Assembly (NCBI GenBank): GCA_029007725.1
Contig: JAQXIJ010000082.1
Coordinates: forward strand, 1-46,005
From: Bacillota bacterium
GTDB lineage: Bacteria; Bacillota; Clostridia; UBA1381
Direction of reading: 5' to 3'
Length of the DNA stretch: 46,005 nucleotides
Positions 1-46,005 of the stretch are shown here, in pieces; positions within the stretch are counted from its first letter, which is position 1, and the number at the start of each line of letters is the position of its first letter. The position numbers and the translations under genes are program-made. The notes under the pieces were generated by a model. That model was given only the letters and a program-made list of their open reading frames with translations. It made no database searches and was not told the origin of the DNA.

Positions 1-1416
1 AATAGGCACACCCCATGTTCTCTGACGCGAAATGCACCAGTCGTTTCTGTCAAGAACCATAGATTTTATTCTTTGCTCACCCCAATACCGAATCCCTTTT
101 ACGTCCTCAATTGCGTTAACCGCATCATCTTTAAGAGCGTCAACAGAAGCAAACCACTGGTCTGCCGCTCTGAATATGATCGGATGGTTACATCTCCAAC
201 AATGCGGATACTGATGGACAATTTCCTGAGAAGCCAAAAGTGCATTTTTTGAAATAAGCTTTTCGAGAATCTTTTCGTTAGAATCCTCATAGTACATACC
301 GGCAAATTCTCCGGCATCCTCGGTCTGAAAACCACGTTCGTCGACCGGAACGATAATATTAATCTGTGAATATTTGCGGCACACAAGATAGTCGTCGGCG
401 CCAAAACCCGGTGCTGTATGAACGCAACCGGTACCGGCTTCAAGCGTCACGTGGTCTCCGAGAATTACCAGTGATTCGCGGTCGATAAACGGGTGCTGAC
501 AGGTGATAAGCTCCAGTTCCTTGCCCTTAAAGGTCTTTACGACTTTATAATTCGGGTCAAGATGAGCCGCTTGGGCAACAGAATCTATAAGTTCTGTTGC
601 AAGCACATATATTTCGCCGTTTGAAAATTTAACAAGCGAATATTCGAAATCGGGATTTAGGCAGACGGCAAGGTTTCCGGGAAGAGTCCATGTTGTTGTC
701 GTCCAAATAACGAAGTACACATTGTCAAGTCCTTCAAAAAGTCCTCGGTCATCCTTTACAGCAAATTTGACGAAAATTGATTTTGTTTTGTCCTCGCAGT
801 ATTCGATTTCAGCCTCGGCAAGTGCAGTTTCGCAGTGCGGACACCAATAAACCGGCTTCAAGCCTTTGTAAATAAGACCTTTTTTAGCCATTTCGCCAAA
901 TACCTCGACCTGTTTTGCAACAAACTCATTTTTAAGAGTCATATATGGGTTATCCCAGTCGCCTATAACGCCCAGGCGTTTAAACTGCTTTTTCTGATTT
1001 TCAACATGAGATTTTGCAAACTCACGGCAGGCTTCTCTGAATTTTACAGGACCTACCGCATGACGGTTAATACCCAACTTTTTAATTGCTTGCTGTTCTA
1101 TCGGAAGTCCGTGAGTATCCCAACCCGGAACATATGGGGCATAAAATCCCTGAAGATTTTTATAACGTACAATGATATCCTTCAAAATTTTATTTAGAGC
1201 ATGACCCATATGGATATCACCGTTTGCATACGGAGGTCCGTCATGCAGTATAAATGGAGTGTTGCCCCTGTTCTTTTTCTTCAGTCTGTTATATAAGTCA
1301 ATATCCTCCCAATATTTCAGCATTTCAGGCTCTCTCTGCGGAAGATTGCCGCGCATAGGAAAGTCCGTTTTGGGAAGATTTACAGATTTTGTATAATCCG
1401 TACACTTTTCACACAT
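1..1416 (-). CDS. ileS: Isoleucyl-tRNA synthetase, N-terminal 472 codons (runs off window)
   Basis: Class I aminoacyl-tRNA synthetase that charges tRNA-Ile in the cytoplasm. Reading from ATG at 1416, the protein starts MCEKCTDYTKSVNLPKTDFP. It carries the HIGH-type ATP-binding signature as GDIHMGHALNK after HDGPPYANG, and it reaches the conserved DWCISRQRTWGVPI block at the window edge. The frame is open throughout; the KMSKS and anticodon-binding parts lie outside the window. An AGAAAGGA ribosome site sits just upstream. The gap to divIVA is only about 80 bp and has no room for a T-box leader, so read-through from the division cluster is the likely source of transcript. The identity is secure. 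Confidence 0.97.
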   Translation of the reverse strand, partial: MCEKCTDYTKSVNLPKTDFPMRGNLPQREPEMLKYWEDIDLYNRLKKKNRGNTPFILHDGPPYANGDIHMGHALNKILKDIIVRYKNLQGFYAPYVPGWDTHGLPIEQQAIKKLGINRHAVGPVKFREACREFAKSHVENQKKQFKRLGVIGDWDNPYMTLKNEFVAKQVEVFGEMAKKGLIYKGLKPVYWCPHCETALAEAEIEYCEDKTKSIFVKFAVKDDRGLFEGLDNVYFVIWTTTTWTLPGNLAVCLNPDFEYSLVKFSNGEIYVLATELIDSVAQAAHLDPNYKVVKTFKGKELELITCQHPFIDRESLVILGDHVTLEAGTGCVHTAPGFGADDYLVCRKYSQINIIVPVDERGFQTEDAGEFAGMYYEDSNEKILEKLISKNALLASQEIVHQYPHCWRCNHPIIFRAADQWFASVDALKDDAVNAIEDVKGIRYWGEQRIKSMVLDRNDWCISRQRTWGVPI

Positions 1417-1467
1417 ATTTTTTTATCCTTTCTACAGTTACTTTTCGTTTGCTCATTAAATCAATTA

Positions 1468-1489
1468 AGGGATAACGCAAGTTATCCCT
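1468..1489. terminator. 9-bp hairpin between divIVA and ileS
   Basis: A perfect 9-bp inverted repeat (AGGGATAAC / GTTATCCCT) with a GCAA loop on the plus strand, in the divIVA-ileS gap. No clean T-run follows on the minus strand, so it may be an attenuator or an mRNA-processing or stability hairpin rather than a full terminator. Confidence 0.5.
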
Positions 1490-1495
1490 ACTATT

Positions 1496-1936
1496 TTACT
1501 CCATTTTATCTAACATTTCAAGTAGTGCGGAACAAATTCCTTTAATTCTTGTCTTGTAGCCCGAAACTTCAACCTGTGCACCGGCAAGCTCGTTCTTCTT
1601 ACGCTGAATTTCTTCTTCCAACTGGCGACAAAGATTTTCCGATTTTGACTGTGCCTCGTTTACAATCACATTTGCTTTTTCGGCAGCGTTTTTGCGGATA
1701 TCCTCTGCTGCGGTCTGTGCAAGCACGATAGACTGCTGAAGGGTTGCCTCCATATTTTTGTACTGCTCGAGAGCTTCTGTCTTTTGTTTGAGAGCTTCTT
1801 TAAGCTCGGTATTCTCTCTGTACAGCTTTTCGTAGTCTTTGCCTACCAAATCCAGAAAATCGTCAACCTCATCGGCATTATATCCTCTAAGCTTAACTTC
1901 GAAATCCTGTCTTTGAATATCTATCGGTGTTAGCAT
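1496..1936 (-). CDS. divIVA: DivIVA-domain cell division protein
   Basis: A coiled-coil polar or septal scaffold protein of 146 residues. The N-terminus, MLTPIDIQRQDFEVKLRGYN, is the membrane-curvature-binding DivIVA domain with the GYNADEVDDFLD motif. It is followed by a long heptad-rich coiled coil (about residues 30-130) rich in E, K and Q. A GTG codon nine bases upstream (1945) is in frame, but the AGGGAG ribosome site is well spaced (10 nt) only for the ATG at 1936. It is transcribed with sepF and ylmH, the usual Bacillota arrangement next to ileS. It probably recruits division or cell-pole partners; the exact partner cannot be told from sequence. Confidence 0.93.
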   Translation of the reverse strand: MLTPIDIQRQDFEVKLRGYNADEVDDFLDLVGKDYEKLYRENTELKEALKQKTEALEQYKNMEATLQQSIVLAQTAAEDIRKNAAEKANVIVNEAQSKSENLCRQLEEEIQRKKNELAGAQVEVSGYKTRIKGICSALLEMLDKME

Positions 1937-1961
1937 AACCTTCACGCTCCCTATAAAAATT

Positions 1962-2696
1962 TTATATATATTTTTTCAGAATGATGTGGATTCTGTCGCT
2001 GCGAGTTTTGTTGCCGGAATGCAAAAACTGCATTCTGCCAAAGCCACGTATCGACAGCAAATCGTTCTCCATCACGGCGGCATCAATTTTTGGTTCTTCG
2101 GTATGATTCACCGAAACCTTTCCTGCCTCTATATATCCCCTTGCCTTTTTGCGGCTTATATTAAGCCCCGCGGCGATAACCGCATCCAACCGCAATGATG
2201 CCGCAACTGTTTCAATTATTTTAAACGTGCGTTCCGGCAGCTTTATGGATTTTATATCCGCAATCTCTGCTTTAACGCCGCAATTTGCAATTTTTGTAAT
2301 ACTTCTGCATACAAAGTCGGCAACATCATTGAATACAAACATATACGAAAACGGATTATCTACCAGAATATCACCGATACGATTTCGCTCTATGCCGAGT
2401 GAAAGTGCCGTTCCAAGAAAATCCCTGTGCGTTAATTCTCTTTCGTATTTTTTTGTAAACTTAATAACTTTTATCGGAAAGTCCGAAAAATCCATTTCAT
2501 ACCATTCGGGAAACACTCCCAAAACACACCGTTCTGCATCATCATAGCCGCCGAACAGCACACCATTTGCAAGTCCCTCATTGTTCAGCAGAATCTGCTC
2601 GTGCGAATTCAAAAAATGCGAAAACCTCGAACATGCATACTTGTCGCTAAGCTTATATATATCACCTATTTGTTTTATGAAAATATTATTGTCCAT
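1962..2696 (-). CDS. ylmH: S4-domain RNA-binding protein, YlmH family
   Basis: A protein of about 244 residues whose C-terminal third is an S4 RNA-binding domain (around SLRLDAVIAAGLNISRKKAR through GYIEAGKVSVNH). The N-terminal two thirds match the YlmH layout, with a segment reading GVLFGGYDDAERCVLGVFPE. YlmH proteins act in translation or ribosome quality control and sit beside sepF and divIVA. I chose ATG at 2696 because the protein then begins MDNNIFIKQIGDIYKLSDKY, the normal family start. An in-frame ATG at 2768 would add a hydrophobic 24-residue leader and overlaps the stop of a possible upstream micro-ORF (TGATG), so a longer form cannot be excluded. Confidence 0.88.
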   Translation of the reverse strand: MDNNIFIKQIGDIYKLSDKYACSRFSHFLNSHEQILLNNEGLANGVLFGGYDDAERCVLGVFPEWYEMDFSDFPIKVIKFTKKYERELTHRDFLGTALSLGIERNRIGDILVDNPFSYMFVFNDVADFVCRSITKIANCGVKAEIADIKSIKLPERTFKIIETVAASLRLDAVIAAGLNISRKKARGYIEAGKVSVNHTEEPKIDAAVMENDLLSIRGFGRMQFLHSGNKTRSDRIHIILKKYI

Positions 2697-2767
2697 AAAA
2701 GTTCCCGAATAAAGCCCGTAAGCAGGAAAAAGTCCCGCTATCAAAGAAAGGGACGAAAAAATGCACA

Positions 2768-2872
2768 TCAACGGCAATTTCCTGCCAGCGTTGTACGCGA
2801 ATACTCCTTGGCAAGATTAATTTTCTGCCGGCCGACGACCGGTGCATTTTTTACATCCCCATCAAGCCGCAT
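2768..2872 (-). CDS. Possible 34-residue micro-ORF coupled to sepF
   Basis: A 34-codon frame starting MRLDGDVKNAPVVGRQKINL. Its ATG overlaps the sepF stop (TAATG), and its TGA overlaps an in-frame ATG of the ylmH frame (TGATG). The position is where many Bacillota have ylmG (YggT family), but the peptide has no membrane helix and does not resemble YggT. It could be a real coupled micro-ORF, a translational relay, or the debris of a lost ylmG. No family was recognised; the case rests on the two overlaps. Confidence 0.3.
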   Translation of the reverse strand: MRLDGDVKNAPVVGRQKINLAKEYSRTTLAGNCR

Positions 2873-3318
2873 TATTTAAACATACTCCAGTCAAAGCCTG
2901 TTCCAGACTTATCCTTCAAAAAATCTCCTGCAATATCGTATGAAGCAGGCGTTGCAATGAAAATCCCTCCGGATACCTTTTGGATATCACCGTTTACGCC
3001 GTAAACGGTGCCGGCAATAAAATCAACAACGCGCCTTGCCTCCTCCGGGTCCAGACTGCCAACATCAAGGATGACCGGTCGTCTTTGCTTAATCTGATCC
3101 GCCGCCTCGGTCGAATTGTTAAAGCACTTAGGCTTTATTACAACAATCTGCGGCTGGTTTGACTGTCTGTCCAAAGGAATCACCTTGTTTTTCTTGGAAA
3201 AAAACGGTGACTTTTCTTCATATCTGTCTTCAAACTCCTCATCGTCCATATCAATATCCTCGTCATAGTCCACATTGCCAAAACCAACAAAGTCTTTTAC
3301 TGCGTCTACAAACCCCAT
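2872..3318 (-). CDS. sepF: Cell division protein SepF
   Basis: A Z-ring-associated protein that links FtsZ filaments to the membrane and to each other. It is 148 residues long. The N-terminal MGFVDAVKDFVGFG is the amphipathic membrane-binding helix. An acidic linker follows (about residues 18-37), then the globular SepF domain with the signatures FNNSTEAADQIKQRRPVILD and DPEEARRVVDFIAGTVYG near residues 68-106. It lies 16 bp downstream of yggS in the classic yggS-sepF order. The ribosome site is AGGAGGTAGTATTA. Confidence 0.96.
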   Translation of the reverse strand: MGFVDAVKDFVGFGNVDYDEDIDMDDEEFEDRYEEKSPFFSKKNKVIPLDRQSNQPQIVVIKPKCFNNSTEAADQIKQRRPVILDVGSLDPEEARRVVDFIAGTVYGVNGDIQKVSGGIFIATPASYDIAGDFLKDKSGTGFDWSMFK

Positions 3319-3334
3319 TAATACTACCTCCTAA

Positions 3335-4039
3335 TTAATTTTGAGCAGAATAATTCCTCTGCCCGAATATGGCTGTTCCGACCCGAACCATATTTGATCC
3401 CTCTTCTATGGCAGTAATATAGTCTCCGCTCATGCCCATAGATAGAAATTTCATAGTAATATTATCATATTTATTTTTCGATATGTCAATAAATTTGTTA
3501 TTTATGTCACGAAAATGTAATCTATTTGAAAACTCACTGTCAAATTTCGGCAGTATTGTCATCAAACCGCAAACTTTCACGTGTTTCAGACAAGATGCGT
3601 GTCTTAAAAGCTCGTCTGTTTCTTCAACTTTTATTCCGAATTTACTCTCTTCTTCGGCAATATTCACCTGAATAAGTATACGGACTGTTTCAACTCCATG
3701 CTTTTCCGCCTGGCGTTCAATCTCGTCCATAAGCTTTACAGAATCGACAGAATGAATCATATAGACCTTATCTATTATATATTTAACTTTGTTTGTCTGA
3801 AGGTGACCGATAAGATGCCATCTTACCGGTTTAACATAGTCATACTTGCTCATGATTTCCTGAACCTTGTTTTCGCCGATATCGGTAACACCGAGGTCAA
3901 TCGCTTCATTAATCATTTCTACAGGGTGAGTTTTTGTAACGGCAACAAGCGTAATATCCTCTGCCCTTCTGCCGCTCTTTTCGGCAGCGATTTGAATATT
4001 TTTCCTAACATCTTCGAGATTTTCCTTTATAAAAGACAT
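3335..4039 (-). CDS. yggS: YggS/PLPBP family pyridoxal-phosphate-binding protein
   Basis: A PLP homeostasis protein of 234 residues with an alanine-racemase-like TIM barrel. The PLP lysine lies in TLVAVTKTHPVEMI near residue 36. Other family blocks are IGENKVQE, WHLIGHLQTNK and the phosphate-binding SMGMSGDY near the C-terminus. Its ATG overlaps the stop of the preceding adaptor gene (TAATG), so the two are probably translated in a coupled way. Family members buffer PLP and have no known catalytic turnover. Confidence 0.96.
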   Translation of the reverse strand: MSFIKENLEDVRKNIQIAAEKSGRRAEDITLVAVTKTHPVEMINEAIDLGVTDIGENKVQEIMSKYDYVKPVRWHLIGHLQTNKVKYIIDKVYMIHSVDSVKLMDEIERQAEKHGVETVRILIQVNIAEEESKFGIKVEETDELLRHASCLKHVKVCGLMTILPKFDSEFSNRLHFRDINNKFIDISKNKYDNITMKFLSMGMSGDYITAIEEGSNMVRVGTAIFGQRNYSAQN

Positions 4040-5220
4040 TATTTTTCACCTACCACTATTGAATCATACTCGTTTAAAGCATTCCTTGCACCGTTTACCG
4101 CATCTACTATTACAGTTCCGTTCACGGTGTCGGTATAAATAATATTGCACGGCTTAAACACCTGCGTTGCGCCTTTTTTTACGATAACTCCCTTTTGTCC
4201 GTCGACATTTCTAATCGCGGAAACCGGAATCCTGTAGCCCTCATAGCTTTCAAGAATAATCTCCATCTTGCTGAAGCGCATTGAAAAAACGCCCTCTTGA
4301 TATTGCTCACATTTAAGCACAACAACATTTTTTTTCACATCCTCGCTTTCGGTCGATGTATATACTACTCTTACCTCTGCCTCTATGCCTGGAAGATTTG
4401 CAAACCGAACCTTTACGCCGGTGCCGGTTTTAAGCTTTGCCGCCGTCTCGGAATCAACAACCGAAATTACATACCACGCGTGATTGTTAACCATTTTGCA
4501 TACCGGACTTCCTGCCTCGGTATGACTTGTTACCGGATTGTTTTCCAGTTTGATATTATTATAGTCCTCAACCTTATAGCTCATTACGGCATCCGGAGTC
4601 AAAATACTTTCCAGACCGTCAACACGTTGCGAAAATACTCCAGACATCTGTGAATAGATATCCTTTTTCGCACTGGTTATGCTGTCTTCAAGACTTTTTT
4701 TTCGTGCTTTCAGCTCATCGGTGCTGTCGCCTTTTTCCGGTATTGCCTCACCGGTGATAATACTGTTAATCTGCGCTTTATATCCGGATATTTTTGAAAT
4801 ATCTCCTGCTATTTTTGCCTTTATAATGTTATTTTTTACATTTTCTATATTTCCTTCATTTGCTGTGCCGTCGGCGGTATATGCCTCGGAGGCGCTGCTG
4901 TTTTCAAGAGCGGCAAGCTTTTTATTGATATTGTTCAGTTCCTGCAGCGTTTCTTCGGAAACATCGCCGCTGTAAACAGTTGACAAAAGTTTGTTTTTGC
5001 CTGCTCGCTGTCCCTCCTGAACATAGTTGTACACAGTTCCCGCAACCGGCGCATTATACACCTGCTCGGTTCTTACTATATAGCCGGAAGTGTCAATCTT
5101 ATTCTCATAGTCCTCAAAAATAGCTGTTTGCGTCGAAACAGGATTAGCAACGTATCTCACTCCGTAAAAAACACAGAACGCGACAACAAAGAATAAAATA
5201 AACAAAAAACTTTTTTTCAT
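4039..5220 (-). CDS. HlyD-like membrane-anchored adaptor protein
   Basis: A protein of about 393 residues with one N-terminal membrane helix (residues 4-24, LFILFFVVAFCVFYGVRYV). It then has a biotinyl/lipoyl-like barrel-sandwich half (about residues 45-90, containing GYIVRTEQVYNAPVAGTVY), a helical hairpin rich in K and E (about 90-205) and a C-terminal beta domain. This is the layout of HlyD/RND-type periplasmic adaptors, seen in Clostridia just upstream of yggS and sepF. No transporter or ABC subunit lies beside it, so its partner is unknown. ATG at 5220 is preferred over TTG at 5229 because AAAGGA sits nine bases upstream. Confidence 0.8.
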   Translation of the reverse strand: MKKSFLFILFFVVAFCVFYGVRYVANPVSTQTAIFEDYENKIDTSGYIVRTEQVYNAPVAGTVYNYVQEGQRAGKNKLLSTVYSGDVSEETLQELNNINKKLAALENSSASEAYTADGTANEGNIENVKNNIIKAKIAGDISKISGYKAQINSIITGEAIPEKGDSTDELKARKKSLEDSITSAKKDIYSQMSGVFSQRVDGLESILTPDAVMSYKVEDYNNIKLENNPVTSHTEAGSPVCKMVNNHAWYVISVVDSETAAKLKTGTGVKVRFANLPGIEAEVRVVYTSTESEDVKKNVVVLKCEQYQEGVFSMRFSKMEIILESYEGYRIPVSAIRNVDGQKGVIVKKGATQVFKPCNIIYTDTVNGTVIVDAVNGARNALNEYDSIVVGEK

Positions 5221-5256
5221 CAGATACAATCCTTTCAGTGCCGCCGGGCAAACAGC

Positions 5257-5847
5257 TTATCCCTTCATAAGTCCAATAATATCCCACACGGTATATTTTC
5301 CTTCGTCGTCCTTTGTGGAAAAAGGAACAAGTATATCGTCAGGCTCCAGCTCAAGCTCTTTGTAAATCATTTTAAGATTTTTTTCAAGCTCGCGCTTTGA
5401 AAGCTTGTCGGTTTTTGTTGCAATTACAATTGCACACTCGTCAGGCTGCGCTGATTTTATCCATTCCAGCATAACTTTGTCATCGTTTGTCGGAGCATGG
5501 CGCGAATCGACCAGCATCATAACCTTTCTGAGCTGCTTTCTGCCGTTTAAATAGTCATCAATCATGTCTCCCCATTTTTCAATCTCGGACTGAGATCTTC
5601 TGGCATATCCGTAGCCTGGCAGGTCAACCAAAAATATCGTATCGTCTACATTATAAAAGTTGATTGTTATGGTTTTTCCGGGTGTCTGGCTCACCCTTGC
5701 CAGCGACTTTCTGTTAAGAAGCTTGTTAATCATGGAGGATTTTCCTACATTCGAGCGTCCAACAAATGCGAATTCGGGGTAGATTGTTTTCGGATACTGT
5801 TCTTTTTTTACCGCCGAAACCTCAAGATCAGCGTTGTGAATATTCAT
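5257..5847 (-). CDS. engB: Ribosome biogenesis GTPase EngB (YsxC/YihA)
   Basis: A small GTPase needed for 50S subunit assembly. It is 196 residues long from ATG at 5847. G1 is GRSNVGKSSM, the G2 region is SQTPGKTITIN, G3 is DLPGYGYARR and G4 is TKTDKL, all in the expected order. The ATG overlaps the lon stop (ATGA) with GAGGT seven bases upstream, so it is coupled to lon. An upstream in-frame ATG at 5862 has no usable ribosome site. The lon-engB pair is a common Bacillota arrangement. Confidence 0.97.
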   Translation of the reverse strand: MNIHNADLEVSAVKKEQYPKTIYPEFAFVGRSNVGKSSMINKLLNRKSLARVSQTPGKTITINFYNVDDTIFLVDLPGYGYARRSQSEIEKWGDMIDDYLNGRKQLRKVMMLVDSRHAPTNDDKVMLEWIKSAQPDECAIVIATKTDKLSKRELEKNLKMIYKELELEPDDILVPFSTKDDEGKYTVWDIIGLMKG

Positions 5848-8243
5848 GCTCTTACCTCGCATTCTTTTTTATTATCTTCCGTTACTTCAGGAATTATAAA
5901 ACATTGCTCCTTTTTATTTTTCTGCAATGCCGCCTTTAAAACTTCGTCCATATTCTTTACCGGTATAAACCTTATGCCGCTTCGAACCGTTTCGGGCACA
6001 TCATCAAGATCCGGTAGATTGTCCTGTGGAATAATTACCGTTTTTATACCTATGCGGTATGCCGCGACTGATTTTTCCCTCAAACCGCCAATAGGCAAAA
6101 CCCTGCCGCGCAGGGTGATTTCACCTGTCATTGCAACATCGCGGCGTACAGGGTAGCCTGTAAGCGCCGAGGCAACCGCAGTCGCAATGGTTATGCCCGC
6201 AGAGGGACCGTCCTTAGGTACTGCGCCCTCGGGCACATGCAAATGAATATCGCATGTTTTATAAAATTTATCATAAATCCCGAGCTGCTTTGTCCGTGTC
6301 CTGATGTAACTGACGGCAGCCATTGCCGATTCTTTCATTACATCGCCGAGATTTCCGGTCAGCTCAATTTTTCCGCTGCCCGGCATAACGTTCACTTCAA
6401 CCGACAGGGTATCGCCGCCTACGCTTGTCCATGCAAGACCGCGTACTATACCCACATCGTCGTCGTCATTCATTTCATCAATTCTGAAACGGTGCTTTCC
6501 GAGATATGAGGTTATATTTTTTGAAGTAATTTTTATATTTCTTCTGTTTTCGGAAAGAAATTTTTCCGCAGCTTTGCGCATAAGGCTGCCTATTTCCCTT
6601 TCAAGTCCCCTGACGCCCGACTCTCTTGTATAATAGGTAATAATATCGTTTACAGCAGATAACTCAACCGTAATTTTTCTGTTTTCAAGACCATTCTTTT
6701 TCATTTGCTTCGGCAATAGATATCTTTCTGCAATGCAAGCCTTTTCTTGATTTGTATATCCCGAAATTTCAATTACCTCAATTCGGTCAAGCAGCGGCGC
6801 CGGAATGGTTTCGAGCGTATTTGCGGTCGCAATGAACATCACGTTCGACAAATCGAACGGCACCTCAATAAAATGGTCGCGGAATGCAAAATTCTGCTCG
6901 AAATCCAGAACTTCGAGCAAAGCCGCTGCAGGGTCGCCGCGGTAATCTGATCCCATTTTGTCAATCTCATCCAGAAGAATAAGCGGATTTTTTACCTTTG
7001 CCTCCATAACGGCAGACATAATCCGTCCCTGCATTGCCCCGATATATGTTTTTCTATGTCCGCGAATATCCGCTTCATCGTGGATTCCGCCCAACGAAAT
7101 CCTAACATACTTTCGGTTTAGTGCTCTTGCAACACTTTTTGCAACAGACGTTTTGCCGGTTCCGGGAGGTCCAACAAGACATATGACGGAGCCCTCCCTT
7201 CCGCCAGTCATTTTCCTTACTGCCAAATATTCCAAAATTCTGCTTTTTACCTTTTCAAGACCGTAATGGTCGGCGTCAAGCACCTCTTTTGCCTTTATTA
7301 TATCTATGTTTTCACGAGTCTGCCTGTTCCAGGGAAGTGCAAGCACCGTATCGAGATAGTTCCTTATAACCGAGCTGTCTGATGACATTGCACTCATTTT
7401 TTCAAATCGCGAAACCTCTTTTAAAAGCTTTTCGGCAACCTCTTTTTTAAGATGCAGTTTTTTTATTGTTGCGCGGTAAGTGTCGGCTTCGCCCGCTGTT
7501 CCGTCTCGTCTGCCGAGTTCCCGTTCTATTACTTTGAGCTCCTCGCGCAGGAAGTACTCGCGCTGATTTTTTTCTATACTGCCCTTAACCTTAATCTCAA
7601 TTTCGCGCGAAACCTTAAGCACCTCAATTTCTTTGGACAGTGCAGCAATGATTTTTTCCGTGCGAACATATGGATCGGATTCTTCCAGAAATTCCTGCTT
7701 TATCCTATATCCCAGATTAATATTTGCTGCAACCCCATCAGCAAAACACCCGGGGTCGTTTTCCTGCGTTGCCGCAATAAAGGTCTGCGGCGGAACATTT
7801 TTCGTCAGCGTAAAATATTCGTCAAAAATGTTTTCAAGGCTTCGCACAAAGCCCTCGTTCATTATCATCTGCCCGCCTTTTTTTTCTTTCAACTCTTCAG
7901 CAATACAGACAATGTATGGTGATTCCGCAGTGATTTTGCAAAGCCGTGCACGGCAAATTCCTTTTACCATAACTCTTGAAGCACCTTTATGCGCCTTTGC
8001 GGTTTGTTCAATCTTTGCAATAACACCAATTTTATATAAATCCGTAACCGAAGGCTCTTCCGTTTCGGCATCTCGCTGTGTAACAAGAAAAATTTCTTTA
8101 TTGCCATTCATCGCCGCGTCAAGTGCTTTCATCGATTTTTCACGAATAACATCGAAGCCCACCGACATATGCGGAAATACCACAATATTGCGCAGCGGCA
8201 GCAGCGGCAGTGTGTGCAAATTCTCCAATATGTTCACTCCCAT
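5844..8243 (-). CDS. lon: ATP-dependent protease Lon
   Basis: A cytoplasmic AAA+ serine protease of about 799 residues, the normal family length. It has an N-terminal substrate-binding LON domain (LPLLPLRNIVVFPHM near residue 12), a coiled coil (about 190-260), Walker A GPPGTGKTSVAKSV, Walker B LILLDEIDKM, and a C-terminal protease domain with the catalytic serine in PKDGPSAGITIA and the downstream lysine in GGLREKSVAAYR. ATG at 8243 has no clear ribosome site. A TTG at 8228 is preceded by GGGAG at eight bases and gives MENLHTLPLLPLR, so the true start may be 8228. A consensus promoter lies at 8263-8291. Confidence 0.97.
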   Translation of the reverse strand: MGVNILENLHTLPLLPLRNIVVFPHMSVGFDVIREKSMKALDAAMNGNKEIFLVTQRDAETEEPSVTDLYKIGVIAKIEQTAKAHKGASRVMVKGICRARLCKITAESPYIVCIAEELKEKKGGQMIMNEGFVRSLENIFDEYFTLTKNVPPQTFIAATQENDPGCFADGVAANINLGYRIKQEFLEESDPYVRTEKIIAALSKEIEVLKVSREIEIKVKGSIEKNQREYFLREELKVIERELGRRDGTAGEADTYRATIKKLHLKKEVAEKLLKEVSRFEKMSAMSSDSSVIRNYLDTVLALPWNRQTRENIDIIKAKEVLDADHYGLEKVKSRILEYLAVRKMTGGREGSVICLVGPPGTGKTSVAKSVARALNRKYVRISLGGIHDEADIRGHRKTYIGAMQGRIMSAVMEAKVKNPLILLDEIDKMGSDYRGDPAAALLEVLDFEQNFAFRDHFIEVPFDLSNVMFIATANTLETIPAPLLDRIEVIEISGYTNQEKACIAERYLLPKQMKKNGLENRKITVELSAVNDIITYYTRESGVRGLEREIGSLMRKAAEKFLSENRRNIKITSKNITSYLGKHRFRIDEMNDDDDVGIVRGLAWTSVGGDTLSVEVNVMPGSGKIELTGNLGDVMKESAMAAVSYIRTRTKQLGIYDKFYKTCDIHLHVPEGAVPKDGPSAGITIATAVASALTGYPVRRDVAMTGEITLRGRVLPIGGLREKSVAAYRIGIKTVIIPQDNLPDLDDVPETVRSGIRFIPVKNMDEVLKAALQKNKKEQCFIIPEVTEDNKKECEVRA

Positions 8244-8262
8244 TTATAAATATACATACTAC

Positions 8263-8291
8263 ATTATATACTATCTTCCGCTGTTTTTCAA
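8263..8291 (-). promoter_or_regulatory. Sigma-A-type promoter for lon-engB
   Basis: On the minus strand: TTGAAA (8291-8286), 17-bp spacer, TATAAT (8268-8263), about 20-35 bp before the two possible lon starts. No CIRCE- or CtsR-type repeat was seen next to it. Confidence 0.7.
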
Positions 8292-8935
8292 CCTATTTCG
8301 GCACAAAATACAGGTTTTTTTTATGTTGATGCCTGTTTTAAAAATTATCTGCATTAAATGTTTTGTTTTTGGTATAATACTTAAAAATGATATAATGAAC
8401 TTTATATGAGACTATACATGAATATACCTGCCATACGTCGGGAAATGAAGCTCAGTTTGCCTATGACATTCCACTGCGCGTAACCTTTTATGCCACGTTT
8501 CACTTATAAAAATACTATCAGATTAACTCTCTTAACAACCAAATTTGATACTACACAAATATTATTGGCGAAAACACCATCTGAGGCATATTCGCTAATA
8601 TATTGACGAAGGTGTGTCCGGAATTGTGCAGGACGAGCTCAAAAAGTTTTCATCAGGCGATAAAAAATAATTTCGTGCTTTGCAACATCAGAATTTTAGA
8701 ATATGACAAAAAAAGGCAAACGGCTTGCCATAAGAGGCATGATACGGCTATGGCGCTTGAGCTTTTTGAGCTTTATATTACTGAACAACGGGTGCAAAAA
8801 GACTGTTTTTTTATTGTCATTCAAGAAGGCTGGCTGCAAATAGCGCTTGGTTACGTAAAGGCAATCGTGCATCGTTTGTTCTCAACACAAATTTTATCTG
8901 CAGACTGATATCCACACACATATCTCGCCTCATAC
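8292..8935. other. Gene-poor intergenic stretch, no supported gene
   Basis: About 640 bp between the lon promoter and a terminator. A plus-strand frame at 8603-8908 (101 codons) lacks a ribosome site and has the look of chance coding (many H, C and Q, no domain). A short out-of-frame fragment near 8602 reads YIDEGVSG, like the site-specific serine recombinase motif, but stops flank it. TATAAT-like boxes occur at 8374-8396. I see no convincing gene or RNA; decayed mobile DNA is possible. Confidence 0.4.
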
Positions 8936-8974
8936 AAAAAAACTGCCCTCGGCACAAACCAGAATAGGCAGTTT
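8936..8974 (-). terminator. Intrinsic terminator after the 9025-9678 gene
   Basis: Inverted repeat AAACTGCC (8940-8947) / GGCAGTTT (8967-8974), with an A-run on the plus strand giving a run of T after the stem on the minus strand. It fits termination of the minus-strand gene ending at 9025. Confidence 0.8.
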
Positions 8975-9024
8975 AAGTTTTTCAATACAAAAAATCTCTG
9001 AATTTACGAGCACAGACAAGTTTT

Positions 9025-9678
9025 TTACGCCTTCATCATATTATCCCTAAGTTTTACAATTTTTGGAATATTTGTTAAAACCTTAACTCCGCGGCATTTT
9101 TTTTCAATATCACCTATAAGCGCGGTCACACTTTCCATATCGAAGCCGGTTATCGACATAAAGCAATAGTCGCCGGATTTAAGCAGTATATATGCAAAAT
9201 CCATACGCCGTAAATTCTTTTCAAGGTATTTGTCCTCTTCGGCTTTTTTCAGAATTTCCGGGTATTTGTCCGGATCCAGGCGGCGCTGCAAAAACTTTTT
9301 CGATCCAAAAATCAAGGTGTCTATGTCACTTACAATTACCTCATCGGTCTTTACCTTTGCAGGCACGAAATCTGAAAAAAAAGATGATTTTTCACTGATT
9401 CGGTACGGCACAATGCCGTTATCCCATGACGAAAGAAAAAGCTTGTCACCGTCAGTGGCTATATATGTCGGCAACGCAGAATTTATTCTTATTATTACAT
9501 ACGACATTCCCATGACAGCCGCTATTATATACATAAGCGCAAACAAAAAATTTGATGTTACCATGCTATATATCGCAAGTCCTATACCTGCAAGACTTAC
9601 TGTGCCGACAAGAGAAATTTTTACAATATATTCATTGCGTGTTCTCTGCTTCAGGCAGGCTTTTGCTGAATAGTCCAT
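9025..9678 (-). CDS. Membrane protein of unknown function with two N-terminal helices
   Basis: A protein of 217 residues. Two hydrophobic helices lie at about residues 19-38 and 44-66 (VSLAGIGLAIYSMV and LFALMYIIAAVMGMSYVIIR). A soluble C-terminal domain follows with beta-rich segments such as YIATDGDKLFLSSWDNGIVP and YILLKSGDYCFMSITGF. This topology resembles bacterial PH-like membrane proteins, but I do not recognise a family. The ribosome site AAGGAG is well spaced, and a promoter overlaps the end of the preceding gene, so it can be transcribed alone. It ends before a strong terminator. Confidence 0.75.
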   Translation of the reverse strand: MDYSAKACLKQRTRNEYIVKISLVGTVSLAGIGLAIYSMVTSNFLFALMYIIAAVMGMSYVIIRINSALPTYIATDGDKLFLSSWDNGIVPYRISEKSSFFSDFVPAKVKTDEVIVSDIDTLIFGSKKFLQRRLDPDKYPEILKKAEEDKYLEKNLRRMDFAYILLKSGDYCFMSITGFDMESVTALIGDIEKKCRGVKVLTNIPKIVKLRDNMMKA

Positions 9679-9707
9679 ATCTATGCTCCTTATTTATTTT
9701 TCACAAC

Positions 9708-9736
9708 ATTATAGCAAAAAAATCAGCAAAGGTCAA
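9708..9736 (-). promoter_or_regulatory. Promoter for the 9025-9678 membrane protein
   Basis: TTGACC (9736-9731), 17-bp spacer, TATAAT (9713-9708) on the minus strand, immediately after the stop of the DUF1015 gene. Confidence 0.7.
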
Positions 9737-9737
9737 G

Positions 9738-10940
9738 TTATTTTATTTTTCTTGCTTCAAAATAGAAACGCTTGTCACATGCCTCTCCCATAGAAAAAGT
9801 TTTTCTCGGAAGCGCACCGTCCGAAATAACTGTTTTGAAAAGGTCAGATTTATGCATTTTGGGCAGCAAAAAACCGATGCATCCCTCTTTTTGTGCAAGC
9901 TTTCTTACCGTATCCTCACCGTGAATATAATCGACCGAAACCCCCTTGTTATCCAAAAAATTCTGCAAAGTTCCGACAGCAAGTGCACTTTGAGAATTTT
10001 TTATGTACAGATCACCATCTTTGCTGCCGAAAACATATTTTATATGCTGTCCGCCGTTGTCGGTGCGTGAGGTTTCGGGATAAAAGCCGCAAAGCTCTGA
10101 AACAAGACTTTCCGGCTCGGTATCGAACACTACACGGTGAATTGGTTCAAACTCAAGTGCATCATCATGAATATTTTCAATTTCCACGAGGCAGAATCTT
10201 GCCGGGTGATTTTTTTGCTCCTCCGGTGAAATCGTATTTTTTATATTTTCCCAGCAGGTTTTTGCGGTTGCAAGCGAATGGTTTCCGTCGCCCACCGCAA
10301 ACAAAAGCCCGTCATCACTGTTTTTCTCAAGCTCAGATAAAGCAGTCAAAATTCTGTCCGCTTCTTTATCTGAAATCAAATAACCGGTCAGATGTCCGCT
10401 ATTTTCCATAATCTCAAAATCGTACAACTTTTCTCCCTTTGAGGTATTTTCTATAACAGTCTTCTTTTCATCGTCGATAAGAAGCATTATGTGCGGTAGC
10501 TCAAGCGATGCATTTTCTCGGATTTTCACCCTAGGTGGAATCCTTTCGCAAACAGTCCCTTCGGTTGCGCGGATTTTGCTTTTTGATCCCTTTGAAAAAT
10601 CATAATCTTCAAGATCAACCGCTCCTACAATACCCTTTCGCACCTTTCCCTCCGCTGTTTTACGCTCAACATAGATCATGCTGTCCAAAAGTTCTTCAAA
10701 AATTCCGCTGTCGAGATATTCAAGCATTGTTTTGTTTATATTATCAATTCTCGACGTACCCTCGCCGAGATATACCTCTGGAAAAACAATATTAAGCGAA
10801 GATGGTTCATCCCCCACATATGCTTTTACCCTTTCCCAATATTCCGGCTGCGATGTGTACTGATCGCACGCAACCACGCTCCATTTTGAAAAATCCACTC
10901 CATGCGGCACAAGAATGTCCGCTTTATTAAATGTGCTCAT
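9738..10940 (-). CDS. DUF1015 family protein
   Basis: A conserved protein of 400 residues whose function is not established. DUF1015 signatures are visible: the N-terminal VPHGVDFSKWSVVACDQYTS, the central SKIRATEGTVCERIPPRVKI, and the GDGNHSLATAK block near residue 218, which looks like a nucleotide- or substrate-binding loop. A late segment, GVSVDYIHGEDTVRKLAQKE, is also typical. In Clostridia this family often sits near D-3-phosphoglycerate dehydrogenase and serine genes, but none is present here; the neighbours are ybaK and mutS2. ATG follows GGAGGATAATATG. Confidence 0.9.
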   Translation of the reverse strand: MSTFNKADILVPHGVDFSKWSVVACDQYTSQPEYWERVKAYVGDEPSSLNIVFPEVYLGEGTSRIDNINKTMLEYLDSGIFEELLDSMIYVERKTAEGKVRKGIVGAVDLEDYDFSKGSKSKIRATEGTVCERIPPRVKIRENASLELPHIMLLIDDEKKTVIENTSKGEKLYDFEIMENSGHLTGYLISDKEADRILTALSELEKNSDDGLLFAVGDGNHSLATAKTCWENIKNTISPEEQKNHPARFCLVEIENIHDDALEFEPIHRVVFDTEPESLVSELCGFYPETSRTDNGGQHIKYVFGSKDGDLYIKNSQSALAVGTLQNFLDNKGVSVDYIHGEDTVRKLAQKEGCIGFLLPKMHKSDLFKTVISDGALPRKTFSMGEACDKRFYFEARKIK

Positions 10941-10975
10941 ATTATCCTCCGTTCCGCCGCCCGCGCGGCACGTAT

Positions 10976-11464
10976 CTACTTATCCTTTATGATATCATAC
11001 ATCTCTGCCTCGATTACTCTCAAAAGATCGTCCGGATTCATAAGCAGCGTAGCGCCGCATATTCCGGCAGAGACAGCAATTTTGTCAAAATTCCTGCAAC
11101 TTTGATGAATATATGTCGGGTATTTCTTTTTCATGCCAATAGGTGAAACTCCTCCGCGGATATATCCGGTCAGCCCCAAAAGCTCCTTGACATGAATAAG
11201 CTCGACTTTTTTGTTGCCCGAAGCCTTTGCAAGCTTTTTAAGATCAAGCTCTTCATCAACTGGAATGCAGGCGACCATTATTTCCTTTCCGCGTGCAACA
11301 AGTGTCTTAAAAGACTGCTCGCACGGTATTCCGGTAAGCTCCGAAATATGCACTCCGAAGTTTTCGCCGACCTCCTCCGCTTCGTATTCTATCGTTTCAA
11401 AGCCTATTTTTTCCGCCTGAAGCATACGCATTGCATTTGTTACTATAGGTTTCTTTTTTGACAT
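10976..11464 (-). CDS. ybaK: Cys-tRNA(Pro) deacylase YbaK
   Basis: A trans-editing hydrolase that clears Cys mischarged onto tRNA-Pro by ProRS. At 162 residues it is a typical single YbaK/EbsC domain. The family blocks are TNAMRMLQ at the N-terminus, EQSFKTLVARGK around residue 50, the catalytic-lysine region KKLAKASGNKKVEL, GYIRGGVSPIGMKKKYPTYI and a C-terminal SAGICGATLLMNPDDLLRVI. It lies 10 bp downstream of mutS2 and is probably cotranscribed with it. Confidence 0.94.
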   Translation of the reverse strand: MSKKKPIVTNAMRMLQAEKIGFETIEYEAEEVGENFGVHISELTGIPCEQSFKTLVARGKEIMVACIPVDEELDLKKLAKASGNKKVELIHVKELLGLTGYIRGGVSPIGMKKKYPTYIHQSCRNFDKIAVSAGICGATLLMNPDDLLRVIEAEMYDIIKDK

Positions 11465-11474
11465 TTTTTCTCCT

Positions 11475-13859
11475 TTACTTCAGCTCGACCACCGTTACTC
11501 CGGCTTCTCCCTCGCCGTAGTTTCCCATTCGCTGTGACTTTACATATTTGTGCTTTTTAAGCATCTTTCCTATTCCGGCACGCAAAACGCCCGTGCCCTT
11601 GCCGTGAATTATGGTGACCGGCGAAATTCCGGCAAGATAGCAATCATCAATAAATTTTTCGACATTCATTATAGCCTCGTCAAGGGTCTGACCCCTAACA
11701 TCAACCTCGGTTGATACGTTTTTCGTTTTCGACGTATACGTGCCGGTAGATTTTATATATCTGTCGGCGACCTCCTTTGCCGAAGTGTCCACGACAGCTT
11801 CAAGGTTTGAAATATGCACATTCATTTTCAGAATACCTGCCTGAACGCGCACATTTCCTTTATCGTCCGGCTTTTTTATCACGGTTGCAAGCTGGTCCAT
11901 ATCCAAAATACGCACCGTGTCGCCCTCTTTAAGATTTTTCGGTGGCTTTCGTAAGGTCTTGCGCGGCACAGCACTTTTTGCCATTGCTTTGTCAATGCTG
12001 TCCTCACGCTTTTTCAGGTTTTCGCGAGATGCCTTAATCTTTTCTCCCACATCATGTGATTTTCCCTCAATTCTCATGCGCTCAAGCTCTTTTATTATTT
12101 CGTTCGACTCGCGCCTCGCGTCCATAACAATAATTTTAGCTTCGCGGCGTGCCTCATCAAGAATATTCGCTTTTGCTTCCTTAAGCTTGCGCCGCTCCTT
12201 TTCTATCTCATTTTTAAGGTCGTAGAGCTCGTTTTTCATATGAAGCGCACGATCCTTTTCCATCTTTGCCTCGGCGCGGTTTTGCTCGAGCTCGGTTATT
12301 ACGTCCTCAAACTTAACGTCCTCGTCACTCAAAATCTCATTTGCACGGTCCAGCACACTTTCGTCAAGCCCCAGTCTGCGCGAAATTGCAAATGCGTTAG
12401 ATTTGCCCGGAACCCCGATAAGAAGTTTGTATGTTGGGCGCAGACTTTCGATATCAAATTCACAGGAGGCATTTTCAACCCCGTCTGTTGTAAGCGCAAA
12501 AATCTTCAGTTCGCTGTAGTGCGTTGTTGCAACCGTTGTCGCACCGAAACTGCGCAGATATTCAAGCACCGCTATTGCAAGTGCAGCACCCTCTGTCGGG
12601 TCTGTTCCGGCGCCGAGCTCATCGAACAGCGCAAGTGAATCGCTGTCTACCGTTTTCAATATACTCACAATATTCACCATATGTGATGAAAATGTTGAAA
12701 GGCTCTGTTCAATGCTCTGTTCATCGCCTATATCAGCAAAAAACTTTTTAAATACAGCCGCACGGCTGTTTTCATTTGCCGGAATGTGCAGTCCTGCCGC
12801 TGCCATAATTGAAAACAAACCGATGGTTTTAAGCGTTACGGTTTTTCCGCCGGTGTTCGGGCCGGTCACAACAAGTGTGTTATATTTTTCCCCTAGATAT
12901 ATGTCGTTTGCAACCACCTTAGCGCTGTCAATAAGCGGATGGCGCGCCTTTTTCAAATCTATAATTCCCTCGTCATTAAGCACCGGCTCGGTACATTTGT
13001 ACTCAAACGCTAACTTTGCCTTGCAGAATATGAAATCAAGTCGCATTACAATATTATAATCTGCCACAATAATTCCCGCATTCTCCGACACCTCGGCAGA
13101 AAGCTTTTGCAGAATTTTTTCGATTTCAATCTGCTCCTTATTTATAAGTTCGCGAATTTCGTTATTTGCGTTTACAACGCTCATCGGTTCGATAAACAGT
13201 GTAGCGCCGCTCGACGAGCTGTCATGCACGATTCCGGGTATCTCGCCACGATATTCCGCACGCACCGGGATAACATATCTGTCCTGACGGATTGTCACTA
13301 TCGGGTCCTGAAGATATTTTTTGTATGCCTCAGAGCGAATCATTGTGCTCAGACTATCCTTGATTTTTGCGTTTAAAATGTGCTTTTTGCGTCGTATAGC
13401 GCTCAAATCGTGCGAAGCGTCGTCGGCAATTTCGGTTTCGGAAAGTATTATGGAATTAATCGTATCCTCCAGACTTTTATTAGTGATTATGCTGTCCGAA
13501 AGCGCATGAAGTATTTCTGAATTTTCGTCCGCGTCGCCGAGATATCCTTTTATTCGCCTTGCCACGTACAAAACTCGCGCAACCGACATAAAATCCTTCG
13601 TATTTAAAATTCCGCCGATTTCACTGCGTTTTACACAGGCGGTAATATCCGGTACACCGAGATTGATCGGTGGATTGCCGAGCTTATAGCATACCGCCAC
13701 TGCCTCTGTTGTTTCGCGCTGTGCTTCACGAGCGGATTCCAGAGTATCAAGCGGCTCAAGCTCCAGTATTTTTTTTCGTACCTGTTCACTGTCGGTATAT
13801 GATGCCATTTTATTCAGAATTTTATCAAATTCAAGTGTTTTAAAAGCCCGCTGCTTCAT
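11475..13859 (-). CDS. mutS2: Endonuclease MutS2
   Basis: A 794-residue MutS-family ATPase without the mismatch-recognition domains. It has the lever/clamp helices (about 1-290), Walker A TGPNTGGKTVTLKT, Walker B LALFDELGAGTDPTEGAALA and the THYSELK switch. A long basic/acidic coiled coil follows (about 510-640), then a C-terminal Smr nuclease domain with VDVRGQTLDEA and IIHGKGTGVLRAGI. MutS2 proteins suppress recombination and rescue collided ribosomes in Bacillota. Transcription starts from a good promoter at 13907-13935 that is back to back with that of tadA. Confidence 0.97.
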   Translation of the reverse strand: MKQRAFKTLEFDKILNKMASYTDSEQVRKKILELEPLDTLESAREAQRETTEAVAVCYKLGNPPINLGVPDITACVKRSEIGGILNTKDFMSVARVLYVARRIKGYLGDADENSEILHALSDSIITNKSLEDTINSIILSETEIADDASHDLSAIRRKKHILNAKIKDSLSTMIRSEAYKKYLQDPIVTIRQDRYVIPVRAEYRGEIPGIVHDSSSSGATLFIEPMSVVNANNEIRELINKEQIEIEKILQKLSAEVSENAGIIVADYNIVMRLDFIFCKAKLAFEYKCTEPVLNDEGIIDLKKARHPLIDSAKVVANDIYLGEKYNTLVVTGPNTGGKTVTLKTIGLFSIMAAAGLHIPANENSRAAVFKKFFADIGDEQSIEQSLSTFSSHMVNIVSILKTVDSDSLALFDELGAGTDPTEGAALAIAVLEYLRSFGATTVATTHYSELKIFALTTDGVENASCEFDIESLRPTYKLLIGVPGKSNAFAISRRLGLDESVLDRANEILSDEDVKFEDVITELEQNRAEAKMEKDRALHMKNELYDLKNEIEKERRKLKEAKANILDEARREAKIIVMDARRESNEIIKELERMRIEGKSHDVGEKIKASRENLKKREDSIDKAMAKSAVPRKTLRKPPKNLKEGDTVRILDMDQLATVIKKPDDKGNVRVQAGILKMNVHISNLEAVVDTSAKEVADRYIKSTGTYTSKTKNVSTEVDVRGQTLDEAIMNVEKFIDDCYLAGISPVTIIHGKGTGVLRAGIGKMLKKHKYVKSQRMGNYGEGEAGVTVVELK

Positions 13860-13906
13860 TTATTACAAACTCCCCATTATCAAAACATAAAAATTTTCTA
13901 CAAATT

Positions 13907-13935
13907 ATTATATCAATTTTTTTCAATAAAAACAA
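13907..13935 (-). promoter_or_regulatory. Promoter for mutS2-ybaK
   Basis: TTGTTT (13935-13930), 17-bp spacer, TATAAT (13912-13907) on the minus strand, about 50 bp before the mutS2 ATG. Confidence 0.65.
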
Positions 13936-13943
13936 TAAGTTTA

Positions 13944-13972
13944 TTGCAAAAGTTTAAATGTTATGATAAAAT
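13944..13972 (+). promoter_or_regulatory. Promoter for the tadA operon
   Basis: TTGCAA (13944-13949), 17-bp spacer, TAAAAT (13967-13972), about 28 bp before the tadA ATG. The divergent mutS2 promoter ends nine bases away. Confidence 0.6.
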
Positions 13973-14000
13973 ACAGGTACAATGCTGCAAGGAGTATCAG

Positions 14001-14450
14001 ATGGATATTAAATTTATGCAAATGGCGCTGCGCGAAGCAGAAAAGGCTGCAAAAGCGGGCGAAACACCGGTCGGTGCGGTTATTGTGCAAAACGGTGCTT
14101 TCATAGCGCGAGGATTTAACAAGCGCGAAACAAAAAAAAACGCTCTGCTTCATGCTGAAATCATCGCTATTGACAAAGCGTGCAGAAAGCTTGGAGGCTG
14201 GCGCCTGCCCGATTGTGACATTTATGTCACGCTAGAACCATGCCCTATGTGCACCGGTGCAATCATTCAGTCACGTATAAATAACGTATATTTCGGCGCA
14301 TTTGACAAAAAATCCGGCTGTCTGGGCAGCGTGTGCGACTTATCCGGTCTTTTGCCGCATAAAATAGAGTACACCGGTGGAATTATGCATCACGAATGTG
14401 AGCAAATTCTAAAAAATTTTTTTAAAGAACTCAGAAAGAGGGAAAAATAA
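14001..14450 (+). CDS. tadA: tRNA adenosine-34 deaminase TadA
   Basis: It converts A34 to inosine in the tRNA-Arg(ACG) wobble position. The length is 149 residues from ATG at 14001, which has AAGGAG six bases upstream. The zinc deaminase motif is complete: HAEI in LLHAEIIAIDKACRK (zinc His and catalytic Glu) and PCPMCTGAI (zinc cysteines). SRINNVYFGAFDKKSG and the C-terminal FFKELRKREK also fit TadA. The stop overlaps the ATG of a 32-codon membrane peptide (TAATG). Confidence 0.96.
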   Translation: MDIKFMQMALREAEKAAKAGETPVGAVIVQNGAFIARGFNKRETKKNALLHAEIIAIDKACRKLGGWRLPDCDIYVTLEPCPMCTGAIIQSRINNVYFGAFDKKSGCLGSVCDLSGLLPHKIEYTGGIMHHECEQILKNFFKELRKREK

Positions 14451-14548
14451 TGTCATTCAACAAAAAATCAATTAGAATAATTTGCGCTGTTGTTGCAGTT
14501 GCTTTGCTCTGCCCTATAGCGATTGAAATTATTTATATGTTAATGTGA
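14450..14548 (+). CDS. 32-residue single-helix membrane peptide
   Basis: A short frame whose ATG overlaps the tadA stop (TAATG), with GAGGG eight to twelve bases upstream. The peptide is MSFNKKSIRI, then a hydrophobic span (IICAVVAVALLCPIAIEIIY), then MLM. A positively charged N-terminus followed by about 20 apolar residues is the layout of a one-pass membrane protein. It is followed 14 bp later by a second membrane-anchored protein, so the two may act together. No family was recognised. Confidence 0.55.
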   Translation: MSFNKKSIRIICAVVAVALLCPIAIEIIYMLM

Positions 14549-14562
14549 GCGAGGTAACGCAT

Positions 14563-15240
14563 ATGGCAAAAAAAAATACCGCAAGACGTATATTTCTCAC
14601 GCTCTTATCCGTTCTGCTCGCCGTAATAATACTGTCAGCGGTGCTTGGCTATGCGGTTTTTAACCTATATATAGCCCCAAAATACAGGCAAATCACCGCT
14701 CAATCAGGCAGCGAACATAGCCTTTCGGAAAAAGATTTACTCAGCTTTGCAAAGTTTCTCACAGATAAACAATTTATAGATAATCTTAAAAATTTTGATA
14801 AGGAATCGGCAAAAATTATTCTTTCAACAATGTACGACTTAGAGGCGGAAAATGCCGAAAATCCGGGAAATACCGAAGCAGATGCAAAAGTCTGGGATGA
14901 AGCGTTTACAGCGGACATGAAGCCGATTGAAACGCCGTCTCCCACTCCACCTCCGAAAATAAAGACACCTCCTGCTGACGTCAAAAAAGCTGTGGAGGCA
15001 GCCGGGTATACGCCGTCAGCATCACAAAAAACGGCATATGACCGCATAACTGCGGCGGCATCTGAAGACGAAATAGCAGCAGGAATGGCGATTTTGTCAA
15101 AAATCAGTATGTCGAAAATAAACAAGCTGCGAGCAGAAGGAAAAAACGACGAGCTGAAGGCTTACATAAGAAGTCGTCTTTCCTCTGCGGAAATTTCTAC
15201 AAGCCTAAAACTTTACAACAAATATAAACATCTTCTTTAA
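14563..15240 (+). CDS. Membrane-anchored protein of unknown function
   Basis: A protein of 225 residues from ATG at 14563, chosen because GAGG lies eight bases upstream; an earlier in-frame GTG at 14545 is poorly placed. One membrane helix lies at about residues 9-33 (IFLTLLSVLLAVIILSAVLG). An alpha-helical acidic segment follows, then a proline-rich linker (TPSPTPPPKIKTPPAD near 130), then a helical C-terminal domain of about 85 residues with repeated helix pairs (AAGMAILSKISMSKINKLRA). The domain is predicted to face the outside. It is probably cotranscribed with tadA. Confidence 0.7.
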   Translation: MAKKNTARRIFLTLLSVLLAVIILSAVLGYAVFNLYIAPKYRQITAQSGSEHSLSEKDLLSFAKFLTDKQFIDNLKNFDKESAKIILSTMYDLEAENAENPGNTEADAKVWDEAFTADMKPIETPSPTPPPKIKTPPADVKKAVEAAGYTPSASQKTAYDRITAAASEDEIAAGMAILSKISMSKINKLRAEGKNDELKAYIRSRLSSAEISTSLKLYNKYKHLL

Positions 15241-15292
15241 TCATGCATAAATCCCAGATTCCTGCGCATGATAATGTCGGGAGGTGTTAAAT

Positions 15293-15463
15293 ATGAGTTG
15301 TAATGGTACTCCGAACGAAAGCATAAAATGCACAGTTACCGAATGTAAAAATCATTGCAAGTCAAAGGATTATTGTTCGTTATCATCTATAACAGTAGGA
15401 ACTCACGAACCTAATCCTACAATGAATGAGTGCACTGACTGCAAGTCATTTGAATTGGCATAA
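15293..15463 (+). CDS. DUF1540 cysteine-rich mini-protein
   Basis: A 56-residue protein with the DUF1540 pattern of ordered cysteines: IKCTVTECKNHCKSKDYCSL, then SITVG, then ECTDCKSFELA at the end. The spacing suggests a small metal-binding knuckle. GGGAGGTG lies eight bases before the ATG, and a strong terminator follows 14 bp after the stop. DUF1540 proteins are common in Clostridia, often in spore-formers; their role is not established. Confidence 0.85.
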   Translation: MSCNGTPNESIKCTVTECKNHCKSKDYCSLSSITVGTHEPNPTMNECTDCKSFELA

Positions 15464-15476
15464 AAATTATGCCGTT

Positions 15477-15518
15477 TCAAGTAAAAAAGGCGGGATTTTA
15501 CCTGCCTTTTTTACTTGA
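15477..15518. terminator. Strong bidirectional terminator
   Basis: A 15-bp perfect stem (TCAAGTAAAAAAGGC, 15477-15491 / GCCTTTTTTACTTGA, 15504-15518) with a 12-base loop. The A- and T-rich arms can serve either strand. It ends the tadA-DUF1540 transcript before the radical SAM gene. Confidence 0.8.
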
Positions 15519-15538
15519 CAAAAATGTGAGGTAAAATT

Positions 15539-16486
15539 ATGGAAAACAAATTTAAATATTCGCTTGACAACAAGCGCTATCATACGTGGAACTATCATCT
15601 GCGCACAAAATTCGGCGGAAAGGTATTCAAAATCGCATTGAACGGAGGCTTCACCTGTCCCAACATAGACGGCAGCAAGGGTATCGGCGGCTGCACATAC
15701 TGTCTCGGCGGCAGCGGCGACTTTGCCGGAGACCCGAGCCACGCAATCCTTACGCAGTTCGAAGAAGTCAAGGCGCGTATGCTGAAAAAGTGGCCGCACG
15801 CAAAATATATTCCTTATTTTCAGGCAAATTCTAATACATATGCGCCGCTGTCCGTATTGAAAGAACGCTTTGAACCCGTATTGAACCAACCCGATGTTGT
15901 TGGGCTTGCAGTGGCAACGCGTGCCGACTGTCTGCCGGACGATTTAATCGACTATCTTGAGGAAATCAGCCGGCGCACATATCTCGTTTTAGAGCTCGGT
16001 CTGCAAACAATATTTGACAAAACCGGCGAAAAAATCAACAGATGCCATTCCTATGCCGATTTTCTGGAGGCTTTTAAAAAACTAAAAAAACGCGGCATAA
16101 ACGTATGCGTTCATCTGATACTGGGTCTTCCCGGTGAAACGAATGACATGATGTTAGAGAGTGCAAAGGCCGTGGCAAGACTTGAACCCCACTGTGTAAA
16201 GCTTCATTTGCTCCACGTTTTGAATGGTACAAAAATTGCTGACCAGTACCAAAACGGCGAATTTGAAACGCTGTCGCTCTGTGAATATGTAAACACTGTT
16301 GTAGACTGTCTTGAATATTTTTCTGAAGAAACGATAATTCAGCGGCTTACCGGCGATGGCGGCAGAGATAAGCTGATTTCGCCGCTTTGGAGTCTTAAAA
16401 AATTTGTTGTTTTAAATGAAATTGACAAAGAAATGCTGCGTCGTGACACCTATCAGGGGAAACTTTTTTCTACGATCAAAGGTTAG
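15539..16486 (+). CDS. TIGR01212 family radical SAM protein (YhcC-like)
   Basis: A 315-residue radical SAM enzyme. The iron-sulfur cysteines lie in GGFTCPNIDGSKGIGGCTYC (residues about 36-55), with the wider spacing between the first two typical of this subfamily rather than CX3CX2C. The SAM-binding GLAVATRADCL, LELGLQT and LILGLPGET blocks follow in order. The C-terminus has the family segment IIQRLTGDGGRDKLISPLW. E. coli YhcC is the named relative; its substrate is not firmly established. GTGAGG precedes the ATG, and a terminator follows within 25 bp. Confidence 0.94.
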   Translation: MENKFKYSLDNKRYHTWNYHLRTKFGGKVFKIALNGGFTCPNIDGSKGIGGCTYCLGGSGDFAGDPSHAILTQFEEVKARMLKKWPHAKYIPYFQANSNTYAPLSVLKERFEPVLNQPDVVGLAVATRADCLPDDLIDYLEEISRRTYLVLELGLQTIFDKTGEKINRCHSYADFLEAFKKLKKRGINVCVHLILGLPGETNDMMLESAKAVARLEPHCVKLHLLHVLNGTKIADQYQNGEFETLSLCEYVNTVVDCLEYFSEETIIQRLTGDGGRDKLISPLWSLKKFVVLNEIDKEMLRRDTYQGKLFSTIKG

Positions 16487-16508
16487 TAACAAAAAAGCAA
16501 GAGCCCGT

Positions 16509-16549
16509 ATATGCACCTCGAAAGCATATCCTTTCGGGGGCATATTTTT
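16509..16549 (+). terminator. Terminator after the radical SAM gene
   Basis: ATATGC...TCGAAAG / CTTTCGGGGGCATAT stem (16509-16545) followed by TTTT. Its 3' edge touches the stop codon of the convergent DUF2992 gene. Confidence 0.75.
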
Positions 16550-16967
16550 AATGACCCTTGTGTTTTTCCTTTTTCTTTTTCTGTTTTAATTCAAATTGTC
16601 GCTCTGCCTCCGCTTCCCGCCTTTTTCCGGAATCGGCTTTTCGTGCCAGCTTCCCCTGCTCGTGCATAAGCTTAAGTGCCTGCTGAGCTTTACTTCCTAT
16701 GCCTTCATTTTGCAGAGTTCTTTTGATTTTGCGCTGCAAGCGCTTAGGATTTGAGGCTTTTTCTGTATTCGTTGTTTCCTTTACCGGGGGACTGAATTTG
16801 AGATTGCCCCAATTTTTCAGAAGAAATTCATACACCTCATAATCCTTAGGCTCCGCGCCAAAAGTAATTTTGCAAACCTCGCATTCTTTTCCGTCACTCC
16901 GCTCATAAATTCCTATCCAAAAAGGTTCTTCAAACAAAACGGTAAGCGATGCTCTTTCCGCATACAT
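16548..16967 (-). CDS. yjdF: DUF2992 (YjdF) family protein
   Basis: A 139-residue protein. The N-terminal half is the DUF2992 domain: SLTVLFEEPFWIGIYERSDG, then CKITFGAEPKDYEVYEFLLK, then LKFSPPV. The C-terminal half is highly basic and helical (KRLQRKIKRTLQ, ending in a lysine-rich KQKKKKEKHKG tail), as usual in the family. The function is not established; the B. subtilis gene is controlled by a riboswitch that binds azaaromatic compounds, pointing to a role in handling toxic heterocycles. The same RNA type lies in this leader. GGAGGAACTGCATC places the ribosome site before the ATG. Confidence 0.9.
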   Translation of the reverse strand: MYAERASLTVLFEEPFWIGIYERSDGKECEVCKITFGAEPKDYEVYEFLLKNWGNLKFSPPVKETTNTEKASNPKRLQRKIKRTLQNEGIGSKAQQALKLMHEQGKLARKADSGKRREAEAERQFELKQKKKKEKHKGH

Positions 16968-16990
16968 GATGCAGTTCCTCCTTTATTTTT

Positions 16991-17077
16991 TACAGAGAAC
17001 GGACAACCAAGGAGGCAGGTTACTGTCAGCTGACGCTGCATCCGGACTACCGACCGAAACTGTGTTTTATCTCTGTA
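16991..17077 (-). ncRNA. yjdF-type riboswitch
   Basis: The 5' leader of the DUF2992 gene. The minus-strand RNA is closed by a perfect 8-bp helix UACAGAGA (17077-17070) / UCUCUGUA (16998-16991) and contains a conserved-looking core with GGUCGGUAGUCCGGA and the self-complementary GUCAGCUGAC. The position directly before a yjdF/DUF2992 gene and the size (about 87 nt) fit the yjdF motif, known to bind azaaromatic ligands. The helix ends about 24 bases before the start codon, so translational control is likely; no terminator hairpin intervenes. Confidence 0.82.
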
Positions 17078-17084
17078 CTTATAT

Positions 17085-17115
17085 TTTATAACAACTTTCC
17101 TATATGTCGACACAA
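17085..17115 (-). promoter_or_regulatory. Probable promoter for the yjdF riboswitch-DUF2992 transcript
   Basis: TATAAA at 17090-17085, placed so that transcription would begin at the first base of the riboswitch closing helix. The best -35 is TTGTGT (17115-17110) with a long 19-bp spacer, so the call is weak. Confidence 0.4.
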
Positions 17116-17125
17116 TTTTTCAAAT

Positions 17126-17635
17126 TCATGTTGACTCAGAGTCAAATTTTTGCAGGATCGCATTCATAATATCCTCCGGATCGGCTTTTAACACAAGTGA
17201 AAATTCCTCACCGATTACACGCTCCGCGTCCTTAAAAAAGCGTTCGTCGGCGAGGTGAAGCTTTTTGCCGTTGTCCTCAAGCTCTTTCTTATGAATATGT
17301 ATATTTTTCATCTGCTTTACCATTTCAAGCGAATCACCGGCCGACAGAATTACCTTATAATGCTCTTTTCGCATACGTTCATCATCTTCCCATCTCATGG
17401 GGTTTTTTAATACTTCCGAAATTATCCCGGCAATTTCGTCTTGTGAAAGAACTCTGCGCATTTTTCCCACCAAAGTGTCGTTATCCACCGGAACAAGTAT
17501 CGTAGAATTGTCCCGGTATACCGAGTTCAAAACGTAATAGCTATGATTTTTGCCGCATACGGTTCTTTTTTCAATATCCGATATCACACAAACACCTGAT
17601 GCGCCGTACAAAACCGTATCATTTACACTAAACAT
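17126..17635 (-). CDS. CarD family transcriptional regulator
   Basis: A 169-residue protein with an N-terminal CarD/CdnL/TRCF RNA-polymerase-interaction domain (FSVNDTVLYGASGVCVISDI, residues about 2-60, with SYYVLNSVYRDNSTILVPVD). A C-terminal helical domain follows (about 75-165). Such proteins bind the RNAP beta subunit and stabilise open complexes at promoters. I chose ATG at 17635 because AAGGAG lies nine bases upstream and the protein then starts at the domain edge. A near-consensus promoter lies about 100 bp upstream at 17732-17760. Confidence 0.9.
   Translation of the reverse strand: MFSVNDTVLYGASGVCVISDIEKRTVCGKNHSYYVLNSVYRDNSTILVPVDNDTLVGKMRRVLSQDEIAGIISEVLKNPMRWEDDERMRKEHYKVILSAGDSLEMVKQMKNIHIHKKELEDNGKKLHLADERFFKDAERVIGEEFSLVLKADPEDIMNAILQKFDSEST
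17131..17145. repeat. 15-bp inverted repeat TTGACTCAGAGTCAA
   Basis: A perfect inverted repeat (seven bases each side of a central A) at the very 3' end of the CarD-family gene and just upstream of the DUF2992/yjdF promoter. It has the shape of a repressor or activator site. It could also be chance within coding DNA. Confidence 0.35.
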
Positions 17636-17731
17636 CAATTTCTTCTCCTTCAGCGCCCCGCGCAAAAAATAACACAAAAGCATACAATCTGCAAACATAG
17701 ATTTCACAAACTATACGTTTCTTACTGTTAT

Positions 17732-17760
17732 ATTATACCACTTATCATTGTTTTTTTCAA
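17732..17760 (-). promoter_or_regulatory. Promoter for the CarD-family gene
   Basis: TTGAAA (17760-17755), 17-bp spacer, TATAAT (17737-17732) on the minus strand. Confidence 0.75.
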
Positions 17761-17814
17761 AGGTCTTTTTAAACAATCTTCAAAAGACTTTTTTTGTGCA
17801 TATTGTAAATGATG

Positions 17815-17857
17815 TAAAATAAAAATTGCCCCGGCAGAAAAATTCCGCAGGAGCAAT
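17815..17857 (-). terminator. Terminator after pyridoxamine kinase
   Basis: On the minus strand, ATTGCTCC (17857-17850) / GGGGCAAT (17832-17825) with an inner CGG/CCG pair, followed by TTTTATTTT. It lies five bases past the kinase stop. Confidence 0.8.
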
Positions 17858-17861
17858 CTTT

Positions 17862-18698
17862 CTATTTGTCTAAGCTTTTTAACAGAAACGGAATTGCGCG
17901 CTCAAATTCAACACCGTACCAATATTTTTCGCGGTCTGGTATTGTTAGTCTGATACATTCTACGGTATAGTCAGCAGCGATTTTTAATGCTTCCTGAAGA
18001 GTTTTTTCGTTCATCAGTGCTCCGACACAAGCCGATGCAAAAACGTCGCCTGTTCCGTGGAATTTGCAGTCCAGACGCTCATTAAAGTAGTAGAAAAACT
18101 CGTCCTTTTCGCTGTCGTACATCGCAACTCCAAGCTTGTCCTCCTCAAAGCTCACGCCGGTCAGAACCGTCTTTTTCGCGCCGAGTGCGGCCAGTCTTTT
18201 CAAAATATCCTCAACATATTCCTTGTCATATCCACTTTCCTTATACTCAACTCCAAGCATAAAGGATGCTTCTGTGATATTCGGTACAATAACGTCCGCC
18301 TTTGCGCAAAGTGTTGCCATATGCCTTGCAAATTCCGGTGTGAATCCGGTATACAGTACTCCGTTGTCAGCCATTGCCGGGTCAACAAAGGCAAGCGTTT
18401 TTTTAGGCTTTGCATCAATGAACTCCTTCATCTGGTCAATCTGCTCTAAAGAGCCGAGATATCCGGTATAAATCGCGTCAAAATCAATGCTTTCTCTCTT
18501 CCAGTGCGCAAATATTTTCGGAATATCTTCCGACAGATCGTGGAATGTGAAATTTTTAAATCCTCCGGTATGCGTCGACAAAACCGCTGTCGGTAAAATT
18601 GCCGCCTCAACGCCCATTGCGGAAATTATCGGCAGCGCTACCGTAAGTGAGCATTTTCCGAAACAGGATATATCCTGAATTGTAACAATTCTTTTCAT
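17862..18698 (-). CDS. pdxY: Pyridoxamine/pyridoxal kinase
   Basis: A ribokinase-fold enzyme of 278 residues that phosphorylates B6 vitamers in the PLP salvage route. The start MKRIVTIQDISCFGKCSLTV and LPTAVLSTHTGGF are characteristic of the Clostridia PdxY-type pyridoxamine kinases. YTGYLGS, the DPAMADNG metal/phosphate segment, VPNITEA and the anion-hole GTGDVFASACVGALM near residue 223 complete the set. ATG at 18698 has GGGAGG eight bases upstream; an earlier in-frame codon would run through the rpsT terminator. PLP also links to YggS elsewhere in the window, but the two are not in one operon. Confidence 0.92.
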   Translation of the reverse strand: MKRIVTIQDISCFGKCSLTVALPIISAMGVEAAILPTAVLSTHTGGFKNFTFHDLSEDIPKIFAHWKRESIDFDAIYTGYLGSLEQIDQMKEFIDAKPKKTLAFVDPAMADNGVLYTGFTPEFARHMATLCAKADVIVPNITEASFMLGVEYKESGYDKEYVEDILKRLAALGAKKTVLTGVSFEEDKLGVAMYDSEKDEFFYYFNERLDCKFHGTGDVFASACVGALMNEKTLQEALKIAADYTVECIRLTIPDREKYWYGVEFERAIPFLLKSLDK

Positions 18699-18718
18699 AA
18701 TTATGTCCTCCCAACTAC

Positions 18719-18741
18719 AAAAAAAACCGCTTACAAAGCGG
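18719..18741 (-). terminator. Terminator after rpsT
   Basis: CCGCTT (18727-18732) / AAGCGG (18736-18741) with an eight-base T-run on the minus strand, 13 bp past the rpsT stop. Confidence 0.85.
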
Positions 18742-18753
18742 CTTTTTAATGCT

Positions 18754-19020
18754 TTACGCGTCAATCTTTGCAAGCTTTAGAGCAAGCTGAGATTTCTTTC
18801 TTGCAGCGTTATTCTTGTGCAGAATACCCTGCTTAACTGCCTGATCCAGCTTTCTTGTTGCTTCGTTGAACAAGGTTTTTGCCTCTGCGGCATTCTTGTT
18901 TTCGACAGCTGTGTCAAATTTTTTGATAGCAGTTTTAAGCGCTGTCTTATGCATTTGGTTAATCAGTGTCTTTTTCTGGATAACCAAAACACGCTTTTTA
19001 GCTGACTTAATGTTAGGCAT
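18754..19020 (-). CDS. rpsT: 30S ribosomal protein S20
   Basis: An 88-residue basic helical protein that binds 16S rRNA in the 30S body. The start [13 protein letters not shown], the middle [15 protein letters not shown] and the end [18 protein letters not shown] are typical of S20. GGAGGTG lies six to seven bases before ATG at 19020; the in-frame extension upstream is not needed and runs through the promoter. It is monocistronic, with its own promoter at 19061-19089 and a strong terminator. Confidence 0.97.
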
Positions 19021-19060
19021 ATCTTTCACCTCCGAATATTTCAATACATAATACTTAAAT

Positions 19061-19089
19061 ATTCTATCACACTTACAATTAAAAATCAA
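19061..19089 (-). promoter_or_regulatory. Promoter for rpsT
   Basis: TTGATT (19089-19084), 17-bp spacer, TAGAAT (19066-19061) on the minus strand, leaving a leader of about 34-36 nt. Confidence 0.6.
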
Positions 19090-19118
19090 GCATTTTTTTA
19101 ATAATTTTCAATTTATTT

Positions 19119-19607
19119 TCAGTAACCCGCTTTACCCTCAAGAGAATCATCGTTTTCAATCCACTCTTTTACGTCAATAATGCGAAAATCTGACAATGTA
19201 TCGCGGATTATCACCTGACGTATTCCCGAGTTTATTACCATTCTTTTACACATAGCGCAGCATGAACTGTTTTTGACCAGTGTTCCTTTTTCAACTTCAA
19301 GTCCCACAAGATAAAGTGTTGCACCTATCATTTCCTTTCTTGAAGCCGAAATGATCGCATTTGCCTCAGCATGAACACTTCGGCACATTTCATAACGTTC
19401 TCCGCGCGGAATCTGCATTTCGCGACGGATGCATCTACCCAGGTCACTGCAGTTTTTTCTGCCTCGCGGCGCTCCGACATATCCGGTTGAAATTATCTCG
19501 TCGTTATTTACTATAATTGCGCCATAGTTCCGCCTGAGACAGGTTCCGCGCTCAGCGACCGTCTGTGCAATATCAAGGTAGTAGTTATGTTTGTCCCTTC
19601 TGTCCAT
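19119..19607 (-). CDS. dCMP deaminase (ComEB-like)
   Basis: A zinc deaminase of 162 residues making dUMP from dCMP for thymidylate synthesis. It shows the zinc motif HAEANAI (VHAEANAIISASRK) and the second half SSCCAMCKRMVINSGI with its paired cysteines. A family insert with extra cysteines precedes these (RGRKNCSDLGRCIRREM). ATG at 19607 has GAGGTG six bases upstream and is preferred over the in-frame codon at 19625. It follows recO with an 11-bp gap and ends the recO operon. Confidence 0.93.
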   Translation of the reverse strand: MDRRDKHNYYLDIAQTVAERGTCLRRNYGAIIVNNDEIISTGYVGAPRGRKNCSDLGRCIRREMQIPRGERYEMCRSVHAEANAIISASRKEMIGATLYLVGLEVEKGTLVKNSSCCAMCKRMVINSGIRQVIIRDTLSDFRIIDVKEWIENDDSLEGKAGY

Positions 19608-19617
19608 ATGTAACACC

Positions 19618-20346
19618 TCATACAAGAATTTTTTTCAGATAATCCAGCGATTTATACTGTCTTTCGCTGTGATAAATAAAGTATGCCTCGGCAAGCACCG
19701 AAAGCTCGTCCCGTGTTTGTTTCGAAACGGAAAAGGAAAAAGCACGCTTGCTGTCTGCTGAAAGTATGTATTCCAGCGCCGCCCTTGCGGATTGTGAAAT
19801 ATGTGCGGCACCGCTTTTGCACGCTCTGCACACCGTTCCGGCAGATATGTCGAATCCGTCAAGATTTTCTGTTCCTCCGCACACGGCGCACCGCCCGGTC
19901 TGCGGCATGTATCCGGCGTACTGCATAAGTTTCAGCTCAAACACAGACTTTGCGTTTTTTATATCGGTATCACGGTATGCTACGGTATAAAGAGTATTGA
20001 GCAAAAGGCTCAGCACTCTTTTGTCGCGGTCAATATATGCATCCGACGCAAGCTCGCAAAGATAATTTGCAAGAGAAAGCTTTTCAATATCCTCGGTTAT
20101 CGGATAGAAGGTATCAATTATATCAATTCCGTCAACACGGTAGATATCGCTGTTCTTTTTGTCGAGCACAAAGTCGGCAAGGCACAAAAACTGTGAGCCG
20201 GCTTTCAGGCTGCTTTTTTTGCCGCGTACGCCGTATACACATGCTGAAATCACTCCGAACTGCTCCGACAGCACTGTCAGCATACAGTTTGATTCGCCAT
20301 AGTTTGCCCTTCTTGTAATAATGCCCCTTGTTTTGCAGTTTCCCAT
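19618..20346 (-). CDS. recO: DNA repair protein RecO
   Basis: A recombination mediator of 242 residues acting with RecF and RecR to load RecA. It has the N-terminal OB fold (MGNCKTRGIITRRANYGESN through VYGVRGKKSSLKAGSQFL), a helical middle (LANYLCELASDAYIDRD) and a C-terminal zinc-binding segment CAVCGG...CRAC near residues 153-180. Its start is embedded in the preceding yqzL-like gene by about 70 bp in another frame. GGAG lies seven bases before ATG. Confidence 0.94.
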   Translation of the reverse strand: MGNCKTRGIITRRANYGESNCMLTVLSEQFGVISACVYGVRGKKSSLKAGSQFLCLADFVLDKKNSDIYRVDGIDIIDTFYPITEDIEKLSLANYLCELASDAYIDRDKRVLSLLLNTLYTVAYRDTDIKNAKSVFELKLMQYAGYMPQTGRCAVCGGTENLDGFDISAGTVCRACKSGAAHISQSARAALEYILSADSKRAFSFSVSKQTRDELSVLAEAYFIYHSERQYKSLDYLKKILV

Positions 20347-20447
20347 CGTCCTTCTCCGTCCGCGCCATCCGTCATTTTGTATGACAGATAATCGTCAATA
20401 CTGCCTGTTTTTTCAAACGACTGCCATGACTTTTCCTTTTTATCCAT
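20277..20447 (-). CDS. YqzL-like small protein overlapping recO
   Basis: A 56-residue frame between era and recO, the normal place for yqzL in Bacillota. The first half matches the YqzL pattern: SWQSFEKTGSIDDYLSYKM (Trp...Phe...TGsId-YL-YK). The C-terminal 25 residues overlap recO in another frame and are not part of the usual short YqzL (about 45 residues). The function of YqzL is unknown. The ribosome site is weak (GGGGTAAAAATC). Confidence 0.65.
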   Translation of the reverse strand: MDKKEKSWQSFEKTGSIDDYLSYKMTDGADGEGRWETAKQGALLQEGQTMANQTVC

Positions 20448-20521
20448 TGATTTTTACCCCCTGATTTTCTTATACGATTAGGGTTGGTAAATTTAATCAT
20501 CTTTATACTGTCACTTTTTGG

Positions 20522-21412
20522 CTAAGCTTCGTATCCAAAATTCTTTATCATTCTGTCAGAGTTGCGCCAGTCATTTCTGACCTTTACCCATAGTTCAAGA
20601 TAAACCTTTTTGTCCAGCATCTGCTCGATATCCTTTCTTGCCAGCTGACCTATTTTTTTCAACATTTCTCCGTTTTTTCCGATAATAATTCCCTTATGGC
20701 TCGCCTTTTCGCAGTAAATTGTTGCAAAAATATTGGTTATGTTTTCCTTTTCCTGCATTTTGTCAATTTCTATCGCGATTCCGTGAGGAACCTCTTTATC
20801 CAGCTGCCACAGCATTTTTTCTCGGATTATTTCGGCAGCAATCTGTTTTTCCGGCTGGTCGGTCACCATATCGTCATAATAGAATTTCGGTCCCTCATGC
20901 AGATTTGCTTCAATTTCCTCTAAAAGCAAATCTACACCGTCTCCTGTCTTTGCACTGACCGGTACAATTGCCGCAAAATTATGCAAATTTGAATAGTCGG
21001 CAATAAGCGGTAACAGCGCGTCCTTTCGCACCGCGTCCACTTTGTTCAGCACTAAAATCGCTGGTACTCCGGTTTTTCCGATGTTTGACGCAATTTCGCG
21101 CTCCATGTCTGCAATAGGTCTCGTTGCGTCCACCACAAAAAGCACAACATCCATTTCGTTCATGGACTCGTTCGCAACCTTTACCATAAACTCGCCCAGC
21201 TTGTTATGAGGCTTATGAATCCCCGGTGTATCGGTGAAAACTATCTGACATTCCTTTGTTGTATAAATCGCAAGTATTTTATTCCGCGTAGTCTGCGGTT
21301 TGCTTGATATAATTGCTATCTTCTGTCCTGCAACAGTGTTTAAAAGCGTTGATTTCCCTACATTTGGCATACCTATTATGGCAGCAAATCCGGACTTAAA
21401 TTTTTTTGACAT
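20522..21412 (-). CDS. era: GTPase Era
   Basis: A 30S-assembly GTPase of 296 residues. G1 is GMPNVGKSTLLN, G2 lies around SSKPQTTRNKI, G3 is DTPGIHKPHNK and G4 is LNKVDAV. A C-terminal KH RNA-binding domain with the loop GIIIGKNGEMLKKIG follows. ATG at 21412 has AGGG four to five bases upstream and overlaps the end of dgkA by 17 bp. The earlier ATG at 21424 leaves no ribosome site. The gene order ybeY-dgkA-era-yqzL-recO is the standard Bacillota one. Confidence 0.97.
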   Translation of the reverse strand: MSKKFKSGFAAIIGMPNVGKSTLLNTVAGQKIAIISSKPQTTRNKILAIYTTKECQIVFTDTPGIHKPHNKLGEFMVKVANESMNEMDVVLFVVDATRPIADMEREIASNIGKTGVPAILVLNKVDAVRKDALLPLIADYSNLHNFAAIVPVSAKTGDGVDLLLEEIEANLHEGPKFYYDDMVTDQPEKQIAAEIIREKMLWQLDKEVPHGIAIEIDKMQEKENITNIFATIYCEKASHKGIIIGKNGEMLKKIGQLARKDIEQMLDKKVYLELWVKVRNDWRNSDRMIKNFGYEA

Positions 21413-21845
21413 TTTTCCCTCCATGTACTACAAAAAATATGTCCAAAACCCCTAAAGCAAGGCATGGAACAAGAATTTTTATATCGGTAAATATATGTAA
21501 TAGCGTTTCGCCTATTCTGTCCACACTGCCGAAAAGACAGACTCCGACCGCCACTGCGCCTGCCGCAAAAACCAGTACTGCGCTCGCCGCGGCATCCTTT
21601 GCAATCTTTGCCGACGGTAGAATTTTGTCGGTAGCGGTATCAACAGCACGTTCAACAGCGGTGTTTATAAGCTCTGCCGAAATTACGGCGGAAATCTGCA
21701 AAATCAGAATTGCCCACTTTTCTGCTGAAATTTCATAAAAATACGCAAAAACCATTATAAGATTTGCTATAGCGATATGAAAGCGCAGATTGCGCTCGCT
21801 TTTTACCGAAGCTATAATTCCCTCAAGGGCATACAAAAAGCTCAT
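21396..21845 (-). CDS. dgkA: Diacylglycerol/undecaprenol kinase family protein
   Basis: A small integral membrane kinase of 149 residues. In Gram-positive bacteria this family phosphorylates undecaprenol for cell-wall carrier recycling. The active-site blocks are SERNLRFH near residue 16, AELINTAVERAVD near 57 and AKDAAASAVL near 82. Four hydrophobic segments are visible, one more than the usual three: the C-terminal extension ILVPCLALGVLDIFFVVHGG adds a helix. ATG at 21845 starts one base after the ybeY stop with GAGG six bases upstream. Confidence 0.9.
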   Translation of the reverse strand: MSFLYALEGIIASVKSERNLRFHIAIANLIMVFAYFYEISAEKWAILILQISAVISAELINTAVERAVDTATDKILPSAKIAKDAAASAVLVFAAGAVAVGVCLFGSVDRIGETLLHIFTDIKILVPCLALGVLDIFFVVHGGKNVKKI

Positions 21846-21846
21846 A

Positions 21847-22341
21847 TCAAACCTCACGTGTCAGACCGAGTTTGTTTAAAATCTCGTCCTGCTTTGCAAA
21901 CATAGTTTTTTCATCCTCTTTGCTGTCAACATGGTCATATCCCAAAAGGTGCAGCATAGAATGAACGGTAAGAAAAGCCATTTCTCGCTTGAAGCTGTGA
22001 CCAAACTCCTTTGCCTGTTCAGCTGCTCTTTCGGCCGAAATGACAATGTCGCCGAGAAGAATATCCTCGCCGTCCACGTCATATTCTGAGTCGATTATAT
22101 TGCCGTTCTCATCAAAATACAGCATGGGAAAAGACAGCACGTCCGTCGTACTGTCGATATTTCTGTACTTCTTGTTAAGCTCGCGAATCTGCTCATTGTC
22201 TGCAATGGTCACACTGACCTCTGCATTAAAGTCACAATTTTCATATTCAAGGCTCGCTTCAATTACCTTTTTCAGCACGTCTTCTATTTCTGGAGTTATG
22301 TCAACCGTACTTTGCTCGTTTTCCATTATTATCTTTGTCAT
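21847..22341 (-). CDS. ybeY: Endoribonuclease YbeY
   Basis: A zinc endoribonuclease of about 164 residues for 16S rRNA 3' maturation and ribosome quality control. The metal motif is complete: HSMLHLLGYDH (HX3HX5H) near residue 130. The preceding family blocks are NKKYRNIDSTTDVLSFPM and LGDIVIS. The start is placed at ATG 22341; a second ATG at 22326 is possible. Either overlaps the end of phoH by 25-41 bp, so the two are translationally linked. Confidence 0.95.
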   Translation of the reverse strand: MTKIIMENEQSTVDITPEIEDVLKKVIEASLEYENCDFNAEVSVTIADNEQIRELNKKYRNIDSTTDVLSFPMLYFDENGNIIDSEYDVDGEDILLGDIVISAERAAEQAKEFGHSFKREMAFLTVHSMLHLLGYDHVDSKEDEKTMFAKQDEILNKLGLTREV

Positions 22342-23311
22342 TTCTACGTTTTTTCTCCTGTTCGGTATCGTATTTTTCATATGCCTTGATAATCTTCTGC
22401 ACAAGCGGATGACGCACAACGTCCTTTTCGGTCAGAATAGAAAACTCTATATCTTCTATATTTTTAAGCACGCGCTGCGCAACCTTAAGGCCCGACTTTT
22501 TGCCGTCCGGAAGGTCAATTTGTGTTATGTCACCTGTCACCACCGCTCTTGAACCGAAGCCTATACGTGTCAGAAACATTTTCATCTGCTCGGGAGTTGT
22601 ATTCTGCGCTTCGTCAAGGATTATGAATGCATTGTCAAGCGTTCTGCCGCGCATATATGCCAGCGGCGCAACTTCAATCATGCCCTTTTCCTGATAGCGT
22701 GCAAAGCCTTCGCCACCCAACATTTCGTACATTCCGTCATACAACGGACGCAGATACGGATCAACCTTGTTCTGCAAATCACCCGGCAAAAATCCGAGTT
22801 TTTCGCCAGCTTCCACCGCAGGCCGTGTCAGTATTATCCTGCTGACCTCTTTGTTTCTGAGGGCCGTCACCGCCTTTGCAACCGCAAGATACGTCTTTCC
22901 AGTTCCGGCAGGACCTATACCGAAAACTATCGTGTTTGTTTCTATAGCTTCAACATATTTTTTCTGTCCGAGAGTTTTAGTCTTTATCGGATTTCCCTTA
23001 TGATTCACTGCGATACAGTCGTCACCCAGAAGCTTTATATCAAAGCCGCCGTTTTCCTGCACCATTGTGATTGCGTACAGAATCTTCTGCTCGTCTATCG
23101 TTTCGCCCTTATTTATAATCTGCATAAGGGTGTTTATTACCGCGCCCGCTTTTTCGATATTGTCCTCTTCGCCCGAAATCTTAAGCATATTATCGCGCGA
23201 AGTTATCGCTACTTCAAGGCTTTTTTCAAGCAGCTTTATATTCGCGTCAAAGCTGCCGAAAAGACTTGCAAGATCAATCTCTTGCGGTATCTCTATCTGT
23301 CTTTGGTTCAA
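22301..23311 (-). CDS. phoH: PhoH family ATPase
   Basis: A 336-residue PhoH/PhoL ATPase tied to RNA metabolism with YbeY. It has an N-terminal KH-like segment (about 15-75), Walker A GIGPAGTGKTYLAVAKA near residue 133, Walker B AFIILDEAQNTTPEQMKMFL, and the family sequence TRIGFGSRAVVTGDITQIDL. The start is TTG at 23311 with GAGGTG eight bases upstream. It overlaps yqfD by 38 bp at its start and ybeY at its end, in a chain of overlapping genes. Confidence 0.95.
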   Translation of the reverse strand: MNQRQIEIPQEIDLASLFGSFDANIKLLEKSLEVAITSRDNMLKISGEEDNIEKAGAVINTLMQIINKGETIDEQKILYAITMVQENGGFDIKLLGDDCIAVNHKGNPIKTKTLGQKKYVEAIETNTIVFGIGPAGTGKTYLAVAKAVTALRNKEVSRIILTRPAVEAGEKLGFLPGDLQNKVDPYLRPLYDGMYEMLGGEGFARYQEKGMIEVAPLAYMRGRTLDNAFIILDEAQNTTPEQMKMFLTRIGFGSRAVVTGDITQIDLPDGKKSGLKVAQRVLKNIEDIEFSILTEKDVVRHPLVQKIIKAYEKYDTEQEKKRRNDKDNNGKRAKYG

Positions 23312-24503
23312 TCGTTGTCACCTCTGTAATTTCTCTTTCTGTGCCTGCCTGCTCGATAAATTCCATTTTCAGGGTTATCTGAAGCGTTTCGCTGTCAATT
23401 TCCTTTACGTCTAATTGCTCCGAAATCTTCTGCGACTGCGGCAAAAGCTCCTTTGCAATCTGAGCTTCAAGCTCCCGCTTTGCAAGTTCTTCGGTCGTTT
23501 CCCTCGAAATCGGCTCTTTTATTATCTGAAATTCAGCATAGTTTTCTCGGCGCAGACCTATGCCGATAAAATTATTTCTTCCGATTTTGGCATCAAAATC
23601 CTTTATATTTTTGTCATAACTTACGGAATTTATGTTCTTTTTTAAATAAAGTGGAAACTCCCACTTAAAAAACTTAAGAGTAAAATAGCTTTTCTTTTTG
23701 CCCGTATAAGTCTTATAGCAATAATTCTGAGTATATGTTCCGCGTTTTACATGTACGGTATGAAGCTCTAGCGTTGCCTTGGAATGAGTCGCATATCCGC
23801 CCTTTTCTTCAAAATCATATCTGCCCGAAACAACCGTCTGACCAGCAACAACCGTTTCACCGTTTTCGACAAGGCATTTACCGCGCTTTGTAATAACGCG
23901 TTTCACTACTCCGTCACGTATGGCAACAATATCGCACGGCACATCGGGATCGAAAACCTCCGGTGGAATGATATTCTGCCTTATGTCAACAACGGCTTTT
24001 GTCCCGCGTATATACACCCATGCCCAGCATATACCGTCGGTATGATTAAGAATAATATTTTTCATTTCGAGCGGTGTCTTAAGGTTTTTTTTAAGCACTC
24101 CCGGCTTGAGGCCGGCAAGCTCAGCAGCCGCTTCAAGCTGCCCTATGTCAATGTTTTCGGCACCTTCATATTCCACTGACCAGATGAAATGCGAACTGAC
24201 CGTAAACAACAGAACAAAAGCCAGCATACCAAAAAGAAATGCTTTGCGTTTTTTTAGCCGTTCAATCAAAAATGCCAGTCCGTGTCGTTCCTCGACATGA
24301 ATGCGTGCCCTTATTGGCAAGTGTCTCAGCAAAAAAAAGTCGTCAAGATCCAACTCGGCAAAAAAACTATCATCGCAAAATATCATTTTCCGCGGTTTTA
24401 TATCCATTTTCAGAAGTTCATTCAAAAACTCCTCTTTATTATTGCCCTTTACTGACAGTATAACATATCCGCGTACAAAATGGAAGATTTTTATGAAAAA
24501 CAA
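23274..24503 (-). CDS. yqfD: Sporulation protein YqfD
   Basis: A 409-residue membrane protein of the mother-cell sporulation programme. The N-terminus (FHFVRGYVILSVKGNNKEEF) is a family hallmark. A single membrane helix lies at about residues 88-110 (AFLFGMLAFVLLFTVSSHFI). A large extracytoplasmic part follows, with a POTRA-like start (YEGAENIDIGQLEAAAELAG) and RGTKAVVDIRQNIIPP. The start is TTG at 24503 with GGAGG nine bases upstream. It sits in the yqfC-yqfD-phoH order used by endospore formers. Confidence 0.93.
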   Translation of the reverse strand: MFFIKIFHFVRGYVILSVKGNNKEEFLNELLKMDIKPRKMIFCDDSFFAELDLDDFFLLRHLPIRARIHVEERHGLAFLIERLKKRKAFLFGMLAFVLLFTVSSHFIWSVEYEGAENIDIGQLEAAAELAGLKPGVLKKNLKTPLEMKNIILNHTDGICWAWVYIRGTKAVVDIRQNIIPPEVFDPDVPCDIVAIRDGVVKRVITKRGKCLVENGETVVAGQTVVSGRYDFEEKGGYATHSKATLELHTVHVKRGTYTQNYCYKTYTGKKKSYFTLKFFKWEFPLYLKKNINSVSYDKNIKDFDAKIGRNNFIGIGLRRENYAEFQIIKEPISRETTEELAKRELEAQIAKELLPQSQKISEQLDVKEIDSETLQITLKMEFIEQAGTEREITEVTTIEPKTDRDTARD

Positions 24504-24519
24504 TTAAAAAAACCTCCGT

Positions 24520-24780
24520 TTAAATCAGTTTTACAGCTGAAATTTTTCCGGACAGGATTATGTTTCCGTCGCCTATAGCATTAATTTCAAAGCCCGTACC
24601 CGAAATTTCTATAATCCCCGACTTATATTTAAGTCTTATGATTTCGGATTTATATTCAATCAGCTTCAGATAATTTTCAACATATATCTGTTTGTCTCCC
24701 AAAACTATAATCTTTGGGATCTCAAGTGAAACATCATACGGGAGTTCAAAGGCGTCCGAAATTTTCTTTGCGATGTCCAA
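24520..24780 (-). CDS. yqfC: Sporulation protein YqfC (YabP/YqfC family)
   Basis: A small protein of about 86 residues. The YabP/YqfC domain is visible in DVSLEIPKIIVLGDKQIYVE and GTGFEINAIGDGNIILSGKI. GTG at 24789 is too close to its GAGGGG sequence, whereas TTG at 24780 has seven bases of spacing, so TTG is preferred. It pairs with yqfD 16 bp downstream; in B. subtilis the pair is expressed in the mother cell. Confidence 0.9.
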   Translation of the reverse strand: MDIAKKISDAFELPYDVSLEIPKIIVLGDKQIYVENYLKLIEYKSEIIRLKYKSGIIEISGTGFEINAIGDGNIILSGKISAVKLI

Positions 24781-24800
24781 AAAAATCACCCCTCAAAACA

Positions 24801-24828
24801 ATTTATATGCTATATTTGCTGTTATAAT
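24801..24828 (-). promoter_or_regulatory. Possible sigma-E promoter for yqfC-yqfD
   Basis: Minus strand ATTAT (24828-24824), 14-bp spacer, CATATAAAT (24809-24801). The geometry resembles mother-cell sigma-E promoters, and the downstream genes are sporulation genes. The match is partial. Confidence 0.35.
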
Positions 24829-24838
24829 GTCATAATCA
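24809..24838 (+). promoter_or_regulatory. Possible sigma-E promoter for ylbJ
   Basis: GCTATATT (24809-24816), 14-bp spacer, CATAATCA (24831-24838), close to the sigma-E form (ATATT, 14, CATANNAT). A TATAAT at 24823-24828 has no -35 box at 17 bp. In B. subtilis ylbJ belongs to the sigma-E regulon. Confidence 0.45.
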
Positions 24839-24856
24839 TGATATGGGGGTGCTTAT

Positions 24857-25957
24857 ATGAAAAAATTTCTTCCGTACTATCTCGTTACATATCTGGTTGT
24901 TCTAATGATGATTTATCCGCAGGATTCCATACTGTATGCAAGGCAGGCAATGAACCTGTGCTATGAAATAATTGTCCCTTCGCTGTTTCCGTTTTTTGTA
25001 TGCTCTGGACTTTTGATATATTCCGGCTTTTCAGAAAAGCTTTCGCATCTGTGCCGTCCGATCATGAAGCCGCTGTTTAACGTAAACGGCTGCGGCGCGG
25101 CGGCGCTTGTGCTCGGCACCATCAGCGGATACCCATTGGGAGCCGTGACCGCATGTCAGCTTTACGATGCCTCATATCTTTCAAAATCCGAAACCGAACG
25201 ACTGCTTGCCTTCTGCAACAATTCGGGTCCTCTGTTCATTCTGGGTGCTGTCGGAACTGCGGTCTACAACAGTCCGAAAATCGGCATTATGCTCTACTGC
25301 GCACACATAGCCGCCGCGCTGACAGTCGGAATCATATTCCGTTTTTATGCAAAAGAAAAACACTCCGCACCTGATTTTGAGATTACACAGCCCGAACTCA
25401 CCTTCCCAGAAGTGTTTTCAAATGTTCTCTCAAATTCAATAAGCAGTATACTGACTGTCTGTGGCGCGGTAATATTTTTCAGCGTAATTTCAAACATAAT
25501 TGTTTCGCAGCTACCGTCACGCGGAATCCTCCGGACTTTGATAATAGGAATTTCCGAACTTACCAACGGCGTAAAAAGCATATCCGAGCTGCCGGTTACG
25601 CTTTTTAACAAACTGGTCATGTCGGCATTTGTTGTCGGCTTTGCCGGAATATGTGTACATTTGCAGGTTATGGCGGTCGCAGCACAGCGGCAGCTTACTC
25701 TAAAGCCGTATATCGTAGGCAAAATTCTCCACGGATTCATCGCTGCCGCATATACAATGATACTCTTCAAATTGTTCCCGGTTACAGAATCGGCTTTCAA
25801 AAACAATGCTCCGAAAATGCCCGCAGGCTTTTGTATGAGCTCGCTCTATTCAGTCATATCGATAATATTCTTCGCAGTGCTCGCATGGCTGTTTATATTT
25901 TTCGGCAGAGCGTTTGCGAAAAACAAAAAAGTAAGCTGTAAAATTAACGCATTGTAA
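24857..25957 (+). CDS. ylbJ: Sporulation integral membrane protein YlbJ
   Basis: A polytopic membrane protein of 366 residues related to nucleoside-recognition (Gate) proteins, required for the spore cortex in Bacillus. Typical blocks are PSLFPFFVCSGLLI near residue 41, GTISGYPLGAVTACQLYDAS near 85, and LLAFCNNSGPLFILGAVG near 115. About eight hydrophobic segments are visible. It is divergent from yqfC-yqfD, so sporulation genes meet head to head here. GGGGGTGCTTAT precedes the ATG. Confidence 0.93.
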   Translation: MKKFLPYYLVTYLVVLMMIYPQDSILYARQAMNLCYEIIVPSLFPFFVCSGLLIYSGFSEKLSHLCRPIMKPLFNVNGCGAAALVLGTISGYPLGAVTACQLYDASYLSKSETERLLAFCNNSGPLFILGAVGTAVYNSPKIGIMLYCAHIAAALTVGIIFRFYAKEKHSAPDFEITQPELTFPEVFSNVLSNSISSILTVCGAVIFFSVISNIIVSQLPSRGILRTLIIGISELTNGVKSISELPVTLFNKLVMSAFVVGFAGICVHLQVMAVAAQRQLTLKPYIVGKILHGFIAAAYTMILFKLFPVTESAFKNNAPKMPAGFCMSSLYSVISIIFFAVLAWLFIFFGRAFAKNKKVSCKINAL

Positions 25958-25963
25958 ACCGCA

Positions 25964-25997
25964 CAAAAAAGAGATATGGTTTAACAGCCATATCTCT
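25964..25997 (-). terminator. Terminator between ylbJ and the zinc-ribbon gene
   Basis: Perfect 10-bp stem AGAGATATGG (25970-25979) / CCATATCTCT (25988-25997), with a T-run on the minus strand. It ends the zinc-ribbon gene and may also stop ylbJ transcripts. Confidence 0.85.
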
Positions 25998-26029
25998 CAA
26001 GTTTCCAGTTTTAATCCCAAAGTAAGAGA

Positions 26030-26302
26030 TTACGCTCTGTACTTTTCAAAGCATTCGCTGCAGTAAACCGGTCTGTCATTTTTCGGCATAAACGGAACTT
26101 TGTCCACTTTGCCGCAATCCGCGCAAGTAATTTCATACATTTCCTTGTTCTGCTTCATGCTGTTCTTTCTTGCAACTCTGCATTCCTTGCAGCGTGTAGG
26201 CTCGTTCTGAAAGCCCTTTTCAGCATAAAATTCCTGCTCGCCCGCTGAAAAAATAAATTCTTTTCCGCAGTCCTTACAGATTAAAGTTTTGTCTTCGTAC
26301 AT
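26030..26302 (-). CDS. Zinc-ribbon protein with three CXXC knuckles
   Basis: A 90-residue protein. CXXC pairs occur at CKDCGKEF (N-terminal), CKECRVARKNS (middle), CADCGKVDKVPF, and YCSECFEKYRA at the end, giving four CXXC pairs and thus two likely zinc sites. The first half matches the probable zinc-binding domain with the LICKDCGKEFIFSAGEQEFY signature; the second half matches the CxxC-x(19-20)-CxxC family. The function is unknown. ATG at 26302 has GAGGG eight bases upstream. It follows sigH by about 100 bp and may be cotranscribed with it. Confidence 0.85.
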   Translation of the reverse strand: MYEDKTLICKDCGKEFIFSAGEQEFYAEKGFQNEPTRCKECRVARKNSMKQNKEMYEITCADCGKVDKVPFMPKNDRPVYCSECFEKYRA

Positions 26303-26407
26303 TTTAAATTCCCTCACTTTGAATTAGTTAAAAAATTTCTTTCTCCGTCTGAAAGGACTTGCACCCTTATCCATGCCTGGCATCGCTTTACTTTAAGCTA
26401 CAAACGG

Positions 26408-27028
26408 TTATTCGTCGCCCAGCTCGAGCAGGAGCTTTTTCTTGATGCGCTGCAAAGCATTGTCTATGCTTTTGCGTGGTTTCCCGACCAGCGCCGCAAT
26501 TTCGTCATATGACATTCCGTCGGTGTAGTACATAAAAACCTGAAGTTCAAGCTTGCTTAGGGCTTTATTGATTTTGTACTCCATCACATTAAGATTTTCC
26601 TGTCCGATAATAATTTTTTCGGGATCTTGATGCTCGTCACGCATAACGTCAAGCTCTTCGACAGGTTCGGATCCCTCTCCCGCACTATCAAGCGAAACAT
26701 AGGAATTGAGCGGAATATGTTTTTTACGAGTTGCCGCCTTTATAGCGGTAAGAATCTGTCGCGATACGCACAGACCGGCAAAATTCTTAAACGAGACGCC
26801 GGATGAAGGCTTAAATTCTCTTACTGCCTTATAAAGTCCTATCATACCCTCTTGAATAATGTCGTCCTTTTCCGCCCCGACCAAAAAATATGCGTTTGCC
26901 CTTGAATACACATAGTTGCGGTAACGCGCAATTATGTGGTCAAGCGCAAATTCATCGCCGCCTTGCGCCAAAGAAACAACCTCTTCGTCTGAAAGCTTGC
27001 AATATGACTTTTCCTTGCTGGCACCCAT
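26408..27028 (-). CDS. sigH: RNA polymerase sigma factor sigma-H (SigH/Spo0H)
   Basis: A 206-residue sigma-70 family factor for early stationary phase and sporulation. Region 2 contains RYRNYVYSRANAYFLVGAEK and DDIIQEGMIGLYKAVREFKP. A long linker follows, and region 4 is the helix-turn-helix MSYDEIAALVGKPRKSIDNA. The length and the SFKNFAGLCVSRQILTAIKA block are those of Clostridia sigma-H. ATG at 27028 has GGAGG nine bases upstream. A perfect-consensus sigma-A promoter lies 34-62 bp upstream. Confidence 0.95.
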   Translation of the reverse strand: MGASKEKSYCKLSDEEVVSLAQGGDEFALDHIIARYRNYVYSRANAYFLVGAEKDDIIQEGMIGLYKAVREFKPSSGVSFKNFAGLCVSRQILTAIKAATRKKHIPLNSYVSLDSAGEGSEPVEELDVMRDEHQDPEKIIIGQENLNVMEYKINKALSKLELQVFMYYTDGMSYDEIAALVGKPRKSIDNALQRIKKKLLLELGDE

Positions 27029-27061
27029 TTCGCAATACCTCCACCCATCGACCATAATTGC

Positions 27062-27090
27062 ATTATATCATTTATAATATATTATGTCAA
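27062..27090 (-). promoter_or_regulatory. Consensus sigma-A promoter for sigH
   Basis: TTGACA (27090-27085), 17-bp spacer, TATAAT (27067-27062) on the minus strand: both boxes are exact consensus. Confidence 0.85.
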
Positions 27091-27203
27091 GCTAATTTTT
27101 ATATATTTTTAACAATATCGGATATATTTGCACCATATTTTTTATAAAAAATTGATAATTTGTTAATTTTCGACAGTAATTATATGTATTTTTTGTGTAA
27201 AAG

Positions 27204-27232
27204 TTGATTTTCTGTTTGCTCTGTGATATACT
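27204..27232 (+). promoter_or_regulatory. Promoter for the 27261-27560 membrane protein
   Basis: TTGATT (27204-27209), 17-bp spacer, TATACT (27227-27232), 28 bp before the ATG. Confidence 0.65.
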
Positions 27233-27260
27233 TGTTACATAATTTATTCGGAGGAACTGT

Positions 27261-27560
27261 ATGAAAGGAATTTCAAAAATAATCGAAAAAAAATTCGGCG
27301 ATTTGATTTTTTCGCTTATCTGCGGCATGGTATATTTTATAATCGCACTGTATTTTATTCTGAACCACACAAATACCGGCGGCGGATTTTTAGCGCTCTC
27401 CTTTTCACCTGCAATAATATGCGGCATGGCATTGGTGATACTTAAAACCATTCGACGCCTGCGCGACGAAGAAGCATTCGGCAAAATCAACATGCTTATT
27501 TATGCTCACATTCTCCTTTCCTTAGTCAGCATCATACTTCTTTTGGGCATAATTTTTTAA
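27261..27560 (+). CDS. Small three-helix membrane protein of unknown function
   Basis: A 99-residue protein with hydrophobic helices at about 14-34, 44-62 and 77-98 (LIFSLICGMVYFIIALYFIL, FSPAIICGMALVILKTIR, LIYAHILLSLVSIILLLGII). The N-terminus is basic (MKGISKIIEKKFG) and a charged RRLRDEEAFGK loop lies between helices 2 and 3. CGGAGG lies six bases before the ATG. It has its own promoter and stands alone between sigH and an IS remnant. No family was recognised. Confidence 0.7.
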   Translation: MKGISKIIEKKFGDLIFSLICGMVYFIIALYFILNHTNTGGGFLALSFSPAIICGMALVILKTIRRLRDEEAFGKINMLIYAHILLSLVSIILLLGIIF

Positions 27561-27763
27561 AATGCAAAAACAGACAGGCGCAAATGAGATGCACCACTTT
27601 GTGCATAGATTACAAATAATACTTGCACCATCGCGGTCAGGGATATATTTAAGTTTCACCATCTCTTTTTTCTATTCTTTAATATGCTGGTCAGTCTATT
27701 GGCATAAAATTTTCCCTATGATTGAACAGAACAAGTAAAAACGAACATAAGAAAAAATACCAT
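27561..27763. other. Intergenic region with a weak hairpin
   Basis: No gene seen. A 6-bp hairpin ATGCAC / GTGCAT at 27589-27606 follows the membrane-protein gene and lacks a T-run. The rest is AT-rich and unstructured to the eye. Confidence 0.4.
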
Positions 27764-27803
27764 CCTATGATAGAATAATATAAACTACCATAGGAGTTTT
27801 TTT
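27764..27803 (+). terminator. Hairpin plus T-run upstream of the IS remnant
   Basis: CCTATGATAG (27764-27773) / CTACCATAGG (27785-27794), nine of ten pairs matched, followed by AGTTTTTTT. It looks like an intrinsic terminator and may mark the left side of the decayed element. Confidence 0.6.
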
Positions 27804-28220
27804 ATGCCGATAGAATACAGACCATGAAAAATATATAGTGGACTTAAAATCGCAAGATTTAACATTACGGTAAATCGTAGAAAAGCCGGGTTTTAGTCGA
27901 GAACAGGCAAAAAATTTTTCAAACGAAAATAAAAAATGAAAAACGCTTGCGGCGGGAATAGCATTGAGACAAAATGGACGACCGACTAAGGACCAAATCA
28001 AAAAACGGGTTACGGATATTTCATATATCTAAACAAATCAAGTATATTTGTACCCATACACCATCAGAGATTATCCATTTTTACAATGATGAAAGAATTC
28101 ATCTAAAAACAAAACTGACTCCGCTAAAAACGAAGCCAGTATGCTACTTAAAATTTAATATCGCTTGCCATATGGGCTTTTTGTACTGTCTGCACAAACC
28201 GAGGCAGTTCACATATACCA
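27804..28220 (+). pseudogene. Decayed IS3-family transposase remnant
   Basis: Scattered plus-strand fragments in different frames with internal stops. They include an OrfA-like piece KYIVDLKSQDLTLR and IVEKPGFSREQAKNF (27830-27950), then LAAGIALRQNGRPTKDQIKK (about 27945-28010), and a C-terminal OrfB piece IIHFYNDERIHLKTKLTP (about 28069-28122). The last is close to the YIxFYNxxRIHxKTxLTP end of IS3/IS150-type transposases. The catalytic DDE core is missing, so this is a deleted, inactive copy. Element ends could not be fixed. Confidence 0.55.
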
Positions 28221-28287
28221 TAGATGGGGCTTTTACTTTACATTTTTACCGCTCCCGTTCAAAGCAACCACTCCAAACCTTTTTTTA

Positions 28288-29151
28288 TTACATAGCTTCA
28301 AACATATCTCTGAGGCGACCTGCCGCAGACGCCAGATTTTTTATACCGTCAAAAATATTTTCATCATTTCTTCCGTTAAGATACTGATCTGCCTCCAGCG
28401 TCATATATCCTTTATATCCGCTCTTTTTAAGTGCCTCTAAAACCCTATTAAAGTCAATATACATTGAAAACGGTATCTGGTGCGAATCATGTTTCCGGTC
28501 ATTATCATGCACATGCAACGCACAGAGTCTGTCGCCCAAAGCAGTTATCATTTCTACGGCGGAAGTGCCTATTCCCTGCATTTCGGCATGACCTATGTCA
28601 AGACACGCACCGAAAAATTCATCGTTTACCGCGTCAAGATGCGCATTAAAACTATCTGGAGTGGCGCATGCCGCAAAGTCGGCCTCGTCCTTTTCATTGT
28701 TCCAGCTCCACATATTTTCGGTAGCTATTTTAACTCCGCATTCTCTTGCAAACGGCAAGAGCTCAAGGAACATCTCCGCATTTTCCTCAGCACTCTTGTT
28801 GTTGTCCGGATGAATTACGCATATTTTTCCACCAGCCTCCGCCGTACATTCGATTGCGCGCTCAAGATATGCCCGAATCTCTTTTATATAAACCGGAAAC
28901 GGTGCGTGCGACTGATTGCAGACAATGCCATTATCAAGTCCAATTTGCTTTAATTTTCTTGAAAAAGCAAGGTACTCTCTTGATGCCAGCGGATGACCCT
29001 CGTCAATCAGCTTACCCGAGCTCCAGTCAAATCTCGCCATTGCAAACATGGAAAAATCCCATGCATCAAAGCCTGCCTTTGCAACATACTCCACCGTTTT
29101 TTTCTCACCTATTATTTTTGCAGCCGAACCTATTTCGGTTGAAATTTTCAT
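28288..29151 (-). CDS. Sugar phosphate isomerase/epimerase (TIM barrel)
   Basis: A 287-residue AP-endonuclease-2/xylose-isomerase-like TIM barrel. Likely metal ligands are Glu in KIATENMWSW, Asp and His in CLDIGHAEMQ, His in LHVHDNDRKHDSH, and Glu in MTLEADQYL. The HPDNN strand end also fits the family. The substrate is unknown; relatives act on sugars, inosose or hydroxypyruvate. The gene stands alone behind a consensus promoter (29198-29226), so it looks independently transcribed. GAGGTG precedes the ATG. Confidence 0.9.
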   Translation of the reverse strand: MKISTEIGSAAKIIGEKKTVEYVAKAGFDAWDFSMFAMARFDWSSGKLIDEGHPLASREYLAFSRKLKQIGLDNGIVCNQSHAPFPVYIKEIRAYLERAIECTAEAGGKICVIHPDNNKSAEENAEMFLELLPFARECGVKIATENMWSWNNEKDEADFAACATPDSFNAHLDAVNDEFFGACLDIGHAEMQGIGTSAVEMITALGDRLCALHVHDNDRKHDSHQIPFSMYIDFNRVLEALKKSGYKGYMTLEADQYLNGRNDENIFDGIKNLASAAGRLRDMFEAM

Positions 29152-29197
29152 TTACCCACCTCATGTTGTTTTAGATATATAGCTTGTGAATAACCTC

Positions 29198-29226
29198 ATT
29201 ATATATCACACCGAAATTCATGTCAA
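29198..29226 (-). promoter_or_regulatory. Consensus promoter for the TIM-barrel gene
   Basis: TTGACA (29226-29221), 17-bp spacer, TATAAT (29203-29198) on the minus strand; both boxes are exact. Confidence 0.85.
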
Positions 29227-29656
29227 CCCCAAGCTGACTTCTACCTTTTTTAATTCAACATTCACATTCGAAAAATGACTGGAAAACAAACAGGCGCTTC
29301 CGGTCTTTTGCGCCAACCTGTCTGAATTGCAGCTTGGTGGCATATATAATCATTTTTATTCTTCTTTTAAGCTTCTTTTCCAGCTTAAATGCAGTGGTTT
29401 TTTCGCCAGAATTTTATATATGTGTCCGACCTATGGTTCTTACCGTTACGTACAACGCTTTTTCTTTTCTAAAAAGTTTCAAAAAACATAATCTGCACAC
29501 CTGCCGTGTTGCGATATAAGCGTTGGGGTTAAACATAAGACAATGCAAGAACTTAAAACGCGTGATATACACCTTCCTTTAATATCGGTACTTTTTATAT
29601 TCTTAACCCTAAAAGCCGTCTTGCGCAAAGGCGCCGAAAACTCTTATTCTTTATTG
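29227..29656. other. Intergenic region between citrate synthase and the TIM-barrel gene
   Basis: About 430 bp with no supported gene. Short frames on the plus strand lack ribosome sites and families. The only structure seen is a hairpin at 29290-29321 listed separately, some 335 bp past the citrate synthase stop on the minus strand, which would leave a long 3' untranslated tail. Confidence 0.4.
29290..29321 (-). terminator. Possible terminator far downstream of citrate synthase
   Basis: On the minus strand, ACAGG-GCGC pairs with GCGCCTGT (one three-base bulge), followed by TTTGTTTTCC. Confidence 0.5.
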
Positions 29657-31012
29657 CTATTTTCTTGCATCAAGCGGCACATATGGGGTATGTTTCGCAA
29701 CATTTTTATATGCCGGACGCACGATTTTGCTCGAATTCATAAGCTCCTCTATCCTGTGTGCGCTCCAGCCAGCAATTCTTGCAATCGCAAAAATCGGTGT
29801 ATACAGCTCAAGCGGAAGCCCAAGCATACTGTATACAAATCCGGAATAGAAATCCACATTTGCACTTACCGGTCTGTTTCTCTTCTCTCTTAAAAGCTCT
29901 GGAGCAATTTTTTCAACCAACTGATAGAGAGCAAGCTCTTTTTCCATACCTTTTTCTTTTGCAAGATTGCCAACAAAATGCTTAAGTATCGTTGTTCGAG
30001 GGTCGGACAGTGAATATACTGCATGACCGATTCCGTATATAAGTCCGCTGTGGTCAAATGCCTCTTTATTAAGAATTTTTTCCAGATATGCGCGAATCTC
30101 GTCTTCGTCCTCCCAATCTTTAACATTTTCTTTAATTTCCGAGAACATTTCTACAACTTTTTTGTTTGCGCCGCCATGCTTTGGTCCTTTAAGCGAACCC
30201 AAAGACGCTGCAACAGAAGAATATGTATCGGTTCCCGACGAGGACACAACATGAGTTGTAAAGGTTGAATTGTTTCCGCCGCCGTGCTCCGCCTGAACCA
30301 CAAGGCACAAATCGAGAAGCTTGGCTTCAAGTTCAGTATATTTGGTATCAGGACGCAGAGTATAAAGTATGGTTTCCGCAGTGGACAGATTCGCCGGCGG
30401 TGTATGTATAAACAGGCTGTGACCTTTGAGATAGTGGTTGCATGCCTGGTAGCCATAAACCGACAAAAGCGGGAAAATCGCAATTAGCTGCAGGCTTTGG
30501 CGCAGAACATTTTCAATAGACGTATCGTCTGCCCTCTTGTCATATGAATACATGGTAAGCACGCTTCGGGCAAGAGTATTCATCATATCGCTTGACGGCG
30601 CTTTCATAATTATATCGCGCACAAAGGTAGTCGGAAGCAGGCGGTATTCGACAATTACGTGCATAAATTCTTCAAGCTGCTTTTTGTTCGGCTGCTCACC
30701 GAAAAGAAGCAGGTAGACAACCTCCTCAAAGCCAAAGCGATTGTCCTTTGTAAAGCCGTCCACAATCTGCTCGATATCAACTCCGTGATAGTACAGCTTT
30801 CCCTCGCAGGGAATCATCTCTCCGTCATCAATAGTGTACGACTTTACCTCTCCTATTTCCGTCAATCCCGTCAAAACACCTCTGCCGCTCTTATAACGCA
30901 GACCTCTTTTAACTTCATATTTATCGTAAAGCTCCGGGTCGATGTGACCGTTCTCAATACATTTTTGAGCCAGCTTTTTGATTTCGGGTTCAAGATGTGT
31001 AAACTTATCCAT
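29657..31012 (-). CDS. Citrate synthase
   Basis: It condenses oxaloacetate and acetyl-CoA to citrate. It is 451 residues long, of the longer Clostridia type with an N-terminal extension (about 1-65). The active-site histidines lie in VVQAEHGGGNNSTFT and IYGIGHAVYSLSDPR, and the catalytic Asp in VSANVDFYSGFVYSMLGLP. LGSLKGPKHGGANK is the family core. No aconitase or isocitrate dehydrogenase is nearby; the gene follows holB closely (16 bp), so it may share that transcript. 2-methylcitrate synthase activity cannot be excluded from sequence alone. Confidence 0.94.
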   Translation of the reverse strand: MDKFTHLEPEIKKLAQKCIENGHIDPELYDKYEVKRGLRYKSGRGVLTGLTEIGEVKSYTIDDGEMIPCEGKLYYHGVDIEQIVDGFTKDNRFGFEEVVYLLLFGEQPNKKQLEEFMHVIVEYRLLPTTFVRDIIMKAPSSDMMNTLARSVLTMYSYDKRADDTSIENVLRQSLQLIAIFPLLSVYGYQACNHYLKGHSLFIHTPPANLSTAETILYTLRPDTKYTELEAKLLDLCLVVQAEHGGGNNSTFTTHVVSSSGTDTYSSVAASLGSLKGPKHGGANKKVVEMFSEIKENVKDWEDEDEIRAYLEKILNKEAFDHSGLIYGIGHAVYSLSDPRTTILKHFVGNLAKEKGMEKELALYQLVEKIAPELLREKRNRPVSANVDFYSGFVYSMLGLPLELYTPIFAIARIAGWSAHRIEELMNSSKIVRPAYKNVAKHTPYVPLDARK

Positions 31013-31028
31013 GTTTTTATTCTCCTTG

Positions 31029-32006
31029 TTATTTTTTTATGGAAAATGCAAGCTTAAGCGCAAGTGTGCGCAGACTTACATATCTTTTCTTCATTTTTTC
31101 GGCAAGAATCACACTCTCCAGTGCATCGACAGCCTTTTTTTCGTCCATCATTCCAGTAAGCCGAATCATGTCATCAATCAGGTCATAATTTACCGCAATT
31201 TCGCGCATATCATTCTGAATCAGCATAATATCGCGCAGAAAGCTCTTCCAAAATTCAAGCACTTGCCCTGCTTTGTCATTGTTTTCTTCAAGAAATTCCG
31301 CAATTTTGTACGCATCCGAAAGACGCGGCGAAAGCAGGTTTTCCATCTGTTCAAACGCGGTCCTCCTAAGCGGCATAAAGTCCTCGTCCGACAAAATTTC
31401 TTCCGCTTTTCCGATAACTCCGTCACAGTAGCACACTAAAAAATCAATATTTTCTGCACTTTTTGGATAGTGTGATTTAAGATATTCCGCCGCCGCTTTT
31501 TTCGGCACATGATTAAAGCGTATCACGCAACAACGTGAACGGATTGTTTGCAAAAGCGTTTCGTTGTTTTCAGCCAGAATCACAAATATCGCGTACTGTG
31601 GCGGCTCCTCAAGCACCTTTAAAAACGCGTTTTGCGCCTGCTCGTTCATTCTGTCACCGTCGGTTATTATATACACCTTTTTTTCGCTTTCGTATGGTTT
31701 GGTGTAGGCGTCGGCTGCCACTCTGCGAATTTGGTCAACTGTAATTCCGCTTTTGTCCTTCTGCACGGAAACATGATATATATCCGGGTGAGTTCCCGCC
31801 TTTGCCATAATACACGCGCCGCACCGTGTGCACGGCACACTGTCATGGTTTTCGCAAACCAAAGCATTTGCAAACAGATTTGCAGCTGAAAGTGTCCCGA
31901 CTCCGCGCTCTCCTTCAAAAATATACGCGTGCTGAACATGACCTTGACGAATATTGTTTATTAAGTTGTTCATAAGTGCGGTATGCAGAATCTCGTAGCC
32001 GTACAT
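31029..32006 (-). CDS. holB: DNA polymerase III subunit delta'
   Basis: A clamp-loader subunit of 325 residues. AAA+ features are present: QHAYIFEGERGVGTLSAANL in the P-loop position, without the usual GKT lysine, as expected for the non-ATP-binding delta' subunit. A four-cysteine zinc module reads CENHDSVPCTRCGAC. DGDRMNEQAQNAFLKVLEEP holds the Walker B-like/sensor region, and TIRSRCCVIRF the sensor motif. The C-terminal helical collar is shorter and divergent. The ribosome site overlaps the tatD stop (GAGGATTGATCAATG). Confidence 0.93.
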   Translation of the reverse strand: MYGYEILHTALMNNLINNIRQGHVQHAYIFEGERGVGTLSAANLFANALVCENHDSVPCTRCGACIMAKAGTHPDIYHVSVQKDKSGITVDQIRRVAADAYTKPYESEKKVYIITDGDRMNEQAQNAFLKVLEEPPQYAIFVILAENNETLLQTIRSRCCVIRFNHVPKKAAAEYLKSHYPKSAENIDFLVCYCDGVIGKAEEILSDEDFMPLRRTAFEQMENLLSPRLSDAYKIAEFLEENNDKAGQVLEFWKSFLRDIMLIQNDMREIAVNYDLIDDMIRLTGMMDEKKAVDALESVILAEKMKKRYVSLRTLALKLAFSIKK

Positions 32007-32009
32007 TGA

Positions 32010-32780
32010 TCAATCCTCTATTCTATAGCATTTTTTTGCATTTTCGCAGGTCAGGCGCTCAACCTCCTCCGCCGTCATCTCCTTTATTGCCGCAAGCGTT
32101 TCGGCAACAAAATGGATATATGACGAATTGTTGCGTTTTCCCCTGTTCGGCTCCGGCGCAAGATACGGGCAATCGGTTTCGAGCACAATTCTGTCAATCG
32201 GAACGTACTTTGCAACCTCTTTTGCGCGGCGGTTATTCTTGAAAGTCAGCGTACCTCCGAATGCGATATACATGCCCCAATCAAGAATTTCCGCAGCCAT
32301 TTCGCAGCTGCCGGAATAGCAGTGAAAAATCCCTCCGGTTTTTGAAACATCTCCGGCACGCAGAATATCCATGCAATCCTTATGTGCGTCGCGATCATGA
32401 ATAATTACCGGCAGGTTTACTTCCTTTGCCAGTTCAATATGACGGGCAAACCACTTTTTCTGCAAATCCTTTGACACATCGTCGTAATGATAGTCAAGCC
32501 CTATTTCGCCTATCGCCTTGACCTTTGGGTGTTTTGCATAGCTTTTCAATACGTCCATGTCCGCCTCAGTCAGATTTTCGACCTCCTCGGGGTGAACGCC
32601 AACGCTTGCAAAAACAAACGGATAGCGTTCCGCAATCGGAATTATTTTTTTTACCGATTCAATAGAATCGCTTACGTTCATGATATATGCAACATCATCT
32701 TCCGGCATTGTGTCCAAAAGCTCAAATCTGTCAGCGTCAAACTGCGCATCATTATAGTGTGCGTGTGAATCAAATATCAT
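32010..32780 (-). CDS. tatD: TatD family metal-dependent hydrolase
   Basis: A 256-residue TIM-barrel deoxyribonuclease/hydrolase. Metal ligands are visible: HAH in FDSHAHYNDAQFD, Glu in GEIGLDYHYDDVSK, His in VIIHDRDAH, His in GIFHCYSG, and Asp in LETDCPYLAPEP. The length is normal. It lies directly upstream of holB with a 3-bp gap; the tatD-holB neighbourhood is common in Bacillota. Confidence 0.95.
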   Translation of the reverse strand: MIFDSHAHYNDAQFDADRFELLDTMPEDDVAYIMNVSDSIESVKKIIPIAERYPFVFASVGVHPEEVENLTEADMDVLKSYAKHPKVKAIGEIGLDYHYDDVSKDLQKKWFARHIELAKEVNLPVIIHDRDAHKDCMDILRAGDVSKTGGIFHCYSGSCEMAAEILDWGMYIAFGGTLTFKNNRRAKEVAKYVPIDRIVLETDCPYLAPEPNRGKRNNSSYIHFVAETLAAIKEMTAEEVERLTCENAKKCYRIED

Positions 32781-32793
32781 TTCATATTATCTC

Positions 32794-33237
32794 CTAAAAC
32801 CAAAAATGGCGCATAAGCGCTATTATAACTCCAAGCACAGCTCCTGCAAAAACCTCTTTCGGAGTATGTCCCAAAAGCTCCTTGAGTCGTTTGTCGGTTT
32901 TTGCATAATCCGATTTTTCCCATTCGGCAACTAACTTGTTCAAAATTCGTGCCTGCTGACCGGCAGCTCGTCTTACTCCTGCTGCGTCATACATGACAAC
33001 CAGCGCCAAAACAGTTGCAATAGCAAATTCCGGGCCGGCGAATCCGCGTTCCAAGCCTACTGCGGTCGCAAGACTCGTGACAAAAGACGAATGCGAACTG
33101 GGCATTCCTCCCGAGCCGACAAAACGCCTAAAATCTATCCGCTTATCTTTTATAAGTGTAAAAATCACCTTTAACAGCTGTGCCGTAAACCACGAAATCA
33201 GGCAGGTTATCAGCACGCCGTGTCTCCAAAACTCCAT
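32794..33237 (-). CDS. Divergent PAP2 family membrane protein (DUF212/YuiD)
   Basis: A 147-residue protein with about four hydrophobic segments. The DUF212 signatures are FVGSGGMPSSHSSFVTSLAT (the SHSS phosphatase-like motif), VVMYDAAGVRRAAGQQARIL and the C-terminal LGHTPKEVFAGAVLGVIIA. It is distantly related to PAP2 phosphatases and its substrate is unknown. It starts one base after the ispA stop, so an isoprenoid-phosphate substrate is a reasonable guess but only that. Confidence 0.92.
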   Translation of the reverse strand: MEFWRHGVLITCLISWFTAQLLKVIFTLIKDKRIDFRRFVGSGGMPSSHSSFVTSLATAVGLERGFAGPEFAIATVLALVVMYDAAGVRRAAGQQARILNKLVAEWEKSDYAKTDKRLKELLGHTPKEVFAGAVLGVIIALMRHFWF

Positions 33238-33238
33238 A

Positions 33239-34099
33239 CTATGCCTTTCTGCTTATCAGCGTTTCTGCAAGGTTAATCAGTTCTCCTCTGTTTTCAAAAA
33301 CAGCCAGTGAATCAATGGCTTTTTGTGTATATTTGTTTACCATGTCGCGTGATTTTTCAAGTCCGCACAGAGTTATGTATGTGGACTTATGGTTCGCCGC
33401 ATCGCTGCCTATTGGCTTTCCCAAGTCCGCCTCACTGCCGGTTACGTCAAGAATATCGTCCTGAATCTGAAAAGCTATACCGAGGTTTAAGCAAAAAGAA
33501 TCCACAGCCGCTGTCTGATCCTCTTCTGCCTCCGCCAGAATTGCGCCAATAACACCGGCACTTCTTATAATCGCCCCGGTTTTTAAGCTATAAAGATATT
33601 TCAATAGCTCCATATCCTCATTTCTGCTTTCGATGTCCACTACCTGACCGCCTATCATGCCCTCAGTGCCGGAAGATTGCGCAAGAGCAGAAATCGCACG
33701 CAGTACTGTCTTTTTGCAGACTCCCGGTACATCGTATTCCGACACAATCTCAAAAGCCTTGTTAAGCAGCGCATCACCTGCAAGAATTGCTATTCCCTCA
33801 CCGAAAACCTTATGATTTGTCGGCTTTCCTCGGCGCAAATCGTCATTATCCATTGCTGGTAAATCGTCATGAATCAGCGAATAGGTGTGTATCATCTCTA
33901 TCGCACAGGCAAACGGCAACGCAATTGCAGGGTCTGCGCCGCACATCTTTGCCGTCATAAGCATAATAACGGGGCGCAGCCTTTTTCCTCTGGCAAACAG
34001 GCTATATTCCATAGCCTCATAAATTTTCTTCTGAGGCTTATCCTCAAACTTCATGTATGCATGAAGCGCTTTTTCCGTCATTTCTATATATTTCTGCAT
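33239..34099 (-). CDS. ispA: Polyprenyl synthetase (farnesyl/geranyl diphosphate synthase type)
   Basis: It condenses isopentenyl diphosphate with allylic diphosphates. It is 286 residues long, in the range of short-chain (C15) enzymes. The first aspartate-rich motif is SLIHDDLPAMDNDDLRRGKP with the DDLPAMDNDD pattern, and the second is IQDDILDVTG. KKTVLRAISALAQSS and GMIGGQVVDIE also fit. It sits three bases after xseB in the xseA-xseB-ispA order common in bacteria. Confidence 0.95.
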   Translation of the reverse strand: MQKYIEMTEKALHAYMKFEDKPQKKIYEAMEYSLFARGKRLRPVIMLMTAKMCGADPAIALPFACAIEMIHTYSLIHDDLPAMDNDDLRRGKPTNHKVFGEGIAILAGDALLNKAFEIVSEYDVPGVCKKTVLRAISALAQSSGTEGMIGGQVVDIESRNEDMELLKYLYSLKTGAIIRSAGVIGAILAEAEEDQTAAVDSFCLNLGIAFQIQDDILDVTGSEADLGKPIGSDAANHKSTYITLCGLEKSRDMVNKYTQKAIDSLAVFENRGELINLAETLISRKA

Positions 34100-34102
34100 A
34101 GT

Positions 34103-34306
34103 CTATTCCTCATTTGTAACAAAATCCTGTTTTTCTCCGTTTATCAAGACAGAAACACGTTTTTCTGCCTTATCAAGCATTTCATTACACTTTTTTGAAA
34201 GCTTTATCCCCTTTTCAAACATATCAAGGCTCTCTTCAAGAGTTGCGTCACCCTTTTCAAGCTTTGCAACTATTTCTTCAAGCTGTTTTATTGATTCTTC
34301 AAACAC
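34103..34306 (-). CDS. xseB: Exodeoxyribonuclease VII small subunit
   Basis: A 67-residue helical protein. The pattern FEESIKQLEEIVAKLEKGDA then LEESLDMFEKGIKLSKKCNE is the XseB fold. The start is GTG at 34306 with GGAGG eight bases upstream; the in-frame TTG at 34321 lies inside the ribosome site region and is rejected. It follows xseA directly. Confidence 0.95.
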   Translation of the reverse strand: MFEESIKQLEEIVAKLEKGDATLEESLDMFEKGIKLSKKCNEMLDKAEKRVSVLINGEKQDFVTNEE

Positions 34307-34321
34307 GAGTACTTCCTCCAA

Positions 34322-35500
34322 TCATTTTACAATACATTCCGCTGCGCCGTCGGCAAATTTTATTGTAAATTCGCTTCCGCTCGTCATTTCCGAAGCCGTT
34401 CGTATAACCGTGCCATCCGGCTTTTCGGCAACCGCATATCCGCGTGACATTACCGCAAGCGGACTTAGGGTGTCCAGCTTTGCACACGCGTTTGACAGCT
34501 GCTTTTTTCTATCCGACATAGAAAGTGAAAACGAATTTTCGACACGCCGCAAAAGGTTATCTATCTTTTGGCGGTAATCGTCTATTCTTCCCTGAGGTGT
34601 GCTGAGCGTCAGCTTTTCCACATACAGGCGCATGTTTTTTATAAGATTAATTTCCGATGTTTTAAGGCTGTTTTCCATCATGGAAATTTTCGAAATCAGC
34701 TCAATTTGCGACGGAACCGCAATTTCCGCTGCTGCAGACGGCGTAGGTGCTCGCATATCCGCAACAAAATCGGCAATTGTGAAATCGGTTTCATGGCCTA
34801 CCGCCGAGATTATCGGTATCTCGGAATCATATATTGCTCTTGCAACGACCTCCTCATTAAACGCCCACAGATCCTCAATGGAGCCGCCGCCGCGGCCGAC
34901 TATAAGCGTGTCTGCTGCCTTGGTTTTATTAAAATATTCAATTCCCTCCACTATGTTAGGTGCTGCTGATGCACCCTGAACCAGCGACGGAAAAATTATT
35001 ATTTCACAATAAGGATAGCGGCGTGTAATTACATTTATAATGTCACGCACGGCAGCTCCTGTTGTCGCCGTCACAACCCCGACTCTTTCGGGATACTTCG
35101 GAATCGGCTTTTTGTGCTGTGCATCAAACAGACCTTCCTGTTCCAGCTTCTTTTTCAGCTGTTCATATGCTATATACAACTCGCCTATACCGTCGGGAGT
35201 CATTTCGTTTATATACAGCTGATATGTTCCGCTCTGCTCATACACGCCTATTCTGCCGCGTGCCAGAACTTTCATTCCGTCCTCCGGATTAAACAAAAGA
35301 TGTGCCGCGGCACTTTTGAACATAACAGCCTTGAGTACTCCGCCTTCATCCTTTAATGTTATATACAAATGTCCCGAATAGTGCTGTTTAAAATTAGAGA
35401 TTTCGCCCTTTATCCAAATATCGTTTAAAACAGGCTGACCGTCAACCACGCGTTTCAAATATGCGTTAAGCTGACTGACCGTTGCAATAATCGGTTCCAT
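34322..35500 (-). CDS. xseA: Exodeoxyribonuclease VII large subunit
   Basis: The catalytic subunit for single-strand DNA degradation. It is 392 residues long. The N-terminal OB fold contains VSQLNAYLKRVV, IWIKGEISNFKQHYSGHLYI and YEQSGTYQLYINEMTPDGIG. The catalytic domain has VVTATTGAAVRDIINVITRR, LIVGRGGGSIEDLWAFNEEV and SAVGHETDFTIADFVADMRA with PTPSAAAE. A coiled coil follows (about 260-345). It pairs with xseB. Confidence 0.97.
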   Translation of the reverse strand: MEPIIATVSQLNAYLKRVVDGQPVLNDIWIKGEISNFKQHYSGHLYITLKDEGGVLKAVMFKSAAAHLLFNPEDGMKVLARGRIGVYEQSGTYQLYINEMTPDGIGELYIAYEQLKKKLEQEGLFDAQHKKPIPKYPERVGVVTATTGAAVRDIINVITRRYPYCEIIIFPSLVQGASAAPNIVEGIEYFNKTKAADTLIVGRGGGSIEDLWAFNEEVVARAIYDSEIPIISAVGHETDFTIADFVADMRAPTPSAAAEIAVPSQIELISKISMMENSLKTSEINLIKNMRLYVEKLTLSTPQGRIDDYRQKIDNLLRRVENSFSLSMSDRKKQLSNACAKLDTLSPLAVMSRGYAVAEKPDGTVIRTASEMTSGSEFTIKFADGAAECIVK

Positions 35501-35515
35501 ATCCGTCCCCTTTCA

Positions 35516-36448
35516 TTAAACCAAATCGCCCCGTACTTGCTCATTTGCACCCATTCGGCACAGTTCTGCGATGCCGACGGCATTGTCAGAGGAAAGCTCA
35601 GGCGATGCAAACATTACACGCGCATTTATATTTTCCGAAAGATATTTGCGCAAAAACGTATTTGATGCCACCCCACCGACAAAAAGCACATTTTTGCAGT
35701 CCGCGGCGGAAACCGCCTTTGCAAGGCTTTCTCCGATAAATTCAATTACCGACCGCGCCAAAACCGCCCTGTCCTCTGTTTCAGTCATAGAAAGAGCTTT
35801 TGTTTCAATCCCCGAAAAATTCATAAACGAACCGTCTACCGAGGTTTTAAAGCCGAGAGTTTTGCTTGTCGAAAGACTCAGATCGTCTAGTTCTTTTCCA
35901 CATGGAAATTTCATTCCGAGCTTTACACCAAGACGGTCAATCAGCTGCCCTGCTGAAATATCCTTTGTTCCGCCGATAATATCCGCAGCAAAATGGTTGT
36001 TTTTATAATGGCAGCTTAAAATCTCGGTTGTGCCTCCCGACAGATGAACCGTCAGAAAATCTTCTCCAAGCAAATTAAAAAATTCTCCCGATATTATTCC
36101 TGACATTATATGCCCGTCCTGATGGGAATATTCAAACAGCGGCACGCCGAGAGATTTTGCAATCACTCTTGCAAAGCTGTTTCCCACAATAAAAACCGGC
36201 ATATATGAGTTCTCCCTGTTTCTGGGCTTTGTTGAAACGCCAACCGCCTTTACATCAGTCATATCTATGTCAAGCATTTCAAACAGCTGTGGCAGCTCCT
36301 TAAGATGAACAAACACACCGTCCGACTGACGTATGCCGCGCATACCCTCTTTGACATCAATAATTTTTCGCAGATTTATCTCTTTTGCACCCGATACCGC
36401 AACGGAGGTTGTGTAGTTGGATGTATCTATCCCAATGTACAGACTCAT
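35516..36448 (-). CDS. Kae1/TsaD-like protein (TsaD paralogue type)
   Basis: A 310-residue ASKHA-fold protein. The N-terminal phosphate loop is YIGIDTSNYTTSVAV. The HXXXH metal site is EYSHQDGHIMSG, as in TsaD. HLSGGTTEIL, GQLIDRLGVKLGMKFPCGKE and VGGVASNTFLRKYL match Kae1 proteins, and SSDNAVGIAELC supplies the final metal Asp. It is shorter than true TsaD (about 340), and its position between nusB and xseA marks a Clostridia paralogue usually annotated O-sialoglycoprotein endopeptidase. It may act in tRNA t6A formation or something else. ATG overlaps the nusB stop. Confidence 0.85.
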   Translation of the reverse strand: MSLYIGIDTSNYTTSVAVSGAKEINLRKIIDVKEGMRGIRQSDGVFVHLKELPQLFEMLDIDMTDVKAVGVSTKPRNRENSYMPVFIVGNSFARVIAKSLGVPLFEYSHQDGHIMSGIISGEFFNLLGEDFLTVHLSGGTTEILSCHYKNNHFAADIIGGTKDISAGQLIDRLGVKLGMKFPCGKELDDLSLSTSKTLGFKTSVDGSFMNFSGIETKALSMTETEDRAVLARSVIEFIGESLAKAVSAADCKNVLFVGGVASNTFLRKYLSENINARVMFASPELSSDNAVGIAELCRMGANEQVRGDLV

Positions 36449-36855
36449 TTCCGTACCACACTCGCAAGCACACCGTTTACAAAGGATGATGAATCCGGCT
36501 CATCGAACTTTTTCGCAAGTTCTACCGCCTCGTTAATCGCCACCTTGTCCGGCACGTCTTCAACATACTTTATTTCATAAATTGCAAGCATCAGAACGGC
36601 TCTTGCTACCTTTGAAATCCTTTCTATCTTCCACCTGTCGGCAAGATTAGCACTGATTATTCCGCGCAGTTCGTCCTCATTGTCCATTACTCCCAGAACG
36701 ACATTTTTTATATACGGCATTGCCTCGGCAGATGCCGGAAGCTCGTTCAAAAGATTATCAAACAAAAAATCAACATCGTCCTTATGCTGATTCAGCTCAA
36801 AAATAAGCTTGAATGCCTCGCATCTTGCCTGGCTTCTCGAAAGTTTACTGCTCAT
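36445..36855 (-). CDS. nusB: Transcription antitermination factor NusB
   Basis: An all-helical RNA-binding protein of 136 residues for rRNA antitermination. Family segments are SRSQARCEAFKLIFELNQHK, WKIERISKVARAVLMLAIYE, VPDKVAINEAVELAKKFDEP and SSFVNGVLASVVRK. Its TGA overlaps the Kae1-like ATG (ATGA). It is the first gene of the nusB-Kae1-xseA-xseB-ispA run, with a promoter 58-86 bp upstream. Confidence 0.97.
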   Translation of the reverse strand: MSSKLSRSQARCEAFKLIFELNQHKDDVDFLFDNLLNELPASAEAMPYIKNVVLGVMDNEDELRGIISANLADRWKIERISKVARAVLMLAIYEIKYVEDVPDKVAINEAVELAKKFDEPDSSSFVNGVLASVVRK

Positions 36856-36912
36856 ACCTATACCTCATCATTACAAAAAAATTCCGAGCACTTTGCACAC
36901 TGCTACTATTTT

Positions 36913-36941
36913 ATTATACCCTTTTGACATCAAAAAAGCAA
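36913..36941 (-). promoter_or_regulatory. Promoter for the nusB operon
   Basis: TTGCTT (36941-36936), 17-bp spacer, TATAAT (36918-36913) on the minus strand. Confidence 0.65.
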
Positions 36942-36978
36942 GGCATATTACGCAAAAAGCGTTTTTTTGATTAAAATA

Positions 36979-37007
36979 TTGACTGTTTGTGTAAAATATG
37001 CTAATAT
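36979..37007 (+). promoter_or_regulatory. Promoter for the Ca2+/Na+ antiporter gene
   Basis: TTGACT (36979-36984), 17-bp spacer, TAATAT (37002-37007). It leaves a leader of about 97 nt before the ATG. Confidence 0.6.
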
Positions 37008-37010
37008 GGC

Positions 37011-37071
37011 TATACTTAAAGTATACGGATGTTCCGACAAATGCGTGTGCCTGACCTATCATTCGGTATAC
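37011..37071 (+). promoter_or_regulatory. Structured leader of the antiporter gene
   Basis: It holds a 15-bp inverted repeat TATACTTAAAGTATA (37011-37025) at the predicted transcription start, and a long-range pair GTATAC (37021-37026) / GTATAC (37066-37071) with ATG/CAT inside it, followed by GTTTTTC. The two structures share bases and could be alternatives. I do not recognise a known riboswitch class. Confidence 0.4.
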
Positions 37072-37111
37072 GTTTTTCAGCGCCCGTTTTTATTATGAAA
37101 GGTTTTTTATT

Positions 37112-38059
37112 ATGCATTTTTTATTGGTAACGGTATTATTCATTATCGGTCTTGTCCTGATAATCAAGGGCAGCGACTTTTTCGTCGACGCGGCGGCATG
37201 GTTTGCAGAAATTTCCGGCATACCCAAATTCATTGTCGGCGCGACGGTCGTAAGCTTTGCCACGACTCTGCCGGAGCTTTTGGTATCTCTTTTTGCATCG
37301 CTTCAGGGCAAAAATCTTATGGCTGCCGGAAATGCGGTCGGTTCGGTCACGGCTAATATAGGGCTTATCATGGCCATATCAATTGTCTGTATTCCGGCGG
37401 TGGTCAAGCGAAACGAGCTTGCATTCAAAGGCATTCTGATGGCAATCTGCTGTGCATTGCTTCTGGTGTTTGCCCGAACCGGAAACTTCGGGATTTTACC
37501 GAGTGTTGTAATGCTGTTCATATTCGCGGTGTTCATGACAGAAAACATAGCAGCGGCAAAAAAATCAATAACCGAAACAGAAACTGTTTCATCAACAAAG
37601 AAGGAAAAGCTCGAAAACCTTATAAAATTCATCATAGGTACAGCCGGAATAATTGTCGGCGCACAGCTGCTTGTTGATAATGGCACGGAAATAGCACGTA
37701 TGCTCGGTGTTTCTGATGGAATAATAGCAGTAACTCTGATTGCCGTCGGCACTTCGCTTCCAGAGCTTGTGACAACGATAACCGCAATAATCAAAAAGCA
37801 GTCATCACTCTCAATCGGCAACATAATCGGCGCAAACATAATTGACCTTTCGGTAATTCTTCCGGTATGCTCGTTGGTGGCAAAAGGAAACACGCCGATT
37901 GCACTCCAAACATATGCTCTTGACATTCCGGTCTGTCTTGCTATAATACTGATAGCGATTGTTCCGCCGCTAATAACAAAAAAATTCAGCCGTATCCAGG
38001 GAGTTGTTCTTCTCGTCTCCTATGCGACATATATAGTATACGTTTGTGCGGCGATGTAA
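37112..38059 (+). CDS. Ca2+/Na+ antiporter (CaCA family)
   Basis: A 315-residue membrane exchanger with about ten helices in two inverted halves. The first alpha repeat is GATVVSFATTLPELLVSLFA with GNAVGSVTANIG; the second is AVGTSLPELVTTITAI with SIGNIIGANIIDLSVI. The acidic ion-binding Glu is present in both (LPEL). A hydrophilic loop (about 148-170, SITETETVSSTKKEKLENL) separates the halves. It probably exports Ca2+ or another divalent ion in exchange for Na+ or H+. It is followed 17 bp later by a DJ-1 gene, likely in the same transcript. Confidence 0.93.
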   Translation: MHFLLVTVLFIIGLVLIIKGSDFFVDAAAWFAEISGIPKFIVGATVVSFATTLPELLVSLFASLQGKNLMAAGNAVGSVTANIGLIMAISIVCIPAVVKRNELAFKGILMAICCALLLVFARTGNFGILPSVVMLFIFAVFMTENIAAAKKSITETETVSSTKKEKLENLIKFIIGTAGIIVGAQLLVDNGTEIARMLGVSDGIIAVTLIAVGTSLPELVTTITAIIKKQSSLSIGNIIGANIIDLSVILPVCSLVAKGNTPIALQTYALDIPVCLAIILIAIVPPLITKKFSRIQGVVLLVSYATYIVYVCAAM

Positions 38060-38076
38060 AAAAAGGAGTGTTTTGT

Positions 38077-38610
38077 ATGATTTATGTACTGTTGGCCGAT
38101 GGGTTTGAGGACATTGAGGCTCTCGAGCCTGTAGATATTCTGCGCAGAGCTGAAATTCCGGTAAAGACGGTTGGTGTTGAATCTAAAACCGTTGTTGCTT
38201 CACACAAGACCAGCGTCAATGCGGACATCACCATTGACGAAGTAGAGAAAGATGATATGACCATGCTCGTTCTTCCGGGAGGCATGGGGCACAAACATCT
38301 TGACGAATCGGAAAAAGTCGAAGAACTGATAAGCTATGCTGCAGGGAACGGAATATACATTGCCGCAATCTGTGCCGCGCCGTCAATTCTCGGCAAGCGT
38401 GGCCTGTTAAACGGGAAAAAATACACCTGCTTCCCCGGATATGAAAAACTGATAACCGGCGGCATTCATTCCGATGACAAAGCGGTTCTCGACGGCAAGT
38501 TTCTGACTGCAAAAGGTGCCGGCTCGGCAAGTGAATTCGGATTTAAAATGGTAGAAATTTTTAAGGGAAAACACATAGCTGACAAAATTAAATCCTCCAT
38601 GCAGTATTAA
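38077..38610 (+). CDS. DJ-1 family protein (glyoxalase III/deglycase type)
   Basis: A 177-residue DJ-1/PfpI protein. The N-terminal Glu lies in LLADGFEDIEALEPVDIL. The nucleophile elbow cysteine is in YIAAICAAPSILGKRGLL, preceded by LVLPGGMGH. A late block, AKGAGSASEFGFKMVEIF, is typical of the YajL/DJ-1 branch. Members protect against reactive carbonyls or act as redox chaperones. ATG at 38077 has AAGGAG eight bases upstream. Confidence 0.93.
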   Translation: MIYVLLADGFEDIEALEPVDILRRAEIPVKTVGVESKTVVASHKTSVNADITIDEVEKDDMTMLVLPGGMGHKHLDESEKVEELISYAAGNGIYIAAICAAPSILGKRGLLNGKKYTCFPGYEKLITGGIHSDDKAVLDGKFLTAKGAGSASEFGFKMVEIFKGKHIADKIKSSMQY

Positions 38611-38643
38611 TTCTTATAGAAAACGGAAATTTTTATTTTTTTC

Positions 38644-38672
38644 TTGACATATGTCAAAAATACAAATATAAT
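38644..38672 (+). promoter_or_regulatory. Consensus promoter with palindromic -35 region
   Basis: TTGACA (38644-38649), 17-bp spacer, TATAAT (38667-38672), both exact. The -35 box forms one arm of a perfect 14-bp palindrome TTGACATATGTCAA (38644-38657), which may be an operator. Transcription would begin just before the riboswitch. Confidence 0.85.
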
Positions 38673-38678
38673 ATTACC

Positions 38679-38766
38679 GTAAAGGGGAGTAGTCTGCGCT
38701 ACAAGCGTTACTTCGGCGTCAATACGGCATTTTGCCCGCTGTTGTAGTAAAAGACAAGACTTTTAT
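38679..38766 (+). ncRNA. yybP-ykoY (Mn2+) riboswitch aptamer
   Basis: It carries the two invariant loops of this class: AAAGGGGAGUAG at 38681-38692 (L1), and GCGUCAAUAC (38716-38725) followed by a GGC-AUUUU-GCC hairpin and CGC (the L3 side). The 3' part GACAAGACUUUU closes helix P1 with the 5' UAAAG. The layout matches the L. lactis yybP RNA, where these loops hold Mn2+. An intrinsic terminator follows directly. Known members turn genes on with Mn2+. Confidence 0.85.
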
Positions 38767-38799
38767 TGTATTTTTTTAATGCAATAAAAGTCTTTTTTT
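38756..38799 (+). terminator. Regulated terminator of the yybP-ykoY riboswitch
   Basis: Perfect 13-bp stem AAGACTTTTATTG (38756-38768) / CAATAAAAGTCTT (38782-38794), then a T-run. Its 5' arm contains the P1 3' strand of the aptamer (GACTTTTA), so aptamer closure and terminator formation exclude each other: ligand present, read-through. Confidence 0.88.
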
Positions 38800-38836
38800 G
38801 TTCCCAAATAAATACATAGTAGGAGGAATTTTTAAA

Positions 38837-39958
38837 ATGGAGTTATTCTTTGAAAATCTTTATCAAATCCAATGGCAACACATTGTTATGTGGATAATAG
38901 GGGCGGTTTTGATTTATATTGCTGTCCGCAAGAACATGGAACCGTCACTGCTGCTGCCTATAGGCTTCGGCACCATTTTGGTGAACATTCCTTTTTCCGG
39001 GGCTGTGACTCAGACCATTAACGGGATTAAGGAAATCGGAATACTGGATGTTTTGTTCGACGCAGGAATTGCCAACGAGCTTTTCCCGCTGCTTTTGTTT
39101 ATAGGAATAGGCGCCATGATAGACTTTACACCGCTTTTGTCAAACCCGAAGCTTATGATATTCGGTGCGGCGGCACAGTTCGGAATTTTCTTTACTCTTT
39201 GCATTGCCTCATGGCTCGGATTTGATTTAAAAGATGCCGCATCAATCGCGGTTATCGGTGCGGCAGACGGCCCTACTTCTATTTTCGTTGCAAATTATTT
39301 TAACACAAAATACATTGGCGCAATAATCATAGTCGCATACTCATATATGGCGCTTGTTCCGATTATTCAGCCGTTTGTTATAAGGTTTTTAACCACAGAA
39401 AAGGAGCGTAAAATCCATATGCCTTACGCACAGAAAAACATATCAAAAACGGCGAAAATCATGTTCCCCATATTTATAACCGTAATATGCGGACTTATTT
39501 CTCCGCGCAGCATCGCTCTTATCGGGTTTTTGATGTTCGGTAACCTAATACGCGAATGCGGCGTGCTTGGCAGTCTTTCCGAAACCGCGCAGAAAGTACT
39601 TGCCAATCTCGTCACAATTTTTCTCGGTATAACAATAGCATCAAAAATGCAGGCTGCAACTTTTCTGACGGTTCAGACTCTTATGATTCTTCTTCTCGGT
39701 CTGGTTGCCTTCATATTTGACACTGCGGGCGGCGTTTGCATCGCAAAATTCATAAATATCTTCCTGAACAAAAAAATCAATCCGATGATAGGTGCAGCCG
39801 GAATATCGGCATTTCCTATGTCTGCAAGAACGGTGAATAAACTAGGACTCGAGGCGGACAACCAGAATTTTCTGCTTATGCACTCCGTTGCCGTAAATGT
39901 TTCGGGGCAAATTGCTTCAGTCGTTGCCGGCGGGCTTATACTAAAACTGTTCGGTTAA
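38837..39958 (+). CDS. Sodium-translocating decarboxylase beta subunit (OadB/GcdB/MmdB family), orphan
   Basis: A 373-residue membrane protein with about nine to eleven hydrophobic segments. Family hallmarks are AVRKNMEPSLLLPIGFGTIL, the IGAADGPTSIFVANYF block with the Asp that binds Na+, AYSYMALVPIIQP, GAAGISAFPMSARTV and the C-terminal HSVAVNVSGQIASVVAGGLI. In complete pumps this subunit couples decarboxylation on biotin to Na+ export. No carboxyltransferase or biotin-carrier gene is in reach; only a 45-residue partner follows. ATG at 38837 has AGGAGG ten bases upstream; an in-frame codon at 38798 lies in the terminator tail. A yybP-ykoY riboswitch controls it. Confidence 0.93.
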   Translation: MELFFENLYQIQWQHIVMWIIGAVLIYIAVRKNMEPSLLLPIGFGTILVNIPFSGAVTQTINGIKEIGILDVLFDAGIANELFPLLLFIGIGAMIDFTPLLSNPKLMIFGAAAQFGIFFTLCIASWLGFDLKDAASIAVIGAADGPTSIFVANYFNTKYIGAIIIVAYSYMALVPIIQPFVIRFLTTEKERKIHMPYAQKNISKTAKIMFPIFITVICGLISPRSIALIGFLMFGNLIRECGVLGSLSETAQKVLANLVTIFLGITIASKMQAATFLTVQTLMILLLGLVAFIFDTAGGVCIAKFINIFLNKKINPMIGAAGISAFPMSARTVNKLGLEADNQNFLLMHSVAVNVSGQIASVVAGGLILKLFG

Positions 39959-39973
39959 AGAGGAGGAAAAATT

Positions 39974-40111
39974 ATGTTTAATACAATTTCGCTTATGAAT
40001 GTGCTTCCAACAGCATTTGAAGGCTGGCTTCAGGTTTTTGCGGTCATACTTTTAATAATCGCTGCTACATATCTGCTTAACAAATTTACCTCGGATAAAG
40101 GCGATAAATAG
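39974..40111 (+). CDS. 45-residue one-helix protein downstream of oadB (OadG-like position)
   Basis: A small frame with AGGAGG eight to nine bases before the ATG and 15 bp after oadB. It starts MFNTISLMNVLPTAFEGWLQ, has one membrane helix (VFAVILLIIAATYLLNKF, residues about 21-38) and ends in charged SDKGDK. Position and topology recall the gamma subunit (OadG) that anchors sodium-pump decarboxylases, but it is about half the usual size and lacks the soluble tail. It is followed by a terminator, so oadB and this gene form a two-gene unit. Confidence 0.7.
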   Translation: MFNTISLMNVLPTAFEGWLQVFAVILLIIAATYLLNKFTSDKGDK

Positions 40112-40120
40112 AATATATGA

Positions 40121-40169
40121 AAAAGCTCTGCAGTATACATATTTTTTGTATAATACAGAGCTTTTGTAT
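40121..40169. terminator. Bidirectional terminator between the oadB unit and rodA
   Basis: Perfect 10-bp stem AAAAGCTCTG (40121-40130) / CAGAGCTTTT (40156-40165) serving both convergent transcripts. Confidence 0.85.
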
Positions 40170-40175
40170 ATTTTT

Positions 40176-41294
40176 TCATCTCTTATATCCTATCCGCGTT
40201 CCGCGCGAATGCCGCGTGACCGAAAGAACAATTCCGACAGCGGTCATATTAGTAATCAACGAAGTTCCTCCGTAACTTATGAAGGGCAGCGGAATACCTG
40301 TTACCGGCATAAGACCGATGCACATTCCGGCATTTTCAAAGGTATGAAAAATAAGCATAGAGGCAATTCCGACGCACAGATATTTTCCCATAGAGTCGTT
40401 TGCCTCCTGCGCCGCCTTTATACAGCGTGCAATTATAAGAAGCAGCAGAAGTATTACCAAAATAGAGCCGATGAATCCGAATTCCTCAGATATAACACTG
40501 AATATAAAATCGGTATGCTTTGTCGGTAAAAATCCCATTTGGTTCTGCGTTCCCTTTAGGTAACCCTTACCAAAAATCTGTCCCGATCCAACTGCAATTT
40601 TTGACTGAATAACATTGTAGCCACTGCCAAGCTTGTCCATTTCGGGATTGAAAAACACCTGTATCCTGTGCTTTTGATAGTCACTCAGCAGAAAAAAATA
40701 TGCCAGCGGTGCCGAAGCCAAAATAACAGCCGCCGCAGGAATGATATATTTAAATGATAATCCAGCCACAAACAGCATTGCGGCAAACATAAAGCAAAAT
40801 ACCATTGCACTTCCGGCATCTGGTTGCATCATTATCAATCCCAGCAGAATACCAACATGCAAAAAAAGCATTATAACCGTCGAAAGCTTGTTGATTTTAT
40901 TTTTCACACAAGATAAATGGTACGAAAAAGTTATAGCAAAGCCGACCTTGCATATTTCAGAGGGCTGGATACCGATAGGCCCAAATCTTATCCAGCTTCG
41001 TGCGCCCCAACTTCCGGCAGAGCCTATAACAAGCACTGCAGCAAGCAGCAAGATGCATACAACATAAATCGGTATCGATATATACCCGAACAACTGATAG
41101 TCAATACGGCTTACAATAAGCATAACCGCAATTCCGATTAAAAATGCACCCGACTGCACAATAACATTTGTGTATGTATTTAAAGATCTTGTTGCGCTGT
41201 ATATTGCAACTATTCCAAAAACAGCGGTTATAACCGTAACCCAAAACAGCAGCCTGTCAAATCCGGTTTCCCTGGCTTTTTCTTTTTTTCTCAA
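40176..41294 (-). CDS. rodA: Rod-shape SEDS glycosyltransferase RodA
   Basis: A 372-residue SEDS peptidoglycan polymerase with about ten helices. The family segments are SWGARSWIRFGPIGIQPSEI, MMQPDAGSAMVF, KGYLKGTQNQMGFLPTKHTD, DFIFSVISEEFGFIGS and GMCIGLMPVTGIPLPFISYG, the last being the SEDS signature. ENAGMCIGLMPVTGIPLP favours RodA over FtsW or SpoVE. The start is TTG at 41294 with GAGGG about five bases upstream. It has its own promoter and is not next to mreBCD here. Confidence 0.93.
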   Translation of the reverse strand: MRKKEKARETGFDRLLFWVTVITAVFGIVAIYSATRSLNTYTNVIVQSGAFLIGIAVMLIVSRIDYQLFGYISIPIYVVCILLLAAVLVIGSAGSWGARSWIRFGPIGIQPSEICKVGFAITFSYHLSCVKNKINKLSTVIMLFLHVGILLGLIMMQPDAGSAMVFCFMFAAMLFVAGLSFKYIIPAAAVILASAPLAYFFLLSDYQKHRIQVFFNPEMDKLGSGYNVIQSKIAVGSGQIFGKGYLKGTQNQMGFLPTKHTDFIFSVISEEFGFIGSILVILLLLLIIARCIKAAQEANDSMGKYLCVGIASMLIFHTFENAGMCIGLMPVTGIPLPFISYGGTSLITNMTAVGIVLSVTRHSRGTRIGYKR

Positions 41295-41318
41295 TGTGCC
41301 CTCACCGTCCTTTGCTTT

Positions 41319-41347
41319 ATTATACTATTATTTCCCGATATTTGCAA
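41319..41347 (-). promoter_or_regulatory. Promoter for rodA
   Basis: TTGCAA (41347-41342), 17-bp spacer, TATAAT (41324-41319) on the minus strand, 25 bp before the TTG start. Confidence 0.7.
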
Positions 41348-41394
41348 ATATATTTTATAATAAAAAATCAAACGCAAGACACATTATATATCTT

Positions 41395-41628
41395 CTATCT
41401 GTCATATACCCCTGCGCGGTCGTTTATGACCATCATTCGCAGAAGACTCTCCGGCAAATTCAGGTCCGCATCGCTTTCACCCTTAAAAAAACATTTGTCA
41501 AGAAGCTTTTGAACCGTCGGCCGCGCCCAAGTCGGGAGCTCGTTCACATAATGATATATGTGCTCCTTTTTGAGTTCTGCCACCGCCGACTCAAGCCGCA
41601 CAAGTCTTTCTTTTTCTTCTGCAGTCAT
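41395..41628 (-). CDS. C-terminal endolysin segment in the -1 frame (tail domain)
   Basis: A 77-residue frame starting MTAEEKERLVRLESAVAELK, whose ATG overlaps the amidase TGA (ATGA) with AAGGTG upstream. It then carries ELPTWARPTVQKLLDKCFFK and LPESLLRMMVINDRAGVYD, the tail found at the end of many Clostridia phage amidases. Upstream in the same frame the sequence continues back to NCPAPFVENALWERFKDMLK, the missing end of the amidase catalytic domain. It may be made alone from this start, or as part of a frameshifted 247-residue endolysin. Confidence 0.75.
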   Translation of the reverse strand: MTAEEKERLVRLESAVAELKKEHIYHYVNELPTWARPTVQKLLDKCFFKGESDADLNLPESLLRMMVINDRAGVYDR

Positions 41629-42137
41629 TTCTTCACCTTCTTTAAGCATGTCTTTAAACCGTTCCCATAACGCATTTTCAACAAACGGTGCGGGGCAGTT
41701 TTTCCCGTAACATCAAAATGCCGTATGACATTTTCAATCGGGACTCCGTATCTTTTCATAAGCTCCGCTATAAGTACGGCAGCATTTTTCATAGTCCTGT
41801 TCACAAAATAATACCCGCTTTTGTTTTTTCTTGAGCACAGCTCCACACCTATGCTGCACGAATTGGTGCATTTACCGAAAAACGTATGTCCGCGATCCGA
41901 CACAATTTTTCCACCGCAATGCCACGCTGTGTCCTTTTCCGGAACACTTTTATATACCCCGTTTTCGTCTACAAAAAAATGTGCCGAAGTGCCCACGGTA
42001 TTTTTTGCAAAATACACCGCGTTTCCGCGCGCTGTATCTCCGTTATTTGCGGTATAGTGCACAACTATGTATTTTATGCCGCGCCGTCCTTTTTTATAGT
42101 TGGCCGCATTCGCTGGAAAATCAGTGTGAATTTCCAT
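41625..42137 (-). CDS. Phage N-acetylmuramoyl-L-alanine amidase, end of catalytic domain in -1 frame
   Basis: An amidase_2 endolysin of 170 residues in the zero frame. The zinc ligands His27 (IKYIVVHYTAN) and His140 (VIRHFDVTGK) are present, with HFFVDENGVY, DTAWHCGG and NSCSIGVELC between them. The third ligand, a Cys eight residues after His140, is not in this frame: the zero frame reads GKTAPHRLLK. The -1 frame gives GKNCPAPFVEN, restoring it at position 148. The switch point is a GGGAAAA heptamer at 41706-41700. ATG at 42137 overlaps the holin gene by 17 bp. Confidence 0.88.
   Translation of the reverse strand: MEIHTDFPANAANYKKGRRGIKYIVVHYTANNGDTARGNAVYFAKNTVGTSAHFFVDENGVYKSVPEKDTAWHCGGKIVSDRGHTFFGKCTNSCSIGVELCSRKNKSGYYFVNRTMKNAAVLIAELMKRYGVPIENVIRHFDVTGKTAPHRLLKMRYGNGLKTCLKKVKK
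41700..41706 (-). other. Candidate -1 frameshift heptamer GGGAAAA
   Basis: Minus-strand G GGA AAA in the zero frame of the amidase (codons 145-146). It is a classic X XXY YYZ slippery sequence. Ten bases downstream a possible ACCGTT / AACGGT stem could stimulate slippage, though it is short. A plain single-base indel in the adjoining run of five A is the alternative. Confidence 0.5.
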
Positions 42138-42504
42138 CAATATCACCCAAAATTTTTTTAAATATTTTCGGAATATCAATATCCATAGCCTCAAGATTTT
42201 CAAGAATACTTATAAACTCAGTGTAGATATAATACGCCTGAACGCAGTGCAGAATCAGATAATTTTCGTCCGAAAACAGTTTTGACAGACAAAATCCCAA
42301 AACTACTGTTAGTACAATTCCGGCTTTTTTGAAGCCGCCGTCACGAAGTTTCGATGAACTGATTTTTTTTTCGTTTTTGTATGCCTTTAATATGCCTGTC
42401 ACAAAGTCGGTTGCTATGAAAACTGCTAGAACTAGCATAAATATCCCAAAATTCAGTTGCATCCCGCTGAATATGCTTTGAAGTGTTTCGACATCGTTCA
42501 TCAT
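42121..42504 (-). CDS. Phage holin (toxin secretion/phage lysis holin family)
   Basis: A 127-residue membrane protein that forms the lysis pore. Segments are FGIFMLVLAVFIATDFVTGI LKAYKN near residue 19, SSSKLRDGGFKKAGIVLTVV, and YYIYTEFISILENLEAMDID, the pattern of the Cph1/UtxA-type holins. About three helices are visible. It is coupled by an ATGA overlap with the preceding gene and overlaps the amidase start, giving the usual holin-endolysin lysis pair. Confidence 0.92.
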   Translation of the reverse strand: MMNDVETLQSIFSGMQLNFGIFMLVLAVFIATDFVTGILKAYKNEKKISSSKLRDGGFKKAGIVLTVVLGFCLSKLFSDENYLILHCVQAYYIYTEFISILENLEAMDIDIPKIFKKILGDIDGNSH

Positions 42505-43286
42505 ATCACCTCAAATTCCACAGTATATGTGTTCTGCTTGTTCGTTCCGCCCAAAAGCGTAAGCTCCAGCATACTGCCGTTTTTCTTTACTTGAAACTGA
42601 TACGAAACCCCTGTAGTACTCCTCCAGTAAAAGACCGTTTCGCTATCGTTTGAAATAGTGTCACAGTTTGTACCTGTAAGATTCATATCAGAACCTTCAC
42701 TCTTAACACTGTTTACAATAATACGTCCAAAAACCGCGCTTCCCATATTTGCAGAGCCGGTAACAGCAGTGCCGTTCCATGTTAAATCGCACTTAAGGCT
42801 CTTTGAAATATTCGCCGAATTTGGTCTGTATTTAGAAACCGCAAATTCCCTTTTGTCGCTGAGCGTCCCATCCTCTGCCACCTCAGCAAGCTTTACCGCG
42901 CCATCCGGCGGCGCCGAAAGCGAAACACAAGGCTTTATGTAATTAAGATTCTTGTTATGCTCAAGATAAATATAATTGACCGCATTTTGGGTGATTTCAA
43001 GCGTAACACCATCGCTGTCAATAAAAATCATTGCCCCACTCGGAAAAACCGCGTTTCCGTTGTTAATAAAAACATGAGTGGCATCCGTTTTTGAAACTCT
43101 CATGCTCTCGCCAAAATATCCGACGCCTGTTTCGAACACCAATGCCGAAGCGTCATTCATGCCTGCCGCCAGTGTCGACGTCTGGGTAAAAGGTAAAACA
43201 CCAGCGGCTGTCATAGCTGAAAAAGCCCTGTTTATGTCGTCAGTTCCATAAGTTTCGTTATCCAAAAAACTGCATCTATATGCCAT
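42501..43286 (-). CDS. Phage tail/baseplate-type protein
   Basis: A 261-residue protein starting MAYRCSFLDNETYGTDDINR, a beginning shared by baseplate or upper-collar proteins of Clostridia phages. The rest is beta-rich (VFINNGNAVFPSGAMIFIDS, VNYIYLEHNKNLNYIKPCVS) and ends in a beta domain (VSYQFQVKKNGSMLELTLLG). It lies between a Gp37-like tail protein and the holin, the usual place for tail-fibre or baseplate genes. The specific role is not certain. Confidence 0.7.
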   Translation of the reverse strand: MAYRCSFLDNETYGTDDINRAFSAMTAAGVLPFTQTSTLAAGMNDASALVFETGVGYFGESMRVSKTDATHVFINNGNAVFPSGAMIFIDSDGVTLEITQNAVNYIYLEHNKNLNYIKPCVSLSAPPDGAVKLAEVAEDGTLSDKREFAVSKYRPNSANISKSLKCDLTWNGTAVTGSANMGSAVFGRIIVNSVKSEGSDMNLTGTNCDTISNDSETVFYWRSTTGVSYQFQVKKNGSMLELTLLGGTNKQNTYTVEFEVI

Positions 43287-43290
43287 ATTC

Positions 43291-44310
43291 TTATACCAAA
43301 GCAAACGTAATGTCCTGCGAATATGTGCCGGAAGCATTTTTTATGCATACCCCTACAATACGCTGCTTTATATCCTTTCTGTAAATTCCGTAATCCACCT
43401 GTACGCGCATAATGTCTCCCATGCTGTAGTCAATGCCATATTCAAGACCTTTAAACTTCAGCTGCGCATAGGTTTTTATATATTTTTTCTGCAAATCAGA
43501 AGTCGCCTTGCTTCTTCCAGATGACGACAAAATACACTCCCATTTATAAATACCCTTCTTTTCGTCCTTTGGAATGTACGAATAGGTCAGTGCCTCGTTC
43601 TCACCTGAGCTATACTCATAAAATCCTGCAGAAGCATAGTTGTCTATATCCTCAATCAGCTTAACTGCGTGCGCATTTTTGTTGCTTTCCGAGACAATCG
43701 TGTCAAGCTCTTTTCCGTCGATAAACTCAAACACCCACTGTTTTTTCGTAACATCGAACACAACCCTGTGCCCGCAGTCGGCAAGCTCGCACAAATCTAT
43801 TATGACCTCAGACAACGTATTTGCAGAATTTCTCCAGAAAAATCTGCTCATTTTTTCACCGCCCACATCTGCTGGTATCACAAAGCTTTCCACAACAGAA
43901 TCATTGTCAATCTCGCTTGTCGCGTCGCCGTTTTCGTCATATGCCGTCGGTGTCTTGTATGTATTGTTCAACAGATACACCGCAATTTCCCGAGGGCTTT
44001 TAAATTCCGAATCAAAAAACTCCTTTGTATTAAACGGCAAAACAATGCGCCTGGTCAGAATCCAGTTTATGCTTCTGCCGCATATAAGCAAATCATTTTC
44101 GGCAATTTTCCCTGTGCAGATTGCCTGACGGTCGCCCTCACACAAAACAACATACTTGTTTTCAAGCAGAACCTTTGCAACGCTGTCCGACAGTGCAAAA
44201 TGTCCCTCGTACGTTCCCACAGAGTTATATTTAAGGTTCCACACCGAGGATATTACCCTCGGTGCGACCGCAAGCAGGTTAAATTCAAAATCATAAATGC
44301 GAATATCCAA
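43291..44310 (-). CDS. Siphovirus Gp37-like tail protein
   Basis: A 339-residue protein of the ReqiPepy6 Gp37-like family, a phage tail-tip protein. The N-terminus (MDIRIYDFEFNLLAVAPRVI then SVWNLKYNSVGTYEGHFAL) and the middle (ICGRSINWILTRRIVLPFNT) fit this family. ECILSSSGRSKATSDLQKKY and GIDYSMGDIMRVQVDYGI follow in the C-terminal half. The start is TTG at 44310, three bases past the scaffold gene stop, with weak GGTG upstream. Confidence 0.85.
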   Translation of the reverse strand: MDIRIYDFEFNLLAVAPRVISSVWNLKYNSVGTYEGHFALSDSVAKVLLENKYVVLCEGDRQAICTGKIAENDLLICGRSINWILTRRIVLPFNTKEFFDSEFKSPREIAVYLLNNTYKTPTAYDENGDATSEIDNDSVVESFVIPADVGGEKMSRFFWRNSANTLSEVIIDLCELADCGHRVVFDVTKKQWVFEFIDGKELDTIVSESNKNAHAVKLIEDIDNYASAGFYEYSSGENEALTYSYIPKDEKKGIYKWECILSSSGRSKATSDLQKKYIKTYAQLKFKGLEYGIDYSMGDIMRVQVDYGIYRKDIKQRIVGVCIKNASGTYSQDITFALV

Positions 44311-44313
44311 ATT

Positions 44314-44715
44314 CTACACCAACTTTTTATAAAGCTCTGGATTTTCGCAGAAAAGCTTCAGCCGTTTTGCGTAGCCCATTTTTTTAAAATTTTCACGCTT
44401 GATGTCCGTATCGCTTCCCGTGTTGACGTTCGAAAAAATAGGCAGCTGCGTTTTTTCTTCAAAAAGGTATGCACAATCCTCTTTAAGAAGCTCAATACGC
44501 TCCTCAAGCCCCTCTATGTCTCCGTCAGCAAGTTCGAGTCCTCCCAGGTCAAGCAAAGCGCGGACAACCTTTTCGTCCTTTGCGCCGGCTTCGGCAATCT
44601 TTTTTGAAACAATGTTTTCAAATTTAATTTTGTCTGTTTCCTTTTTTTGCTGATATAAAATTTTGTTTGCACTTTCCTCGCTTATTCCCAGATCTGTCAA
44701 AAATTTTTTATTCAT
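44314..44715 (-). CDS. Short phage scaffold protein (GP20 type)
   Basis: A 133-residue protein with MNKKFLTDLGISEESANKIL at the N-terminus and KRENFKKMGYAKRLKLFCEN near the C-terminus, both typical of phage minor structural protein GP20/scaffolds. The central ALLDLGGLELADGDIEGLEE also fits. Usual members have about 180-200 residues with a long coiled coil after residue 25; here most of that coil is missing, consistent with an internal deletion. ATG at 44715 has GGGAGG upstream and overlaps the portal gene by 8 bp. Confidence 0.82.
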   Translation of the reverse strand: MNKKFLTDLGISEESANKILYQQKKETDKIKFENIVSKKIAEAGAKDEKVVRALLDLGGLELADGDIEGLEERIELLKEDCAYLFEEKTQLPIFSNVNTGSDTDIKRENFKKMGYAKRLKLFCENPELYKKLV

Positions 44716-45994
44716 TCTCTTTTCCTCCCAAAATCCTTTTTGATTTTTCTTCATCCTCACCCAGATACCACGCTCTGACCTCATACGGCTTTAATACACC
44801 ACTTTGCATAAGCTTCATTTTCTCATCGAATTCCGCCCTTCGGTCAGAAATAATGCTGTCGTCAAAGTCAAAACTTATGTTGTAGTCCCCTTTCGGCGAC
44901 AATCCGTATAAATCCGACAGTACATCAATGCATTCGGCAAGATCGCCGAGCGCTTTTTTCAATGCTGTCTGAATATCGGTAACGTTGGCGTAGCTGCGTT
45001 GCTTTGATGACCGAATTTCCTCTGCTGTCTTGTCAACTCCCTGCGGATCCGAAATAGTTCCGTATGCCAGCCCGGTGTTAAATTCAATCCTCTGGAAAAT
45101 CCTGTTTAATCCGTTTATAAGGCTTGTATCCCTAAACTGAGGAGACCAGTCTTCAAACAGCGCGTCCTCGCCGGTGTTCAGCATACGATAAAGACGCTTG
45201 TCGGGCAGTATGTGATGCCCGTTTGCATCTCGCCGTATCGCGCTTTCGTCAACATAAAGAGCCCTCTCTCCGCTCTCAAATTCCCACAAAATTCTTTCGT
45301 ACTGCTTGTCCGCATCCATAATAAGATTTTCCGCACTTGCAAAAACCGAAACCCCCAGCGGCGAATTAAAATCAATTGTATTTGAAGTCGGCATTTTAAA
45401 GTACGCAAACAAAGGCTTTGTTATGCCGTCAATCGTGACCTTCTCCGATATTCCACGCCACAGCTCAACCTCCGACATTGGAATACGCTTTCCATGCTCA
45501 AGTTCGCTTCTACTTTCATATGCGCTGTTTTCTATAATATAGCGACCATTCTCAAAAAAATGCTTTTCGCAGCGCGTATAAATTTTTTTGTCGTTCCTGA
45601 ACTTTTCCTCAAAAACCGCACCGGTTATGTTATTGTTTCCGTCAAACTGAATCGGACAAAAGGCGTCCGCTCTGACAGCCGTCACGGCAATGCCGTTTTG
45701 CGTCACGCACGGCTTAAATACTATTCCGCCCAACGCGCACGCAAGCTCGGTATAATTTCTGATTTGAGCAATTACTTTTTGGTATACCGCATTTATTGCA
45801 TCTGCTCTTGCCGAGCCACTGACAGCCGAGCGCATTTCAATCGTTACAGTACGCGAGATTTCCCCAGCTATTGCCGCGGCAAGATTAAGGCTCGGCTTTC
45901 CCTGCTCCGAACCGCCCCTGTACAAAGCCGTCCAACGTTGCACGGCCTGTTCCATTTTTGAATATTCATTATTTTTCCCCGGAAAATTTATCAA
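44708..45994 (-). CDS. Phage portal protein
   Basis: A 428-residue portal protein of the A118/SPP1-like type, which forms the DNA entry ring of the capsid. Typical blocks are LNLAAAIAGEISRTVTIEMR, EVELWRGISEKVTIDGITKP, FAYFKMPTSNTIDFNSPLGV, YERILWEFESGERALYVDES and SKQRSYANVTDIQTALKKAL. The start is taken as TTG at 45994 with AGGAG six bases upstream, but the frame stays open to the window edge, so the true start may lie outside. Terminase would normally be further upstream. Confidence 0.88.
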   Translation of the reverse strand: MINFPGKNNEYSKMEQAVQRWTALYRGGSEQGKPSLNLAAAIAGEISRTVTIEMRSAVSGSARADAINAVYQKVIAQIRNYTELACALGGIVFKPCVTQNGIAVTAVRADAFCPIQFDGNNNITGAVFEEKFRNDKKIYTRCEKHFFENGRYIIENSAYESRSELEHGKRIPMSEVELWRGISEKVTIDGITKPLFAYFKMPTSNTIDFNSPLGVSVFASAENLIMDADKQYERILWEFESGERALYVDESAIRRDANGHHILPDKRLYRMLNTGEDALFEDWSPQFRDTSLINGLNRIFQRIEFNTGLAYGTISDPQGVDKTAEEIRSSKQRSYANVTDIQTALKKALGDLAECIDVLSDLYGLSPKGDYNISFDFDDSIISDRRAEFDEKMKLMQSGVLKPYEVRAWYLGEDEEKSKRILGGKENE

Positions 45995-46005
45995 TGCTTT
46001 CTCCT

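Follow-up and report, generated by a model that had tools for sequence, protein, structure and literature searches.

The riboswitches of the yybP-ykoY class (RF00080) share an L1 loop with the block GGGAGUAG, an L3 loop with an invariant adenosine and target genes for cation exporters. In the L. lactis and X. oryzae RNAs the N7 of this adenosine is described as contacting Mn2+, and in the L. lactis yoaB switch, where the 3' strand of the switch helix P1.1 is at the same time the 5' arm of a terminator, this segment is reported to be taken by the terminator when ligand is absent (PMC6754395, PMC11087558). The L. lactis aptamer is built on a four-way junction, and a three-way junction has been described for S. 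pneumoniae mgtA (PMC9495176). One review labels Mn2+ switches as OFF switches (PMC11477304), a label at odds both with what is described for L. lactis and with the expression platform analysed here. For the protein encoded downstream, the closest described system is the Salmonella oxaloacetate decarboxylase, where roles have been assigned to beta-subunit residues (Na+ site, decarboxylation-critical glutamate) and removal of the gamma tail was reported to reduce alpha binding severely (PMC7274780). In the open PMC literature we found no paper tying OadB to a Mn2+ riboswitch, and the gene-context tables of the founding 2015 papers might contain one.

The locus studied here lies in a 46,005-nucleotide stretch of DNA from a Bacillota bacterium (contig JAQXIJ010000082.1), referred to as the window. 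All features of the leader are on the plus strand. It is preceded by a sigma-A type promoter (TTGACA-17-TATAAT, 38644-38672) with 12/12 matches to the consensus and a spacer of 17, and since this perfect promoter ends at 38672, transcription is expected to start around the first aptamer base, at about 38679. The -35 hexamer sits inside a perfect palindrome, TTGACATATGTCAA (38644-38657), a possible operator, which by eye is absent from the relatives L009 and L010.

The initial annotation had noticed that a terminator arm and the strand closing an aptamer overlap, and the letters on which this was based, UAAAG at 38680-38684 and GACUUUUA at 38758-38765, were found as claimed. P1.1 is formed by UAAAGG (38680-38685) and CUUUUA (38760-38765), six pairs with one G-U among them. 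CUUUUA also belongs to the 5' arm of an intrinsic terminator (38756-38799), whose stem (38756-38794) has 17 pairs and a loop of 5 and is followed by a U-tract (38793-38799). Because the same six nucleotides are needed by both helices, P1.1 and the terminator cannot coexist, as had been proposed; the arm itself, given as 38756-38768, proved longer in the terminator scan.

Between the strands of P1.1 and P1.2, and overlapping both, lies the conserved L1 block GGGGAGUAG (38684-38692), which contains GGGAGUAG and corresponds to the A-minor loop described for the class (PMC6754395); its positions 38684-38685 are common to P1.1 and 38692 is common to P1.2. The latter pairs GUCU (38692-38695) with AGAC (38752-38755) and, like P1.1, covaries among relatives. 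L1 is flanked by these two stacked helices, of which P1.1 is the switch helix. Constrained folding placed the 3' strand of P1.2, a P2 hairpin (38696-38708) and P3 (38709-38746), the last with an internal loop L3, UCAAUAC (38719-38725). A38721 in this loop is the equivalent of the Mn2+-sensing adenosine in the L. lactis sequence UCA41AUUC as reported in PMC6754395. The window fold has three helices meeting in a three-way junction and lacks P4, unlike the four-way junction of L. lactis yoaB; the absence of P4 was not treated as defining because of the three-way junction described for S. pneumoniae mgtA. Downstream of the terminator, a ribosome-binding site (AGGAGG, 38821-38826) was recognized by eye ahead of oadB2.

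When both states were folded, as the initial annotation had suggested, the unconstrained minimum of the full-length RNA, which has the terminator, was predicted at -40.9 kcal/mol versus -26.6 kcal/mol with P1.1 and P1.2 forced. The 3' strand of P1.1 was in the terminator with a probability of 0.998 once the RNA reached 38792, and in shorter transcripts (ends at 38766-38784) the probabilities were 0.13-0.21 for P1.1 and 0.30-0.65 for P1.2. P1.1 is thus weak in silico even before the terminator is complete, and the aptamer would therefore need ligand or kinetics to win. The 141-nt leader had a z-score of -5.29 relative to shuffled sequences, mostly due to the terminator; the microRNA-type families that the terminator hairpin matched in Rfam scored far below gathering and were dismissed. 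The proposal that ligand gives read-through gains support from the mutual exclusion of P1.1 and terminator and from the same architecture published for L. lactis yybP-ykoY (PMC11087558, PMC6754395).

Relatives of the leader were collected by a pattern search, which found the element in 7/70 family genomes and in none on the reversed control. Fourteen leaders, 9 of them preceding OadB2 and the others preceding other genes, were aligned (A1) and used to build a covariance model, R1, which matched 50/95 genomes of the order (53 elements) and 150/391 genomes of the class. The window leader itself had no Rfam match at gathering, and RF00080 did not match it even at E 10. Its best match, and the sole plausible family up to E 10, was SSRC10 (RF02617), which may be the Streptococcus mgtA leader, with 26.9 bits where gathering is 56; the mgtA target is described as a Mn2+/Ca2+ ATPase. 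The Na+ riboswitch DUF1646, a different RNA, was absent from the matches up to E 10 and was excluded. Elsewhere in the window, an azaaromatic (yjdF) riboswitch (RF01764, 16983-17080, minus strand) scored 71.7 bits, with gathering at 45.

The relation to RF00080 became visible when the two models were compared over many genomes. RF00080 gave 13 matches at E≤0.001 in 12/148 class genomes, with 0/148 above gathering, and all 13 loci were matched at E≤0.0026 by R1, which had been built without them. In the reverse direction RF00080 matched 2/15 R1 loci, L125 and the OadB2 leader L159 (the latter with E 0.0084), both below gathering, and none of 20 further loci reached gathering. The E. coli K-12 mntP locus, which carries a well-studied Mn2+ riboswitch, also scored below RF00080 gathering. 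As the class genomes and E. coli mntP fail this score alike, the cut-off, which is set by the library and is no property of the RNA, reflects a limit of the model and was not used as a test. When R1 was run on E. coli mntP, nothing it matched was credible (best E 1.6), and it therefore covers just a part of the riboswitch class. The lineage found here thus scores below or outside RF00080 and differs from it further in having oadB2 as a target; it shares the L1 block, the L3 adenosine, the cation-exporter targets and the switch-helix arrangement. These observations support the assignment of the window leader as a putative transcriptional ON riboswitch of the yybP-ykoY class, with Mn2+ as its probable ligand.

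The 53 order sequences were aligned to R1 (A2), an alignment which consequently leans to the R1 pairs. Standard pairs made up 95.7% of pair cells, compared with a shuffled value of 84.1% and no more than 50.7% after sliding, and two-sided changes occurred at 10/12 modelled pairs (69 such cells versus 19.4 in shuffles). RNAalifold recovered P1.1/P1.2 alone from A2, with no P2 or P3, and the P2 and P3 of the window therefore rest on constrained folding and comparison by eye. GGGAGUAG (A2 columns 9-16, within L1) was invariant in 53/53 sequences, the block being part of R1 and biasing matches towards itself, and the adenosine equivalent to A38721 was present in 51/53, the other two having gaps.

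Conservation of the overlap was determined in 133 elements, namely all 53 order matches and the 80 best-scoring of the listed class matches outside the order. By the rule that a hairpin with a U-tract must take at least 4 of the 6 P1.1 nucleotides into its 5' arm, an overlapping terminator was present in 130/133 elements (52/53 in the order and 78/80 in the best-scoring class set; the misses were L125, L177 and L235). At 31 loci the P1.1 3' strand deviated from xUUUUx, mostly with accompanying changes in the terminator 3' arm and the P1.1 5' strand. Compensation of all three strands was complete at several loci, among them L218 (CAUGAG/CUCAUG/CAUGAG), L222 (UAUGAG/CUCAUA/UAUGAG) and L198 (UGAAGG/CCUUCA/UGAAGG). 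The co-changes at the 31 variant loci are the strongest evidence that both partners of the switch strand matter. At L048 two R1 elements (1545-1656 and 1955-2066, minus strand) lie in tandem ahead of one gene, presumably of the UPF0016 family.

The genes behind the switch were classified with six protein queries representing four families, and genes without a match were counted as none. Over the 133 elements the first gene encoded a P-type ATPase in 46 cases, a CaCA antiporter in 46, OadB in 32 and MntP in 4, with 5 in none of these, i.e. 128/133 belonged to the four families; the share of OadB is inflated by the R1 seed and the score ordering. The corresponding numbers were 20 CaCA, 19 P-type ATPase, 11 OadB and 3 MntP for the order (n=53), and 27 P-type ATPase, 26 CaCA, 21 OadB, 1 MntP and 5 none for the best-scoring class elements (n=80). 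Behind the 13 elements found with RF00080 there were 7 P-type ATPases, 3 MntP, 1 CaCA, 2 unmatched genes and no OadB. OadB2 was also found as the second gene in switch-mntP-oadB2 (L132) and switch-CaCA-oadB2 (L166) operons; in a further operon (L292) it follows a putative Na/Pi-transporter-like gene. Directly 5' of the window switch there are two plus-strand genes, one for a CaCA Na+/Ca2+ antiporter (37112-38059) and one of the DJ-1 family (38077-38610); at other loci CaCA genes are among the chief targets of this kind of switch.

What is new at this locus is the target gene oadB2, which the initial annotation had not named; the switch mechanism is known in kind. The gene (38837-39958, plus strand; TIGR01109 414.9 bits, PF03977 497.9 bits) encodes an OadB-like sodium-pump beta subunit of 373 aa. 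Its predicted structure (pLDDT 87.1) is closest to 6iww_A, the Salmonella OAD beta-gamma complex, with a TM score of 0.87. In 61 relatives, short fragments excluded, proteins with at least 60% identity to the window protein were defined as OadB2 (29 listed) and compared with 60 listed ordinary OadB, which form one clade with a support of 100. A switch was present less than 1 kb upstream of 11/29 OadB2 versus 0/60 ordinary OadB; in genome G075 the gene fragment carrying the gene start was used for this count. On the tree the switch label would have to change 30 times among OadB2, gains and losses being indistinguishable, with 9 changes forced by well-supported branches and a mean of about 48 after shuffling. 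MntP was present in 51/61 relatives, including the window genome, and the idea that OadB2 simply replaces MntP was dismissed.

A scan of named genomes yielded at least 80 OadB2-like loci, with Neobittarella massiliensis, Marasmitruncus massiliensis, [Clostridium] symbiosum ATCC 14940 and Pseudoflavonifractor capillosus among the cultured hosts; in N. massiliensis and P. capillosus oadB2 carries the leader. Over these loci R1 gave 33 matches at E≤0.1 (29 of them at E≤0.001), of which 32 were upstream on the same strand and one (L309) on the opposite strand; 31 of the 32 lay 36-418 nt 5' of the matched gene start. As 32 of the 80 loci listed carry such an upstream switch, OadB2 must live outside the regulon too. 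The match in Clostridium tunisiense (L269, 2501-4134) exceeds the rest in length by about 500 bases and looks as though an insert had split it.

The surroundings of OadB2 differ from those of a decarboxylase. An alpha gene (PF02436) lay within 6 kb of 0/29 OadB2 versus 55/60 ordinary OadB. OadB2 is followed in the window by oadG2 (39974-40111, plus strand), an ORF for a 45-aa single-helix mini-gamma without the alpha-binding C-terminal tail, and then by the probable terminator of the two-gene operon (40120-40176, plus strand; inverted repeat and T-run recognized by eye). Under a permissive rule, a short hydrophobic ORF was found behind OadB2 at 99/113 loci, a few of these ORFs being unrelated (for example at L317, L322 and L336). 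The window OadG2 had no PF04277 match, and 4/7 peptides of this kind weakly matched the membrane part of this OAD gamma family (E 0.0076-0.091). Five weak OadG matches adjoining OadB2, in frames of 47-60 aa, stopped by position 55 of the 76 in the model; most OadB2 partners have 40-50 aa. The ordinary gammas of the same genomes, detected by the Pfam genome search, are longer and match the whole model; a motif search for them in 20 loci gave a single irrelevant ORF.

The strongest alternative is that OadB2 is a Mn2+-inducible beta isoform which borrows the single alpha of the genome to form a decarboxylase Na+ pump of the ordinary kind. Such an arrangement would be in line with the alpha gene present in 59/61 relatives, with the ordinary OadB found in addition to OadB2 in 27/29 genomes, and with the equivalents of E40, D203, S382 and N412, which include the residues of the Na+ site and the glutamate critical for decarboxylation, retained in 128/128 OadB2 rows (some being the same gene from two collections). 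However, the missing alpha neighbour and the loss of the gamma tail that recruits alpha in Salmonella (as reported in PMC7274780) suggest that the OadB2-OadG2 pair is probably not a decarboxylase. The equivalent of R304 is gone from most OadB2, and two residues are invariant in OadB2, E81 and Q358, where 19/19 ordinary OadB have Gly and Val, respectively. We consider the isoform unlikely, albeit worth keeping in mind.

Less probable still, and in our view a rather remote reading, is that the same RNA fold senses Na+ or Ca2+. It is raised by the targets, which comprise Na+-pump relatives, Na+/Ca2+-type antiporters and Ca2+-type ATPases, by the oxaloacetate decarboxylase genes that White et al. 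report behind the Na+ (DUF1646) riboswitch (PMC9337991), and by the S. pneumoniae mgtA aptamer, described as folding with Ca2+ or Mn2+ (PMC9495176). Against it speak the lack of any DUF1646 match to the window leader up to E 10, the conservation of L1, L3 and the Mn2+-contacting adenosine, and the manganese exporter family MntP, which occurs both as a target and within the L132 operon. The Mn2+ class assigned by the initial annotation agrees with the reciprocal RF00080 matches, the conserved core nucleotides and the set of target genes. A plain terminator or fixed attenuator with a chance likeness to an aptamer might be suspected from the weak P1.1 and the dominance of the terminator in silico, but is highly improbable given the covariation with three-way compensation, the element's presence in 50/95 order genomes and its near-exclusive cation-transporter targets.

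A Mn2+-class ON switch controlling an operon for an alpha-less OadB2-OadG2 cation transporter is, in our judgement, likely. On this model the nascent leader would fold P2, P3 and P1.2 into a compact three-helix form that lacks P4, and metal bound between L1 (GGGGAGUAG) and L3 (UCA, A38721) would lock P1.1 (38680-38685/38760-38765). With P1.1 held, the terminator (38756-38799) would be blocked and the polymerase would read into oadB2-oadG2; without ligand the terminator, more stable by 14 kcal/mol, would capture the switch strand and stop transcription. The operon would encode a beta and a gamma subunit of the decarboxylase Na+-pump family, with neither the carboxyltransferase alpha nor the alpha-binding gamma tail, and since both are missing, OadB2-OadG2 is probably a stand-alone cation transporter in the homeostasis of a metal, most likely manganese. 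OadB2 is a candidate for addition to the manganese-efflux regulon, perhaps as an exporter. More tentatively, the pair may be an alpha-independent exporter of Mn2+ (or exchanger of Mn2+ and Na+) and would then join P-type ATPases, CaCA antiporters and MntP as the fourth major family in the manganese-riboswitch regulon of the Clostridia type. Such an exporter could have arisen from the decarboxylase Na+ pump by loss of the enzyme subunit, trimming of gamma and gain of the invariant Glu81 and Gln358, the latter located one helical turn from the Na+-site residue Asn354.

The switch appears to behave as a textbook Mn2+ riboswitch, yet it reveals a lineage largely missed by the Rfam model. Its recurring pairing with OadB2 in many gut and sediment bacteria suggests that the orphan subunit helps against excess metal ions. 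If OadB2 moves Mn2+, many gut bacteria would possess a new family of metal exporters that carries the annotation of a decarboxylase subunit; should it move Na+ instead, sodium gradients would be tied to metal stress. Under either reading the function of this common orphan gene is directly testable.
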